Shown: positions 1 to 56,441 of the stretch, piece by piece
Numbering within the stretch: position 1 is the stretch's first letter
How the letters are laid out: every line of letters starts with the position of its first letter
Source: Rickettsia typhi
Lineage (GTDB): Bacteria; Pseudomonadota; Alphaproteobacteria; WRAU01; Hepatincolaceae
Length of the DNA: 56,441 nt
Direction: 5' to 3'
NCBI GenBank assembly: GCA_945888065.1
Contig: CAMCZU010000004.1
Span: forward strand, 1 to 56,441
Notes under the pieces: generated by a model
Told to the model about the DNA's origin: nothing
Database searches by the model: none
The model's input: only the letters and a program-made list of their open reading frames with translations
Position numbers and translations under genes: made by a program

Positions 1-75
1 CAAATTAAAGATGAATACATAGAGTTTAATGATAAAAAAATTGTAAAACAAATTATAGAGAGACTAAAATGTTAA
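1..75 (+). CDS. murE: MurE C-terminal end (partial)
   Basis: Reading from base 1 gives an open frame of 24 residues ending in TAA at 73-75, entering from outside the window. Its tail (EYIEFNDKKIVKQII) resembles the end of UDP-MurNAc-tripeptide synthetase, where the family has a conserved F-D-D-R-E-V followed by a short helix. MurE adds the third peptide residue to the cytoplasmic peptidoglycan precursor. It overlaps the murF start by 7 bases, the usual tight coupling in dcw clusters. The call rests on this short motif plus position directly before murF, so identity is likely but not certain. Confidence 0.65.
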   Translation, partial: QIKDEYIEFNDKKIVKQIIERLKC

Positions 76-1478
76 TAAATTCAAAAGTGTTAGCAAATAT
101 TATTTCAGCAAAAGTACAAAGGGATTTTTTTATTAGTTCTTTTTCTATAGATAGTAGATCTTTAAAAAATAATGATTGTTTTATTGCTTTAATAGGGAAT
201 AATCACAATGGACATAACTATATAAAAGATGCAATTAAAAATGGAGCTAGTGCAATTATTATTAATGAAGACTATGAAGCATTAGCAAAAGAACAATTAA
301 GTAATTTTAAAAATTATTTAGTTGTTAAAGATACTTATAAAGCTTTAATTGAAATTGCCAAATATACAAGAAGTATATTTGAAAAACCTATAGTTGGAAT
401 TACAGGATCTGTAGGAAAAACAACTTTAAAAGAAATGATTGCTTTTGTTTTTTCTTATAATCACAAAGTAGGTATGACATTAAAAAACTTGAATAATCAT
501 ATAGGATTGCCTTTGTGTTTGTCTAATTTACAAAATGACGATAATATAGGTGTTTTTGAGATGGGGATGAACAGGAGTGGAGAGATTAAATTTTTAGGTG
601 AAGTTTTAAAGCCAGATATTGGAATTATTACCTCAATTGGCAATGCACACGCTGAGTTTTTTAAAGCAACTAAAGATATAGCCTTAGCAAAGCTAGAAAT
701 TTTAGATAATTTATGTTTTGAGGGAGCGTTTTTTATAAATTTAGATGATGAGTATGTAGATTTATTTTATGAAAAAGCTTCTGAAAAAAATATTACTAAT
801 ATTATTACTTTTTCTATTTCAAATACAAATGCAGATGTTTATATTAAAGACTATAAAATGGAATTTAAAAATGCTGATAGTTATGGATGTGTTGTTAAAG
901 CTTTAATTTTTGATTATGAAATAGATTTTTTTATAAAAAGTTTAGCAATTCATAATGTAATTTTTGCTTGTGTTGCCTTGTCTATTGCCTCGTTATGTGG
1001 GTTAAATATGCTTGAGTTATCTAAGTGTTTAAAAGATTTTGATATTCCACAAGGTAGAGGGAAGATTAGCACTTTAAAAATAGATAAAAATAAAGTTATT
1101 ACTTTAATAGATGATGCTTACAATGCATCGCCTAAATCTATAAAGAGTGCGATTGAAAATTTTAATTTAGTTAAAGGAAGTAAAATTTTGCTTTTGGGAG
1201 AAATGTTGGAGCTGGGTGAAAGCTCAATACAAGAACATATAAGCCTTGAAAAAGCAATTCTGCAACAAAAATTTAAAAGAGTAATTTTGGTTGGTAAAAA
1301 TATGAAGCCACTATGTGAAAAATTGCCTAAAAACAATACAAAATATTTTGAAAATATAGATATAGCACAATTTTATTTGCTACAAATTTTAGCTAATGAA
1401 GATATTTTGTTGGCTAAAGGATCTTTTGGTTCTGGAGTGCATAAAATTGTAAACAATATAATACAAACTAGCAATTAA
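69..1478 (+). CDS. murF: UDP-MurNAc-tripeptide--D-Ala-D-Ala ligase MurF
   Basis: MurF joins D-Ala-D-Ala to the UDP-MurNAc tripeptide, the last cytoplasmic step of precursor synthesis. The N-terminal uridine-binding region carries the conserved D-S-R (residues 28-30). The ATP-binding loop G-I-T-G-S-V-G-K-T-T spans residues 110-119, and the C-terminal Mur-ligase domain contains the typical D-D-A-Y-N-A-S-P stretch. Its 469 residues fit the family. It starts inside murE and is followed by an 87-base AT-rich gap before mraY, the widest spacing between neighbours within the murE-ftsZ run. Stop is TAA. Confidence 0.97.
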   Translation: MLINSKVLANIISAKVQRDFFISSFSIDSRSLKNNDCFIALIGNNHNGHNYIKDAIKNGASAIIINEDYEALAKEQLSNFKNYLVVKDTYKALIEIAKYTRSIFEKPIVGITGSVGKTTLKEMIAFVFSYNHKVGMTLKNLNNHIGLPLCLSNLQNDDNIGVFEMGMNRSGEIKFLGEVLKPDIGIITSIGNAHAEFFKATKDIALAKLEILDNLCFEGAFFINLDDEYVDLFYEKASEKNITNIITFSISNTNADVYIKDYKMEFKNADSYGCVVKALIFDYEIDFFIKSLAIHNVIFACVALSIASLCGLNMLELSKCLKDFDIPQGRGKISTLKIDKNKVITLIDDAYNASPKSIKSAIENFNLVKGSKILLLGEMLELGESSIQEHISLEKAILQQKFKRVILVGKNMKPLCEKLPKNNTKYFENIDIAQFYLLQILANEDILLAKGSFGSGVHKIVNNIIQTSN

Positions 1479-1565
1479 TAATAGTATAAAATTATATTGA
1501 TTATTTATTTACATAAAATTATAATATATCATTTATTATTATCAATAAAAATAAAAGTATAAGTA

Positions 1566-2657
1566 ATGTTGTTAAATATTTCTAATCTTTTTGTTGAATT
1601 TTGGAATTTTATTGCATCTATTGATTTATTTAATAGATCTATTTTATCATTTTTAACATCATTTTTAATGATGTTAATTCTAGGTAATAAATTTATTAAG
1701 CTTATTAAAAAAACTAAAAAATTTATTCAACCAATTAGAGATGATGGTCCACAAAGTCATTTAAGTAAAATTGGTACTCCAAGCTTAGGAGGATTGCTTA
1801 TTATGCTTTGCTTTATTATATCTAGCTTAATTTTTGTTAAAACTATTGATAATTTAATTATGGTTATAATTTTAGGTTCATCTAGCTTTGCTTTTATAGG
1901 TTTAATTGATGATTTGCTAAAGCTAATTTTTAAAAATGTAGCAGGATTAAAAGGTAAATTAAGATTGTTTTTAGAGTTTATAATTGCATTTTTTGTTATA
2001 AAATACCTATTGCAAATATATCCACCTGAAATTTCACAATCTATTTTGTTTCCTTTTTTTCAATCTTTTTTTATTCCTCTTGGAATTGTAGGAATTTTTA
2101 TTTTTGGAAGTTTTGTGCTTGTAGGAACTGCAAATAGTGTAAATTTAACAGATGGATTAGATGGTTTAGCGTCTTGGGTATGTTCTGGAATTTTAATAAT
2201 TTTATTAGCTTTAATTTTTATTATTATTTCTCCAGGTATTTATATTAAGTTTAGTTATTCTTCTTTGTTTTATTATAATCAAATAAGAGAATTAGAGGTG
2301 ATTGTTTCTGCATTGCTTGGAGCTTTGTTAGGTTTTTTATGGTTTAACTCATACCCTGCTAAAATTTTTATGGGTGATGTTGGATCCCTAGGTGTAGGTT
2401 CTGCAATTGGAATTATTGTAATTGCTATAAAGCAAGAATTTTTTTTAGCTGTTGTTGGAATTATTTTAATTGTAGAGAGTTTGTCTGTTATTATTCAGGT
2501 GTATTATTATAAATTTACTAAAAAAAGAATTTTCTTAATGGCTCCTATTCACCATCACTTTGAAAAAAAAGGTTATAAAGAAACCACAATTGTAAGTCGC
2601 ATATTTTTAATTACAATTGTATTTGGTGCCTTAGCATTATTATTTATAGATTTATAA
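1566..2657 (+). CDS. mraY: Phospho-MurNAc-pentapeptide transferase MraY
   Basis: MraY transfers phospho-MurNAc-pentapeptide to undecaprenyl phosphate, making lipid I at the inner face of the plasma membrane. The 363-residue protein is strongly hydrophobic with about ten membrane segments. Catalytic signatures are all present: the D115-D116 pair in L-I-D-D-L, N-L-T-D-G-L-D-G around 193-200, G-D-V-G-S near D271, and the H-H-H cluster at 329-331 within A-P-I-H-H-H-F-E-K-K-G. It lies 18 bases before murD, in the order usual for alphaproteobacterial dcw clusters. Confidence 0.98.
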   Translation: MLLNISNLFVEFWNFIASIDLFNRSILSFLTSFLMMLILGNKFIKLIKKTKKFIQPIRDDGPQSHLSKIGTPSLGGLLIMLCFIISSLIFVKTIDNLIMVIILGSSSFAFIGLIDDLLKLIFKNVAGLKGKLRLFLEFIIAFFVIKYLLQIYPPEISQSILFPFFQSFFIPLGIVGIFIFGSFVLVGTANSVNLTDGLDGLASWVCSGILIILLALIFIIISPGIYIKFSYSSLFYYNQIRELEVIVSALLGALLGFLWFNSYPAKIFMGDVGSLGVGSAIGIIVIAIKQEFFLAVVGIILIVESLSVIIQVYYYKFTKKRIFLMAPIHHHFEKKGYKETTIVSRIFLITIVFGALALLFIDL

Positions 2658-2675
2658 AAAAAAATTGAATTAATT

Positions 2676-4040
2676 ATGAATATTGCTTATAAAAATATTG
2701 CAGTGCTGGGATTGGGTAAAAGTGGTTATTCTGTATATAATTATTTATTAAAAACAAGCATTCAAGTATGTGCTTGGGATGATAATACAGAAATTGTTAC
2801 AAAATATGCTAAGCAGGGCTTCAATATTTTAGATTATAAGCTTTGGAATTATGAAAAATTAGATGCTATTGTTGTATCACCTGGAATTGCATTAGAATTT
2901 CCAAAACCTCATTATGTTTATGAAATGTCTAAAAAATATAATATTCCTTTAATTTGTGATGTAGATATATTTTTACAGCAATATAAAAATATTGTAAAAA
3001 TTGGAGTAAGTGGAACTAATGGAAAATCCACTACTACTGCATTAATTAATCATATATTTTCTTTATTTAAAAAAAATGTAGTAATGGGTGGTAATATCGG
3101 TTTGCCAATCTTAGATGCTAATATAATTAATACAAAATATAATACAGAGAGTTATGCAGTATTAGAGTTATCTTCGTATCAATTAGATTTAATAAATTCT
3201 TATCCACTTAATTGTGCTTTAATGATTAATATAGAAGAAGATCATTTAGATCATCACGGAAATTTTGCTAATTATGTAAAAGCAAAAAATAAAATTTTTT
3301 TAAATCAAACATCTAAAGATGTAGCAATTGTTAATAATGATTGTTTCCATTTGTGTAAAAACTCTTTAAATAAACAAAATCTTATTTTAATATCAAATTC
3401 TAAACAAAATAAAAGTATTTATTTACAAAATGATCACCTTGTAGACAATTATTTTGAAAATAATAAAGTAATGTATAATTTAAATAATTTAAAATATTTA
3501 AAAGGTGAGCACAATTATTATAATATAATGTTTTGTTATGCTGTTTGTAGATTTTATAAGTTAAACGTAGAGCAAATATTTAATTATATTTCTTCTTTTA
3601 GGGGTATGCCACATCGTCAAAGCTTTATAAAAAGCTATAATAATATTGATTTTATTAATGATTCAAAAGCTACCAATGTGCAATCAACTTATTGGGCTTT
3701 AAAAGCATTTGATAATATTGCTTTAATTTTAGGTGGGATAGAAAAAATTGATAATTTAGATATGCTAATTGAATTAATTAAAAATAAGGTTTTTAAAGTT
3801 TTTTTAATAGGTAAATCGCAAGAGTTATTTGCTAATATTTTATCAAAAAATAATATTTTGTATGAAAAATGCAATACATTAGATAATGCCACTAATCAGG
3901 CTTATAATTTTTTATTATCTATAAATAACAACCATAAAAAAACATTATTGCTTTCTCCTGCTTGTGCATCTTTTGATCAATTTAAAAATTTTGAGCACAG
4001 AGGGGATAGTTTTATTGAGTTTGTAAATTTAATTAAATAA
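2676..4040 (+). CDS. murD: UDP-MurNAc-L-Ala--D-Glu ligase MurD
   Basis: MurD adds D-glutamate to UDP-MurNAc-L-Ala in the cytoplasm. The N-terminal Rossmann region shows V-L-G-L-G-K-S-G (10-17). The central ATP-binding loop G-V-S-G-T-N-G-K-S-T-T spans 110-120, followed by M-G-G-N-I-G and E-L-S-S-Y-Q-L, all diagnostic of MurD rather than other Mur ligases. Its 454 residues match the usual length. It sits 17 bases before ftsW and is probably cotranscribed with it. Confidence 0.97.
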   Translation: MNIAYKNIAVLGLGKSGYSVYNYLLKTSIQVCAWDDNTEIVTKYAKQGFNILDYKLWNYEKLDAIVVSPGIALEFPKPHYVYEMSKKYNIPLICDVDIFLQQYKNIVKIGVSGTNGKSTTTALINHIFSLFKKNVVMGGNIGLPILDANIINTKYNTESYAVLELSSYQLDLINSYPLNCALMINIEEDHLDHHGNFANYVKAKNKIFLNQTSKDVAIVNNDCFHLCKNSLNKQNLILISNSKQNKSIYLQNDHLVDNYFENNKVMYNLNNLKYLKGEHNYYNIMFCYAVCRFYKLNVEQIFNYISSFRGMPHRQSFIKSYNNIDFINDSKATNVQSTYWALKAFDNIALILGGIEKIDNLDMLIELIKNKVFKVFLIGKSQELFANILSKNNILYEKCNTLDNATNQAYNFLLSINNNHKKTLLLSPACASFDQFKNFEHRGDSFIEFVNLIK

Positions 4041-4057
4041 ATATTAAGTATCTTAAG

Positions 4058-5191
4058 ATGTTAAAAAATTTTAAAAATAAATATATAAATATCTTTCTAA
4101 ATAATTGGTTAGAAATTGATAAGATTTTATTGTGCATAATTGCTTTTTTGATTGTGTTTGGGGTAATCTTAGTAAGCACATCTTCTCCTTTTGTTGCTAT
4201 GAGAATTGGTGTTTTGCCAAGCTATTTTATTAAAAATCATATTATGTATTTGTTTTTAGGAGTGATATTAATATTGTTTTTAATTAATACAAATAAGCAA
4301 CAATTAATAAAAATTGCTTTTTTATTAAATATTATATGCTTGATATTAATGATAAGCATTGTCTTACTTGGTTTAGAAATAAAGGGTGCCAAACGATGGT
4401 TTTATTTTTTTGGAGTATCTGTTCAACCTTCAGAATTTGTAAAAATTTGTTTTCCTATTATTTTTGCTACTATTGTTGAGTTTTTTAAAGCAAAGCAATA
4501 CCCTAAAAATTTTCTTTATTTTACTTTAGCAATTTATTATTTTTTAGTGGTTTTTTTGCTTCTTTTACAACCAGATATAGGTATGACACTGCTTATTAGT
4601 GTAGTATTTATAGTTTTATTAGTTTTAATAGGGTTGCCAGTTCTTTGGGTATTTTTTTTATTTGTATTTTTAATATTTATACTAATATTTTCTTATATAA
4701 TTTTTCCTCATGTTAATTATCGTGTGAATAGCTTTTTATTTGATAATAATTCATATCAGGTTGCTAAGTCAATAGATGCAATTTTAAGGTCTGGTTTTTT
4801 TGGTCAAGGTGTATTTGAGGGAAATGTTTCAGAATATATTCCAGATGCACATACAGACTTTATTTTTGCAGTTGGCTCAGAAGAATTTGGATTAGTTTTT
4901 TCATTTATAATTATTTCTCTATATTTAACTATTGGATATCGTTTATATTTTTATTGTGTTAAATCTGATGAAGATTTTCAAATTATTTCTATAATTGGTA
5001 TGGTTATGATTTTGTTGGTTCAAACTTTTATTCATATTGCTTCTAATATTAACTTAATACCAACTAAAGGAATGACCCTACCATTAATATCTTATGGAGG
5101 TTCATCTTTAGTAGCTAATTGTATTATGATGGGTTTTATTTTGTGTATTAGTAAAAAAGATATACAAAATATTGTTTTACAATTAAAATAA
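4058..5191 (+). CDS. ftsW: Peptidoglycan glycosyltransferase FtsW (SEDS)
   Basis: This SEDS-family polytopic membrane protein polymerises septal glycan with a class B PBP. Family signatures are visible: G-A-K-R-W with P-S-E-F in the middle, P-D-A-H-T-D-F-I-F-A-V-G-S-E-E-F-G in the large periplasmic loop, and L-P-L-I-S-Y-G-G-S-S near the C-terminus. Its 377 residues are normal. The position between murD and murG distinguishes it from the elongation paralogue RodA. No RodA or PBP2 gene lies in the window. Confidence 0.95.
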   Translation: MLKNFKNKYINIFLNNWLEIDKILLCIIAFLIVFGVILVSTSSPFVAMRIGVLPSYFIKNHIMYLFLGVILILFLINTNKQQLIKIAFLLNIICLILMISIVLLGLEIKGAKRWFYFFGVSVQPSEFVKICFPIIFATIVEFFKAKQYPKNFLYFTLAIYYFLVVFLLLLQPDIGMTLLISVVFIVLLVLIGLPVLWVFFLFVFLIFILIFSYIIFPHVNYRVNSFLFDNNSYQVAKSIDAILRSGFFGQGVFEGNVSEYIPDAHTDFIFAVGSEEFGLVFSFIIISLYLTIGYRLYFYCVKSDEDFQIISIIGMVMILLVQTFIHIASNINLIPTKGMTLPLISYGGSSLVANCIMMGFILCISKKDIQNIVLQLK

Positions 5192-5230
5192 AGTTGAGAT
5201 TAGTATATTTTATATTTGTGTTATAAAAAA

Positions 5231-6313
5231 ATGAAAAAAACAAATTTAATAGTATTAGCAACAGGTGGGAGCGGAGGACATTTGTTCCCTGCATTGTCTG
5301 TTTGTAATACTTTACTTGATAATGGTTATATAGTTCATATTTTAATGGATAAAAGGGCATTCAATTATTCAATTAAATGGAACGAAAAAACTAGGTTTAA
5401 AAAAATTTCTTCGATTGGGCTACATAATAAATCTATCTTTTTTTTCATTAAAATGATGTTTATTACTTTTTTTGGATTATTAGAGGCTTTGTTTTTTTTA
5501 ATTTTTAACAGACCCAAAGCTATTATAAGCTTTGGATCATATGCATCTATTCCTTCTGTGTTGGCAGGTATTTTATTAAGAATTCCAGTGATTATGCACG
5601 AACAAAATGCTATATTAGGAAAGGCTCATAAAATTTTTGTAAAATATGCTAAATATTTATTAATAAGTTTTAAAAAAACATCTGAGATACCAGATACAAT
5701 TAATCCTATATTTTGCGGTTTACCAATTAGGAATGATTTTATCCAGTTTGCATTGTTAAAAAGACAAGAAAATAAAAAAATTAAGATAGGAATTTTTGGT
5801 GGTTCTCAGGGAGCACAAATTTTCTCTAAATTAATTCCACAATCCTTTTTAAAATTATCAAAAGAAATGCAATCTGAATTTGAGGTATATCATCAATGTA
5901 GATCTGAAAGCTTAGATGATGCTAAAAATTTATGGAGTCAATCCAATACTGGGTATAATGTTTTTCCATTTTTTCAAAATATGCCAGAATTAATTTTTAA
6001 TCTAGATGTAATTATAGCAAGATCAGGAGCAAGCAGTATTTATGAGTTTGCCTGTTTAAATAAATATGTATTGTATGTTCCTTTTGCTAAATCTGCACAA
6101 AATCATCAAGTATTAAATGCTTGTAATGCTGTTGAATATTTTGGAAGTAAAATGGTTGAAGAAAAAGATTTTAATAATGAATATATTTATAATTTTTTAA
6201 CTAATATCGTTCATAATAAAAATACCATTTTAAAACAAAAAGAAATAGATGTGAATTCTTTAGATTGTTTTAATAGTTTAAAGGTTGTGCTTAATTTAAT
6301 TAATAATATATAG
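5231..6313 (+). CDS. murG: Lipid II synthase MurG
   Basis: MurG transfers GlcNAc from UDP-GlcNAc to lipid I, forming lipid II at the inner membrane surface. The N-terminal glycine-rich loop T-G-G-S-G-G-H-L-F-P lies at residues 11-20 and F-G-G-S-Q-G-A mid-protein. The later A-R-S-G-A-S-S-I-Y-E-F motif is the UDP-GlcNAc site. I chose the ATG at 5231 because it gives the canonical short N-terminus; an in-frame TTG at 5216 would add only five atypical residues. About 360 residues. Ends in TAG, 15 bases before murC. Confidence 0.96.
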   Translation: MKKTNLIVLATGGSGGHLFPALSVCNTLLDNGYIVHILMDKRAFNYSIKWNEKTRFKKISSIGLHNKSIFFFIKMMFITFFGLLEALFFLIFNRPKAIISFGSYASIPSVLAGILLRIPVIMHEQNAILGKAHKIFVKYAKYLLISFKKTSEIPDTINPIFCGLPIRNDFIQFALLKRQENKKIKIGIFGGSQGAQIFSKLIPQSFLKLSKEMQSEFEVYHQCRSESLDDAKNLWSQSNTGYNVFPFFQNMPELIFNLDVIIARSGASSIYEFACLNKYVLYVPFAKSAQNHQVLNACNAVEYFGSKMVEEKDFNNEYIYNFLTNIVHNKNTILKQKEIDVNSLDCFNSLKVVLNLINNI

Positions 6314-6328
6314 GTTAAAATTTATAAA

Positions 6329-7771
6329 ATGAAAGATTTTTTACAAGCTCACTTTTCTAATGTATCTGTAATACATTTTATTGGAATTGGTGGCATTGGA
6401 ATGAGTGGTATTGCTGAGTTATTTCATCATTTAGGATATAAAATTCAAGGAAGCGATGTAAAAACCAGTAGCAATATTAGTCGTTTAGAAAGTTTAGGGA
6501 TTAAAGTATTTATTGGTCATAATTATAAAAATGTTGAAAATGCTGATATTGTTGTTGTATCTTCTGCTATTTCAAAAAACAATGTTGAATATATTAGATC
6601 TAATGAGTTATCTATACCTATTTTTAAAAGAGCAAGAATGTTAGCAGAGTTAATGCGATTTAAATGGGGGATAGCTATAGCAGGTACACACGGAAAAACA
6701 ACTACAACATCCTTGGTTTCTCACTTGTTTCAAGAAAATAATTATGATCCTACTGCTATTATTGGTGGTATTGTAAATTCTTGGGGTCAAAATTCTAGAT
6801 TTGGTCAAAGTAAATGGATTATAGCTGAGTCCGATGAATCTGATGGTTCATTTGTAGACTTACCTGCAACTATTTCTATTGTTACTAACATAGAAGCAGA
6901 ACATATGGATTATTATAAAAATTATGATAGGTTAAAAGATTATTTTATTAAATTTATTAACAATATTCCTTTTTATGGTTTTAGCATTATTTGTATAGAT
7001 GATAAAGGTGTGCAAGATATAATGCCTTTAGTTAAAAATACTAAAATTATTACATATGGAGCATCGCCTCAAGCAGATTTTAAAGCTTATAATATAAGAT
7101 ATGATAATAAAGGTGCAATGTTTGATGTATTTGTAGATTACAAAGGTTCACAAAAAGAATATAATGATTTTTATTTACCAATGCACGGACATCACAATGT
7201 TTTAAATGCATTGAGTGCTATTGTTTTATCTTTAAATATTGGATTAAAAGAAGAAGAAATTAAAAAATCTTTAGCTTCTTTTGGTGGTGTAAATAGAAGA
7301 TACACTAAAATTGGAGAACAATTGGGTATAAGTTTTATTGATGATTATGCACATCATCCCTCAGAAATTGAAGCAGTAATAAATGCTACTATTTCTATTT
7401 TAAAAGATAAAGAAAAAATGGTATCTATAGTTCAACCTCATCGCTATAGTAGATTAAAAGATCAATTTGATAATTTTTGTAAATGTTTTAATAAATCTCA
7501 TTATGTAATTATTTTAGATGTATATGATGCAGGTGAGCAACCTATTGAAAATATAGATGGAAAATCTTTAGCACAAGGCATTCAAAATTATGGTCATAAG
7601 CAAGTTTTTTATCTTAACGATGAAAATAAATTGGCTGATTTGTTATTAGATATTAAAAATGAAAGCAAAAATAAAGTGTCTATGGCAATTTTTATGGGTG
7701 CTGGAAATATTAGTGCAATAGCTAGGGATACTCTTGCAAAATTTGTTAATATAACAACAAAAAATGTGTAA
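6329..7771 (+). CDS. murC: UDP-MurNAc--L-alanine ligase MurC
   Basis: MurC adds the first peptide residue, L-alanine, to UDP-MurNAc. The N-terminal nucleotide-binding signature G-I-G-G-I-G-M-S-G is at 19-27 and the ATP loop G-T-H-G-K-T-T-T-T at 119-127. D-D-Y-A-H-H-P and Q-P-H-R-Y-S-R follow in the C-terminal half, all typical of MurC. Its 480 residues are as expected. The end overlaps the start of murB by 8 bases (ATGTGTAA), implying translational coupling. Confidence 0.98.
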   Translation: MKDFLQAHFSNVSVIHFIGIGGIGMSGIAELFHHLGYKIQGSDVKTSSNISRLESLGIKVFIGHNYKNVENADIVVVSSAISKNNVEYIRSNELSIPIFKRARMLAELMRFKWGIAIAGTHGKTTTTSLVSHLFQENNYDPTAIIGGIVNSWGQNSRFGQSKWIIAESDESDGSFVDLPATISIVTNIEAEHMDYYKNYDRLKDYFIKFINNIPFYGFSIICIDDKGVQDIMPLVKNTKIITYGASPQADFKAYNIRYDNKGAMFDVFVDYKGSQKEYNDFYLPMHGHHNVLNALSAIVLSLNIGLKEEEIKKSLASFGGVNRRYTKIGEQLGISFIDDYAHHPSEIEAVINATISILKDKEKMVSIVQPHRYSRLKDQFDNFCKCFNKSHYVIILDVYDAGEQPIENIDGKSLAQGIQNYGHKQVFYLNDENKLADLLLDIKNESKNKVSMAIFMGAGNISAIARDTLAKFVNITTKNV

Positions 7772-8666
7772 ATTGATGCTAATGCAAGATTTAAAGCAAT
7801 ATTTTGGTGATAAGCTTGTTAGTGATGTTTCTGTAAAAAAATTTAGTTGGTTTAAGGTTGGTGGAATTGCTAAATATGTCTTCAGCCCAGATAACATAGA
7901 AGATTTAGCTTTTTTTTTACAAAACAAACCTGTAGATTTAAAAATTTATACAATTGGTGCAGGGTCTAATTTATTAATACCAGATAAAGTGTTAGATCTT
8001 TGTATTATTAGGTTGAATAATTTTAATAAAATAAACCTTATTAATGACCAATTAATTGAGTGTGAAGCTGGTGTTATAAATTCTTATTTGTGTATGTTTG
8101 CTTTAAATAATCAGCTTGGTGGATTTGAATTTGCCTCAGGTATTCCAGGATCTATAGGTGGAGGGGTTGCAATGAATGCAGGAGCTTTTGGTAGTGAGTT
8201 TGCTAATATTGTTCATAAAGTTTATGCATTAGACTATAATGGTAATCAATTAGAATTTAATAATAAAGAGATGGGGTTTGGTTATAGAAAAAACTCAATG
8301 TCTTCAGCAGTAATTTTTTATAAGGTTGTTTTAAATACTTTTATAACTACAAAAGAGGAAATTAATAACAAATTATATAATATAAAATTATTAAGAGAAT
8401 CTAATCAGCCAAAAAAAGTTTTAACAGGCGGATCAACTTTTGCAAATCCATTAAATCATAAAGCTTGGGAATTAATAGATAAAGTTGGATTACGTGGATA
8501 CAGAATAGGAGGTGCGAAATACTCTGAAAAACATTGCAATTTTATTATAAATGATCAAAATGCTTGTTATGAAGATATAAAAAATTTAATTTTGGAAGCA
8601 AAAAAAAGAGTTAAAGCTGAATATAATATAGATTTACATACAGAGATTAAAATTTTAGGTGAATAA
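7764..8666 (+). CDS. murB: UDP-N-acetylenolpyruvoylglucosamine reductase MurB
   Basis: MurB is the FAD-dependent reductase that makes UDP-MurNAc. Visible FAD/substrate motifs are G-A-G-S-N-L-L, G-I-P-G-S-I-G-G-G-V-A-M-N-A-G-A-F-G, Y-R-K-N-S and G-G-S-T-F-A-N-P. The 300-residue length and the Y-R-x-S and G-S-x-F-x-N-P motifs fit the short MurB type common outside enterics. The annotated ATG overlaps murC; in-frame ATGs at 7776 and 7782 would shorten it by 4 or 6 residues and are equally plausible. The stop codon directly abuts the ddl start. Confidence 0.96.
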   Translation: MCKLMLMQDLKQYFGDKLVSDVSVKKFSWFKVGGIAKYVFSPDNIEDLAFFLQNKPVDLKIYTIGAGSNLLIPDKVLDLCIIRLNNFNKINLINDQLIECEAGVINSYLCMFALNNQLGGFEFASGIPGSIGGGVAMNAGAFGSEFANIVHKVYALDYNGNQLEFNNKEMGFGYRKNSMSSAVIFYKVVLNTFITTKEEINNKLYNIKLLRESNQPKKVLTGGSTFANPLNHKAWELIDKVGLRGYRIGGAKYSEKHCNFIINDQNACYEDIKNLILEAKKRVKAEYNIDLHTEIKILGE

Positions 8667-9602
8667 ATGAAAAAAAAGGTTGTGGTTTTATTACAAGGTA
8701 TATCAAATGAGTCTGAAATATCTAAAATAACAGGAGAAGCAATTTATGAATCTTTATCTAAATCAAGCTTAACAAAAAATTTATATTCAAGTGTTGAAAA
8801 GTATTATTTAGATGCAGATATGCAAAAATTTTTTAATTTTTTATACAATAATCAAAACAATATTATTATATTTAATGCATTGCACGGGAAATTTGGCGAA
8901 GATGGAAGAATACAGAGCATATTAGATTTGTTTAACATACCTTATACTCATAGTGGAGTATTGCCATCTTCTTTAGGAATGAATAAGTTGTATACAAAAA
9001 AATTAGCTAAAAATCTAAATGCAGATATATGTTTTGCAAAAGATTTTTTAATTGATGTAGGAAATTTTAATATTAATGACTTAACTATTAACTACCCTTT
9101 TGTAATTAAGCCTGTGGATGAGGGTTCTAGTGTTGGCATTTATTTAATTAATAATGATTTAGAGTTGAATCAAGCTTTAAATAAATTATCTAATTTTAAA
9201 TTTTTAATGGCAGAAGAATATATTAAAGGTATTGAATGCACGGTTGGTGTGTTAAATTCTAAAGCATTGTGTGTAACTGAAATTATCCCTAAAAATATTT
9301 TTTATGATTATGAATCTAAGTATTCACAAGGTGGGTCAGAGCATATTTTACCAGCTAGGCTACCAAATGAAATATTAGAAAAAATGAAACTATATTCAGA
9401 ACAATTATATGAGTTTTTTAATATAAAATCTTGTTTTAGGGTAGATTTTATATACAAAGATAATGAGATTTATTTTTTAGAAATTAATACCCAACCAGGT
9501 ATGACTCCAGCATCTTTGCTACCAGAACAAGCTAAATTTTGCCATATATCTTTTGAAGAACTATGTCTAGAAATATTAAAAACCGCTAAATATGAGAGGT
9601 AA
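8667..9602 (+). CDS. ddl: D-alanine--D-alanine ligase
   Basis: This ATP-grasp enzyme joins two D-alanines for MurF. Signs are the N-terminal G-x-S-N-E-S-E segment, N-A-L-H-G-K-F-G-E-D-G, K-P-V-D-E-G-S-S-V-G (nucleotide binding) and the C-terminal E-I-N-T-Q-P-G-M-T region that holds metal ligands. Its 311 residues are typical of DdlB. Its start follows the murB stop with no gap, and ftsQ begins 12 bases downstream. Confidence 0.97.
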   Translation: MKKKVVVLLQGISNESEISKITGEAIYESLSKSSLTKNLYSSVEKYYLDADMQKFFNFLYNNQNNIIIFNALHGKFGEDGRIQSILDLFNIPYTHSGVLPSSLGMNKLYTKKLAKNLNADICFAKDFLIDVGNFNINDLTINYPFVIKPVDEGSSVGIYLINNDLELNQALNKLSNFKFLMAEEYIKGIECTVGVLNSKALCVTEIIPKNIFYDYESKYSQGGSEHILPARLPNEILEKMKLYSEQLYEFFNIKSCFRVDFIYKDNEIYFLEINTQPGMTPASLLPEQAKFCHISFEELCLEILKTAKYER

Positions 9603-9614
9603 TTTAATATTAAA

Positions 9615-10328
9615 ATGAAAAACAAATCTAATAGTAACTATAGTAAAATTATTTATATAGTTACTATAATTATTGTATTTTTTTTATGTTTATTTTTATT
9701 TTTTAAAATTAAAAACTTTATGTATAGTGTAAAAGTTTCTAAAATTGAAATACAAGGAGTCGGTATAAAAACTCAAGAATATTTATATAATGAAATTAAG
9801 TCATTAATGAATAATAATATTTTAAACATAAATTTAGAGCATCTTACTAAATTTATGTTATCTAAATCGTTTGTTTATAAAGCTAATGTTTATAGAAATT
9901 TAAACGGAAAAATTATTATAAATATTGTAGAAAGAAATCCGTATTTTTTATGGGAAAATGATACTGGAGAGTATCAATTAGTGAATAGTCAAAATGAAAT
10001 TTTAGATATAGATTTATCTTTTCCTGTAGATAATTTAATTGTTGTCAAAAAAGGTGTTATAGCTTTAGATAATTTTGATGAAATAAGATTTTTAATTTAT
10101 AGTGATATTAATATACTATATAAAATTAAATATTTAGTTTTTAATGGGTATCGTTGGGATATTGTTTTGCAAAATGGAATAATTATTAAATTACCTCAAG
10201 AAGATTTAGGTATTGCTTACAAAAAAATTATAGAATTTAATAATAAATATAATTTAATTAATAAAAAGATTGAGTATATAGACGCAACATCTGTTAACAA
10301 AATATATATTTTACCACAAAAGCAGTAA
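9615..10328 (+). CDS. ftsQ: Cell division protein FtsQ
   Basis: FtsQ is a bitopic division protein that scaffolds the divisome on the periplasmic side. The 237-residue product has a short cytoplasmic N-terminus, one membrane segment (about 13-31), and a POTRA-like region beginning V-S-K-I-E-I-Q-G. A beta domain follows with W-D-I-V-L-Q-N-G and, near the end, I-D-A-T-S-V-N-K-I-Y-I, corresponding to the family's D-x-R-x-x-x-R-x-x-V strand. Sequence is divergent, but topology and position between ddl and ftsA support the call. The stop overlaps the ftsA start by one base (TAATG). Confidence 0.88.
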   Translation: MKNKSNSNYSKIIYIVTIIIVFFLCLFLFFKIKNFMYSVKVSKIEIQGVGIKTQEYLYNEIKSLMNNNILNINLEHLTKFMLSKSFVYKANVYRNLNGKIIINIVERNPYFLWENDTGEYQLVNSQNEILDIDLSFPVDNLIVVKKGVIALDNFDEIRFLIYSDINILYKIKYLVFNGYRWDIVLQNGIIIKLPQEDLGIAYKKIIEFNNKYNLINKKIEYIDATSVNKIYILPQKQ

Positions 10329-11446
10329 TGGTTAGTAAAGTTTTAAAAAAAATTGTTATTAATAGGTATATTAAAGATTATCTTGCTGTTTTTCATATAG
10401 GTGATTATAAATCAAGGCTTTATATGTATGAAATCAAAGATAATAAATATAACCTATTAGGCTTTGCTTCAGAAACTTTAAATTTTAATGATAAGATTGC
10501 TTTTATTAATGGATTAAGATTGTTAATTTATAAAGTAGAAAAGCTATCTAAAATTAAGATTGAAAAAATCATTGTAAGTGTTAATTCAAGTAATATAGAA
10601 TTGATACACTATAAAAAAAACTTAATTTATAATTCAAATTATAAATATAAAGATTTAAAAAAATTATTAAATTTTAAAAATTATGAATTTTTATTAAGTA
10701 AAAAATTTACTTTGTTAGATGTTTATATAAAATCTTTAAATTTTGATAATTATGATTATACAAATATAAAAAATAATTCATTTGTGAACAATGTTAGTTT
10801 AGATTTTTTTGTAATAGGGATTAAAGATTCGTATAAAAAAAGTGTATATTCAATTTTTAATTATTTAGATATTGAGGTTGTTAAAATAATTTATGATGAT
10901 ATTGGACTATCATATTTTTTAGATGAAAAATTAAGTGGAGTTTTTATATATTTTGATTACAATAATATTGTAGTTAGTTTTATTCAAAACAATAAAGCTA
11001 TAGATATTAAAACATTTAATTATGGATTAAATAAATTGTTTGAAAATATTGCTCAAGAATTAAATTTACCAGTTAATATTTTTTGTAATTTTTATCAAAA
11101 ATCTTTAGATTCTATAAATTTAACTAATAAATCTTTTGTAGTTTCATTTTTAAATAATACTTATACAATTAATTATGAAAAGTTAAAGGGTAGTATTGAT
11201 AATCAAAGTGAAAGGTTTTTTTTAGAAATATTCACTCAGGCAAATATAGATAATACTTTAAAAAACAATATTTGTTATATAGGGGAATATAATAATTTAT
11301 TATTATTTAATCAGCTATTTTATAAAGAAATTATGAATAATGACATATTAAAAACACAATTTAAGCAAGAAAGTGATAAGTTTAATTTAACTATAAGTAA
11401 AGTAAAAGGTATTTCTTTATTGAAGTATTATTTAAATAACATTTAA
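10328..11446 (+). CDS. ftsA: FtsA-position protein, highly degenerate actin-like fold
   Basis: FtsA is normally an actin-like ATPase that tethers FtsZ to the membrane. This 372-residue protein sits exactly between ftsQ and ftsZ and keeps the family's length and outline, but its nucleotide-binding signatures look eroded. The phosphate-1 region (about 19-32) reads H-I-G-D-Y-K-S-R where the family has D-I-G-T-S-K. The phosphate-2 region (about 204-219) reads F-D-Y-N-N-I-V-V-S instead of D-I-G-G-G-T-T. The adenosine loop (about 315-327) reads Y-I-G-E-Y-N-N-L instead of T-G-G-G-A. The chain ends at G-I-S-L-L-K-Y-Y-L-N-N-I with no obvious amphipathic membrane-targeting helix. Composition is very rich in N, K, I and Y. 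The call is mainly from gene order. Confidence 0.72.
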   Translation: MVSKVLKKIVINRYIKDYLAVFHIGDYKSRLYMYEIKDNKYNLLGFASETLNFNDKIAFINGLRLLIYKVEKLSKIKIEKIIVSVNSSNIELIHYKKNLIYNSNYKYKDLKKLLNFKNYEFLLSKKFTLLDVYIKSLNFDNYDYTNIKNNSFVNNVSLDFFVIGIKDSYKKSVYSIFNYLDIEVVKIIYDDIGLSYFLDEKLSGVFIYFDYNNIVVSFIQNNKAIDIKTFNYGLNKLFENIAQELNLPVNIFCNFYQKSLDSINLTNKSFVVSFLNNTYTINYEKLKGSIDNQSERFFLEIFTQANIDNTLKNNICYIGEYNNLLLFNQLFYKEIMNNDILKTQFKQESDKFNLTISKVKGISLLKYYLNNI

Positions 11447-11477
11447 TAATTTATGAGTAAAAAAATAGGAGCAAATT

Positions 11478-12914
11478 GTGATTAGAAAGTTTACTTCAAT
11501 AGAAGAAGTTAGTAATTTAACTAAAGATGATATTTTTAAGCCTCAAATTGCCATTATTGGAATTGGTGGTGCTGGGACTAATGCCTTAAATAATATGATA
11601 TCAATGGGATTAAGTGGCGTTAAATTTGCTGTAATTAATACAGATGCACAATCTTTAGAAAGCTCTATTTCACCTTATAAATTACAAATTGGTCCAAAGG
11701 TTACTAAAGGATTGGGTGCTGGGTCTAAGCCAGAAATAGGTATACAAGCTGCAAAAGAATCTATAGAAGAAATTAAACATATTTTACAAGATATAAATAT
11801 GTTGTTTATTGCTTGTGGAATGGGTGGAGGAACTGGCACAGGAGCATCTCAGGTTGTAGCTCAGGTTGCTAAAGATATGGGGATTTTAACTATTGCATTT
11901 GTAACAACCCCTTTTTCTTTTGAGGGTAATCAACGTTATGACATTGCAAAAGATGGTGTTTTAGAGCTAGAAAAGTATGTAGATTCTTTGTTGATTATTT
12001 CTAATGAAAATTTATTTAAAGTTATAGATCAAGATACCTCAATGGTAAGTGCTTTTAGAGTTATGGATAATGTGTTATTCTCATCTGTAAAAGCTATTGT
12101 AGATTTAATTACTTCAAATGGGTTAGTAAACTTAGATTTTAATGATATTAAGGCTATTTTAGAGGGTTCTGGAAGAACTATGATTGGTTCTGCTGAAGCA
12201 AGTGGAGAAGATAGAGCTGAAAAAGTTGTTCAAAATGCTGTAGTTAATCCACTTTTGGCAGATGTATCATTAAATGGTGCTAAAAAAGCTTTAATTAACA
12301 TCACAGGTGGCGATGATATGACTTTGTATGAAGTTAATACTATTATTAATTATATAAAAAAAGAATTATCAGAAGATGCTTTTATAAATTTTGGAACTGT
12401 TTATGATACATCTATAGGTGATACAATTAGGGTATCTATTGTTGCAACTGGCTTAAATCCAAAAGTTCAAAAGCAAGTAGGTGATAAATTTTTTTACAAT
12501 GCTAATCAAGCAAAAAACTCTCAACCAATTAAAGATATCAATTTAGATAATGTATCTGCTGTTAATAAATTAGAAAATAATTTATCTGAATCTAAAGAAA
12601 ATCAAATTAAAAATTTAGCAAAAATAAAAACCACTCAAATTAAAGATAGAGTAGATTTTGTATCAGAAAAATCTTATTTTGAAAGCAATATAGAGGAAAT
12701 TGATGAACTAGAAGAATTTGATATACAAGAAAACGTTCAGCAATCAATAGAAGAGGATACTAGCTCTTTATTTGATTTTATAGCAAAAAAAAATAAAGAA
12801 ATTAAATCCAATGTTAATACAGAAGAAGAAAATAAATCAAAAAAATTTTTAAAAAGTGAAAACATTAAAGAATCTAGTTTATTTGAATTGCCTTCTTTTT
12901 TAAAAAAAAAGTAA
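11478..12914 (+). CDS. ftsZ: Cell division GTPase FtsZ
   Basis: FtsZ is the tubulin-like GTPase that forms the division ring. The Rossmann entry G-I-G-G-A-G-T-N-A is at 28-36, the GTP signature G-G-G-T-G-T-G at 116-122 and the catalytic T7 loop N-L-D-F-N-D around 218-223. A Lys/Glu/Asn-rich linker (about 330-465) leads to the C-terminal docking peptide L-F-E-L-P-S-F-L-K-K-K. It starts with GTG at 11478, supported by a clear AGGAG at 11467-11471, one of the best ribosome-binding sites here. FtsZ looks fully intact, in contrast with its neighbour FtsA. Confidence 0.98.
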   Translation: MIRKFTSIEEVSNLTKDDIFKPQIAIIGIGGAGTNALNNMISMGLSGVKFAVINTDAQSLESSISPYKLQIGPKVTKGLGAGSKPEIGIQAAKESIEEIKHILQDINMLFIACGMGGGTGTGASQVVAQVAKDMGILTIAFVTTPFSFEGNQRYDIAKDGVLELEKYVDSLLIISNENLFKVIDQDTSMVSAFRVMDNVLFSSVKAIVDLITSNGLVNLDFNDIKAILEGSGRTMIGSAEASGEDRAEKVVQNAVVNPLLADVSLNGAKKALINITGGDDMTLYEVNTIINYIKKELSEDAFINFGTVYDTSIGDTIRVSIVATGLNPKVQKQVGDKFFYNANQAKNSQPIKDINLDNVSAVNKLENNLSESKENQIKNLAKIKTTQIKDRVDFVSEKSYFESNIEEIDELEEFDIQENVQQSIEEDTSSLFDFIAKKNKEIKSNVNTEEENKSKKFLKSENIKESSLFELPSFLKKK

Positions 12915-12918
12915 ACTA

Positions 12919-12948
12919 AGTTATTATGTGTAATTATATGTAATAATT
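12919..12948 (+). terminator. Possible terminator after ftsZ
   Basis: An 8-base-pair dyad (arms 12919-12926 and 12941-12948, one G-T pair) with a 14-base loop lies just after the ftsZ stop and is followed by CTTTT. The stem is AU-rich and weak, so this is only a candidate end of the dcw transcript. Confidence 0.3.
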
Positions 12949-13018
12949 CTTTTAAAGATTTTATTTATTTATTGTTGTATTTTTATACTTAATAAAAATT
13001 AAAAATTATAGTTAAAAA

Positions 13019-13930
13019 ATGCAACAAATTACAATAAATAAACAAATTAAGCTCTCTGGTATTGGATTACATAGTGGAAAAATAGTTAATTTAAACATTC
13101 TTCCATCTAATGAAAACACTGGAATTATTTTTAAACGAATAGATATAGAAGATAATAAAAAAAACATTATTAAAGCTGACTATAACAATGTTAGTGATAC
13201 AACATTGTGCACATTGCTTTCTAATTCTTATGGTGTATCGGTTGGAACAATAGAGCATTTAATGTCTGCATTGTCAGCCTTTTTTATTGATAATGCAATT
13301 ATTGAAATAGATGCTCCAGAGGTTCCCATTCTAGATGGTAGTTCTAAGCTTTTTGTAAATGCAATAAAAAAAGTTGGATTACATTATCAAAATGCTTCTA
13401 AATCTGTTTTAAAAATTTTAAAACCAGTTGAAATTAATTCTGATAAATGGAGTATAAAAATTCTTCCAAATGATTCTTTGGTTATTGATGCAACTATTGA
13501 TTTTGATAATAAACTTATTGGAAAACAAAATTTCTTATTTGATTTTGAAAAAAATAACTACGAAAAAGATCTTTCTAAAGCTAGAACTTTTACTTTTTTA
13601 AAAGATGTTAAATTTTTGCAAACTAAAGGTTTAGCATTAGGGGGTAATTTAGATAATGCAATTGTTGTAGATGAAGATAAGATTTTAAATGCAAAAGGAT
13701 TAAGATATAAAAATGAATTTATTAGGCATAAAATTTTAGATTTAATAGGGGATATTTATTTATCTGGATATTATATTGAAGGAAAAATTATCGCTAATAA
13801 GATGGGTCATCAATCTAATAATTTACTTATTAAAGAAATTTTTAAAAGCTCTGAAAATTATATGATAAAAGATTATGGGCTAAAGTATAACTCTAATATT
13901 ATAAATCAATACAAGCATTTATATAATTAA
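13019..13930 (+). CDS. lpxC: UDP-3-O-acyl-N-acetylglucosamine deacetylase LpxC
   Basis: LpxC is the zinc deacetylase that commits UDP-3-O-acyl-GlcNAc to lipid A synthesis. Zinc ligands are visible as H80 (T-I-E-H-L-M-S-A-L), H237 and D241 (I-R-H-K-I-L-D-L-I-G-D). The catalytic His264 lies in G-H-Q-S-N-N, and E79 is the catalytic base. The N-terminal S-G-I-G-L-H-S-G motif is canonical. Its 303 residues are normal. Its presence implies the organism makes lipid A. It follows ftsZ after about 100 AT-rich bases, as in many alphaproteobacteria. Confidence 0.97.
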   Translation: MQQITINKQIKLSGIGLHSGKIVNLNILPSNENTGIIFKRIDIEDNKKNIIKADYNNVSDTTLCTLLSNSYGVSVGTIEHLMSALSAFFIDNAIIEIDAPEVPILDGSSKLFVNAIKKVGLHYQNASKSVLKILKPVEINSDKWSIKILPNDSLVIDATIDFDNKLIGKQNFLFDFEKNNYEKDLSKARTFTFLKDVKFLQTKGLALGGNLDNAIVVDEDKILNAKGLRYKNEFIRHKILDLIGDIYLSGYYIEGKIIANKMGHQSNNLLIKEIFKSSENYMIKDYGLKYNSNIINQYKHLYN

Positions 13931-13942
13931 TTTTCTTGATAA

Positions 13943-13971
13943 TTGACATTATTTTAAATACAATGTATCAA
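13943..13971 (+). promoter_or_regulatory. Sigma-70-type promoter upstream of bamD
   Basis: A consensus TTGACA (13943-13948) is followed after 17 bases by TATCAA (13966-13971). It lies in the lpxC-bamD gap, about 30 bases before the bamD start. The -10 box is inside the left arm of a 9-base inverted repeat. Confidence 0.5.
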
Positions 13972-13996
13972 TAGGTTAATTTTGCAATATTGATAC
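13965..13996. repeat. Inverted repeat overlapping the bamD promoter
   Basis: GTATCAATA (13965-13973) and TATTGATAC (13988-13996) form a perfect 9-base dyad with a 14-base spacer. The left arm covers the -10 box and the right arm would lie just past the start site, as an operator would. No T-run follows, so a terminator is less likely. Confidence 0.5.
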
Positions 13997-14003
13997 TTAA
14001 ATT

Positions 14004-14777
14004 ATGTTAAAAAAAATATATTTATTTCCTATTTTTTTATTATTATTTTCTTGTGGATCTTATAACAAAGATCTGGGAACAACCTTAGATTATAAATATT
14101 ATAGTGCTTTAGGGTATTTATCAAATGGTAATTTAGAAAAGTCAAAAAAGTTATTTGAGCAAATTGTAGATGAATATCCATATAAAGATGAAGCACAAGA
14201 AGCACAAGTTTTTTTAATTTGGATTTATTACTTAACAGATGATTTAATTTCTGCAGAAGTTAATATAGATTCTTTTTTAAAATATTATGTATCTAATCAG
14301 TATACTTCTTGGATAAAATATATGAAAGCATTGGTAGAGTATGAGCAAATAAGTATTTCTTTACGAGATCAGTCTTATGCAAAGAATGCTTTATATTCTT
14401 TTGCTGATATTTATAAAAATCAAAAAAATTCTCAATATGCAAAAGATGCTAGATATAGGCTTGAAGTAATAAAATATAATTTAGCTGAAAGAACTCTATT
14501 AATAGGTAAGCAATATGAAAAAAATACTAATTACATAGCTGCAATTTCTAGATATCAAGAGTTAGTAGATTTATATAAAGATACACCATTTGTAGAAGAG
14601 GCAATGTATCGTTTGGTTGCTAATTGGCTTAGACTTGGTGGAAATGATGAAGCCTTTAGGATTGCATCAGTGTTAGGTTATAATGCTCCAGATAGTTTAT
14701 GGTATGCAAAATCGTTAGATCTTATAGATACATTTGGTGATTTTGATGAAGGTTTTAAATTAAAAAAAAAGCAATAA
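14004..14777 (+). CDS. bamD: Outer membrane assembly lipoprotein BamD
   Basis: BamD is the essential lipoprotein partner of BamA in inserting beta-barrels into the outer membrane. The 257-residue product starts with a lipoprotein signal and lipobox L-F-S-C (Cys17). Tetratricopeptide-like helical repeats follow; the first contains L-G-Y-L-S-N-G-N-L-E-K-S-K-K-L-F-E with D-E-Y-P after it, the usual start of BamD. Position between lpxC and recN is conserved in alphaproteobacteria. It appears to have its own promoter. Confidence 0.92.
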   Translation: MLKKIYLFPIFLLLFSCGSYNKDLGTTLDYKYYSALGYLSNGNLEKSKKLFEQIVDEYPYKDEAQEAQVFLIWIYYLTDDLISAEVNIDSFLKYYVSNQYTSWIKYMKALVEYEQISISLRDQSYAKNALYSFADIYKNQKNSQYAKDARYRLEVIKYNLAERTLLIGKQYEKNTNYIAAISRYQELVDLYKDTPFVEEAMYRLVANWLRLGGNDEAFRIASVLGYNAPDSLWYAKSLDLIDTFGDFDEGFKLKKKQ

Positions 14778-14805
14778 TATATTATTATAAAAAAGATTAA
14801 ACTAG

Positions 14806-16461
14806 ATGTTAAAAGAGCTTTATATAAAAAATATTGTTTTAATTTCTGAACTAAAAATTAATTTTTTATCTGGTTTTAGTGTTTTAACAGGAGAAACAGG
14901 GGCAGGTAAAAGCATATTACTAGATAGTTTATCTCTTTTATTAGGGGGTAGGGCAGATTATTCTTTAATAAGAACGGGATCTGAATTTGCTGAGATTATA
15001 GGGGTTTTAGATATATCAAATCATTTTAAAGTGTTAAATCTATTAAAAGAAAATTTTATTCCTGTTAATGGGGGAGATTTAATTTTAAAAAGAATTATTG
15101 CTATTGGTGGAAAATCTAAAAGTTTTGTAAATGATACCCCTGTATCTTTGTTGTTAATGAAAACAATTGGTGAGTTGTTAATAGATATACACGGACAATT
15201 TGACAATCATAAGCTATTTAACCAGCAATATCATCAAGAAATTTTAGATAGTTTTTTAGAAGATAAAAATTTAGTAGCAGAAGTATCTAATTTATATAAT
15301 TTGTATATAAGTGCATTAAATAATTATGAAAATCAAAAAATTCAATTGCAAAAAATTGCAGAAGAAAAAGAGTATTTAGAATATTGCTTAGAAGAGTTAA
15401 GGCAATTAAAACCTAAAGAAGGCGAAGAAAAATATTTACTTGAAAAAAAAGTTTTATTGCAAAAATCTCAAAGAATTTCTCAACAAATTGAAGTTATTAA
15501 AGATATTTTAGTAGATAGTGATATTTTATATGATATAAATAAAGCATTAAAGCAATTGCAGGTGTTGCAAAGTATAGTTAATCATAAAGATATAGAAGAT
15601 ACAATTCAGTGTATGGAAAATTCTTATATAAGTTTTTCTAGTGGTTTAGAAAGTTTTAATAATATTGAAAATGAATTAAGTTTAGATGATAAAGATATTT
15701 CTGTAATTGAAGAGAGAATTATGGATTTACGTTCAATAGCTAAAAAACACAAAGTATTGCCAAATGAATTATTTTCTCTAATAAGTATGTTTGAAGAAAA
15801 ATTAAATTCAGTTGAGCAAGGTGAACATATTTTAGATAAGCTTTTAATACAAAAGCAACAATGTTATGAGCAATTTATAAACAAAGCAAATATTTTAAGT
15901 GAAGCAAGAAAATATAGTGCTATGATTTTAGATGACAAAATTAATGAAGAGCTAAAATATTTAAAACTATCTTCTGCTACCTTTAAAACTAATATAGAAG
16001 CTAAAGGTGAAAGTATTTTAGGGATAGATAAAGTATCTTTTATAGTAAAAACCAATCAAGGTTCTAGTTGGGGAGACTTAAATAAAATCGCCTCAGGTGG
16101 TGAAATGTCTAGATTTATGTTATCTTTAAAGATGATAATTTCTCAGCAAGATACTCTGAATACAATTATTTTTGATGAAATTGATATTGGGGTTGGTGGA
16201 GATGTTGCCTCTGCCATTGGTGATAGATTATTGTTGCTATCTAAAAGATTACAAACCATTGTAATAACTCATTCTCATCAGGTTGCATCAATGGGGGAGC
16301 ATCATATAAAAGTTATTAAAGAAGTAAAAGAGGGTAGAACTTTTTCTATTTTAAAATCTTTAGATAAACAAGAGAGAGTTCAAGAAATTGCAAGAATGAT
16401 TTCAGGAGCTCAAATTACACAACAAGCTATAGAAACAGCTAAAAATTTATTAAAATATTAA
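14806..16461 (+). CDS. recN: DNA repair ATPase RecN
   Basis: RecN is an SMC-like ATPase used in double-strand break repair. Walker A G-E-T-G-A-G-K-S lies at 29-36. A long coiled-coil-forming middle follows, then the C-terminal half-ATPase with A-S-G-G-E-M-S-R (signature) and I-I-F-D-E-I-D-I-G-V-G-G (Walker B). I-T-H-S-H-Q-V-A follows these. Its 551 residues are normal for RecN. It lies 28 bases after bamD and 21 bases before ligA, probably cotranscribed. Confidence 0.96.
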   Translation: MLKELYIKNIVLISELKINFLSGFSVLTGETGAGKSILLDSLSLLLGGRADYSLIRTGSEFAEIIGVLDISNHFKVLNLLKENFIPVNGGDLILKRIIAIGGKSKSFVNDTPVSLLLMKTIGELLIDIHGQFDNHKLFNQQYHQEILDSFLEDKNLVAEVSNLYNLYISALNNYENQKIQLQKIAEEKEYLEYCLEELRQLKPKEGEEKYLLEKKVLLQKSQRISQQIEVIKDILVDSDILYDINKALKQLQVLQSIVNHKDIEDTIQCMENSYISFSSGLESFNNIENELSLDDKDISVIEERIMDLRSIAKKHKVLPNELFSLISMFEEKLNSVEQGEHILDKLLIQKQQCYEQFINKANILSEARKYSAMILDDKINEELKYLKLSSATFKTNIEAKGESILGIDKVSFIVKTNQGSSWGDLNKIASGGEMSRFMLSLKMIISQQDTLNTIIFDEIDIGVGGDVASAIGDRLLLLSKRLQTIVITHSHQVASMGEHHIKVIKEVKEGRTFSILKSLDKQERVQEIARMISGAQITQQAIETAKNLLKY

Positions 16462-16482
16462 AGATAGGTTATATATTTATAA

Positions 16483-18615
16483 ATGGTAACAAATTTTGAT
16501 ACAAAGCAATCTTCAGAACTAAAACAAGTTTTAAAGCAATTACAATTAAAATTACAAAATAAAAAAAATAATTTTAATCAAAATGAATTATTACTTATAA
16601 TTAAAAATTTTGATTTCAATGATTTTGTATTTAATACACAGCTATTAAATGAAATAATGGTTATTTTAAATGATGCTTATTTTAAATTAGCAAATCCACT
16701 TGTTGATGATAGTATCTATGATGAAATAGAACATATATTGCTAGTTAATAATTTTGATGTTAAAGCGTTAAAGCATATTGGCTCTTCTTTAGAAGAAAAG
16801 AGTGGATTAAAAAAAAAGTCTCATTCAATGCCTATGTTATCTTTAGATAAGCTTTTATCAATTGATGATGTAGATGATTTTATTAAAAAAATTAATAGAT
16901 ACTTGAATTCAACAATAGATTACACATATTGTGTTGAACCTAAAATAGATGGTAACTCTTTATCTTTAATATATAAAAAAGGTAATTTAGTTGAGGCATT
17001 AACAAGGGGAGATGGATATATAGGTGAAGATGTTATTGATGTAATAAATGTAATTGATAGTATACCAAAAATTTTACCTCAAAAAATTGATATTGAAATA
17101 AGGGGAGAAATTTTTATTACAAAATCAAATTTTTTATATATTAATAATGAAAGGGAAAAAATAGGAGAAAAGCTTTTTGCAAATCCAAGAAATATGGTAG
17201 CTGGAAGCTTAAGAAACTTAGATGTATCAATAGCAAAAAATAGAAATTTAGAATTTATACCTTGGGGTTTTGGAGAGGTAGAAAAAGGAGTGTTGAGTAA
17301 TTCTTATTATGAAAACTTAGCTATGTTGAAAAATTATGGATTTACACTAAATAAATATAATAAAATATGTAAAAATATTGCCGAAGCTATTTTATATTAT
17401 GAAAATTTAGCAAAAATTCGCTATGAAATAGATTATGATATAGATGGTGTAGTATTTAAAATAGATGATATTAATATTGCAAATAGATTAGGTTTTACAG
17501 AAAAAGCTCCACGTTGGGCAGCCGCTTATAAATTTGAATCTCAAGGTGCATATACAAAAATTACAGATATTACATTACAAATTGGCAGAACAGGTGTAAT
17601 TACTCCTGTTGCAGAGTTATCTCCTATTAATGTTGGTGGAGTATTAATATCAAGAGCTACATTGCATAATTTTGATTATATTACACAAAAAGATATTAGA
17701 ATAAACGACAAAGTTTTTATAAAAAGAGCAGGAGATGTTATACCACAGGTAGTGCAAGTTGATTTATCTAGCAGAAATAATCTTTGTGTTGTATATAAAA
17801 TTCCTACTAATTGCCCTAGTTGTGGTAGTAAATTAATTAAAGAAGAAGATGGGGTTGCTTTTAAATGTAGCTTTGATATGATAAATTGTGCAGAGAGAAA
17901 ATTAAAATTTTTAGAACACTTAGTATCAAAAAAAGCTTTTAATATTATAGGATTATCAGAAAAACAATTAAAAATATTTTTAGAAAATAAATTAATAGAT
18001 TTACCAAGTGATATTTTTGAATTATCAAATAAAAAAGATAAACTTCTTGTTTTAGAAGGATTTAAAGAGAAATCTGTTAGTAATTTGCTTTCATCTATTG
18101 ATAAATCTAAAAGTATTACTTTAGATAAGCTAATTTATGCACTAGGTATTCCACAGGTTGGAGAAAAAGTATCTAAAATATTAGCAAAAAATTATAAAAC
18201 ATTTGATAATTTATTAACAAACACTATAAATAATAATTTACATAACATAGATGGAATAGGAGAAAGTATATATAAAGATTTAAAGCATTATCTTATGGAT
18301 TCATCGTATAGTCAAATGATTGAAAATTTATTACAAAAAATAGTTGTATTAGATTATATAGATAACAACAATCAAGGTGTTTTAAGTGGGAAAAAAATTT
18401 TATTTACAGGAACATTATCTATAAATAGGAGTGAGGCAAAAAATTTAGCTGAAAAAAATGGTGCTATAATTTTAAGTGCTGTTTCTAAAAATTTAGATAT
18501 TTTGGTATGTGGTGAAAATCCAGGTTCTAAATTAGAAATAGCTAAACAGCTTGAAATTTTAATATTGACAGAAAAAGAGTTTTTAGATTTTATTAATCAA
18601 GTTGACTATGTTTAA
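16483..18615 (+). CDS. ligA: NAD-dependent DNA ligase LigA
   Basis: LigA seals nicks in replication and repair using NAD. The adenylation motif K-I-D-G has its lysine at residue 154. The domain Ia substrate region is seen as L-V-D-D-S-I-Y-D upstream. A four-cysteine zinc finger (C-P-S-C, later C-S-F and N-C-A-E), helix-hairpin-helix repeats and a C-terminal BRCT domain (about 630-710) follow. At 710 residues it is somewhat longer than many LigA proteins because of roughly 35-40 extra residues before the usual N-terminal helices; a later start is possible. A promoter for the next gene appears to begin inside its last codons. Confidence 0.96.
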   Translation: MVTNFDTKQSSELKQVLKQLQLKLQNKKNNFNQNELLLIIKNFDFNDFVFNTQLLNEIMVILNDAYFKLANPLVDDSIYDEIEHILLVNNFDVKALKHIGSSLEEKSGLKKKSHSMPMLSLDKLLSIDDVDDFIKKINRYLNSTIDYTYCVEPKIDGNSLSLIYKKGNLVEALTRGDGYIGEDVIDVINVIDSIPKILPQKIDIEIRGEIFITKSNFLYINNEREKIGEKLFANPRNMVAGSLRNLDVSIAKNRNLEFIPWGFGEVEKGVLSNSYYENLAMLKNYGFTLNKYNKICKNIAEAILYYENLAKIRYEIDYDIDGVVFKIDDINIANRLGFTEKAPRWAAAYKFESQGAYTKITDITLQIGRTGVITPVAELSPINVGGVLISRATLHNFDYITQKDIRINDKVFIKRAGDVIPQVVQVDLSSRNNLCVVYKIPTNCPSCGSKLIKEEDGVAFKCSFDMINCAERKLKFLEHLVSKKAFNIIGLSEKQLKIFLENKLIDLPSDIFELSNKKDKLLVLEGFKEKSVSNLLSSIDKSKSITLDKLIYALGIPQVGEKVSKILAKNYKTFDNLLTNTINNNLHNIDGIGESIYKDLKHYLMDSSYSQMIENLLQKIVVLDYIDNNNQGVLSGKKILFTGTLSINRSEAKNLAEKNGAIILSAVSKNLDILVCGENPGSKLEIAKQLEILILTEKEFLDFINQVDYV

Positions 18616-18630
18616 TATATTATATATAAT
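18602..18630 (+). promoter_or_regulatory. Near-consensus promoter at the end of ligA
   Basis: TTGACT (18602-18607), 17 bases, then TATAAT (18625-18630). The -35 box lies inside the last ligA codons. It would drive the lipoprotein gene starting at 18674, leaving a leader of roughly 35-40 bases. Confidence 0.6.
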
Positions 18631-18673
18631 GTTTATTAGTTGGGTTAGAAGTAATTTAATAATGTAGGTTTTA

Positions 18674-19738
18674 GTGTTGTATAAAGTTTTATTAAAAATC
18701 TTAGTTGTTGTTAGTTTATTATTTGTTTATTCTTGTGATGCAAGGAAAAGCAATATTAATAAAAAAATATCTACTTTGCAAAATACACAAAATGAAATTA
18801 AAGCAAATATTGCTATTAATCAAAAAACACAGCTACAATTGCTAAAAAAAATTAACTCTCTATCTGAGTTTTCTGAAAAATCTTCTAATATTTTTGCTAA
18901 TTATTTTTTTTCTCCATATATTTCCCAATATAAAGATTTAATTTTTAATAATAATGAAAAACAATCTCATTTATCAAATAAATCTGTTAGTAATATTATT
19001 TTTCATTTAAGCAATTTGTATGATGGAAATGAACCACAAAATTATGCTTTTATTACTTTGTATGATTCTATTGATTGGGATATTAAAATTTTTAAAGTTT
19101 TTAAAGGTGGTTCTCTTGTATCATTAGTTGAAAAATGTTCTAAGCCAGAGTGTAATACATATTATATTTATATTGAAGGATTGCAAGGTGTTGATAGGCA
19201 GATATTAAAAAAAGAATTTTTGTTAGAATATAAAGGTAGCTTTACTCACAATATTCTGTTGCTAGATGTAGAAACAGTTCCTCATTTTAAAATTATTAAG
19301 CGTATTTCTTATTCTAATTCATTAGTGATTAATAAATGGTTAGATTTGCAAGAGAAAAATAAATTGTTAGATTCTGAGGTGCAGTATTCTAAAATATCTA
19401 ATAAATCTAAAAAATACACATTAAAATATTTAGACTCAGAATCTATGAATATAAGCATTGCAGATTACGATTATGAGTTTGCTAATTCTTATTTGGCTAC
19501 TTATAATGATTCTGTGGAATCTTTGTTAAATTACAATAAACTTCGTATGGAGTTTTTTAAAAGTAATAATGTTTCTCTTTATAACTCTTTAATGAAAGAA
19601 AAAGATTATTATAATTATATGAAAACTTTTAAAGACAATAAGGTTGTAATATATAAATTACAAAAAGAATATGCAATCTTGGTTAAAAATTTAGAAAGTG
19701 TATCTTCTGATATTGAAAAATTAAAAAAATCTTTGTAA
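18674..19738 (+). CDS. Uncharacterised lipoprotein with helical ends
   Basis: I do not recognise this 354-residue protein. It has a lipoprotein signal peptide with lipobox V-Y-S-C (Cys21). A hydrophilic, Gln/Lys/Asn-rich helical stretch (about 28-65) looks like a coiled coil. A middle region (about 105-225) is rich in alternating hydrophobics and probably beta, with a C-x4-C pair (Cys155, Cys160). A long basic helical C-terminus (about 290-354) follows. Helices at both ends around a beta core suggest an envelope scaffold or adaptor. It starts with GTG and has its own strong promoter. It converges on the M16 peptidase gene 21 bases away. Function unknown. Confidence 0.7.
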   Translation: MLYKVLLKILVVVSLLFVYSCDARKSNINKKISTLQNTQNEIKANIAINQKTQLQLLKKINSLSEFSEKSSNIFANYFFSPYISQYKDLIFNNNEKQSHLSNKSVSNIIFHLSNLYDGNEPQNYAFITLYDSIDWDIKIFKVFKGGSLVSLVEKCSKPECNTYYIYIEGLQGVDRQILKKEFLLEYKGSFTHNILLLDVETVPHFKIIKRISYSNSLVINKWLDLQEKNKLLDSEVQYSKISNKSKKYTLKYLDSESMNISIADYDYEFANSYLATYNDSVESLLNYNKLRMEFFKSNNVSLYNSLMKEKDYYNYMKTFKDNKVVIYKLQKEYAILVKNLESVSSDIEKLKKSL

Positions 19739-19750
19739 AAAAAATTTAAT

Positions 19751-19767
19751 AATCATCAATTATGATT
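19751..19767. terminator. Small dyad between convergent genes
   Basis: AATCAT (19751-19756) and ATGATT (19762-19767) form a 6-base stem with a 5-base loop in the 21-base convergent gap, overlapping the M16 gene stop. An A-run on its left would read as a T-run on the minus strand. Weak evidence for a shared terminator. Confidence 0.25.
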
Positions 19768-20995
19768 GCATTATTATTGCGGTTGTATATTTGTTTGTAT
19801 TTAAAAATGTTAAAATGCTTTTAATGTCATCTATTTTGCAGTTATCTATTTTATTAATTAATGTGCTTAAGTTTTTCATTTCATTAAAATTTAATAAGTT
19901 ATTAGCTATTCTTTCACATCTTGAGTAAGTGCTTTCTAAAGACATTAAAATAGAGCTTTTTAACTGATTTTTAGCTTTGTTTAATTCTTTTTCTGTTATA
20001 TCTAATGAAGCCTTATGAATTTCTTGTTGAATTAAAGATACAACAGTATCTATATTAGATTTGTTGCAACCAACTTGCACGGCAAAGCTACCGCATTCTT
20101 TGTAAGAATTTAAAAAACTATCTATTGAATATGCTAAACCTCTTTTTTCTCTTATCTCTGTAAAAAATCTACAAGACATACCACCACCTAAAATAGCATT
20201 AGCAATTGACATTTTATAATAATCATCATTCATATAAGAATATCCATTAACACCATATATTAAATTTGTTTGTTCTATATCTTTTTTTATTAAAGTTTCA
20301 CTTTTAGAATAAAACAAAGGGCTTGAATTTGATATTTGATCTTTGATTAAATTATTTGTAGTGTTAAATTTTTCACTTAAAAGAGATACTCTATCTAATA
20401 CATCTTGTTCATTAAAATTTCCAGATATTACAAAAACTAAATTAGAGGTAGTATAATGTTGTGTAATATGATATAAAAAGTCTTCACTTTTAAAATTTTT
20501 TATATTATGTTCGTTGCCAATAATAGGCATACCCAAAGAGTTATCTTGATAAATTAATTTTTCATATAAATTGTAAGCTAAGTCTTGTGGATTATCAAGA
20601 TACATTTTTATTTCTTCTACAATAACACCTTTTTCTTTTTCTAACTCAGCTTTATCAAAAATTGAGTTTTGTATCATATCAAATAAAATATCAATTGCAA
20701 TAGCTACATCATTTTTTAAAACTTTTGCATAAAAGGTAGTTTTTTCTTTAGAAGTCCAAGCATTTAAATAACCGCCTTTGCTTTCAATTTCTTCAGAAAT
20801 TTCAAACGCAGTGCGAGTTTTAGTCCCTTTAAATACCATATGTTCTAAAAAATGGGAGATACCATTGTTTTTTTTATTTTCTGCTTTTGAACCTACATTA
20901 GACCACAAGCTTACAGTAGCCGAGTTAACATGTGGTATATAATCAAGGGCAATTCTAAATTTATTTGGTAAAGTAATAATTTTGGGGTTAAGCAT
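19760..20995 (-). CDS. M16 family zinc peptidase (MPP-like)
   Basis: This 411-residue protein belongs to the pitrilysin/mitochondrial processing peptidase family. The inverted zinc motif H-F-L-E-H is at 48-52, and the later glutamate ligand lies in the I-V-E-E-I-K-M region. The C-terminal half has the family's G-x-G-M-S-C-R-F-F-T-E-I-R-E-K-R-G-L-A-Y-S segment. Bacterial members of this type are the closest relatives of mitochondrial MPP beta and are usual in alphaproteobacteria. No signal peptide is seen, so it is probably cytoplasmic. It is divergent from the methyltransferase gene across a region holding a perfect 12-base inverted repeat. Confidence 0.93.
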   Translation of the reverse strand: MLNPKIITLPNKFRIALDYIPHVNSATVSLWSNVGSKAENKKNNGISHFLEHMVFKGTKTRTAFEISEEIESKGGYLNAWTSKEKTTFYAKVLKNDVAIAIDILFDMIQNSIFDKAELEKEKGVIVEEIKMYLDNPQDLAYNLYEKLIYQDNSLGMPIIGNEHNIKNFKSEDFLYHITQHYTTSNLVFVISGNFNEQDVLDRVSLLSEKFNTTNNLIKDQISNSSPLFYSKSETLIKKDIEQTNLIYGVNGYSYMNDDYYKMSIANAILGGGMSCRFFTEIREKRGLAYSIDSFLNSYKECGSFAVQVGCNKSNIDTVVSLIQQEIHKASLDITEKELNKAKNQLKSSILMSLESTYSRCERIANNLLNFNEMKNLSTLINKIDNCKIDDIKSILTFLNTNKYTTAIIMQS

Positions 20996-20997
20996 TT

Positions 20998-21046
20998 TTT
21001 TCTATTATTAATAATTAATCATTCTATAATTAACAATAATAGAAAA
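20998..21046. repeat. Perfect 12-base inverted repeat in a divergent promoter region
   Basis: TTTTCTATTATT (20998-21009) and AATAATAGAAAA (21035-21046) are exact reverse complements with a 25-base spacer. They lie between two divergent genes, the left arm ending two bases from the M16 start codon. It could be a two-sided operator or a leader hairpin. Confidence 0.6.
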
Positions 21047-21079
21047 GTAGATAAAAATAAACATATAAATAAAATTATT

Positions 21080-22327
21080 ATGATGCAATTAACAATAGAA
21101 AAGTTAGATAAAGATTTAGATGGTATTGTTTATAAGGATAATATAGCTATTAAAGTTCCTTTTTGCAAAGTAGGTGATATTGTTGATATTTTAGACATTG
21201 ATTATACTAATAAAACTCCTGTAGCTACGAAATTTAATTTAAATAAAGATTCTCATCAAAGCCCCTTGTGTGAATATTTTTATAAATGTGGGGGATGTAA
21301 ATTACAGCATTTTAGCAAACAAGAATATACTGAAATTAAATTACAACTAGTAAAAGATAGCTTTAAAAAAGCTAATTTTACTTATAAAATAAATAACAAT
21401 AATTTTTATAATCATTTAGATGAACCTAAGCATCATAGAAGAAGAGTAGAATTTAGTGTTGATAAGTCTATTGTAGGATTTAAAGGTTATAAAACAAATC
21501 AAGTAATACAAATTAAATCTTGCCCTTTGCTAACAAATAAATTAAATCTTGCTTTAGATGAGTTTAGCAATATTGTAAATAAATATAATAATGTTTTGCA
21601 AATTATATCTATTCATTTAACTCAAATTGATGATTATATAGATGTATTACTTGTGTCTTGTAAAAAAAATGATTTAAATGTTGTTAAACTTTTACAACAA
21701 ATATTTCAAATTTCATATATTGCAAGGATTTATTGGAAATATAAAAACTTAATTGAACCAATTGTTGTAAAACATAATTTACAATTAAGTTATGGATCTT
21801 ATAAAGTCAATTATCATATTAATACTTTTTTACAAGCAGAAGAGTTTGGTGAAAAGCTTATAGTTAATTTTATATTAAAATACTTATTTAATAGTGAAAA
21901 AATATTAGATTTATTTTGTGGTTATGGTGGATATTCACTATCTTTGCTTAGTTCAAAAACTAAATTAATTAAGTGCATAGATATTGAATCTAAAGCTATT
22001 GAAAGTCTTAGTAAGATTAACAATAAAATTATTAATGCTTGTGTTCAGGATCTTTTTAAAAAACCAATTTTGGCTGAAGACATCAATGATTATGATGCTA
22101 TTATTATTAATCCTCCACGAAGTGGTGCTTTTTTACAAATTCAGGAGATTGCAAAAAGTAAAATTAAAAAAATAGCAATGGTTTATTGTTCTTTAACTTC
22201 TTTAACAAGAGATTTAACATATTTATTACAAAATAATGATAAATATTATATTGTAGATATTATATTTGTAGATCAATTTGTTTTTACTCACCATTTAGAA
22301 ATAATTGTCATTGTAGAAAAATCGTAG
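21080..22327 (+). CDS. RNA m5U methyltransferase (RlmD/TrmA family)
   Basis: This 415-residue SAM-dependent enzyme methylates C5 of uridine in rRNA or tRNA. It has an N-terminal TRAM-like segment and a four-cysteine iron-sulfur site (C64, C70, C73, C148), as in RlmD. A SAM-binding motif L-D-L-F-C-G-Y-G-G begins near 277, with N-P-P-R-S-G at 344-349. Cys370 (V-Y-C-S) is in the position of the catalytic cysteine. The family's F-x-Q-x-N motif is altered to F-L-Q-A-E. The iron-sulfur site favours RlmD over TrmA, but the exact target cannot be read from sequence. Ends in TAG. Confidence 0.88.
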   Translation: MMQLTIEKLDKDLDGIVYKDNIAIKVPFCKVGDIVDILDIDYTNKTPVATKFNLNKDSHQSPLCEYFYKCGGCKLQHFSKQEYTEIKLQLVKDSFKKANFTYKINNNNFYNHLDEPKHHRRRVEFSVDKSIVGFKGYKTNQVIQIKSCPLLTNKLNLALDEFSNIVNKYNNVLQIISIHLTQIDDYIDVLLVSCKKNDLNVVKLLQQIFQISYIARIYWKYKNLIEPIVVKHNLQLSYGSYKVNYHINTFLQAEEFGEKLIVNFILKYLFNSEKILDLFCGYGGYSLSLLSSKTKLIKCIDIESKAIESLSKINNKIINACVQDLFKKPILAEDINDYDAIIINPPRSGAFLQIQEIAKSKIKKIAMVYCSLTSLTRDLTYLLQNNDKYYIVDIIFVDQFVFTHHLEIIVIVEKS

Positions 22328-22347
22328 TTCTTATAAGTATAAACTAA

Positions 22348-22376
22348 TTGTTAAGTTATATTTTTTATGATACAAT
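22348..22376 (+). promoter_or_regulatory. Possible promoter of the M23 peptidase gene
   Basis: TTGTTA (22348-22353), 17 bases, TACAAT (22371-22376), about 50 bases before the start at 22426. The boxes match 4 and 5 of 6 consensus bases, in sequence where such matches arise easily. Confidence 0.35.
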
Positions 22377-22425
22377 AAATTTCTTTAGTTGTATTAAAAA
22401 GTAAAATAGTAGTTGTTTATATTAT

Positions 22426-24582
22426 ATGATTTCTTTAATTGTTAATATTGTATATTTTATATATATTTTTTTAAAATCTTTAATAATTTGGAATATTAAA
22501 TTAGTAGCAATAATTTTTATAGCTTTGTATCAAATAGTTTTGAAGATTTTAAAAATTATTTACAAAATAGCTATATTTATTGCTTTAAGTTTATGGAAGA
22601 TATTTTATAAAATATTTTTATGCATTAAATATTTTAGTATTCTAATTATTAGAATTCTATATTTAATTATTGTATTTATTTTTAATTGTTTAATTTTTTT
22701 GTATCAATCGTTATTGTTTTGTTATCAAGTTATTATTTTTATAGGACAAAGTATATATATTTTTATAATAAGTAGTTTTGTTAGATTGTATAGATTTATA
22801 TTTTATATATCTTCAAAGCCTATTCCTAAAGTTAAATTAACTTTAAAATTAAATATAAAAGTAAAAAAAATTAAGTTTGTAAAATTTAAATTAAAATTTT
22901 TACCAGAAAAAAATTTCAATTTAAACATAATAGATAAACTTATTGTTAAAATTAAATATATTCAAAATAAATTTGTTTTATATATCAATATGGTTAGAAA
23001 TAACCTTAATATTGTTTATTATAGTATATTGGGAAATTATAAATTATTTGTAATTTATATTAAAAATATTTTAAAAAAAATACAAACAAAAGGTTTTATT
23101 GTAATATCTATACAATCTTTGTGCCGATATTTATATAAATTGTTTTTTAGTATTATACGTTTTTATTATAAATTTGTAATTAGTATGATAAGTTTTTTTA
23201 TATATGATGTTTTACAAATTAAAACTTTTTATAGGTATTTGAAAAAAAATATATTTATTAGTGTATCTATATTTTTAATTATTTTTGTTAATATGTATGG
23301 GGTGTTATTTTTTTATTATAATAAAAATTTATTCATAGAGCAAAACATTAAGTGGCAAAGCCGAGCATCTTTTATTCCAATATCTTCAGTTATACTATTA
23401 TTATGGGATAATATATTATTTAAATCTATTAGATATAGCAATCTTGAAATAGAGATATTTGAAGGTGAGAGTATGTTTAAAATTTTAGAAGATAATCATA
23501 TTGATTCTGCAAATGCAAAACTTGTAATGTCAAAAATTGCTAAATACTTTAATTTAAAAAATATTAAAAAAGGTTGGGTAATTAATACTGTAATAGTTTC
23601 TTATGGAAATCTCCCTGGTAAAATACAAAGAATGTCTTTACCAATTAGTAATCAATATGATTTGATTATAGAAAGTGATAGCAATAATGAATATACAGCT
23701 TTTAAGCAACAAAAAAAGCTTACTCGCTATATTTTAAGAAGAAGAATTTTAATTCAAGATAATTTTTATAAATCAGCAAATAAGGTTGGAGTATCTGATG
23801 CAGTAATAGAAGAAGTATACAAAGTGTTATCTTGGGATGTTGATTTTCAAAGGGAAATTAGAGAGGGAGATGTTTTGGAAGTTGTTTATGAATGTTTATA
23901 TAATCAATTAAACGAATTAACCTCTTGTGATAACTTACTTTATGCTTCTTTAAATGGATCTCAAAAGTCAATTTCTTTATATAAATATAATAATACATAT
24001 TATCATTCAGATGGTAGCAGTGCCTCTAAAACTTTAATTAAAACTCCAATTAATGGTGCAAGGTTAAATTCTAATTATGGTTTTAGAAATCATCCTATTT
24101 TAGGTTATGTTTTGCTTCACAAGGGGATTGATTTTGCAGCCCGACCTGGAACACCTATTTTAGCTAGTGGAGATGGAGTTGTAGAAAAAATGTATTATTC
24201 TAATACTTATGGTAATTATATAAGAATTAAGCATAATCAATACTTATCTTCAGCTTATGCTCATCTTCAAAAATTTTATTCTAAATTAAAACAAGGTGAT
24301 AGGGTAAATCAAGGAGATACAATAGGTTATGTAGGATCAACAGGGCGTGCTACTGGACCTCATTTGCATTATGAAGTTCTCATTAATCGTAAACAGGTAA
24401 ATCCTTCTACAATGAAAATGCCTTCTAATCAAAAATTAATAAATGAAGAATTAGACACATTTGATAAATACAAGGAAGTGTTAGATTCTACAATCATTAG
24501 AATACCAACAAGAGGAAAAATAATATCGCCTATTTATAACCCATCTGATTCTTTAATAGAACAAGAAACAAGCAAGAGTTAG
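22426..24582 (+). CDS. M23 murein endopeptidase with giant hydrophobic/cationic N-terminus
   Basis: The C-terminal part is a complete M23 (LytM-type) zinc peptidase that cleaves peptidoglycan cross-links: H565/D569 (H-K-G-I-D-F), H613 (Y-A-H-L) and H646/H648 (H-L-H-Y-E). Residues 343-393 resemble the LysM/OapA-like domain that precedes M23 in periplasmic endopeptidases. An ordinary membrane anchor lies at about 274-298. What is odd is residues 1-270. The first 130 are almost continuous Ile/Phe/Leu/Tyr interrupted by single Lys residues. Residues 131-160 alternate Lys with hydrophobics, and there is not a single Asp or Glu before residue 161. Typical relatives start near the later anchor. An internal start is possible but would leave a long unexplained open frame. 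Its tail overlaps yqgE by 4 bases. Confidence 0.9.
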   Translation: MISLIVNIVYFIYIFLKSLIIWNIKLVAIIFIALYQIVLKILKIIYKIAIFIALSLWKIFYKIFLCIKYFSILIIRILYLIIVFIFNCLIFLYQSLLFCYQVIIFIGQSIYIFIISSFVRLYRFIFYISSKPIPKVKLTLKLNIKVKKIKFVKFKLKFLPEKNFNLNIIDKLIVKIKYIQNKFVLYINMVRNNLNIVYYSILGNYKLFVIYIKNILKKIQTKGFIVISIQSLCRYLYKLFFSIIRFYYKFVISMISFFIYDVLQIKTFYRYLKKNIFISVSIFLIIFVNMYGVLFFYYNKNLFIEQNIKWQSRASFIPISSVILLLWDNILFKSIRYSNLEIEIFEGESMFKILEDNHIDSANAKLVMSKIAKYFNLKNIKKGWVINTVIVSYGNLPGKIQRMSLPISNQYDLIIESDSNNEYTAFKQQKKLTRYILRRRILIQDNFYKSANKVGVSDAVIEEVYKVLSWDVDFQREIREGDVLEVVYECLYNQLNELTSCDNLLYASLNGSQKSISLYKYNNTYYHSDGSSASKTLIKTPINGARLNSNYGFRNHPILGYVLLHKGIDFAARPGTPILASGDGVVEKMYYSNTYGNYIRIKHNQYLSSAYAHLQKFYSKLKQGDRVNQGDTIGYVGSTGRATGPHLHYEVLINRKQVNPSTMKMPSNQKLINEELDTFDKYKEVLDSTIIRIPTRGKIISPIYNPSDSLIEQETSKS

Positions 24583-25187
24583 TTATTAGTATTATTTTTA
24601 TTAGCTATAAACATAGCAGGATTAGTATTTGTAATCCCTAAATCTTTTAAAAGTTGATCATAAAGTTGATAAGGAGGGTTTTGAAATAAATATTTAGAAT
24701 CAAACGGATAAATTATCCAACTATTGTCATTTATTTCTTGTCTTAATTGATTTTTTTCCCAAGTAGCACAACCAATTGCAATTAAAGAGTTTTTTGGTCC
24801 TTGATTATTGCTTAAATCTAATATTGTTTGGGGCTGATTTGTCATAGAAATAGTATCTAACACCGGAGTGGTTTGGTTTATTTTATAATCGTTGCTATGA
24901 ATAATAAATAAATTATTAGAATTAACTGGTCCTCCTAAAGAAATATTTACAATACAATCACCTAAATTAATATCTGCAATATTTAGATTTTGATTAATAC
25001 TTTTAGCTATGTGTGTAAATGTATGTGCAGAAGGTTTGTTGATTACCACTCCCATACTTCCAGTTTCATTATCTGTAGCTATAAAAATGACAGATCTAAA
25101 AAATCTATTATCTCCAATAGCAGGAGATGATATTAAAAATTTACCTTTTAGTGAATCATTTGAAATATTTATTAACTTAGATGACAT
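24579..25187 (-). CDS. YqgE/AlgH family protein
   Basis: This 202-residue protein belongs to the YqgE/AlgH (UPF0301) family. Diagnostic stretches are G-K-F-L-I-S-S-P near the N-terminus, R-S-V-I-F-I-A, G-S-M-G-V-V-I-N-K-P and G-G-P-V. Later stretches are A-I-G-C-A-T-W, matching the family's G-Y-A-G-W, and W-I-I-Y-P-F-D. The biochemical role of the family is not settled. In many proteobacteria the gene neighbours ruvX, but here it is far from ruvX and lies convergent with the M23 gene, the two tails sharing 4 bases. Confidence 0.93.
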   Translation of the reverse strand: MSSKLINISNDSLKGKFLISSPAIGDNRFFRSVIFIATDNETGSMGVVINKPSAHTFTHIAKSINQNLNIADINLGDCIVNISLGGPVNSNNLFIIHSNDYKINQTTPVLDTISMTNQPQTILDLSNNQGPKNSLIAIGCATWEKNQLRQEINDNSWIIYPFDSKYLFQNPPYQLYDQLLKDLGITNTNPAMFIANKNNTNN

Positions 25188-25237
25188 AGCTAGTTCTTAC
25201 CTTTAAATTATAATAATAGTATTTGGTTATTATATAG

Positions 25238-25726
25238 TTAATCTGATAATAAATGCAAATATTCATTTAATTGAGGCATTTTTGTATCCATTGCTTTGTT
25301 GCATAAATAATCTGCTAATTCGTTTTCTTTATCTCCTGAATGACCCTTGACCCATACAAAGCTTACATTGTGTTGTGAGATTAAATTATCTAGTTCTAAC
25401 CATAATTTTTTGTTTTTAATAGGCTGTTTATGAGAGCTTTTCCAATTGTTTAATTTCCATTTTTTTATCCATAATGTAATACCATTTTTTACATACTGAC
25501 TATCTAGCATAATTTGTAAATTACAATGCTTTTTAAGTTGTTTAATTGCAACAATTAATGCTAATAATTCCATTTGATTATTAGTAGTGTGTTGAATATA
25601 TCCATTAATTTCTTTTACTGCTTCTTTGTATTTCATAACAATTCCAATACCACCTTCTCCAGGATTGTTTCTGCATCCTCCATCTGTCCATATTTGAACT
25701 ATCTTATTATTTAAAATTGTCATCAT
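25238..25726 (-). CDS. rnhA: Ribonuclease HI
   Basis: RNase HI removes RNA from RNA-DNA hybrids. The acidic active site is complete: D15 (T-D-G-G), E53 (M-E-L-L-A), D75 (L-D-S-Q-Y-V) and D139 (E-L-A-D), with His129 in K-G-H-S-G. The basic handle W-I-K-K-W-K is present. Its 162 residues are normal. The start may be either of two consecutive ATG codons (25726 or 25723). It is divergent from a lipoprotein gene. Confidence 0.96.
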   Translation of the reverse strand: MMTILNNKIVQIWTDGGCRNNPGEGGIGIVMKYKEAVKEINGYIQHTTNNQMELLALIVAIKQLKKHCNLQIMLDSQYVKNGITLWIKKWKLNNWKSSHKQPIKNKKLWLELDNLISQHNVSFVWVKGHSGDKENELADYLCNKAMDTKMPQLNEYLHLLSD

Positions 25727-25739
25727 TATAATTTTTTGG

Positions 25740-25764
25740 TATACTAGGTTTATTATTTAGTATA
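25740..25764. repeat. Small inverted repeat over a promoter
   Basis: TATACTA (25740-25746) and TAGTATA (25758-25764) form a perfect 7-base dyad with an 11-base spacer between rnhA and the divergent lipoprotein gene. The right arm overlaps a perfect TATAAT (25761-25766) that would serve the lipoprotein gene. Confidence 0.4.
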
Positions 25765-25789
25765 ATACAATATAATTTAGCATTTTTGA

Positions 25790-26368
25790 ATGAAAAAATA
25801 TTTATTAATACCTTTTTTAATTTTTTTATTATCTTGTAGTGGTAAAAAAATATTAACAAAAGCTGAATACAAAATTATTAAAGAAGAGGAGTTAATATCT
25901 TGTATAAAACCTAATTCTATTGATAAAATTAATAAAGTGTTTGTTTATGATGAAAAAGGAAAATTAGGTTATACTATTGAGATTAATGGTGCACAAGGTG
26001 ATTGCACATGGCATAGAGATAAATTGCTTTTTAAGGACGGATCCCCTATGGATCAAGTAAATGCTATTGTTAATAATTTTGTAGTAAAAATTTATTTTGA
26101 AACGAGATTTGCAGTAACATTTAAAGTAAATAAAATAGCAGATATTAAATTATCATCTAAGTTAATAAAAATACCTTATTTTGTAGCTTTAGTGCAAAAT
26201 AATAATATAATAACTAAAATGAATGATGTTGTAGAAATTGATTTAACTAAACCAGACAATATTCTTCGCTATGGCAAAAGAAATATTTTTAAATATGAAT
26301 TTAATATGCAAGATTTTAAAAATGTTGAAATTGTAAGTGGAATTTATTTTAAAAATAAACATAAATAA
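25790..26368 (+). CDS. Small lipoprotein of unknown function
   Basis: A 192-residue protein with a lipoprotein signal peptide and lipobox L-L-S-C (Cys16). After the lipidation site it has a second Cys in I-S-C-I-K-P and a third in G-D-C-T-W, which could form a disulfide in the periplasm. Alternating hydrophobic strands follow. Its outline recalls a family of small alphaproteobacterial lipoproteins with a conserved C-P near the start and a later C, but I cannot confirm membership. A TATAAT at 25761-25766 precedes it. It is read in the same direction as the deaminase gene 29 bases downstream. Confidence 0.7.
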   Translation: MKKYLLIPFLIFLLSCSGKKILTKAEYKIIKEEELISCIKPNSIDKINKVFVYDEKGKLGYTIEINGAQGDCTWHRDKLLFKDGSPMDQVNAIVNNFVVKIYFETRFAVTFKVNKIADIKLSSKLIKIPYFVALVQNNNIITKMNDVVEIDLTKPDNILRYGKRNIFKYEFNMQDFKNVEIVSGIYFKNKHK

Positions 26369-26397
26369 ACTCATTGTAATTAGGATTTTTTATAATA

Positions 26398-26868
26398 ATG
26401 TTAAATAGGCCAAATTGGGATAATTATTTTATTTCTATTGTGGATGCTGTGTCAGAAAGAGCAACTTGCAATAGAGGCAAATGTGGATGTGTAATTACTA
26501 AAAATAATAGAATTTTATCAACAGGCTATGTTGGTGCTCCAGCAGGTATGGAAGATTGCTATGAAGTAGGGCATTTATTGAGTGAAGTAAAAGATGATAA
26601 GGGCAATATAAAAGAACATTGCACAAGAACAATTCACGCAGAGGCTAATGCAATTTTTTATGCTGGTCGTTATGGTGTATCTCTTGATGGTGCTACAATT
26701 TATAGCACAATGTTTCCCTGTTTAAATTGTGCTTATGCTATTTCATCGGTGGGTATAAAAAAAGTTGTAGCAAAAAATGAATACCAAGCATCTGAAGAAT
26801 CTAAAAAAATTTTTAAAAAATTGAGAATAGAATTTTCTATATTAAATAATAATTTATTAACTTATTAA
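26398..26868 (+). CDS. dCMP deaminase-like zinc enzyme
   Basis: A 156-residue cytidine/deoxycytidylate deaminase-family protein. Zinc ligands and catalytic residue are H80-A-E82 and P-C108-x2-C111, and the N-terminal W-D-x-Y-F segment with R-A-T-C is typical of dCMP deaminase and ComEB. The likely role is converting dCMP to dUMP for thymidylate synthesis. It has additional cysteines (C24, C29, C31, C54, C75), as in ComE protein 2 relatives. It lies 9 bases before the U32 gene, so the two are probably cotranscribed. Confidence 0.9.
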   Translation: MLNRPNWDNYFISIVDAVSERATCNRGKCGCVITKNNRILSTGYVGAPAGMEDCYEVGHLLSEVKDDKGNIKEHCTRTIHAEANAIFYAGRYGVSLDGATIYSTMFPCLNCAYAISSVGIKKVVAKNEYQASEESKKIFKKLRIEFSILNNNLLTY

Positions 26869-26877
26869 GGTTTTTTA

Positions 26878-28497
26878 GTGAAAAAGGTAGAGCTATTATC
26901 CCCTGGGGGAAGTTTGAGAAAAATTAAAACTGCTTTTTTGTATGGGGCAGATGCTGTTTATGCTGGGACACCAGATATGTCTTTGCGTTCAAAGTCTGAT
27001 CTTAGCTTAGAAGATTTAATAGAAGTATCTTCAATTGCAAAAAAAAATAATAAAAAACTTTATTTAACTTTAAATTTATTTTCTCACAATAAAGACATTG
27101 AGAAATTACCTAAATTTATGGAAACTATAAAGTTAATTCAACCTGATGGACTTTTGATTGCTGATCCAGGTATTTTTTCTTATTGTAAACAACATATACC
27201 AAATATTCCTTTGCATATTTCTACTCAAGCTAATGTTTGCTCATCTTTATCTGTAAATTTTTGGAAAGATCAGGGGGCATCTTTGGTTGTTTTGGCTCGA
27301 GAAGTATCTTTTGAAGAAATGGAAGAAATTAGATTTAATTGTAAAGATATTAAGCTAGAAGCATTTGTTCACGGATCTATGTGTATGACTTATTCTGGTA
27401 GATGTTTGCTTTCTAATTTTATGGCAGAAAGAGGTGCTAATCAGGGAAGTTGTGCCCATAGTTGTAGATGGAATTATAAGGTTAGAATTAAATTAAAAGA
27501 TAATAAATTATTTGAATTAAACTTAAATGAAGATAATAAAGATTTGTTTGATTTTTATATAGAAGAAGAATTTAGGGGTGGTGAGTATTTTAAAATAGAA
27601 GAAGATGAAATGGGATCTTATATTTTAAATTCTAAAGATTTATGCTTAATGCCTGTATTAAATGAATATTTAAGCTTAGGAATAGATACATTTAAAATTG
27701 AAGGTAGAAATAAAGGCGAGTATTATGCAGGAATTACTGCTAGAGCTTATCGTTATGCTATTGATTCTTGGTATAAAGATCCAAAAAATTGGGATTATAA
27801 GCCTTTTCAAGAAGAACTAGATAGTGTTGCTTCTCGTGGTTATACAATGGCATTTCATAGTGGAAGATTAACAAATTTAGCACATAGTTATAACAATTCA
27901 AAAACATTAAGTGCTTATGCTTTTTGTGGTATTGTTATAGATTACGATAGTGAATATATGTTTGTAGAATTAAAAAATTTTTTACAAAGTGGAGAGGTTT
28001 TAGAATTTATTAGCCCATATGTCTTAGAGCCAATTCGCTTGAGAATGTATGATTTTATTGATGCAATTTCAAATAAAGCTAAAGAGAAAATTTCCCCAGG
28101 AACAGCAAATCAGCAAATTAAAATTCCGCTAAGTCTATTTAATAATATTGCTATAAAAGATTTAAAAGATTTATTACCACCTTTATCTTTAATTAGAAAA
28201 GAAACCTTGCCTTCAAAATTTGATACTTTTATTAAAGAAAATGATATTTCATTTAAGGTAGAAAATTCTAAAGCATCACTTGATATATTAAATAAATCAA
28301 AAGAAGTTTCTGTAAATCAAATTTTAAATGAAGAGGTTAAAAATATTAATTATAAGAGCCCACAAGAAAGTTGTTGTTCTAAAGGATGCAATGGTTGCTT
28401 ACCTTTTTGGAATGATGAAAAGTATATTACACTTAGAGACAAATTAAAAAATAAAAAACTCGGTGAAAAATTAATTAAAAGAATTGATTTTAATTAG
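26878..28497 (+). CDS. U32 family protein, TrhP-like tRNA hydroxylation factor
   Basis: A 539-residue member of the U32 family, formerly called collagenase-like peptidases. TrhP members act with prephenate in forming 5-hydroxyuridine at tRNA position 34. The N-terminus (L-L-S-P-G-G, G-A-D-A-V-Y-A-G) is canonical. An iron-sulfur type cysteine set is seen at C169, C176, C192 and C196. The C-terminal beta domain (A-Y-A-F-C-G-I-V onward) matches TrhP rather than longer RlhA proteins. A C-terminal cluster of four cysteines (C499, C500, C504, C507) precedes a short basic tail. Starts with GTG. The end overlaps the convergent small membrane protein by 8 bases. Confidence 0.87.
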   Translation: MKKVELLSPGGSLRKIKTAFLYGADAVYAGTPDMSLRSKSDLSLEDLIEVSSIAKKNNKKLYLTLNLFSHNKDIEKLPKFMETIKLIQPDGLLIADPGIFSYCKQHIPNIPLHISTQANVCSSLSVNFWKDQGASLVVLAREVSFEEMEEIRFNCKDIKLEAFVHGSMCMTYSGRCLLSNFMAERGANQGSCAHSCRWNYKVRIKLKDNKLFELNLNEDNKDLFDFYIEEEFRGGEYFKIEEDEMGSYILNSKDLCLMPVLNEYLSLGIDTFKIEGRNKGEYYAGITARAYRYAIDSWYKDPKNWDYKPFQEELDSVASRGYTMAFHSGRLTNLAHSYNNSKTLSAYAFCGIVIDYDSEYMFVELKNFLQSGEVLEFISPYVLEPIRLRMYDFIDAISNKAKEKISPGTANQQIKIPLSLFNNIAIKDLKDLLPPLSLIRKETLPSKFDTFIKENDISFKVENSKASLDILNKSKEVSVNQILNEEVKNINYKSPQESCCSKGCNGCLPFWNDEKYITLRDKLKNKKLGEKLIKRIDFN

Positions 28498-28777
28498 TTT
28501 TAAAATCTAAAGAGTTAAAATTATCAATATTTATAATGGTAATTTTATTGCAGTTTTTTGATTCTAAGGATACATATTTATCTTTGTATATAATATTATT
28601 TATTTTGCAATTTTTATTTACAATAGGATTTATAGTATTTTGAGATTTAGATTGTTTTTTTGTATAATAAACAACAACTAGTATTATAGTGCCAAACAAA
28701 ATTGCAAACCCTAAAGAAAAAATAAGTTTTTTTAAAGCTTTTTGAATATTATTAATATTGTTATTATCTACATTCAT
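28490..28777 (-). CDS. Small single-pass membrane protein
   Basis: A 95-residue protein with one clear membrane segment (about 17-38) preceded by a short Asn-rich, basic N-terminus and followed by an extracytoplasmic tail with two cysteines (C-K-I and N-C-N). It is divergent from the rluD-type gene with 64 bases between. Small membrane proteins in this position next to rluD occur in other alphaproteobacteria (the DUF6476 type), which is a guess here from size, topology and location only. Its end overlaps the U32 gene by 8 bases. Confidence 0.6.
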   Translation of the reverse strand: MNVDNNNINNIQKALKKLIFSLGFAILFGTIILVVVYYTKKQSKSQNTINPIVNKNCKINNIIYKDKYVSLESKNCNKITIINIDNFNSLDFKTN

Positions 28778-28841
28778 TTTTTTGTAATTTTAAATTATGT
28801 GTTATTATTGATTGTATGATAAAAATTAAAGAAAAACAACG

Positions 28842-29813
28842 ATGAATGATAAATTAATTATAAAATCACAAACAAATACAAAAGAAAGAATAGATGTTTT
28901 TTTATCTCAGCATACGGGGTTTACACGTTCTAAAATCCAAAATTTAATCAAATTAGGTTTTATAAAAAATATAACAACGGCCAGCGTTGTTAATTCTAGC
29001 TCTTATAAAGTGATTTGTGGCGAGGAGTATGAAATTATGAATGATATAATTCCTCAGAATCATCTAATAGCTAAAAAAATGGATATTGAGATAATATATG
29101 AAGATGATGATTTACTTATTGTTAATAAACCTGCATTTTTAACAGTTCATCCAGGTGCAGGAAATTATGAAAACACTCTTGTTAATGGTTTGCTATATAA
29201 TTATAAAAACAAACTATCCTCTATAGGAGGAGACTTGCGTTTGGGTATAGTTCATCGCATAGATAAAGATACTAGTGGCTTATTAGTGATTGCTAAAAAT
29301 GATGAAACACATTTAGCATTGTCAGAGCAGTTTGCAGATCATAGTATAACTAGAAAATATAGATGCTTAGTTTGGGGTGTTCCTTTAATAAAATCTGGCA
29401 AAATTGAAAACTTTATTCAACGCTCTGATAAAAATCGTCTTAAAATGGCAACCAACAAAGTAAATGGTAAAAAAGCTATTACACATTATAAAATAATTAA
29501 TTTTTATCAAGATTTAATATCTTTAGTAGATGTAGAGTTGTTTACAGGAAGAACTCATCAAATTAGACTACATATGCTAGAGTTAGGTTATCCATTGGTT
29601 GGAGAAAAGTTATATTCAAAAAATTCTACAATAGGGAAACTAAATAAGTTAAGCATTGATATACAAAATGTTATTAATAGTTTAAATAGGCAATCTTTAC
29701 ATGCATATAAATTAGGATTTACACATCCTAAAACAAGTAAATATATAGAATTTATTCAAGAAGAACCCTTAGAATTATTAGAAATATATAATTTATTAAA
29801 TTTTAAAATTTAA
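28842..29813 (+). CDS. rluD: RluD-type 23S rRNA pseudouridine synthase
   Basis: A 323-residue RluA-family enzyme that isomerises uridines in large-subunit rRNA. An N-terminal S4-like RNA-binding segment (about 15-65) precedes the catalytic domain. The catalytic D141 lies in H-R-I-D-K-D-T-S-G. Y-E-D-D-D-L-L-I-V-N-K-P, R-K-Y-R-C-L-V-W-G and G-R-T-H-Q-I-R-L-H are all family motifs. The S4 domain plus length favour RluD over RluA or RluC, though the exact target is inferred. Confidence 0.9.
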   Translation: MNDKLIIKSQTNTKERIDVFLSQHTGFTRSKIQNLIKLGFIKNITTASVVNSSSYKVICGEEYEIMNDIIPQNHLIAKKMDIEIIYEDDDLLIVNKPAFLTVHPGAGNYENTLVNGLLYNYKNKLSSIGGDLRLGIVHRIDKDTSGLLVIAKNDETHLALSEQFADHSITRKYRCLVWGVPLIKSGKIENFIQRSDKNRLKMATNKVNGKKAITHYKIINFYQDLISLVDVELFTGRTHQIRLHMLELGYPLVGEKLYSKNSTIGKLNKLSIDIQNVINSLNRQSLHAYKLGFTHPKTSKYIEFIQEEPLELLEIYNLLNFKI

Positions 29814-29824
29814 TAAATTATATA

Positions 29825-30403
29825 TTAGTCTGGCACTGGGTCTCTAAATTTTTTATTTGTATAAGGATTGAAATAATCTGGGCTTTCTTCCTTAGATGCA
29901 GTCTGGTTGCTATTTTGATTGGTAGTATTAGATTGGTTGGATGATGAATTTTCAGAATTAGATGCGATAGGATCTATTTTTTTACCATTTGGATCTGTAT
30001 CAGAAGTTGTGGGCTTATTTTCTACAGGATTGTTTTTAGGTGCATATGCATCTCTGTTATAATCATTTTTTACCTCAATAATAGCAATTGCTTCAAAAAT
30101 TGTTTTGTTTGGGTTATCTTTATTAACAAGTCCAACCAATTTTATAGTTTTGTCTAATACTGGAGATGTTGATCCAATAGCCGACCACAAAAAAAATGGA
30201 ATATGGGCATCTATAGATCCTGTCCCGTCTTGTATAGTAAATGTAGTTTCACTAACTGGATTTGTAATTGTCCCTGATATAATAATTAACGCATCTGCTT
30301 GAGTATCTCTAAGTGCTGTTTTAATAGTTAACAACTCAATAGACATTAAATTTATTGCAAAAGTTAAAAAAAATCCTAATAGAGATAAAAATCTTATATT
30401 CAT
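29825..30403 (-). CDS. Secreted OB-fold protein with low-complexity tail
   Basis: A 192-residue protein with a Sec-type signal peptide (about 1-20) and a single beta-rich domain (about 25-112). G-T-I-T-N, F-T-I-Q-D-G-T-G-S-I-D-A-H-I and I-K-L-V-G-L-V match the strand pattern of OB-fold modules. The rest (about 120-180) is a Ser/Asn/Thr/Gln-rich disordered tail ending in P-D-Y-F-N-P-Y-T-N-K-K-F-R-D. An OB fold outside the cytoplasm suggests binding of a sugar, peptide or cell-surface ligand rather than nucleic acid. I do not recognise a named family. Confidence 0.7.
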   Translation of the reverse strand: MNIRFLSLLGFFLTFAINLMSIELLTIKTALRDTQADALIIISGTITNPVSETTFTIQDGTGSIDAHIPFFLWSAIGSTSPVLDKTIKLVGLVNKDNPNKTIFEAIAIIEVKNDYNRDAYAPKNNPVENKPTTSDTDPNGKKIDPIASNSENSSSNQSNTTNQNSNQTASKEESPDYFNPYTNKKFRDPVPD

Positions 30404-30594
30404 AATGTGTAATTTTGTTTAATTAAGTTAAAAAATTATTATGATTGCATTATACAACTTATATAAATATAAAGCAACTAATAAAAAATTATAATTACAT
30501 TCAAATTAAAAATTAAATATTTACTATTTTGTTAATATAATTAATAATTATAAAATTATAATTTCATCATAATTTAAAAAATTGCTTATTTAAT

Positions 30595-30915
30595 ATGTTT
30601 AAGATAGTTTATTTTGATATTTCAAATAATGACATTGCAGAAATGTTGTTTGATTTTTTAGAATCCAAAGGTTATTTAGTAAAAAATCTTGATACAATAA
30701 AATATAAAATTGAATCTATGCAAAATGAAAATATTTTACTAATTTTTGATTATGAAAATTTTTGTATTTTTAATAAGCAATATAAAAACATTAATATTAA
30801 TATTAATATTATATGTTTAATACCAAATAATTTAATAATTGCAGACAAATATGATAATAATATTAAGTTTTATGAAATACCAAAAAAATTGATTAATTTA
30901 ATGAATTTATTTTAA
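30595..30915 (+). CDS. Small hypothetical protein, possibly receiver-like
   Basis: A 106-residue protein of unknown function rich in Asn, Ile and Lys. The order of predicted elements resembles a response-regulator receiver domain: strand F-K-I-V-Y-F-D followed by a helix and G-Y-L-V; strand I-L-L-I-F-D-Y; strand I-I-C-L-I-P; strand I-K-F-Y-E-I-P followed by a last helix. The aspartates needed for phosphorylation are not convincing, so if the fold is right it is degenerate. It has no partner gene. Its last 9 bases overlap the end of rpmG on the other strand. Confidence 0.55.
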
Positions 30916-31074
30916 TTTAGCTTCTTTAAATTCTACATGCTTTCTTACTTTTGGATCATATTTACTTACAGACATTTTTTCTGTAGTGTTTTTAGGATTT
31001 TTATTAGCAATATAATAATACCCAGTATTTGCAGTGCTTACTAATTTAATTAAAGTTTTTACTTTTTTTGCCAT
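30907..31074 (-). CDS. rpmG: 50S ribosomal protein L33
   Basis: This short gene encodes 55 residues beginning [26 protein letters not shown] and [15 protein letters not shown] follow, an unmistakable L33. It is the version without the paired zinc cysteines. It is the last gene of the minus-strand plsY-dprA-topA-rnr-rpmG group, a conserved alphaproteobacterial arrangement. Its stop lies inside the last codons of the convergent small ORF. Confidence 0.96.
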
Positions 31075-31142
31075 TTTGTATGATCTCTGTTGATATATTT
31101 ATTTTTTCATTAAGATATATATATAGTATTATTTATAAAAAA

Positions 31143-33410
31143 TCAATACTTAGTTTTATATGAATGTTTTGTGGGAGTTTTTTTTAAATTAAAAATCATT
31201 AGTCCACGAATTTCATCCGCTTCTTTTAAAATTGCTGTAATTTTATCTCCTAATTTATATACTTTATTAATTGATTTATCTTTAATTGTATGCCTTTGTA
31301 TATCTACATATGCATAAGTATTACTAATGGTTCTCATTGGTATTAACCCAGATGCACCATTGTTAATTAAATTAATAAAAATTCCAGCATTGGTAATAGA
31401 AGATATATAAGCATCAAATTCTTCATCAATTTTAAGAGATAGCCATTTTGTTAAAATTCTATCTTTAGCAGCGTTTTCAGCATTAAATGCTATTCTTTCT
31501 GTAATAGAAATATGGTTAGCAATATCTGAAACTTGAGTTCTATTAAAATTAAATTCTTGATTATCAATAATATTTAAAATTGCTCTATGTACCATTAAAT
31601 CAGCATATCTACGAATAGGTGATGTAAAATGAGCATACTCTTTTAATGCTAAGCCAAAATGACCTGCATTTAATATATCATATTTAGCTTGAGACTGACA
31701 TCTGAGTGTTGATTCGCTTAAAGAAGGATAAAAATAATCATTTTTATGTTTTTCTAAAATATTGTTAAAAAATGATCCATTAATTTCATTTGGGTTTTTA
31801 ATAACAATATCAAAAGATTTTAATACATTAATATATTCTGTAATTTTTTCTAATGATGGTTTCTCGTGTATTCTATAAATAGTTAATCCTTTTTGAGATA
31901 AGCCTTGTTGGTGTAAAAATTTAGCAGCAGATACATTTGCACAAATCATAAATTCTTCAACAATTTTATGTGATGTTAGTTGTTTTCTTAATTTAATATC
32001 AAGAATATTTTCATCTTTATCTAAAATAATTTTGATTTCTTTAGAATTTAAGTCCAAAGCATTTCTTTTAATTTTAGCTTGATTTAATAAACTATAGCAT
32101 TCATATAAAGGTTTTATTATAGTATTTAATATTGGCAATGTTGTATCTGATGGATTCCCATCTAAAGCATTTTGAACCTCATTATAAGTAAGGCGAAAAT
32201 TAGATTTCATTAAGCAACGACTAAATTCAAAGCTATCAATTAATCCATTTCTATTAATTATAATCTCTGCTAATAAGCAACCTCTATTTTCATTGGGGTT
32301 TAATGAGCACCATCCATTTGAAAGTTCTTTAGGTAGCATTGGAACAACCATTCCTGGTAAATATACTGAGTTTCCTCTTTTTTGTGCTTCTATATCAAGA
32401 GGTGAATTAATAGGGACATAATAAGAAACATCAGCAATTGCAACATATATTTTAAAACCGCCACTATTGTCTTGAAGTTTTTCTGCATAAATTGCATCAT
32501 CAAAATCTTTTGCATCCTCATCGTCAATTGTAACAAGAGGGATATGTGTTATGTCTTTTCTGTTTTCTAGTTTACATTGCTGAGCTTGTTGAGCTTGTTG
32601 AATTGATTCGCTAGAAAATTGAAAAGGGATGTTGTATTGATGAATAGATAGCATAGAAAGTGTTGTAGATATTTTATCATCACTAATTAATTCAACAAAA
32701 TCAGCTTCTTTTTGAGAATTAAATGTTTCTATTAATTTAGCCTTTATTATTGAACCTTCTTTAATATTAGCAGGAGAGTTATTTAATAAAAAATTATATT
32801 TAGATTTATAATTAAGAGGTGCTATATAATTAACATTATTTGTTTTAATTAAAACTCCTTTTATTGTATCATTATCAAATACTGATGAACTTAAATTAGT
32901 TGTGTTAATATTTTTAGCATCTAAATAAAAGATAGGGGTTGTTAAAATCTTTTCTTGTGTTGTTGAAATTTCAGCAAATATTTCCTTAGATAACAGAGTA
33001 GTATTTAAGTTTGTAAAAATTGTTTCTTCTTCTGTTATATTTCCAACTAATGAGATAAAATTTACTAAATAGTGATCTTGTGCGATATGTTTGATAATTT
33101 TTACAATGCAATATTTGTCAAGATTATGACCTATTTTTTGAATGTTTAATTTTATTAAATTATCATTTTTATTATAAGAAAAAAAATCAAATTTAGATAA
33201 AAGATTGAGTTTTTTAAAAAATAGCTCATTGTTTTTATTATCTAAATTTAAAGATGATACATTAATACAACCTTGATTTCTTTGAAATAAATCTAAAATA
33301 TATTCAATAGATATTTGATTTTGTTTATTAAAGCTTTTAAAATTTTTTGATTTAAAATCTCTTGATTTGTTAAAAGATTTGTGAGAATTAAATCTTGAGC
33401 TATTTTTCAT
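31143..33410 (-). CDS. rnr: Ribonuclease R
   Basis: RNase R is a 3'-to-5' exoribonuclease that degrades structured RNA. The 755-residue protein has a basic Lys/Ser/Phe/Asn-rich N-terminal tail (1-31). A winged-helix-like region and cold-shock segments follow, then the RNB catalytic domain with I-D-D-E-D-A-K-D-F-D-D-A (295-306). F-T-S-P-I-R-R-Y-A-D-L and a C-terminal S1 domain complete it. A Q-Q-A-Q-Q-A-Q-Q run (271-278) sits just before the catalytic domain. It is the only full-size gene in the window that ends in TGA. It starts 14 bases after topA. Confidence 0.95.
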   Translation of the reverse strand: MKNSSRFNSHKSFNKSRDFKSKNFKSFNKQNQISIEYILDLFQRNQGCINVSSLNLDNKNNELFFKKLNLLSKFDFFSYNKNDNLIKLNIQKIGHNLDKYCIVKIIKHIAQDHYLVNFISLVGNITEEETIFTNLNTTLLSKEIFAEISTTQEKILTTPIFYLDAKNINTTNLSSSVFDNDTIKGVLIKTNNVNYIAPLNYKSKYNFLLNNSPANIKEGSIIKAKLIETFNSQKEADFVELISDDKISTTLSMLSIHQYNIPFQFSSESIQQAQQAQQCKLENRKDITHIPLVTIDDEDAKDFDDAIYAEKLQDNSGGFKIYVAIADVSYYVPINSPLDIEAQKRGNSVYLPGMVVPMLPKELSNGWCSLNPNENRGCLLAEIIINRNGLIDSFEFSRCLMKSNFRLTYNEVQNALDGNPSDTTLPILNTIIKPLYECYSLLNQAKIKRNALDLNSKEIKIILDKDENILDIKLRKQLTSHKIVEEFMICANVSAAKFLHQQGLSQKGLTIYRIHEKPSLEKITEYINVLKSFDIVIKNPNEINGSFFNNILEKHKNDYFYPSLSESTLRCQSQAKYDILNAGHFGLALKEYAHFTSPIRRYADLMVHRAILNIIDNQEFNFNRTQVSDIANHISITERIAFNAENAAKDRILTKWLSLKIDEEFDAYISSITNAGIFINLINNGASGLIPMRTISNTYAYVDIQRHTIKDKSINKVYKLGDKITAILKEADEIRGLMIFNLKKTPTKHSYKTKY

Positions 33411-33424
33411 TCTTATAAATCTCC

Positions 33425-35854
33425 CTATTGTGCTTTATCTATAATTTCTATAGCTTCTTTTAAACTAACCTCATTTTTATTATATTCTTTTGGAATTTTA
33501 ATATTTTGTTTGTTATATACTAAATAAACACCATATTTTCCAGATTTTAAAACTATCTCTTTATTATCTTTATTATGCTTACCTAAAATTGTACCATTTT
33601 TTTTGCTAATTGTATCTGATATTATTTTTTTTGCATTCTCTAAATTAATACTAAAAATATCTTCTTTATAAGAAAAAAATTCTTTTTCTTTTTGAAGATA
33701 AGGTCCAAATTTACCTATATTAAAGCTAATTTCTTCATTTAATTTTAAAGGTAGAGACAATAAAAATAAAGCTTGATTTAAAGTTGCTTCATTAGGCTTA
33801 ATTTGAGGTGGAAGAGATACTCTTTTAGGTTTTGTATCTTCTCTTTCTACATAAAATCCATATGGTCCTTTTTTTATAGTAATATTTAATCCATTGTCAT
33901 CTTTGCCAAGTTCTATAATATTAGAAGTTATAGCCTCAGTAGAATCCTCGTTATTAGAATCAAAGCTTTCTAGTTGATGAGTATAATTACAGGTTGGGTA
34001 ATTTGAACATCCTATAAATGCTCCAAATTTAGAAGTTTTTATTTGTAATTTGCCATTCTCACATTTTGGGCACAAAGTTTTATCTTTTACAAAATGTGAA
34101 AGTGCGACATTGTTGATATTTTCTAATACTTCTAATATTGATACTTTTTCAATTGATTTTACATTTGCATAAAAATTTACCCAAAAATCTTTAAGAATGT
34201 CTTTCCAATTTTTTTCTCCATTAGATATTTCATCTAAAGATTTTTCTAAATTTGCTGTAAAATTATATTCTACATATTGAGAAAAATATTGATTTAAAAA
34301 TACATTTAAAATTCTACCACGAGCTTGAGGAACAAGCCTTTTTTTATCCATTATTACATACTGTCTATCTTGCAAAACAGAAATTATCCCAGCATAAGTA
34401 GATGGTCTACCTATCCCTAGTTCTTCTAGTTTTTTTACTAAAGTTGCCTCAGAATACCTTGCAGGTGGTTCTGTATGCGATTGCTTTAAATCTACATTTT
34501 GAGGAGTTAAAATAGAATTAATATCTAAATTTGGAAGTAATTTATTTTCATCATTATCTTCATCTATGGTTTTATAAATCTTATAAAATCCATCAAAAGT
34601 TAAGATAGATCCATTTGCTTTTAACTCTATGTTTTTATCATTAGATAACAAATAATAAGCAACTAGATCATAATTAGCATTTGCCATTTGAGAAGCAAGA
34701 GTTCTTTTATAAATTAAATCATAAAGTTTATAAAAATCATCATCAACATAAGATTTTATAGTTTGAGGTGTAATGGTAATTGAGGTTGGCCTTATTGCTT
34801 CATGTGCTTCTTGAGCATTTTTTGCTTTAGTTTTATAAGTTCTAATTGATGAATATAGATATTTTTTACCATATGTTTTATCTATATAATTTCTAATAGA
34901 ATTTATAAAATCTGGGTTAATTTGAGTAGCATCTGTTCTCATATAGGTTATTAAACCCACTGATTCTTTTTCTAATTTTACCCCTTCATAAAGTTTTTGA
35001 GCGATTTGCATAGTTTTTTTAGCGCTAAAACCTAATTTATTAAAAGCATCTTGTTGGAGAGTTGATGTAGTAAATGGTGGATAAGGATTTTTTGAAAGCT
35101 TTTTATTTTCTATATCTATTAAGCTAAATTTGTTTTTTAAAATATTTTTTTTAATTTGTTCTGCTTGATTTTCATTAGTTATATCTAGTTTGTCAACAAT
35201 TTTGTTATCTAATTTATATAATTTTGCTAAAAAATTAATATCTTTATTGTATTCTAAAATGGTGCTTATAGACCAATATTCTTGTGATATAAAATTATCA
35301 ATATCATTTTCTTTATCACAAATAATTTTTAAGGCAACAGATTGTACTCTTCCTGCTGAGCGTGATCCTGGAAGCTTTCTCCATAAAATTGGAGAAATGT
35401 TAAAACCAACTAAATAATCTAAAGCTAATCTTGCCATATATGCTGATACTAAATTGTTATCTATTTGGCGAGGTGATTCAAAGGATTTTAAAATAGAATC
35501 TTTAGTAATAGAGTTAAAAATCACTCTAAAAACTTTAATATTTTTTTTAAGTAATTTTTTATTTTCTAAATAAGACACTAAATGCCACGATATAGCCTCT
35601 CCTTCACGATCTGGATCTGTTGCTAAATATAGCTCATCTGCATTTTTTATATTAGTTGTAATGTCTTTTAAATACTTTTTTGCTTGAGTTGTTTCTTCCC
35701 ATATCATTTCAAAATCTTCATCAACTTTTACAGATCCATTTTTTGATGGAAGTTGCCTGATATGTCCATAACTTGCAACAACAATATAGTCTTTTCCTAA
35801 GTATTTATTAATAGTTTTAGCTTTAGATGGTGATTCTACTATTACTAATTTCAT
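33425..35854 (-). CDS. topA: DNA topoisomerase I
   Basis: This type IA topoisomerase relaxes negative supercoils. The N-terminal Toprim domain holds V-E-S-P-S-K-A-K and D-P-D-R-E (80-84). The active tyrosine is Y304 in G-L-I-T-Y-M-R-T-D. After the core there is one four-cysteine zinc finger (C-P-K-C with C-S-N-Y-P-T-C), then Lys-rich topoisomerase C-terminal repeats containing K-x-G-x-Y/F-G-x-Y. Its 809 residues are typical of alphaproteobacterial TopA. It ends in TAG and lies 15 bases after dprA. Confidence 0.97.
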   Translation of the reverse strand: MKLVIVESPSKAKTINKYLGKDYIVVASYGHIRQLPSKNGSVKVDEDFEMIWEETTQAKKYLKDITTNIKNADELYLATDPDREGEAISWHLVSYLENKKLLKKNIKVFRVIFNSITKDSILKSFESPRQIDNNLVSAYMARLALDYLVGFNISPILWRKLPGSRSAGRVQSVALKIICDKENDIDNFISQEYWSISTILEYNKDINFLAKLYKLDNKIVDKLDITNENQAEQIKKNILKNKFSLIDIENKKLSKNPYPPFTTSTLQQDAFNKLGFSAKKTMQIAQKLYEGVKLEKESVGLITYMRTDATQINPDFINSIRNYIDKTYGKKYLYSSIRTYKTKAKNAQEAHEAIRPTSITITPQTIKSYVDDDFYKLYDLIYKRTLASQMANANYDLVAYYLLSNDKNIELKANGSILTFDGFYKIYKTIDEDNDENKLLPNLDINSILTPQNVDLKQSHTEPPARYSEATLVKKLEELGIGRPSTYAGIISVLQDRQYVIMDKKRLVPQARGRILNVFLNQYFSQYVEYNFTANLEKSLDEISNGEKNWKDILKDFWVNFYANVKSIEKVSILEVLENINNVALSHFVKDKTLCPKCENGKLQIKTSKFGAFIGCSNYPTCNYTHQLESFDSNNEDSTEAITSNIIELGKDDNGLNITIKKGPYGFYVEREDTKPKRVSLPPQIKPNEATLNQALFLLSLPLKLNEEISFNIGKFGPYLQKEKEFFSYKEDIFSINLENAKKIISDTISKKNGTILGKHNKDNKEIVLKSGKYGVYLVYNKQNIKIPKEYNKNEVSLKEAIEIIDKAQ

Positions 35855-35869
35855 AAATGCCCCTTTATT

Positions 35870-36985
35870 TTATATGCTTCCAATTAAAGATATATAACCA
35901 TTTGATAATCTAATTGCTTTTCCAAGTAATTCTAACTCTAAAATAGCATTATTTAAAACATTATAATCAAAATTAGATTCCTGAATTAAAATTTCTAAAG
36001 CAATAGGTGTTGTAGATAGCACATTTAGTAAATATTCTTTTGCTTTTGAGATGCTTGTTTCATCTACATCTTTAATTTCTAAATGTGGTTTGTATGGGTT
36101 AGAAGATTCTTCTTTAATTATATAATTATTTAAATTATTCAAAATATCGTCTATGCTTTGAGTTAAAACAGCACCTTGTTTTATTAATTCATTTGTTCCA
36201 CTGCTGTTTTTATCTAAAGGGGATCCTGGAACAGCAAAAACCTCTCTTCCCTGATTTATAGCAGTTTGTGCAGTTATCATAGATCCTGAAGTTAAAGATG
36301 CCTCTATAAGCAAAACTCCACGAGACATTCCAGAAATTAAGCGATTTCTTTTAGGAAAATTAGATGCAATAGGTGATGAACCTATTGGAAACTCAGATAC
36401 TAAAGCCCCTTTGTTGGAAATATCTTCATATAATTTTTTATTTTCCAGTGGGTAAATAATATCTACACCACCACCTAAAAATGCAATTGTTCCTTTTTCT
36501 AATGCTCCAATGTGTGCTGATGTATCTATACCACGAGCAAGACCTGATACTACTAAAAATCCATTTTTTCCAAGATTTTGAGCAAAATTATTAGCTAAAT
36601 TTTTACCATTAATGGTGCAATTTCTAGATCCTACAATAGCAATAGCAGATTTTTTTAACAAATTTAAATTACCTTTTACAAACAAAATAGGTGGTTTATC
36701 ATCAATGTTTTTTAAAAGTGGGGGATAAAATTCATCTAAATATGAAACTATATGTATATTTTGCTTTAAAGCTAACTCAATTTCCCTCTGGGCAAGTTCC
36801 TCAGAATATATTTTAATTGATGGATTAGATTTTTTTAAAAAAGTACTTAAATTATTAATAGCATTTAGTGGAGTTTTATATTTTTCAAGGAGTTTAAAAA
36901 AAGTAATAGGGCCTATGTTTTGAGTTCTAATTAATCTAATAATATGAGCTAAATCTTTATTAAGTAGCAATTTATGTATTACCAC
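35870..36985 (-). CDS. dprA: DNA processing protein DprA
   Basis: DprA binds incoming single-stranded DNA and loads RecA during natural transformation. It is also found in many non-competent bacteria. The 371-residue protein shows A-I-V-G-S-R, S-G-L-A-R-G-I-D-T-S-A-H, F-P-K-R-N-R-L-I-S-G and G-S-x-I-T-A. F-A-V-P-G follows, and the C-terminus is winged-helix-like. It overlaps the end of plsY by 14 bases, implying coupled expression. No other competence DNA-uptake genes are in the window. Confidence 0.95.
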   Translation of the reverse strand: MVIHKLLLNKDLAHIIRLIRTQNIGPITFFKLLEKYKTPLNAINNLSTFLKKSNPSIKIYSEELAQREIELALKQNIHIVSYLDEFYPPLLKNIDDKPPILFVKGNLNLLKKSAIAIVGSRNCTINGKNLANNFAQNLGKNGFLVVSGLARGIDTSAHIGALEKGTIAFLGGGVDIIYPLENKKLYEDISNKGALVSEFPIGSSPIASNFPKRNRLISGMSRGVLLIEASLTSGSMITAQTAINQGREVFAVPGSPLDKNSSGTNELIKQGAVLTQSIDDILNNLNNYIIKEESSNPYKPHLEIKDVDETSISKAKEYLLNVLSTTPIALEILIQESNFDYNVLNNAILELELLGKAIRLSNGYISLIGSI

Positions 36986-37580
36986 TTTTTTTTAATTTAA
37001 TTTTACTCTCTTGCTTTTTTATAAGTCTTACAATATTTTCTTTATGCTTATAAATAATGATAATTGATATCATTAAAGCATAATATATTTTTGAAACATC
37101 AAAAATATAAAAATATACTGGCAACATAATAAATGTAATAATTGCAGACAAAGAAGAATACTTAAAAATAAATGCTATAGCTAACCAAGTAATTAAGCAT
37201 AACAACCCAATTATAGGATTAGTAGCTAAAATTGTTCCCAGTGATGTAGCAACTCCTTTACCACCTTTAAATTTTAACCAAATAGGAAACAAATGACCAC
37301 TTAAAGCACAAAAACCAGCTAATAAAGATAAATCTAAATTTTGTGTATTAATAAAAAATTTACACACAAGAATTGCAAAAGCACCTTTAAAAGTATCTAA
37401 AATAAGTGTAGCTAAGCCTAAGGTAAACCCACCAACTCTCAAAGCATTAGTAGCACCTATATTTTTAGAGCCAACTTCTCTTAAATCTATCCCTTTAAAT
37501 AGCTTTACCAATACTAATCCATAGGGAATAGAGCCAATCAAATATCCACCAATAATTACTATTATTAAAATAAATGTCAT
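36972..37580 (-). CDS. plsY: Acyl-phosphate glycerol-3-phosphate acyltransferase PlsY
   Basis: PlsY makes lysophosphatidic acid from acyl phosphate, the first step of phospholipid synthesis, in the plasma membrane. The 202-residue product is polytopic. Signature loops are G-S-I-P-Y-G near the start, G-S-K-N-I-G-A-T-N-A-L-R, and G-H-L-F-P-I-W-L-K-F-K-G-G-K-G-V-A-T. Its ATG overlaps the stop of a 47-residue ORF as ATGA. It is cotranscribed with dprA by overlap. Confidence 0.95.
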   Translation of the reverse strand: MTFILIIVIIGGYLIGSIPYGLVLVKLFKGIDLREVGSKNIGATNALRVGGFTLGLATLILDTFKGAFAILVCKFFINTQNLDLSLLAGFCALSGHLFPIWLKFKGGKGVATSLGTILATNPIIGLLCLITWLAIAFIFKYSSLSAIITFIMLPVYFYIFDVSKIYYALMISIIIIYKHKENIVRLIKKQESKIKLKKSGNT

Positions 37581-37720
37581 TTTTTTGTATTTCTCGCATA
37601 ATTTACTATTTTTTTCTGTATATATAGTAAAATTTCAATATGTTTTATTAAGTTAAATTCATCATTATTGGTGTATTCAAAGTTTATTTGTTTATCGTAT
37701 AAATTAGCTTTATATTCCAT
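37577..37720 (-). CDS. Small 47-residue ORF coupled to plsY
   Basis: Between ruvX and plsY on the minus strand an ATG at 37720 opens a frame of 47 codons, M-E-Y-K-A-N-L-Y-D-K-Q to N-T-K-K, ending in TGA at 37577-37579. The stop shares ATGA with the plsY start, a classic coupling arrangement. The product looks soluble with a helical centre (F-N-L-I-K-H-I-E-I-L-L-Y-I) and a basic tail. I know no homologue. The overlap, the matching strand and otherwise unfilled space in a tight operon support it being translated. It has no clear ribosome-binding site. Confidence 0.5.
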   Translation of the reverse strand: MEYKANLYDKQINFEYTNNDEFNLIKHIEILLYIQKKIVNYARNTKK

Positions 37721-37766
37721 AGTTTATTTTTTTTAATATTTTAATTAAAATTGATATTTATTTAGA

Positions 37767-38216
37767 TTAATCTTTTAAATTTAATTTATCAAGTATGATT
37801 TGTAAAAACCAAGCGGAAGCTTGTGAATCTACATCTTTTTTATTATTGTTTAAATTGTTATTTTCTACAAAATAGGTAGAAAATCTTTCATCTTGAAAAA
37901 AAATAGGAATCTCAATTTGCTTTAAAATATTTAGAGCAAATGTTTTTATAGATTGAACTCTCTCTTTAGATGAGCCATTTTTTTCTAATGGTAGCCCTAT
38001 AATTAAGGCAAATACATTTTCTTGCTTTATTATGCTAATGATTTGTTGGATATCTGGAATTAAATTTTTTCTTACTATTGTTAATTTAGGGAATGCTATT
38101 TTATGTGAAATATCACTCAATGCAATCCCTAAATTGTTTTTTGATACATCTAACGCCATTAATTTTTGATTAGATTTAATATTGTTTTTAATAAATTCTA
38201 AATTATCTATAATCAA
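37767..38216 (-). CDS. ruvX: RuvX/YqgF family nuclease
   Basis: A 149-residue RNase H-fold protein of the YqgF family, implicated in pre-16S rRNA 5'-end processing and earlier described as a putative Holliday-junction resolvase. Visible landmarks are A-L-D-V-S-K-N-N-L-G-I-A-L-S-D, A-L-I-I-G-L-P-L-x-x-N-G, F-F-Q-D-E-R-F-S-T and D-S-Q-A-S-A at the third acidic position. It lies 6 bases after the AGCS transporter gene, same strand. Confidence 0.92.
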   Translation of the reverse strand: MIIDNLEFIKNNIKSNQKLMALDVSKNNLGIALSDISHKIAFPKLTIVRKNLIPDIQQIISIIKQENVFALIIGLPLEKNGSSKERVQSIKTFALNILKQIEIPIFFQDERFSTYFVENNNLNNNKKDVDSQASAWFLQIILDKLNLKD

Positions 38217-38222
38217 ACTAAT

Positions 38223-39641
38223 TTACCATACATTATCTTTGTCATTAATTTGTGGAATAGATGATTTTGAAAATATAGGATCTTTTTTATTTCTAATTTG
38301 ATTTTCATAATCTTTAATTGTTAGTATTCCAACTTCCCTTAATCTCAATAAAGCATATAAGTTAATTAATACCATTAATCCCATAAAAAAATCTGCTATG
38401 TTCCATACATTTTCTAAAGGAGTAATTGTTCCATAATATACGGTTATTATTACTAAAATCCTTAAAATATAAATATACAATTTTTTAGATATTAAAAAAT
38501 TCATATTATTTTCTGCATATGAATAATTTCCAATGATTGATGTAAATCCAAAGGTAATAATACAAAAAGATAACAAATATACGCTATATTCTCCCAAATA
38601 TGATAGTAGAGAGTTTTGAACTAACTCAACACCTTGAATTCCTGTATTTTTTAAATATACATCTGAAGATAAAATAATTAAAGCGGTAGAAGTACAAATA
38701 ATAAATGCAACAAAAAATACTCCAAGCATACCAATAAATCCTTGTGTTGTTGGATGATCTACCATTGCTGAGGCAGAAATATTAGGGGTAGAGCCCATAC
38801 CTGCTTCTGTTGCAAATAAAGCTCTTTTAGCACCAATAATAGCTGTTTGTAAAAACATATAAGTTGCACTTCCGTATATAACCTCATTAAAACCAAATGC
38901 TGATTTTATTATTAAAACAAATAAGTAAGGTAGCTTTTCTATATTTAAAATTATTGCACCACAGGCAAGTAGAATATATACAAAACCCATTATTGGAACT
39001 AAATAAGATGAAAATTTAGATATTCTTTGAATCCCACCAAAAATAATTAAAGCAGTCAGTATGGTTAGAAATATTGCAATTGACTCTTTAGAAACATTAA
39101 ATGAGTTGTTAATAGAGCTTCCAATGGTATTAGCTTGAACTGAATTAAAAGCAAACCCGTAGCTTAAAATTAATATTATAGAAAAACTAATAGCTAAAAG
39201 GGGAGATTTTAAACCTTTTTTTATATAATATGATGGTCCGCCCATAAACAACCCTAAGTTAGTTTTTTTCTTATAAACCTGCCCTAAAACATGCTCTATA
39301 ATATTGCTAGACATTCCAAGAAAAGATATTACCCATACCCAAAAAATTGTGCCAGGACCACCTAAAGATATTGCAATAGACATACCAGCAATTGAGCCAA
39401 CTCCAACAACAGAAGCTAAAGATGTTGATAAAGCTTCAAGGGAAGAAATATGGTTAATAGATTTTTTTTGATTTTTAAATAATAATAAAAAAGAATGTTT
39501 TAAAAATCTTAGTTGGATAAATTTTAATTTTATGGTAAAATATAATCCTACTATTAGAAGCAAGCTAATAATTATATAATTCCACATATAATAATTTATG
39601 GTGTTAATAATATTATATAAAAAAGTAAAGATTGCTTCCAT
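38223..39641 (-). CDS. AGCS family sodium:alanine/glycine symporter
   Basis: A 472-residue polytopic membrane protein of the alanine/glycine:cation symporter family, which imports Ala or Gly with Na+. Landmarks are G-x-G-S-I-A-G (about 75-80), G-G-P-G-T-I-F-W-V-W, G-G-P-S-Y-Y-I, and the A-x-x-A-G-M-G-S-T-P-N-I-S-A stretch typical of the family. A strong AAAGGA precedes its ATG. It heads the minus-strand run ending in rpmG and diverges from gatC. Alanine import would feed peptidoglycan synthesis, though no regulation links them. Confidence 0.92.
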   Translation of the reverse strand: MEAIFTFLYNIINTINYYMWNYIIISLLLIVGLYFTIKLKFIQLRFLKHSFLLLFKNQKKSINHISSLEALSTSLASVVGVGSIAGMSIAISLGGPGTIFWVWVISFLGMSSNIIEHVLGQVYKKKTNLGLFMGGPSYYIKKGLKSPLLAISFSIILILSYGFAFNSVQANTIGSSINNSFNVSKESIAIFLTILTALIIFGGIQRISKFSSYLVPIMGFVYILLACGAIILNIEKLPYLFVLIIKSAFGFNEVIYGSATYMFLQTAIIGAKRALFATEAGMGSTPNISASAMVDHPTTQGFIGMLGVFFVAFIICTSTALIILSSDVYLKNTGIQGVELVQNSLLSYLGEYSVYLLSFCIITFGFTSIIGNYSYAENNMNFLISKKLYIYILRILVIITVYYGTITPLENVWNIADFFMGLMVLINLYALLRLREVGILTIKDYENQIRNKKDPIFSKSSIPQINDKDNVW

Positions 39642-39680
39642 AAGTGTTCCTTTATAAATATATAAGTTATTTTTATTAAA

Positions 39681-39709
39681 TTACAAATGCAATAGTTAGA
39701 TAGTATAAT
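39681..39709 (+). promoter_or_regulatory. Sigma-70-type promoter of gatCAB
   Basis: TTACAA (39681-39686), 17 bases, TATAAT (39704-39709), preceded by TAG, in the divergent gap between the transporter gene and gatC. It leaves a leader of about 45 bases ending in AGGTG before the gatC ATG. Confidence 0.6.
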
Positions 39710-39759
39710 ATGTTTTTAAGGAAAATAAAATATTTTATTATAGTAATTACAGGTGATAA

Positions 39760-40053
39760 ATGATTAATTATGATATTGATAAGCTATCAAAGTTAACAAA
39801 TATAAAGATAGAAACTGAAGTTCTTGAGAAATTCAAAGATAGTGTTAGTAACATTTTAAACTGGTGTGAATCTTTAGAAAGTGTAGATACAAAAAATATT
39901 GATCCAATGTTTTCTCCGATGGATATGTTTAATAAATCTATTGAAAACTATAGAGAAGATGTAGTGTATGATGGTAATATTCAAAAAGAAGTATTATCAA
40001 ATTGTATGGATATAGAAGATGTATTTATTTGTGTTCCAAAAGTTATAGAATAA
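39760..40053 (+). CDS. gatC: Asp/Glu-tRNA amidotransferase subunit C
   Basis: GatC is the small subunit that holds GatA and GatB together in the enzyme converting Glu-tRNA(Gln), or Asp-tRNA(Asn), to the amide form. The 97-residue protein has I-D-K-L-S-K-L-T-N-I near the start and I-L-N-W-C-E-S-L-E-S-V-D-T. P-M-F-S-P and R-E-D-V follow in the second half, all usual for GatC. It lies 30 bases before gatA and has a good promoter and ribosome-binding site. Confidence 0.93.
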   Translation: MINYDIDKLSKLTNIKIETEVLEKFKDSVSNILNWCESLESVDTKNIDPMFSPMDMFNKSIENYREDVVYDGNIQKEVLSNCMDIEDVFICVPKVIE

Positions 40054-40083
40054 ATTAAATTAAACAAGGGTAGTTGCAAATTT

Positions 40084-41565
40084 ATGAATATATTAAATTT
40101 ATCTCTTAAAGATCTTTCAAAAAAATTACAAAGCAAAGAAATATCATCTACAGATATAGTAAATGCATATATTAACTCTTCTCAAATAGGAGATGAGCTT
40201 AATGTTTATATAACTAAAACATTTGAGTTAGCCTTGAAAGAGGCAAAACTAAGCGATGATAGATGGGCACAAAACAAGCAATTGAGTCAATTTGATGGTA
40301 TACCTATTGGTATTAAAGATATTTTTTTAACAAAGGGAATTAAAACTACTAATGGATCTAATTTTTTATCAGATTTTATTGCTCCTTTTGAATCTTCTGT
40401 GACTCAAAAATTAAAAGATTTGGGCTATATTTGCTTAGGTAAGCTTAATATGGATGAATTTGCAATGGGTTCTGGTAATTTAACCAGTTATTTTAAGCCA
40501 GTTATTAACCCATGGATGGCTAGTGACAATAAAAAGTTGGTTCCAGGGGGGAGTTCTGGCGGTTCTTCTGCTGGAATTGCTTCCCGTTCTTTTGTGGTAG
40601 CTTTAGGAACGGATACGGGAGGGTCAATTAGGCAACCAGCAAGTTTTAGTGGAATTGTTGGGTTAAAGCCTACTTATGGTGTGTGTTCTCGTTTTGGTAT
40701 TATTGCTTTTGCATCTTCTTTGGATCAAGCTGGTCCTATGAGTAGAAATGTTGAAGATAATGCTATTTTGCTTAATCAAATTGCAGGTTATGATGAAAAA
40801 GATAGTTCTCAAATTAAATTTAATAAGCCAGATTATACATCTAAAATAGGTAAAGATATTAAAGGATTAAAAGTAGGTTTGCCAAAAGAATATTTTTCTG
40901 ATAAATTATCTTCTCAAATTAGGGATTATTGGAAATCAACTGCTAATATTTTAGAAAAACAAGGGGCTGAAATTATAGATATTTCTTTACCACATACTCA
41001 ATATGCGCTTCCTGTTTATTATATTATAGCACCTGCTGAAGCTAGTTCTAATTTATCTAGGTTTGATGGAATTAGGTATGGGAAAAGAGCATCAGGAGAA
41101 AGTTTAGAAGATATATATTTAAATTCAAGAACTCAAGGTTGGGGAGAAGAAGTAAAGCGTAGAATTTTAATTGGTACTTATAATGTATTAACAGAAAATT
41201 ATGATAAATATTTACAAGCTACAAAAGTTAGAAGATTAATTACGCAAGATTTTATTAATGCTTTTTCTAAGGTAGATGTAATACTAACTCCAACTACAAC
41301 ATCTTCTGCTTTTCCTATTGATGAAAGCCCAAACAATCCACTAGAGATGTATTATAATGATATTTTTACAGTTACTGCTAATTTAGCTGGTTTACCAGCT
41401 ATGTCTATACCTGTAGGTTTATGTGAAAAATCTTTACCTATTGGGATGCAATTAATAGGTAATTATCACAATGAAGATGAGCTTTATAAAATATCTTATG
41501 TGTTAGAATCTGAAATAAAATTTAATGAGTTATCAACTTTTGTAAAGCAACATAAATTGTTTTAA
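40084..41565 (+). CDS. gatA: Asp/Glu-tRNA amidotransferase subunit A
   Basis: GatA is the amidase subunit that frees ammonia from glutamine. The amidase-signature triad is present: K78 (G-I-K-D), S157 (P-G-G-S-S-G-G-S-S-A) and S181 (D-T-G-G-S-I-R-Q-P). The C-terminus has N-L-A-G-L-P-A-M-S-I-P-V-G and P-I-G-M-Q-L-I-G. Its 493 residues are normal. It lies in the gatCAB operon. Confidence 0.97.
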   Translation: MNILNLSLKDLSKKLQSKEISSTDIVNAYINSSQIGDELNVYITKTFELALKEAKLSDDRWAQNKQLSQFDGIPIGIKDIFLTKGIKTTNGSNFLSDFIAPFESSVTQKLKDLGYICLGKLNMDEFAMGSGNLTSYFKPVINPWMASDNKKLVPGGSSGGSSAGIASRSFVVALGTDTGGSIRQPASFSGIVGLKPTYGVCSRFGIIAFASSLDQAGPMSRNVEDNAILLNQIAGYDEKDSSQIKFNKPDYTSKIGKDIKGLKVGLPKEYFSDKLSSQIRDYWKSTANILEKQGAEIIDISLPHTQYALPVYYIIAPAEASSNLSRFDGIRYGKRASGESLEDIYLNSRTQGWGEEVKRRILIGTYNVLTENYDKYLQATKVRRLITQDFINAFSKVDVILTPTTTSSAFPIDESPNNPLEMYYNDIFTVTANLAGLPAMSIPVGLCEKSLPIGMQLIGNYHNEDELYKISYVLESEIKFNELSTFVKQHKLF

Positions 41566-41599
41566 TAGAATTGATATTATATAAAAATTGGAGCAACAA

Positions 41600-43069
41600 A
41601 TGGCATATTTAATTGAAGGTAAAACAGGTAAATGGGAGGTTGTTATTGGCTTAGAAGTTCATTGTCAAATTGTTTCTAATGCTAAGTTGTTTTCATCTTC
41701 TTCTACTAAATTTGGGAGTGAGCCAAACTCTAATGTGTCTTACATAGATATGGCATTCCCTGGCGTATTACCAAGAGTAAATAAATTTTGTGTTGAACAA
41801 GCTATTAAAACAGGATTAGCTTTAAATGGCAAAATTAATTTAGTATCTTATTTTGATAGAAAGCATTATTTTTACCCTGATTCTCCATTTGGATATCAAA
41901 TTTCTCAATTTTATACTCCTATAGTAGAAAATGGATATATGAATATTAAGTTAGAAAATGGTGATAATAAAAAAATTCATATAGAACGCATTCATATAGA
42001 ACAAGATGCAGGTAAATTATTACATGAACATCATCCTAATAAAAGTTTTATAGATTTAAATAGGGCAGGGGTAGGTCTAATGGAGATTGTATCTAAGCCT
42101 GATATGAGATCTAAAGAAGAAGCATCTATGTATGTAAACAATTTAAGGACTTTAGTAAAATATATAGGATCTTGTGATGGCAATATGGAAGAAGGTTCTA
42201 TGAGGTGTGATATTAATGTATCTGTAAGAAAACCAGGAGAAAAATTAAGAACTAGAGTTGAAATAAAAAATGTTAATTCTATAAAATTTTTACAACAAGC
42301 AATTGATTATGAAACTCATATGCAAATTGATGCATGGGAAAATGGCTTAGAGGTTAGTCAAGAAACAAAATTGTTTAACCCATCAAGTGGTAAAACTTAT
42401 ACTTTAAGAAAAAAAGAAGAGGCTGGGGATTATAGATATATGCGAGATCCTGATTTACTACCTCTTGTTTTATCTGATGAAGAAGTAAAGAATATTCATA
42501 ATTCCTTGCCAGAGCTACCACAGGCTAAATGTGATAGATATGTTAATGATTTTGGCTTGAACTTTGAAGAATCTTATTTGTTATCTTCAGATAAAGATTA
42601 TGTAAATTATTTTGAAGCAGTGGTTGAAAATCAAAAAAAAGATTTAATAAATATTAAAATGATAGCAAACTGGATTACAACTAATTTGTTTGCCTATTTA
42701 AATAAAGATAATGTTGCTATTTCTAATAGCAACATTAGTCCTTCTAATTTAGCTAAGTTGATTGATCTGATTGTTGACAATACAATTTCAAGCAAAATTG
42801 CTAAAGAAGTTTTTGAAGAAATGTGGAATACTTCTAAAAACCCTGAAGATATTATTAAACATAAGGGTTTGCAACAAATTACAGATGTATCACAAATTCA
42901 GAGTGTAATTGATAATCTTGTAAAAAACAATCAAGATAAAGCAAATGAAATAAAATTAGGTAAAGAAAAATTATTGGGTTGGTTTGTAGGTCAAATAATG
43001 AAAGAAACAAGTGGTAAAGCTAACCCAGAAATTGTAAATGATTTATTAAAGAAAAAAATACTTGAATAA
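41600..43069 (+). CDS. gatB: Asp/Glu-tRNA amidotransferase subunit B
   Basis: GatB is the kinase/transamidase subunit that activates the misacylated tRNA. G-L-E-V-H-C-Q-I, D-R-K-H-Y-F-Y-P-D, Q-I-S-Q-F-Y-T-P and G-V-G-L-M-E-I-V-S-K-P-D are diagnostic. The C-terminal helical and YqeY-like tail is present. I chose the ATG at 41600 because GGAG at 41590-41593 is ideally placed; an in-frame TTG at 41588 precedes that site and is less likely. About 489 residues. Confidence 0.97.
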   Translation: MAYLIEGKTGKWEVVIGLEVHCQIVSNAKLFSSSSTKFGSEPNSNVSYIDMAFPGVLPRVNKFCVEQAIKTGLALNGKINLVSYFDRKHYFYPDSPFGYQISQFYTPIVENGYMNIKLENGDNKKIHIERIHIEQDAGKLLHEHHPNKSFIDLNRAGVGLMEIVSKPDMRSKEEASMYVNNLRTLVKYIGSCDGNMEEGSMRCDINVSVRKPGEKLRTRVEIKNVNSIKFLQQAIDYETHMQIDAWENGLEVSQETKLFNPSSGKTYTLRKKEEAGDYRYMRDPDLLPLVLSDEEVKNIHNSLPELPQAKCDRYVNDFGLNFEESYLLSSDKDYVNYFEAVVENQKKDLINIKMIANWITTNLFAYLNKDNVAISNSNISPSNLAKLIDLIVDNTISSKIAKEVFEEMWNTSKNPEDIIKHKGLQQITDVSQIQSVIDNLVKNNQDKANEIKLGKEKLLGWFVGQIMKETSGKANPEIVNDLLKKKILE

Positions 43070-43088
43070 TAATAATATAGGTTTATTA

Positions 43089-43094
43089 TATAAT
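43089..43094 (+). promoter_or_regulatory. Candidate -10 box before tRNA-Ser
   Basis: A perfect TATAAT lies 16 bases before the tRNA 5' end. The best upstream -35-like element (TTGAAT at 43062-43067) is too far at 21 bases, so this is tentative. Confidence 0.35.
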
Positions 43095-43110
43095 ATATAT
43101 GTTATATTTA

Positions 43111-43205
43111 GGATAGGTGGCCGAGAGGCTTAAGGCAACGGTTTGCTAAACCGTCGTACGGTGCGTAAGTCTGTACCGTGGGTTCGAATCCCACCCTATC
43201 CACCA
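43111..43205 (+). tRNA. tRNA-Ser (GCU)
   Basis: The sequence folds into a class II tRNA: acceptor stem GGATAGG/CCTATCC, D-arm GCC...GGC, and anticodon stem ACGGT/ACCGT around loop TTGCTAA. The anticodon GCT reads AGC/AGT serine codons. A long variable arm has stem GTACGG/CTGTAC, and the T-arm is GTGGG-TTCGAAT-CCCAC. CCA is encoded. The discriminator base is A, whereas bacterial tRNA-Ser usually has G there. It lies 41 bases after gatB. Confidence 0.97.
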
Positions 43206-43219
43206 TTATGGATTAATTT

Positions 43220-43930
43220 ATGCAAATGTTAAGAATAAAGATGAAATTTTTTTTAAAATTACTACTAGTTTTTAGTATATTATATGTTTCATCTGCTTTA
43301 AATTTGTATGCATCAGAGCCTAGGACATATTATTACATCCAATATAATATAAAATTTAATGTAATTAATACAATGAATTCTGTTTTTTCTAGTTATAATG
43401 AAGAAACTCAACAAGAAGAAATATCTTATGTAAATACAAAGTTAAAGCCTTTAGTTCCTTTTTTTAATGGTAGTATGTTTTTGGGATATCATTTTGCTAG
43501 CAATTATAGCTTAGAATTTGAATTAGCTGAGCATAACGTTCACTATGATGAGGTAAATGGAGTTCCTGCTAGAGCACCAGATGCTTCTTTAGTGAATGTT
43601 GCACAAACTAATTTAGTTATATCTTTAAAAAAAGATCTTTTTGATATTGGTAATCAGGATAATACAATTTATACAAAAATTGGTGTTGGATTGACTGAAA
43701 TTGATTTTGCATCTCGCGATCCTGCAGATGGTGGAAATGCTATTACTCCTATGATTCAAGCAGGAATAGGATACACATATGTTTTTAACAGATATGTTGA
43801 TTTTGATGTATTGTTGAGTTATGATAGAAATTTTTCTAAATTAGAAATTATATCTTCTTATTCTCAGCTTGGTATAGAGGCAAATGTAGAAGAAGTAGGA
43901 TTGTTTTTAGGTCTTAGGGTAAAAATCTAA
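43220..43930 (+). CDS. Outer membrane beta-barrel protein
   Basis: A 236-residue protein with a Sec signal peptide, beta strands of alternating polarity and a final strand V-G-L-F-L-G-L-R-V-K-I, typical of small opacity-type outer-membrane barrels such as the surface antigens of Rickettsiales. T-K-I-G-V-G, G-I-G-Y-T-Y and V-D-F-D-V-L-L-S-Y-D are barrel-strand patterns. The first ATG is 14 bases after the tRNA; an ATG at 43241 gives a more compact signal peptide and is equally possible. It may be read through from the tRNA promoter. Its stop overlaps the convergent protease gene by 4 bases. Confidence 0.8.
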   Translation: MQMLRIKMKFFLKLLLVFSILYVSSALNLYASEPRTYYYIQYNIKFNVINTMNSVFSSYNEETQQEEISYVNTKLKPLVPFFNGSMFLGYHFASNYSLEFELAEHNVHYDEVNGVPARAPDASLVNVAQTNLVISLKKDLFDIGNQDNTIYTKIGVGLTEIDFASRDPADGGNAITPMIQAGIGYTYVFNRYVDFDVLLSYDRNFSKLEIISSYSQLGIEANVEEVGLFLGLRVKI

Positions 43931-45276
43931 TTATATGTGTTAATGTTAACAATTAATTCTTTTGCATCAATCCACTCTTTAGATTCCCTTGGTAAACTAT
44001 TAAGTGCTTTGTTTGCAAAAAACAAGGCTCTTTTTTTATCATTTAATATATTATATTTATAAGCAACTGCTAAATCTGCTAGAGAATCTTGATTTAATTT
44101 AGATAGAATTATAGATTTTAAATCCCATCCTGCTGGGTTAAACTGATTTATTTGCAAAGAAATATTTATATATTTTAATGCTAGATTATAATTTTTGTTG
44201 ATTAAATAACTTTTTGATATTTTAAAGGTTGTTATATCATCTTCTTGATTGCTTCCAAGAGATAATTTATAATAATAAATAGCTTTCTCATTTTGGTTAT
44301 TATAAAAATATATATCACCTAAGATATCTTGTGTATAAATATCTTTAGGATTTATTTTTAAAAGTTGATTTCCATAATTTATTGCTTTGTTGTAATTATT
44401 TTCTCTATAGTTTGCAATCATTTTTGCATATAAAGCATCTTGTGTATTAGAATTTTTGTAAATATTGTTAATTTCTTTGTATGAAAGTGTATAGCTTAAA
44501 ATTTTTGCTTTAATTCTGGATAATTGTTGTTGTAAATTGTTATGTTGAACATTGTATTTTTGTTTATAGGGATAGTTATTAATATAATTTTGGATAAATG
44601 ATATTCTGCTTTTTGTTAAAGGGTGGCTAGAATACCAATTATAAATATCATCTGTATAAATAGTTTTATCTTCTTGTTGGTAAAGCTTATTCATAAAGAT
44701 ATAAAAACCATTGGGGTTATAATTAGTTTTAGATATGTAATCAATACCAATATCATCTGCTTGGCTTTCTTCTGCTCTGCTATAACTTAAAAAACTTGTT
44801 GTTGCAATTTGATTTGTTCCGTAAGTTAAAAATCCTATTATATCAATAGCATTTCCATTGTTATTGTTTAACATTGGCGCAGCTAATAATAGAGCAGCTA
44901 AGCCTAGTAAAACAAAAATACTAGCTTTTGAATACATTGCATCTCCGCGAGAAAGATGACCTGCAGTAATATGACCTAATTCGTGTGCAAGAACACCTGC
45001 TATTTCATCAACAGAATCTACCGAGGTTATTAAACCTGTGTGAATAAAAATATTTTGACCCTGAAAAACAAAGGCATTTGGGGTGGAATTATTTACAATA
45101 TAAATATGTATTGATTTTTCATTTACATTTGCAACTGTTAAAATAGGAGATAAAATATTTTTAATAAAATATTCTATCTCATTATCTTTAACAATTATTA
45201 AATCTGCATTTGAACTATATAAATTTAGATTTAACAAAGAAAATAATAGTGAAAAAATAATAATTCTTTTATACAT
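43927..45276 (-). CDS. M48 metalloprotease with TPR (BepA-like)
   Basis: A 449-residue periplasmic protease of the BepA/YfgC type, which degrades stalled outer-membrane proteins in other proteobacteria. A signal peptide (about 1-20) is followed by the zinc site H98-E-L-G-H102 in L-A-H-E-L-G-H. The third ligand region is E-E-S-Q-A-D-D-I-G, with S-S-H-P downstream. The C-terminal half (about 280-440) forms tetratricopeptide-like repeats. It is convergent with the beta-barrel gene and overlaps it by 4 bases. It lies 13 bases downstream of the RNase E/G gene on the same strand. Ends in TAG. Confidence 0.93.
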   Translation of the reverse strand: MYKRIIIFSLLFSLLNLNLYSSNADLIIVKDNEIEYFIKNILSPILTVANVNEKSIHIYIVNNSTPNAFVFQGQNIFIHTGLITSVDSVDEIAGVLAHELGHITAGHLSRGDAMYSKASIFVLLGLAALLLAAPMLNNNNGNAIDIIGFLTYGTNQIATTSFLSYSRAEESQADDIGIDYISKTNYNPNGFYIFMNKLYQQEDKTIYTDDIYNWYSSHPLTKSRISFIQNYINNYPYKQKYNVQHNNLQQQLSRIKAKILSYTLSYKEINNIYKNSNTQDALYAKMIANYRENNYNKAINYGNQLLKINPKDIYTQDILGDIYFYNNQNEKAIYYYKLSLGSNQEDDITTFKISKSYLINKNYNLALKYINISLQINQFNPAGWDLKSIILSKLNQDSLADLAVAYKYNILNDKKRALFFANKALNSLPRESKEWIDAKELIVNINTYN

Positions 45277-45289
45277 TTATAAGCTATTT

Positions 45290-47239
45290 TTATATACCAA
45301 ATATTTTTCTCAAAAGCCCTTTCTTTGGTTGCGAATATGTTTTTTTAACAGATAAATTTCCTTTTTTATGATGATGATTATTATTGTGTATAGGTTTGTG
45401 ATGTTTATTGTTTTTATATTCATCTTTAATTTTATTATTAATTTCAATTTCTTGTTCAATAAAAGAAGTTGTTGTTGATAGATCTATTTTTGTTATATCT
45501 TCTTCAAACTTATAAAAAGGGAACCCTAAACTATCATCACATTTTATTCTAATAGATGCTTTTAAAATTTTTTCTAAATCGTTTAATTCGTCTCTTTTAT
45601 TGTTTAAAATGTAAAAAGCTTCTTCAGATGGCATAGAAATAACAATTTTATCGTAAGAAGTTTTGATGTTGTATTTATCTGCATCATTTTGTAAACTTCT
45701 TAAAATATGTAAAGAATTAATTTCTAATGGTTTTATATAGCCAACCCCTTGACATTTTGAACATATATTAAAGCTTCTTTCTACTAATGAAGCCTTAATT
45801 CGTTGTCTTGAAATTTCTAACAAACCAAAAGAAGATATTTGACCAATTTGAAGCCTTGCTTTATCTTCTTTTGATAATTCTTTTACTTTTTTTTCTACAA
45901 TTGATCTATTTTTTGGATTTTCCATATCTATGTAATCAATTACAATTAAGCCACCTAAATCTCTTAACTTTATTTGTTTTAAAATTTCTGTAGTAGCTTC
46001 TAGGTTGGTTTTTAAGGCAGTTTCTTCTACATTTCGCCTTCCTTTAGATTTTCCAGAGTTTATATCAATAGCAACTAAAGCTTCAGTTGGGTTTATTACT
46101 ATATAGCCACCAGATTTTAAAAATACCACTGGGGAATACATATTTCTAACTTCATCTTCTACTTTATAAAACTTAAATAAAGATAATTTAGGATGGTTAA
46201 ATCTAATAATTTTTTGAATTGTATCTGGAGATACCATTTTTGCATAATTTTTTATATTATCATATGATTTTTTATCATTAATAATAATTTCATCAATTTC
46301 TCTGGAATAAATGTCTCTAATTACTCTTTTTAATAGGTTTGCTTCTTCAAAAAGTAATTGAGGAGTTTTAGTATTTTGTGCTTGATGTTTAATTGTTTCC
46401 CATACTGTTGTTACATATCTGTAGTCTTGTATAATTTCATCATCTGTTTTATTTAAACTTGCAGTTCTTATTATTATATTTGTTTCTGTTAAATCGCTTG
46501 TGTGTTCTATTATATCCTTAAGCCTTTTTCTTTCACTTGCATCGTTGATTTTTTTTGATATTCTTGTTTCAGAAGGGGTGTATGGCATATAAACACAACA
46601 TCTACCAGGTATTGATATATAGCTTGTTAAGGATGCCCCTTTGTTTCCTCTTTCTTCTTTGACTACTTGAACTAAAATATACTGATCTTGTTTTATTACT
46701 TCTTGAATTTTGTATCCAAAGCGTGATCCATATAATAAATTTTCTGATTCTAATTTTTGTAGCATATCTTCTTCATCAAAAAGCTCGTCACTTTCATTTT
46801 CAGATTCTTTATTTTCTGTTGCAGTAGATATTGTAGTATCTTGTGTGTTTTCATTGTGATTATCAGGACTACTAGAGGATTCTTTTGTTGAGTTAGAGTC
46901 AATGTTTTGGTTTTTATTTTTTAAACCATCTTTGTATTCTTTCTGTTGGGATTGAATTTTTATTTTTTCTTCTTCTGAAATATTAAAATAATTGATTGCT
47001 ATTTCACTAAAAGGTAGAAAACCTTGTCTTTTGCATCCGTAATCTACAAAAGCTGCCTGAAGTGATGATTCTATTTTAATTACTTTTGCTAGATATATGT
47101 TTCCTTTTAATTCTGCTTTAGCAGTAACTTCAAATTCATATTCTTCTATGTTATTATTTTTTAATACTACTACTCTTGTTTCCTCATCGTGAGATGAATC
47201 AACTAAAATTCTTGATTTGTAATTATTGTTATTGTTCAT
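45290..47239 (-). CDS. rne: Ribonuclease E/G
   Basis: This endoribonuclease initiates mRNA decay and processes rRNA and tRNA. The 649-residue protein has an N-terminal S1 domain (Q-A-A-F-V-D-Y-G, G-F-L-P). The S1 domain is interrupted by an acidic Ser/Asn/Glu-rich insert (about 100-160), as in other alphaproteobacterial RNase E proteins. The catalytic core follows with A-I-D-I-N-S-G-K-S and V-I-D-Y-I-D-M. The zinc-link C-S-K-C is present. A short Lys/His/Asn-rich tail replaces the long degradosome scaffold, so the protein is nearer the minimal enzyme. Confidence 0.94.
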   Translation of the reverse strand: MNNNNNYKSRILVDSSHDEETRVVVLKNNNIEEYEFEVTAKAELKGNIYLAKVIKIESSLQAAFVDYGCKRQGFLPFSEIAINYFNISEEEKIKIQSQQKEYKDGLKNKNQNIDSNSTKESSSSPDNHNENTQDTTISTATENKESENESDELFDEEDMLQKLESENLLYGSRFGYKIQEVIKQDQYILVQVVKEERGNKGASLTSYISIPGRCCVYMPYTPSETRISKKINDASERKRLKDIIEHTSDLTETNIIIRTASLNKTDDEIIQDYRYVTTVWETIKHQAQNTKTPQLLFEEANLLKRVIRDIYSREIDEIIINDKKSYDNIKNYAKMVSPDTIQKIIRFNHPKLSLFKFYKVEDEVRNMYSPVVFLKSGGYIVINPTEALVAIDINSGKSKGRRNVEETALKTNLEATTEILKQIKLRDLGGLIVIDYIDMENPKNRSIVEKKVKELSKEDKARLQIGQISSFGLLEISRQRIKASLVERSFNICSKCQGVGYIKPLEINSLHILRSLQNDADKYNIKTSYDKIVISMPSEEAFYILNNKRDELNDLEKILKASIRIKCDDSLGFPFYKFEEDITKIDLSTTTSFIEQEIEINNKIKDEYKNNKHHKPIHNNNHHHKKGNLSVKKTYSQPKKGLLRKIFGI

Positions 47240-47414
47240 TAGTTTTAACCTTGTGTTATATAATTTAGAATTTAATAGTTTATAATTCTTTATTTTATTT
47301 AATTTTTTGAAGTTGCATTAATTTTTATTGTTAATAAATAAGAGTATTCATTTATATAATCTTCATTGCATATTGTTGTTTTAAAAGAAGAAATATTTAT
47401 TACTCTTTAACTTC

Positions 47415-47471
47415 AATTAATATTATAAATTAATATTTGATAAATATGAAGTTATATTGTAAATTAATATT
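47415..47471. repeat. Three direct copies of AATTAATATT before amiC
   Basis: AATTAATATT occurs at 47415-47424, 47428-47437 and 47462-47471. The last two extend to TAAATTAATATT. They lie in the 270-base gap between the divergent rne and amiC genes, about 40-95 bases before the amiC start. Otherwise that gap holds only AT-rich sequence with no ORF or RNA I can support. They could be protein-binding repeats or chance in A+T-only sequence. Confidence 0.35.
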
Positions 47472-47509
47472 CAAGTATTGATAAAAAATTTAAAACACTT
47501 AATAAATAT

Positions 47510-48964
47510 ATGAAAGCTATAATTAAAATATTTCTTAGTATCCTTGTTATGTTAACTTTTTGGTCGTCAATTGTGTTGTCAGCTGATGCACCTGTATCAA
47601 ATAAAAGTGTGCCTGTTGTAAATGCACCGGCTACTAATTCACCTGCTGTAAATGTTGGAAAAGATTCAAGACCAGATGAACATTTAAATGATTACAAAGA
47701 ATATCAAAAACCTTTAGGATCTGTAGTTGATATCAATGTTGTTAAAACAAATAATAATATGAATATTATTTTTACGGTTACAAGATCTTTTATGGCTGAT
47801 GTAAAGGTTTTAAATTATCCATTTAGATTAATGGTAGATATACCGATGCCATATGATTGGAAGGTAGATGAACAAGCTTTAAAAAATAAAATTCCTGTTA
47901 CTTTAATACAAGGTTTTAGATATGGTAATCCAGCTAAAAATTTATTTAGAATAATTGCTGATTTAGGTCATCCAATATCTTTAATGAAAGCTTATGTTGA
48001 AAAAAGACAGGATGGGAATTATGACTTTGTAATTCAGGTTAGTTCTCAGATGTCTTCTAATCCTGTTTTATCTGCTAATTCTATTGTGTTTGCGGGTGAT
48101 GATGCTTCTGTTGTAAAAGAAATATCTAGTGTAGCAGATGCAGAAGAAGAAAAAGCTAAAGCTGAAAGGAATAAATTAAGATCCTTTTATAAAATACAAG
48201 ACTATCTTGATGCTGTATCGTATCAAAAGCCTAAAAATGAATATACAGAAAGACCTGTAATTATTTTTCTTGATCCTGGTCATGGAGGTAAAGACCCTGG
48301 TTCTATTAATGCAGATAGATCTTTGGTAGAAAAAAATATAGTTTTAGAAGTTGCTCTAGAAACTAAAAAATTTTTAGAACAAAACAATGAAATATCTGTT
48401 ATTTTAAGTAGGTCTGATGATTATTATTTACCACTTAAAGATAGAATTTTATGGGCTCAGTTTTTTAATGTAGCACTTTTTGTTTCTATTCACGCTGATA
48501 AAGCTTCTGGAAGTGATAAATCATCTGGGTTATCTGTTTATACATTATCCGATGTGGCATCAGATAATCAAACACAATTGTTAGCTAATGAAGCTAATAT
48601 GTCTGATATGTCTGCTGGGGTTGAGGTTGGTAGTAATGATGAAGAGGTAAATAGGATTTTAATTAGTTTGTCTCAAAGGGTTAAGGTTAATGAATCTTTG
48701 ATTCTAGCAAAGTTTATTGTTGATGGTGCTGGTCAAAAAATAAAAATATTAAATAATCCGCTTAGATCTGCTGGTTTTGCAGTTTTAAAAGTTCCTGCTG
48801 TTCCATCTGTGTTGATTGAATTAGGATTTTTATCTAATGAAGATGATATTGCAAAATTTAAAACACCTGAATATAAGCAAGATATATCATCAGTTTTATC
48901 AGGTGCTATACAAAATTATTTATTTAACAAGGGGTTAATTAGTAAAAAGCCTAAAGGTATGTAA
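47510..48964 (+). CDS. amiC: N-acetylmuramoyl-L-alanine amidase with AMIN domain
   Basis: This enzyme cuts the amide bond between glycan and stem peptide, chiefly to separate daughter cells. The 484-residue protein has a signal peptide (about 1-25) and a Pro/Ala/Val-rich linker. An AMIN domain (about 70-180, binding peptidoglycan at the septum) precedes an Amidase_3 domain. Zinc ligands are H258 (D-P-G-H-G-G), E274 (V-E-K-N) and H328 (S-I-H-A-D), and the catalytic Glu is in V-L-I-E-L-G-F. It lies directly upstream of the PBP1A gene, a pairing known in other alphaproteobacteria. Confidence 0.95.
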   Translation: MKAIIKIFLSILVMLTFWSSIVLSADAPVSNKSVPVVNAPATNSPAVNVGKDSRPDEHLNDYKEYQKPLGSVVDINVVKTNNNMNIIFTVTRSFMADVKVLNYPFRLMVDIPMPYDWKVDEQALKNKIPVTLIQGFRYGNPAKNLFRIIADLGHPISLMKAYVEKRQDGNYDFVIQVSSQMSSNPVLSANSIVFAGDDASVVKEISSVADAEEEKAKAERNKLRSFYKIQDYLDAVSYQKPKNEYTERPVIIFLDPGHGGKDPGSINADRSLVEKNIVLEVALETKKFLEQNNEISVILSRSDDYYLPLKDRILWAQFFNVALFVSIHADKASGSDKSSGLSVYTLSDVASDNQTQLLANEANMSDMSAGVEVGSNDEEVNRILISLSQRVKVNESLILAKFIVDGAGQKIKILNNPLRSAGFAVLKVPAVPSVLIELGFLSNEDDIAKFKTPEYKQDISSVLSGAIQNYLFNKGLISKKPKGM

Positions 48965-48983
48965 ATGCTAATTATTAAATTTA

Positions 48984-51626
48984 ATGAATAATATTTATTT
49001 AATAATAAAAGATTTATTTTTTATTTTTTTAGATAGTTTGATTTTTTTGTTTACTGAGATTCTATACTTTTTTTTTCCTAGTAGAAAAAAGCATTCCTTA
49101 GATAGTTTAGTTGATAAAAAAGATGATTCTTTAGATATATCTAACCCATATGATTTGCATAAATTAATAGAAATGCAATCTTTGGGAGAATCTAGCAGTT
49201 ATGATAAGCAAGATTATGATGTTAAAAGTAGTAAAAAAGCTCTTCATAGAGGTTTTAAAATAGGCATATTTATTTTTATTGCTTGTTTTTCTATGTTAAT
49301 TTATATTTTTTGGGATTTACCAAATTACAAAATTTTAGAAAATTATCAACCACCTTTAACAACTAGAATTTATTCATCGGATAATTATATTATATCTGAG
49401 TTAGCAACAGAAAAGCGTTTGTTTGTTCCTTTGTCTCATATTTCTCCATTTGTTGTAGATGCTTTTTTATCTGCTGAGGATAAAAATTTTTACAATCATT
49501 CAGGTTTTGATTATATAGGTTTAATAAGAGCTACCTATAAAAATATTTTATATTATTTAGGTTTATCTAAAAATATAGAGGGTGCTTCTACAATATCACA
49601 ACAGGTTGTGAAGAATTTTTTATTAAATAATGATAGAACAATTAAAAGAAAAATCAGAGAGGCAATTTTAACAATTCAAATTGAGTATGCTTTTTCAAAG
49701 AGGTATATTTTAGATTTATACTTAAATGAGATTTATTTAGGTAAATCATCTTATGGTGTTGCTATGGCATCGTTAAATTATTTTGACAAGCCAGTTAGTG
49801 ATTTATCTTTAGCTGAGGCGGCATTTTTGGCATCTCTTCCAAAGGCTCCTTCTAAATATGATCCTGATATTAATTATGATTTATCTAAAAATAGAAGGGA
49901 TTGGGTTATTGCAAGAATGCTATTAGATGGAAAAATAACACAACATCAAGCAGATGAGGCTATTAATACACCTATTGTATTAAAAACTCGTATAAATATG
50001 AAGGTATTAAAAACACAATATGCTACAGAAGAGATTAGAAAAAATATTATTAAAAATTTTGGGTATGATAGCATTTATAATAAAGGATTAATGGTTAAAA
50101 CGACTATTAATTATAAATATCAAGAGTATGCTTATGATTCATTACAAAAAGGCATTACAGATTATGATCAAAAAGATGGTTATAGAGATGTATATAAACG
50201 TAATGAAGAATCTAAAGACTTGAATTTATCAATGAAGATTAATAATCAATTTATATGGCAAAATATTTTAAAAAATAAATTGGGGGTATCATTAGTAAAA
50301 TTATTGCCTTTGCAACCAGCTATTATTTTAAGGGTTGATGAACAATCTATGGATGTAGGTTTAAATAGCGGTGCAGTGATTACATTGTTGTTAAGTGAGA
50401 ATTTGTGGATCTTAAAAAATAAGCCTAAAAAATATAATTTTTTAAGCTTTTTTCAGGTTGCTGATATTATTTTATTAGATAATAAAGACGATAAATTATT
50501 TATTAGTCAAATTCCACAAGTAAATGGTGCATTATTAGCTATGGATCCACAAAGTGGAGATATATTAGCTATGCAAGGTGGTTATTCATTTGCAATGAGT
50601 GAGTTTAATAGGGCAATACAAGCAAAAAGGCAACCTGGGTCTGCTTTTAAACCTTTTATTTATTTAACAGCAATTGAAAATGGGTATAAACCAACAGATT
50701 TAATTTTAGATGCTCCATATGTTGTAGAAAATAAAGATGATGCCTCTTGGAGACCAAAAAATTATTTAAATTCTTATAGGGGATTTGTAACATTAAGAAA
50801 TGCTTTAGAGTATTCAAGAAATTTAGTTACAATAAGGGTAGCAAATGATGTAGGGTTAGAAAAAATTAATCAAACTGCAAAAAAATTAAAAATATATCAA
50901 GATGATATTTTAGATTTAACAGGTGCATTAGGTTCAAAAGAGGTAAGCTTAATAAACTTAGTTAGAGGCTATAGTATTTTAGCAAATGGTGGAAAAATGA
51001 TTGAGCCTAATTTGTTTCATTTAGTTCAAAATATAGGTGGTGATATTGTTTATAAAAAAGATACAAGAGAGTGTGATAATTGTAAAAATGTGCAATGGCA
51101 AAATCAACTACCTCCTGAAATAACAGATAACAGAGAGCAAGTATTAAACTCTGCAGATGCTTATTTAGTGGTTAATTTGTTGCAAGGTGTTGTAGAGAGA
51201 GGTTCTGGTATTGGGGCTAAAGTAAAAAATTTTAATATGGCAGGAAAAACAGGAACTACAAACGATGTTAAAGATGCTTGGTTTATAGGATTTACCCCAG
51301 ATTTAGTAGTTGGAGTGTATGTTGGTGCAGATGAACCAAAAAGTTTAGGGGGAACCTCTGCAAGTGCTACATCTATAGCTGTTCCTATTTTTCAAAGTTT
51401 TATGAAAAAAGCTTTAGAAACTAAAACTCCTCTTCCATTTAGAACTCCAGAAGGTATTGTAAATAAATGGGTTAACTATACAACAGGAAAAATAGATAAT
51501 CTATCAAATGGTAATGTTATTTTAGAATCATTTAAAGAAGATAATGTGCAACAAGAAATACAAACAGATAGCAATAAAGAAGAAAAAGGGTTAAACAACA
51601 AAGAAACAGAAGAAGGTTTATATTAG
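48984..51626 (+). CDS. mrcA: Penicillin-binding protein 1A
   Basis: This bifunctional peptidoglycan synthase polymerises glycan and cross-links it. The 880-residue protein has an N-terminal membrane region with an anchor near residues 90-110. The GT51 domain carries E165 in S-A-E-D-K-N-F-Y-N-H and G-A-S-T-I-S-Q-Q. An OB-like middle insert follows. The transpeptidase has S553-A-F-K, the S-R-N triad and K755-T-G. An additional hydrophobic stretch at 5-30 precedes the anchor, and the C-terminus is Glu/Asn-rich. Ends in TAG one base before the prfB start. Confidence 0.96.
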   Translation: MNNIYLIIKDLFFIFLDSLIFLFTEILYFFFPSRKKHSLDSLVDKKDDSLDISNPYDLHKLIEMQSLGESSSYDKQDYDVKSSKKALHRGFKIGIFIFIACFSMLIYIFWDLPNYKILENYQPPLTTRIYSSDNYIISELATEKRLFVPLSHISPFVVDAFLSAEDKNFYNHSGFDYIGLIRATYKNILYYLGLSKNIEGASTISQQVVKNFLLNNDRTIKRKIREAILTIQIEYAFSKRYILDLYLNEIYLGKSSYGVAMASLNYFDKPVSDLSLAEAAFLASLPKAPSKYDPDINYDLSKNRRDWVIARMLLDGKITQHQADEAINTPIVLKTRINMKVLKTQYATEEIRKNIIKNFGYDSIYNKGLMVKTTINYKYQEYAYDSLQKGITDYDQKDGYRDVYKRNEESKDLNLSMKINNQFIWQNILKNKLGVSLVKLLPLQPAIILRVDEQSMDVGLNSGAVITLLLSENLWILKNKPKKYNFLSFFQVADIILLDNKDDKLFISQIPQVNGALLAMDPQSGDILAMQGGYSFAMSEFNRAIQAKRQPGSAFKPFIYLTAIENGYKPTDLILDAPYVVENKDDASWRPKNYLNSYRGFVTLRNALEYSRNLVTIRVANDVGLEKINQTAKKLKIYQDDILDLTGALGSKEVSLINLVRGYSILANGGKMIEPNLFHLVQNIGGDIVYKKDTRECDNCKNVQWQNQLPPEITDNREQVLNSADAYLVVNLLQGVVERGSGIGAKVKNFNMAGKTGTTNDVKDAWFIGFTPDLVVGVYVGADEPKSLGGTSASATSIAVPIFQSFMKKALETKTPLPFRTPEGIVNKWVNYTTGKIDNLSNGNVILESFKEDNVQQEIQTDSNKEEKGLNNKETEEGLY

Positions 51627-51627
51627 A

Positions 51628-52725
51628 TTGTTAAATAATTTAGATATTTATGAATTAAAAAATATTCTGGATGATTCCTTTGTAATTTTAACAAATAAAA
51701 TTGATACTAATGCAATTAAAGAAGATATTGCAAAATACGAAGAAATCATTGAAAGCACAACCCTATGGGATAACCCTGCTTTAGCAACTCAAAGTATAAA
51801 AACATATAATGCATTAAAAGCAAAATTGCAAAATTTTATGTCAATTAAAGAAGATGTAGAATATATGCAAGAGTTATACCTGCTTTTATCTAAAGAAGAA
51901 GATGCATTAGTTGTTGAAAACTTTAAAAAAAATTTAATAGCCTTAGTAAATAAGCTTAATGTAGAAAAAACATTGCAATTATTTGATAAAAATGATGATA
52001 TTGAAAATTGCTATTTAGAAATTCACGCAGGAACAGGTGGGTTAGATGCTCAAGATTTTGCACAAATGTTATGTAGAATGTATACAAAATTTTGTAGTAA
52101 TCATAAATTTAAGTATACAATTATTGATGAAAATTCCTATGATGGAATTGGAATAAAATCTGCTACTCTTAAAATTGAGGGTGATTATGCTTTTGGCTGG
52201 TTAAAAAATGAAACAGGGGTGCATAGGTTGATTAGGTTATCTCCCTTTAATTCAGATTCAAAAAGGCATACTAGCTTTGCATCTGTTGAGGTGGTTCCTG
52301 ATATTGTATTTAATGAAGTTATAGAAATTACAGATAAAGATCTTAAAATAGATACCTACAGAAGCTCAGGAGCAGGGGGGCAACATGTTAATACAACAGA
52401 TAGTGCGGTTAGAATTACTCATATTCCAACTGGAATTGTAGTAAAATGCCAAGCAGAAAGATCTCAACATAAAAATAAAGATGTAGCTTTAAAAATGTTA
52501 AAATTAAAATTATATAATTTTAATCAATCTAAAATAAATAAAAATAAAGAAAGTAGCTATTATGCAAAACAAGAAATTGATTTTGGAAGCCAAATTAGAA
52601 CATATACTTTGCATCCGTATCAATTAGTAAAAGATAATAGAGATAACAAAGAAATATCAGATGTAAAAAGTATTTTAGATGGTAATTTAGATGATATTAT
52701 TTTAAGTATTTTATCTAAAAAATAA
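51628..52725 (+). CDS. prfB: Peptide chain release factor 2
   Basis: RF2 terminates translation at UAA and UGA. The tripeptide anticodon S-P-F lies in L-I-R-L-S-P-F-N-S, and the catalytic G-G-Q in S-S-G-A-G-G-Q-H-V-N-T-T-D-S-A-V-R. The 365-residue frame is uninterrupted, so the autoregulatory +1 frameshift found in many prfB genes is absent. It starts with TTG at 51628, one base after the PBP1A stop, with no in-frame ATG nearby, suggesting translation coupled to the upstream gene. Its presence fits UGA being a stop here. Confidence 0.96.
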   Translation: MLNNLDIYELKNILDDSFVILTNKIDTNAIKEDIAKYEEIIESTTLWDNPALATQSIKTYNALKAKLQNFMSIKEDVEYMQELYLLLSKEEDALVVENFKKNLIALVNKLNVEKTLQLFDKNDDIENCYLEIHAGTGGLDAQDFAQMLCRMYTKFCSNHKFKYTIIDENSYDGIGIKSATLKIEGDYAFGWLKNETGVHRLIRLSPFNSDSKRHTSFASVEVVPDIVFNEVIEITDKDLKIDTYRSSGAGGQHVNTTDSAVRITHIPTGIVVKCQAERSQHKNKDVALKMLKLKLYNFNQSKINKNKESSYYAKQEIDFGSQIRTYTLHPYQLVKDNRDNKEISDVKSILDGNLDDIILSILSKK

Positions 52726-52741
52726 ATATTAAATAACAATC

Positions 52742-52775
52742 ATACTAAATATTTGTTATAATATATATTTAGTAT
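52742..52775. repeat. Perfect 11-base inverted repeat before the AsmA-like gene
   Basis: ATACTAAATAT (52742-52752) and ATATTTAGTAT (52765-52775) are exact reverse complements with a 12-base spacer containing TATAAT (52757-52762). It lies between prfB and the next gene, 24 bases before the start at 52799. It could be an operator framing the -10 box, or a weak prfB terminator stem without a T-run. Confidence 0.55.
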
Positions 52776-52798
52776 AAAAAGTATGTTAGATGTAGCTT

Positions 52799-55700
52799 AT
52801 GGTAGGTATATTAAGGTATTGTATAAAAATTTTTAACAAAATTGTGGCATTAATTATATTATTAATGTTTATTTTGTTTTATTTTATTATGTTTGAAGTT
52901 CCTATTCCTATTGTATCTGACAAAATTTCTAATCATATTAAAGATAATTATAAAAATTATTTTCCTCAAGAAAGTGAATTTTCGTTGGGATCAATTTCAT
53001 TTTCTTGGAATTATACAATCAATAGACCAATTGTGTTAATAAAAAAAATTATCTATAAAAATCAAGGTAATGAAATTATTTTTGAAAAAGTTGGTATTTA
53101 TCCAGATATTAAAAAATTATTATTTAATAAACAAATTGCTATTAAAAAGCTCTATTTAGACGGATTTAATTTTCTATTAATAGAAAAAGATGGTAAAATT
53201 GATTTTGATTTTTTCATTCCAGAAAAACCATCTGCAAATAATATTTCTATTACAAATAATCAAAATACTAAAGATATAAAAAACAAGGTTGTATTTGATG
53301 CTAATAACCCATATAAATCATTTGAAAATATAAAAAAAAATAATCTTATTTTTGCTAATTTAGATGAACTAGCATTTACAAATTTAAAAATTTTATTTGT
53401 AGAAAATAATATAGATTTTTTTTCGGTTAATTTTAATAAATTAATTTTCAAAACTACTGCATCTAATTTTGTATTTAATTTACAAAGTCAATTGATATTT
53501 AGTGAAGTTTTGCAAAGCAATATAAAATTAGATGCAGTATTAGAAAAAAATAATGATCTATTTATAAATTTAGATGTTGAAAATTTAGAAATATCTAAAA
53601 TAAGTAAACGTCTTTATCCTTATTTTCCTAGTATTCAAAAACTTAAAATTAATAAACTACCTTTAAATGTTAACATAGATGCTAATTATAATTTAGTTAG
53701 TAAAAATATAAAAAAATTATATGGTGATATTTCAATTAAAGATGGATCTATCTTATATAAAGATTACTTTAATAAAACCATTGCTTTACAATCATTGTTA
53801 ATGAAGGTTAATTATAATGATAAAGCTAATATTGTTAGTGTTAATGATGTTAAAATTAAATTTGTAGATAATAATGTTATTGCATTAAAAAATTTTGGTA
53901 GTGAGATATCTTTAAGAGATGTAAGTGCTAAAATAGATTACAATCTGAATAATAACAATATATATATAAAAGATGGAATGTTAGCAGATGCTAAAAATGA
54001 TATTGGATTTAATATTGATTTTATTGATAATAGCAAAGAAAATTATGTAATAAATGTAGATGTGCATTCTAGCAAAGTGCAGATGAATTATTTAAAAAAT
54101 ATTTTCCCAAGTTTGCTAAATACTAGTCTTAAAAATTGGATTGATACCTCTATTCATAAGTCTAACATAGAAGGGTTAGATGTAAATTTAAAGTTTGCAA
54201 TTGATAAAAAATCAAATGTGGTATCCTTAAGCTCTTTGAGTGGAGAAACAAAAATGAACGATGTTTCCTTAAGTTATCTTTCAACTATGCCTGAAATGGA
54301 TGTTGAAAATTTATTGTTAAAATTTGATTCACAATCTTTAACCATAGATTATAAAAACTTAACTACTTTAGATTTATTCTCTAGTAATGGAAATGTAAGT
54401 GTTGTAGATTATGATGCAAACTTAGCTGGGTATCAGGCATATTTAAAATTAAATATGGATGTAGAGGGAGAGGTTGTAAATATTTTACAATATATTAACA
54501 ATAAACCCTTAAACTTAGCAGATAAATATAATTTAACAATAGATAATTTTAAGGGTAAAGCAGTTGGTAATTTTAAATTTGGGTATCTATTTGCTACTGA
54601 AGATAACATTAAGGATCTTGATATAAATTTTAAATTAAGCGATTTTGTATATAAAAATGTATTTAATAATATTGATGCTACAGATGGAAATTTAGATTTT
54701 ATCTTATCTAACAATAAATTAGAAATTACAGGTAGCACATTGTATTTAAATCAAAAAGCAAATTTAGATATTTTGTTTCAATGGGGTGATAAATCTATCC
54801 AAAATTACAAAATTATATTTGATAAATTTGATATTACTAATGCAAAAAAATTAACCATTTTGCCACAAAATCTTATTGAAAATGCCACAGGTGATTCGCA
54901 AATTAAAATAAATTATACAAGTTCAGGTAGCACATCAAATATAATTTTTGATGTAAATTTATTATATAATGCTTTTAATATTAAAGAATTAAGCTATAGC
55001 AAACAAGTTGAAGAGCCATTTTTAGTATACGGAGATATGAATATAAATAACAATACAAAGGATTATGATATAAAAACATTACTTATTACATCTAATAATT
55101 TGAATGCAAATATGAGCTTAAAAATAAATGATAAATCAAAAGAAATAAATATTAAAACAATGAAATTAAATAATAATTTTAACTTTAATGGTAATTTTTT
55201 TGTTGATGATAAATCTATAAAAGCATTTATAAGGGGTAAAAGCATAGATATAACATATTTTTTAGATAATATAAAAAATAAAAACAATCAAAACAACAAA
55301 GTAAATGATATAAAAATTGAAAATAATAAACAACAACTCAATTCAACGTCTAATAATACAACAAAAGAATATTATATAGATATTGATATTAATCGTATTT
55401 ATAGTGGTAAAAAATATCTTAAAAACTCGGTATTTAAGTTAGATTTTTCTAATAAAAGCTTAAATTCTTTATTTTTAAATGCTAATTTTAGTTCTAAAAA
55501 CACAAGCTATATAACATTTAATAATACAGATAACACAATTAATGGAAAAATTTATAATATTGGATATTTGCTACAATTTTTTAATTTAACAGATTCAGTT
55601 AGAAATGGTGATTTAGATGCAAAAATTGTTATTAAAACTCAACTAAATGATAACACAGATGATAAAATTATAATATCAAAAGGGGATATGTTAATTAATA

Positions 55701-56218
55701 ATGTTGTAGTTGGGGTTAATTTTTCTACGGCTTTATTAAGCTTTGAAGGCAAAGATTATTATTTTGATATTAATAAAATTAAGCTAGTAGGTAATGTAAT
55801 GGGTGGAGAAATGAGAGGATATTTAGATTTTGATAAAAAATATTTAGATATTTCTGGTCGCCTAATACCTATTTGGGGTGCTAATAATTTGTTATCTAAT
55901 GCCCCTATTATTAAAAATTTAATTGGAAACAAAAACTACGATAAAAACATCTTAGAATTTAATACAGCGGTTAGGGGTCCTTTATCTGCCTTAGAATATA
56001 CCTTATTTGATAAAAAAGATAAAAGTATTCCAAAACAATCAAGCACACAAAACTTACCAACAAATGCTACAGATGAAAGTGCACAACAAGAAAGCACACA
56101 AAATCAACAAATATATTCAACAAGTAAAAATCAAATTACTGAAGAAACAAATAGCAATAGCCAAAATATGCAAAATGAAAACACACAACAAAATAGTGTA
56201 TTGGGTATAATACCATAA
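52799..56218 (+). CDS. AsmA-like/DUF3971 (YhdP-type) envelope protein
   Basis: A 1139-residue protein with one N-terminal membrane segment (about 12-34) followed by a very long beta-rich periplasmic region. Short repeated strands such as L-K-N-W-I-D-T-S-I, G-E-T-K-M-N-D-V-S-L-S-Y and G-G-E-M-R-G-Y-L-D-F are the pattern of YhdP/TamB/AsmA-group proteins. Those are thought to bridge inner and outer membranes and help move phospholipids. The last 70 or so residues are a Gln/Asn/Ser/Thr-rich disordered tail. Assignment is from architecture and these motifs; the exact subfamily is uncertain. It follows prfB after a 73-base gap holding an 11-base inverted repeat. Confidence 0.82.
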   Translation: MVGILRYCIKIFNKIVALIILLMFILFYFIMFEVPIPIVSDKISNHIKDNYKNYFPQESEFSLGSISFSWNYTINRPIVLIKKIIYKNQGNEIIFEKVGIYPDIKKLLFNKQIAIKKLYLDGFNFLLIEKDGKIDFDFFIPEKPSANNISITNNQNTKDIKNKVVFDANNPYKSFENIKKNNLIFANLDELAFTNLKILFVENNIDFFSVNFNKLIFKTTASNFVFNLQSQLIFSEVLQSNIKLDAVLEKNNDLFINLDVENLEISKISKRLYPYFPSIQKLKINKLPLNVNIDANYNLVSKNIKKLYGDISIKDGSILYKDYFNKTIALQSLLMKVNYNDKANIVSVNDVKIKFVDNNVIALKNFGSEISLRDVSAKIDYNLNNNNIYIKDGMLADAKNDIGFNIDFIDNSKENYVINVDVHSSKVQMNYLKNIFPSLLNTSLKNWIDTSIHKSNIEGLDVNLKFAIDKKSNVVSLSSLSGETKMNDVSLSYLSTMPEMDVENLLLKFDSQSLTIDYKNLTTLDLFSSNGNVSVVDYDANLAGYQAYLKLNMDVEGEVVNILQYINNKPLNLADKYNLTIDNFKGKAVGNFKFGYLFATEDNIKDLDINFKLSDFVYKNVFNNIDATDGNLDFILSNNKLEITGSTLYLNQKANLDILFQWGDKSIQNYKIIFDKFDITNAKKLTILPQNLIENATGDSQIKINYTSSGSTSNIIFDVNLLYNAFNIKELSYSKQVEEPFLVYGDMNINNNTKDYDIKTLLITSNNLNANMSLKINDKSKEINIKTMKLNNNFNFNGNFFVDDKSIKAFIRGKSIDITYFLDNIKNKNNQNNKVNDIKIENNKQQLNSTSNNTTKEYYIDIDINRIYSGKKYLKNSVFKLDFSNKSLNSLFLNANFSSKNTSYITFNNTDNTINGKIYNIGYLLQFFNLTDSVRNGDLDAKIVIKTQLNDNTDDKIIISKGDMLINNVVVGVNFSTALLSFEGKDYYFDINKIKLVGNVMGGEMRGYLDFDKKYLDISGRLIPIWGANNLLSNAPIIKNLIGNKNYDKNILEFNTAVRGPLSALEYTLFDKKDKSIPKQSSTQNLPTNATDESAQQESTQNQQIYSTSKNQITEETNSNSQNMQNENTQQNSVLGIIP

Positions 56219-56237
56219 CACTATAAGATCTTAGTGT
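56218..56237 (+). terminator. Possible stem-loop after the AsmA-like gene
   Basis: ACACTA (56218-56223) and TAGTGT (56232-56237) form a 6-base stem with an 8-base loop that is mostly the palindrome AAGATCTT, starting at the stop codon. There is no T-run directly after, so it is a weak candidate. Confidence 0.25.
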
Positions 56238-56352
56238 AATCTTATATGCATATAAAAAATTTTATATATCAAAAACTTCAAATCAAAAAATATAAAAAAC
56301 AATTAAAATCTGGTTTTTTTTAAAAGTTTTAAAGCTTTTTTGTAAGTTTTTA

Positions 56353-56441
56353 GTTAATTTATTATCTTTTTTCTTTTTTTTCTTTTCTTTTTTTTCTTTT
56401 TTTCTTTTTTTATTTCCTTTTTTTTAATTTTTATTTTTTTT
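56353..56441. other. Polypyrimidine tract at the window end
   Basis: The last ~90 bases are almost only T with scattered C. Read on the minus strand, one frame stays open from the edge for 28 codons, nearly all Lys with a few Ile, Glu and Arg, ending in TAA at 56354-56356. It could be the Lys-rich end of a convergent gene that begins beyond the window. It could equally be a low-complexity tract where an assembly stops. Neither can be decided here. Confidence 0.4.

Follow-up and report, generated by a model that had tools for sequence, protein, structure and literature searches.

What is the long N-terminus that precedes an otherwise ordinary cell-wall endopeptidase in this genome, and how might it lie relative to the membrane? 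The gene is located in a 56,441-nucleotide stretch of DNA (hereafter, the window), in which positions 22426-24582 of the forward strand form a single, complete ORF that begins with ATG and encodes 718 aa. The protein and its enzymatic part comprise the following features:

22426..24582, + strand: N-extended MepM/ShyA-type M23 DD-endopeptidase ORF, 718 aa (ORF calling; Pfam, NCBIfam and PDB matches)
23245..23319, + strand: transmembrane anchor, aa 274-298 (hydropathy and AlphaFold helix)
23428..23625, + strand: membrane-proximal periplasmic region, aa 335-400, putative match to the LysM/OapA-like part of MepM (model alignment)
23752..24078, + strand: Csd3_N2 domain, aa 443-551 (Pfam)
24118..24405, + strand: Peptidase_M23 domain, aa 565-660 (Pfam)

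The M23 domain was recognized with a Pfam E-value of 7.5e-33 and was preceded by Csd3_N2 (31.8 bits versus a cut-off of 27). Its metal ligands and catalytic histidine (HxxxD, H, HxH) were intact, with H565, D569, H613, H646, and H648 invariant across four genera. The anchor was characterized by a Kyte-Doolittle peak at aa 276-294 and by an AlphaFold helix at aa 276-298; Pfam, Kyte-Doolittle and AlphaFold thus agreed with a previous sequence-only reading, which had described an ordinary M23 enzyme with a single anchor at about residues 274-298. Beyond the anchor, the PRK11649 and ShyA models aligned from residues 328-344, and LysM_OapA itself was only weakly matched (E = 0.2), in the relative L003. 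The best PDB relatives of the core were 6UE4, 6U2A, 2GU1, and 3SLU, the first three corresponding to ShyA. Among NCBIfam models, the best matches were MepM and ShyA/ShyC, with scores that did not reach the equivalog cut-offs (171 versus 341 bits for MepM and 192 versus 700 bits for ShyC), and the enzyme is therefore named here as being of the MepM/ShyA type, rather than as MepM itself. It shares with MepM (YebA), ShyA, and ShyC the single anchor, Csd3_N2, M23, and possibly the LysM-like region; however, these proteins lack the cationic amphipathic region of 260-320 residues found here ahead of the anchor.

Across the order to which this genome belongs, this extension measures approximately 260 to 320 residues. 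In the window protein, residues 1-271 contained 39 Lys/Arg, 67% of hydrophobic residues (ILVFMWYCA), and only three acidic residues, at positions 161, 170, and 261. Residue counts and inspection of the sequence thus agreed with the earlier description of a region devoid of Asp and Glu before residue 161, in which Lys alternates with hydrophobic residues from 131 to 160 (KPIPKVKLTLKLNIKVKKIKFVKFKLKFLP). Acid-poor stretches were common in the multi-pass membrane proteins of this genome, the longest acid-free run found being 167 aa; what is unusual is to find acid-free sequence combined with strong hydrophobicity, much positive charge, and a helical stripe that stays coherent. The corresponding DNA was 86% AT and contained 15-40 stops in each of the other five frames. 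Dinucleotide-preserving shuffles (n = 2000) exhibited a mean of 28 stops per frame, with a longest open run of 116 codons. A stop-free frame of this length, which had been considered unlikely to occur by chance, was indeed so in these shuffles, and the open frame of the extension is not a chance product.

The order is small and poorly known, belongs to the Alphaproteobacteria, and was sampled by four genomes, corresponding to four genera. Each of the four contained the gene as an uninterrupted frame of 718-797 aa, with pre-anchor extensions that were 61-67% hydrophobic and contained 35-43 Lys/Arg and 3-8 acidic residues. Its genomic environment was also largely shared, with the following genes on either side in the window:

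21080..22327, + strand: gene of the tRNA/rRNA uracil-C5 methyltransferase family, upstream (Pfam; adjoins the endopeptidase gene in four genera)
24579..25187, - strand: AlgH-like (DUF179) gene, downstream and convergent (Pfam; beside the endopeptidase gene in 3 of the 4 genera)

On one side, M16 peptidase and uracil-C5 methyltransferase genes were found in four out of four genera; on the opposite side, three out of four had AlgH and RNase H genes. In the window, a 354-aa ORF (18674-19738, + strand) lies between ligA and the M16 peptidase gene; it is predicted to be lipoprotein-like, with a coiled-coil character by eye, and had no credible Pfam match. A search for ADP/ATP translocases, performed to judge intracellular lifestyle, had a silent control.

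The sequence-only reading had proposed to look for the extension in related genomes and had envisaged that relatives might all start at the anchor and show decay of the frame ahead of it. Instead, the extension was found at the same syntenic locus in all three relatives, in which the frame was uninterrupted and resembled the window copy in length and composition. These observations bear on whether the upstream frame belongs to the protein at all. Translation from an internal start near the anchor, leaving the upstream frame outside of the protein, would be in line with the short or unrelated N-termini of the other alphaproteobacterial orthologs examined, and no obvious strong ribosome-binding site was seen by eye ahead of the ATG at 22426. 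It is nevertheless hardly credible, as about 300 codons were open in four genera, versus approximately 28 stops per frame expected in the window copy, and as helical phase was kept at the protein level despite an unconserved sequence. Moreover, each of the four genomes had a start codon where the extension begins or close to that point; internal Met residues of the window protein are found at 189, 253, and 291. The earlier view that a normal M23 enzyme here carries a real additional region associated with the membrane was supported.

Within the class, an ortholog of the endopeptidase was found in about 300 genomes. No such region was observed among the N-termini examined from outside the order, which were short, acidic, or made of LysM-type repeats. 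The orthologs L122 and L124, from other AT-rich reduced genomes (33% and 25% GC, respectively), exhibited merely a short stretch before the anchor. Long open frames ahead of other class orthologs were inspected and rejected as candidates, corresponding to GC-rich read-through, LysM-type repeats, or acidic linkers. An M23 protein encoded at L123:732-1994 (- strand; G020, a 0.6 Mb genome of the same class) carried an N-terminal stretch of about 60 residues, hydrophobic and partly cationic, before its periplasmic part, which is possibly an independent short analogue.

Searches of Pfam, NCBIfam, and PDB sequences with the extension returned nothing credible. A profile built from the four extensions found just those four genes, which is weak as evidence of absence: with leave-one-out profiles, built from three extensions each, the held-out fourth was barely or not separated from block shuffles of itself. 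Since profiles hardly recognize a held-out member, the absence of the extension elsewhere rests on direct inspection of N-termini. Homology among the four extensions is deduced from their position in orthologous genes, not from sequence. The extensions keep their length, charge, and helical phase while their sequence is barely conserved.

This helical phase was described by periodicity analysis and structure prediction, from which the extension could be divided into the following segments:

22426..22809, + strand: arm 1, aa 1-128, predicted amphipathic helix, its polar stripe phase-locked at 99 degrees per residue (periodicity; AlphaFold helix 2-128, low confidence)
22810..22905, + strand: cationic hinge, aa 129-160, in which Lys and hydrophobic residues alternate (composition; pLDDT low at 128-170)
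22906..23211, + strand: arm 2, aa 161-262, predicted helical, cationic, with weaker, drifting amphipathicity (periodicity, AlphaFold)
23130..23202, + strand: imperfect 33-bp tandem repeat, 2.3 copies, within arm 2 (repeat detection)

Arm 1 contained 11 Lys/Arg and no Asp/Glu, and was 79% hydrophobic; Gly and Pro were very scarce, which fits one long helix, and all three Pro of the extension were located in the hinge. When arm 1 was written in rows of 11 residues, all 11 Lys/Arg fell within five adjacent columns, and the direction of the polar stripe, given by the local hydrophobic moment, varied by no more than about 40 degrees from end to end. In the analysis of hydrophobicity, each of the four extensions displayed a strong helical period, of 3.6-3.67 residues. 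Over the first 125-134 residues, a single angular frequency described the whole segment in each genus, at 99.0, 98.25, 98.0, and 98.0 degrees per residue; its power was equalled by 1, 0, 0, and 1 shuffles per 20,000, respectively, and an ideal 11/3 helix has 98.2 degrees. The pattern found in four genera is thus that of an 11/3 helix, defined by a periodicity of about 98 degrees that stays in phase across many 11-mers. The sequence-only reading had not included the helical amphipathicity of residues 1-128, to which the periodicity analysis assigns one phase at 98-99 degrees. Such a segment would resemble a single long helix whose hydrophobic face is very wide and whose cationic stripe is narrow. 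The amphipathicity of arm 2 was strong in two relatives and weak in L003 and in the window protein, in which it was equalled by about 7% of shuffles. The 33 bp of the arm 2 repeat match a single helical unit of 11 residues, which hints that arms may grow by 11-mer duplication. An origin of the arms by tandem duplication was rejected, as a repeat with a 33-bp period was detected only here, once and weakly, and in none of the relatives.

AlphaFold models, computed with four sequences, were of low confidence (mean pLDDT of 56 and 59 for two divergent members) and do not provide any membrane placement. In both members, the predicted layout consisted of arm, hinge, arm, and anchor, with first helices at 2-128 and 2-142 (127 and 141 residues, respectively); more helices came after an interruption at the hinge, and the anchor was modelled as a helix of its own. 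A fold search of the extension model against the PDB gave no match under E = 5, as expected from a helical, low-confidence model. The database comparison proposed in the sequence-only reading yielded neither a credible sequence match in Pfam, NCBIfam, or PDB nor a fold match, and it was in the related genomes that the extension was recovered.

To what extent these properties stand out was determined by scanning 826 kb of the own genome and the near-complete 1.34 Mb genome of a relative. For helical coherence, arm 1 ranked first among 109 hydrophobic ORFs and second among all 698 ORFs of its own genome, and the orthologous extension ranked first out of 180 in the genome of the relative. The net charge of the extension (+36 per 250 aa) was the highest among the hydrophobic 250-residue windows of the own genome, and that of the relative (+31) was also at the top (1 out of 93). 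A comparable layout was not found on any other protein of the two genomes scanned. The second highest positive charge among hydrophobic proteins of the own genome (+24) belonged to a 740-aa multi-pass protein (L101:11592-13811, + strand), mechanosensitive-channel-like by eye, and an ORF of similar size and charge was observed at G001 153248-155521.

A large single-anchor protein, of 991 and 1198 aa, was also observed at L073:14252-17224 (- strand; own genome, contig C3) and at G001 936209-939802 (- strand), respectively. It appeared AsmA-like by eye, had no Pfam match, and carried, ahead of its anchor, a conserved amphipathic stretch, cationic and about 55 residues long (in G000, PFKDILIKTLPFTKKIIFLLDKLGLFIGFLTKK), which ranked third and fifth in 55-residue scans of the two genomes. 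This stretch is possibly another in-plane segment ahead of an anchor in this lineage, shorter than the arms.

The most obvious alternative is an ordinary multi-pass transmembrane domain, in which several spans would be fused ahead of the anchor. Such a domain is suggested by the high hydrophobicity (67-79%) and by the many 19-residue windows above the usual Kyte-Doolittle cut-off; indeed, by Kyte-Doolittle alone, arm 1 of the window protein would contain some nine overlapping windows predicted to span the membrane. We consider it unlikely. The main evidence against it is that both periodicity and net charge are far beyond the range of the multi-pass proteins of the same genomes, with periodicity z-scores of 3.5 to 7.0 in the four extensions versus -1.3 to +1.2 among the multi-pass proteins listed. 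Moreover, one helical phase runs through about 12 consecutive 11-mers, which loops between spans would break; arm 1 lacks Asp/Glu and nearly lacks Gly/Pro; and the spacing of hydropathy peaks differs between relatives. The intramembrane platform or membrane-embedded domain suggested in the sequence-only reading was not supported as a multi-pass-like domain, since periodicity and charge favor helices that run along the surface of the membrane rather than through it.

A second alternative is that a non-essential N-terminus drifted, under AT-biased mutation in a reduced genome, into functionless low-complexity sequence rich in Ile, Phe, and Lys. The 86% AT content, the scant sequence conservation, and the short DNA repeats in the extension, one of them of 33 bp, would be consistent with such drift, which nonetheless appears improbable given that helical phase was retained over 125-134 residues in four genera and that nothing alike was seen in either scanned genome. 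In addition, the AT-rich reduced lineages L122 and L124 lack the extension, and Asp and Glu are nearly excluded although the codons GAT and GAA are two-thirds AT.

From these sequence properties, we favor a cytoplasmic N-terminus, specific to the order, that is probably enlarged into two long amphipathic helical arms with a cationic hinge, carried by a MepM/ShyA-type DD-endopeptidase. The arms would quite likely lie in-plane on the cytoplasmic side, a placement predicted by the positive-inside rule (39 Lys/Arg versus 3 acidic residues). Lying flat, they would bury their wide hydrophobic face in the cytoplasmic leaflet and direct the Lys/Arg stripe at anionic head groups, while the enzyme would be on the opposite, periplasmic side of the anchor. 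Through this single anchor, such a raft might, with less certainty, slow the diffusion of the enzyme, group several copies, or steer it to a particular membrane composition or curvature, and the cutting of crosslinks would thereby be spatially confined. Positioning or clustering as the role of the arms is a guess, which we regard as somewhat doubtful.

The nearest functional parallel is the LmdC-bactofilin module of Hyphomonas and Rhodospirillum, in which a cytoplasmic tail of about 38 residues with a beta-hairpin binds bactofilin (PMC10945521). Like the present protein, LmdC is a bitopic M23 endopeptidase, and its cytoplasmic N-terminus serves to position it; however, it combines a short beta-hairpin tail with periplasmic coiled coils, whereas the present protein combines a long extension, modelled as helical, with a Csd3_N2/M23 core. 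By analogy with residues 1-38 of LmdC, which bind bactofilin as the cytoplasmic tail of a bitopic M23 enzyme (PMC10945521), the arms could be a recruitment tail that binds a partner protein rather than lipid, or could even face the periplasm or the outer membrane. MreB, found in all four genomes, would be compatible with this option, to which we give little credence: the excess of Lys/Arg over acids predicts the cytoplasmic side, and the sequence varies too much to contain a specific motif for protein binding. Bactofilin (PF04519) was detected in none of the four genomes of the order, with a positive control in Caulobacter, and recruitment by bactofilin was therefore rejected.

For in-plane arms, partial parallels exist in other systems. 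In the KL4 type of surfactant peptide, Lys residues occur at intervals between Leu on a helix associated with lipid, as predicted for the arms, but the peptide is short and synthetic. The bacterial protein NuoL contains a long lateral helix parallel to the membrane, as predicted for the arms, but this helix packs on other complex I subunits. The nearest structural parallel is provided by the 11-mer (3-11) helices of perilipin, alpha-synuclein, and apolipoproteins, which exhibit 11/3 periodicity and an aligned polar face on the lipid surface (PMC5889406). Perilipin and synuclein resemble the arms in that a long 11/3 helix keeps one polar face aligned. The repeats of perilipin 4, however, are weakly hydrophobic, of mixed charge, and conserved as 33-mers (PMC5889406), whereas the face of the arms is very hydrophobic (Ile/Phe/Leu), their stripe is cationic, their repeats are unconserved, and their placement on the lipid surface is predicted.

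Overall, this is an unusual architecture on a familiar type of enzyme, conserved in the four genomes sampled from the order and without earlier description in the libraries searched. More tentatively, it may represent an undescribed class of bacterial membrane domain, namely a constitutive in-plane 11/3 helix of about 190 angstroms, nearly acid-free and selected for its physical properties rather than its sequence, which would hold a periplasmic cell-wall enzyme from the cytoplasmic leaflet in genomes with no detectable bactofilins. The arms would exemplify a long domain in which selection maintains helix phase and charge but lets the sequence drift, and which is by design invisible to sequence searches. 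The known solutions for confining crosslink-cutting endopeptidases use protein scaffolds, such as bactofilins; if the arms are a lipid-based scaffold, they would represent a different way of placing a cell-wall hydrolase.
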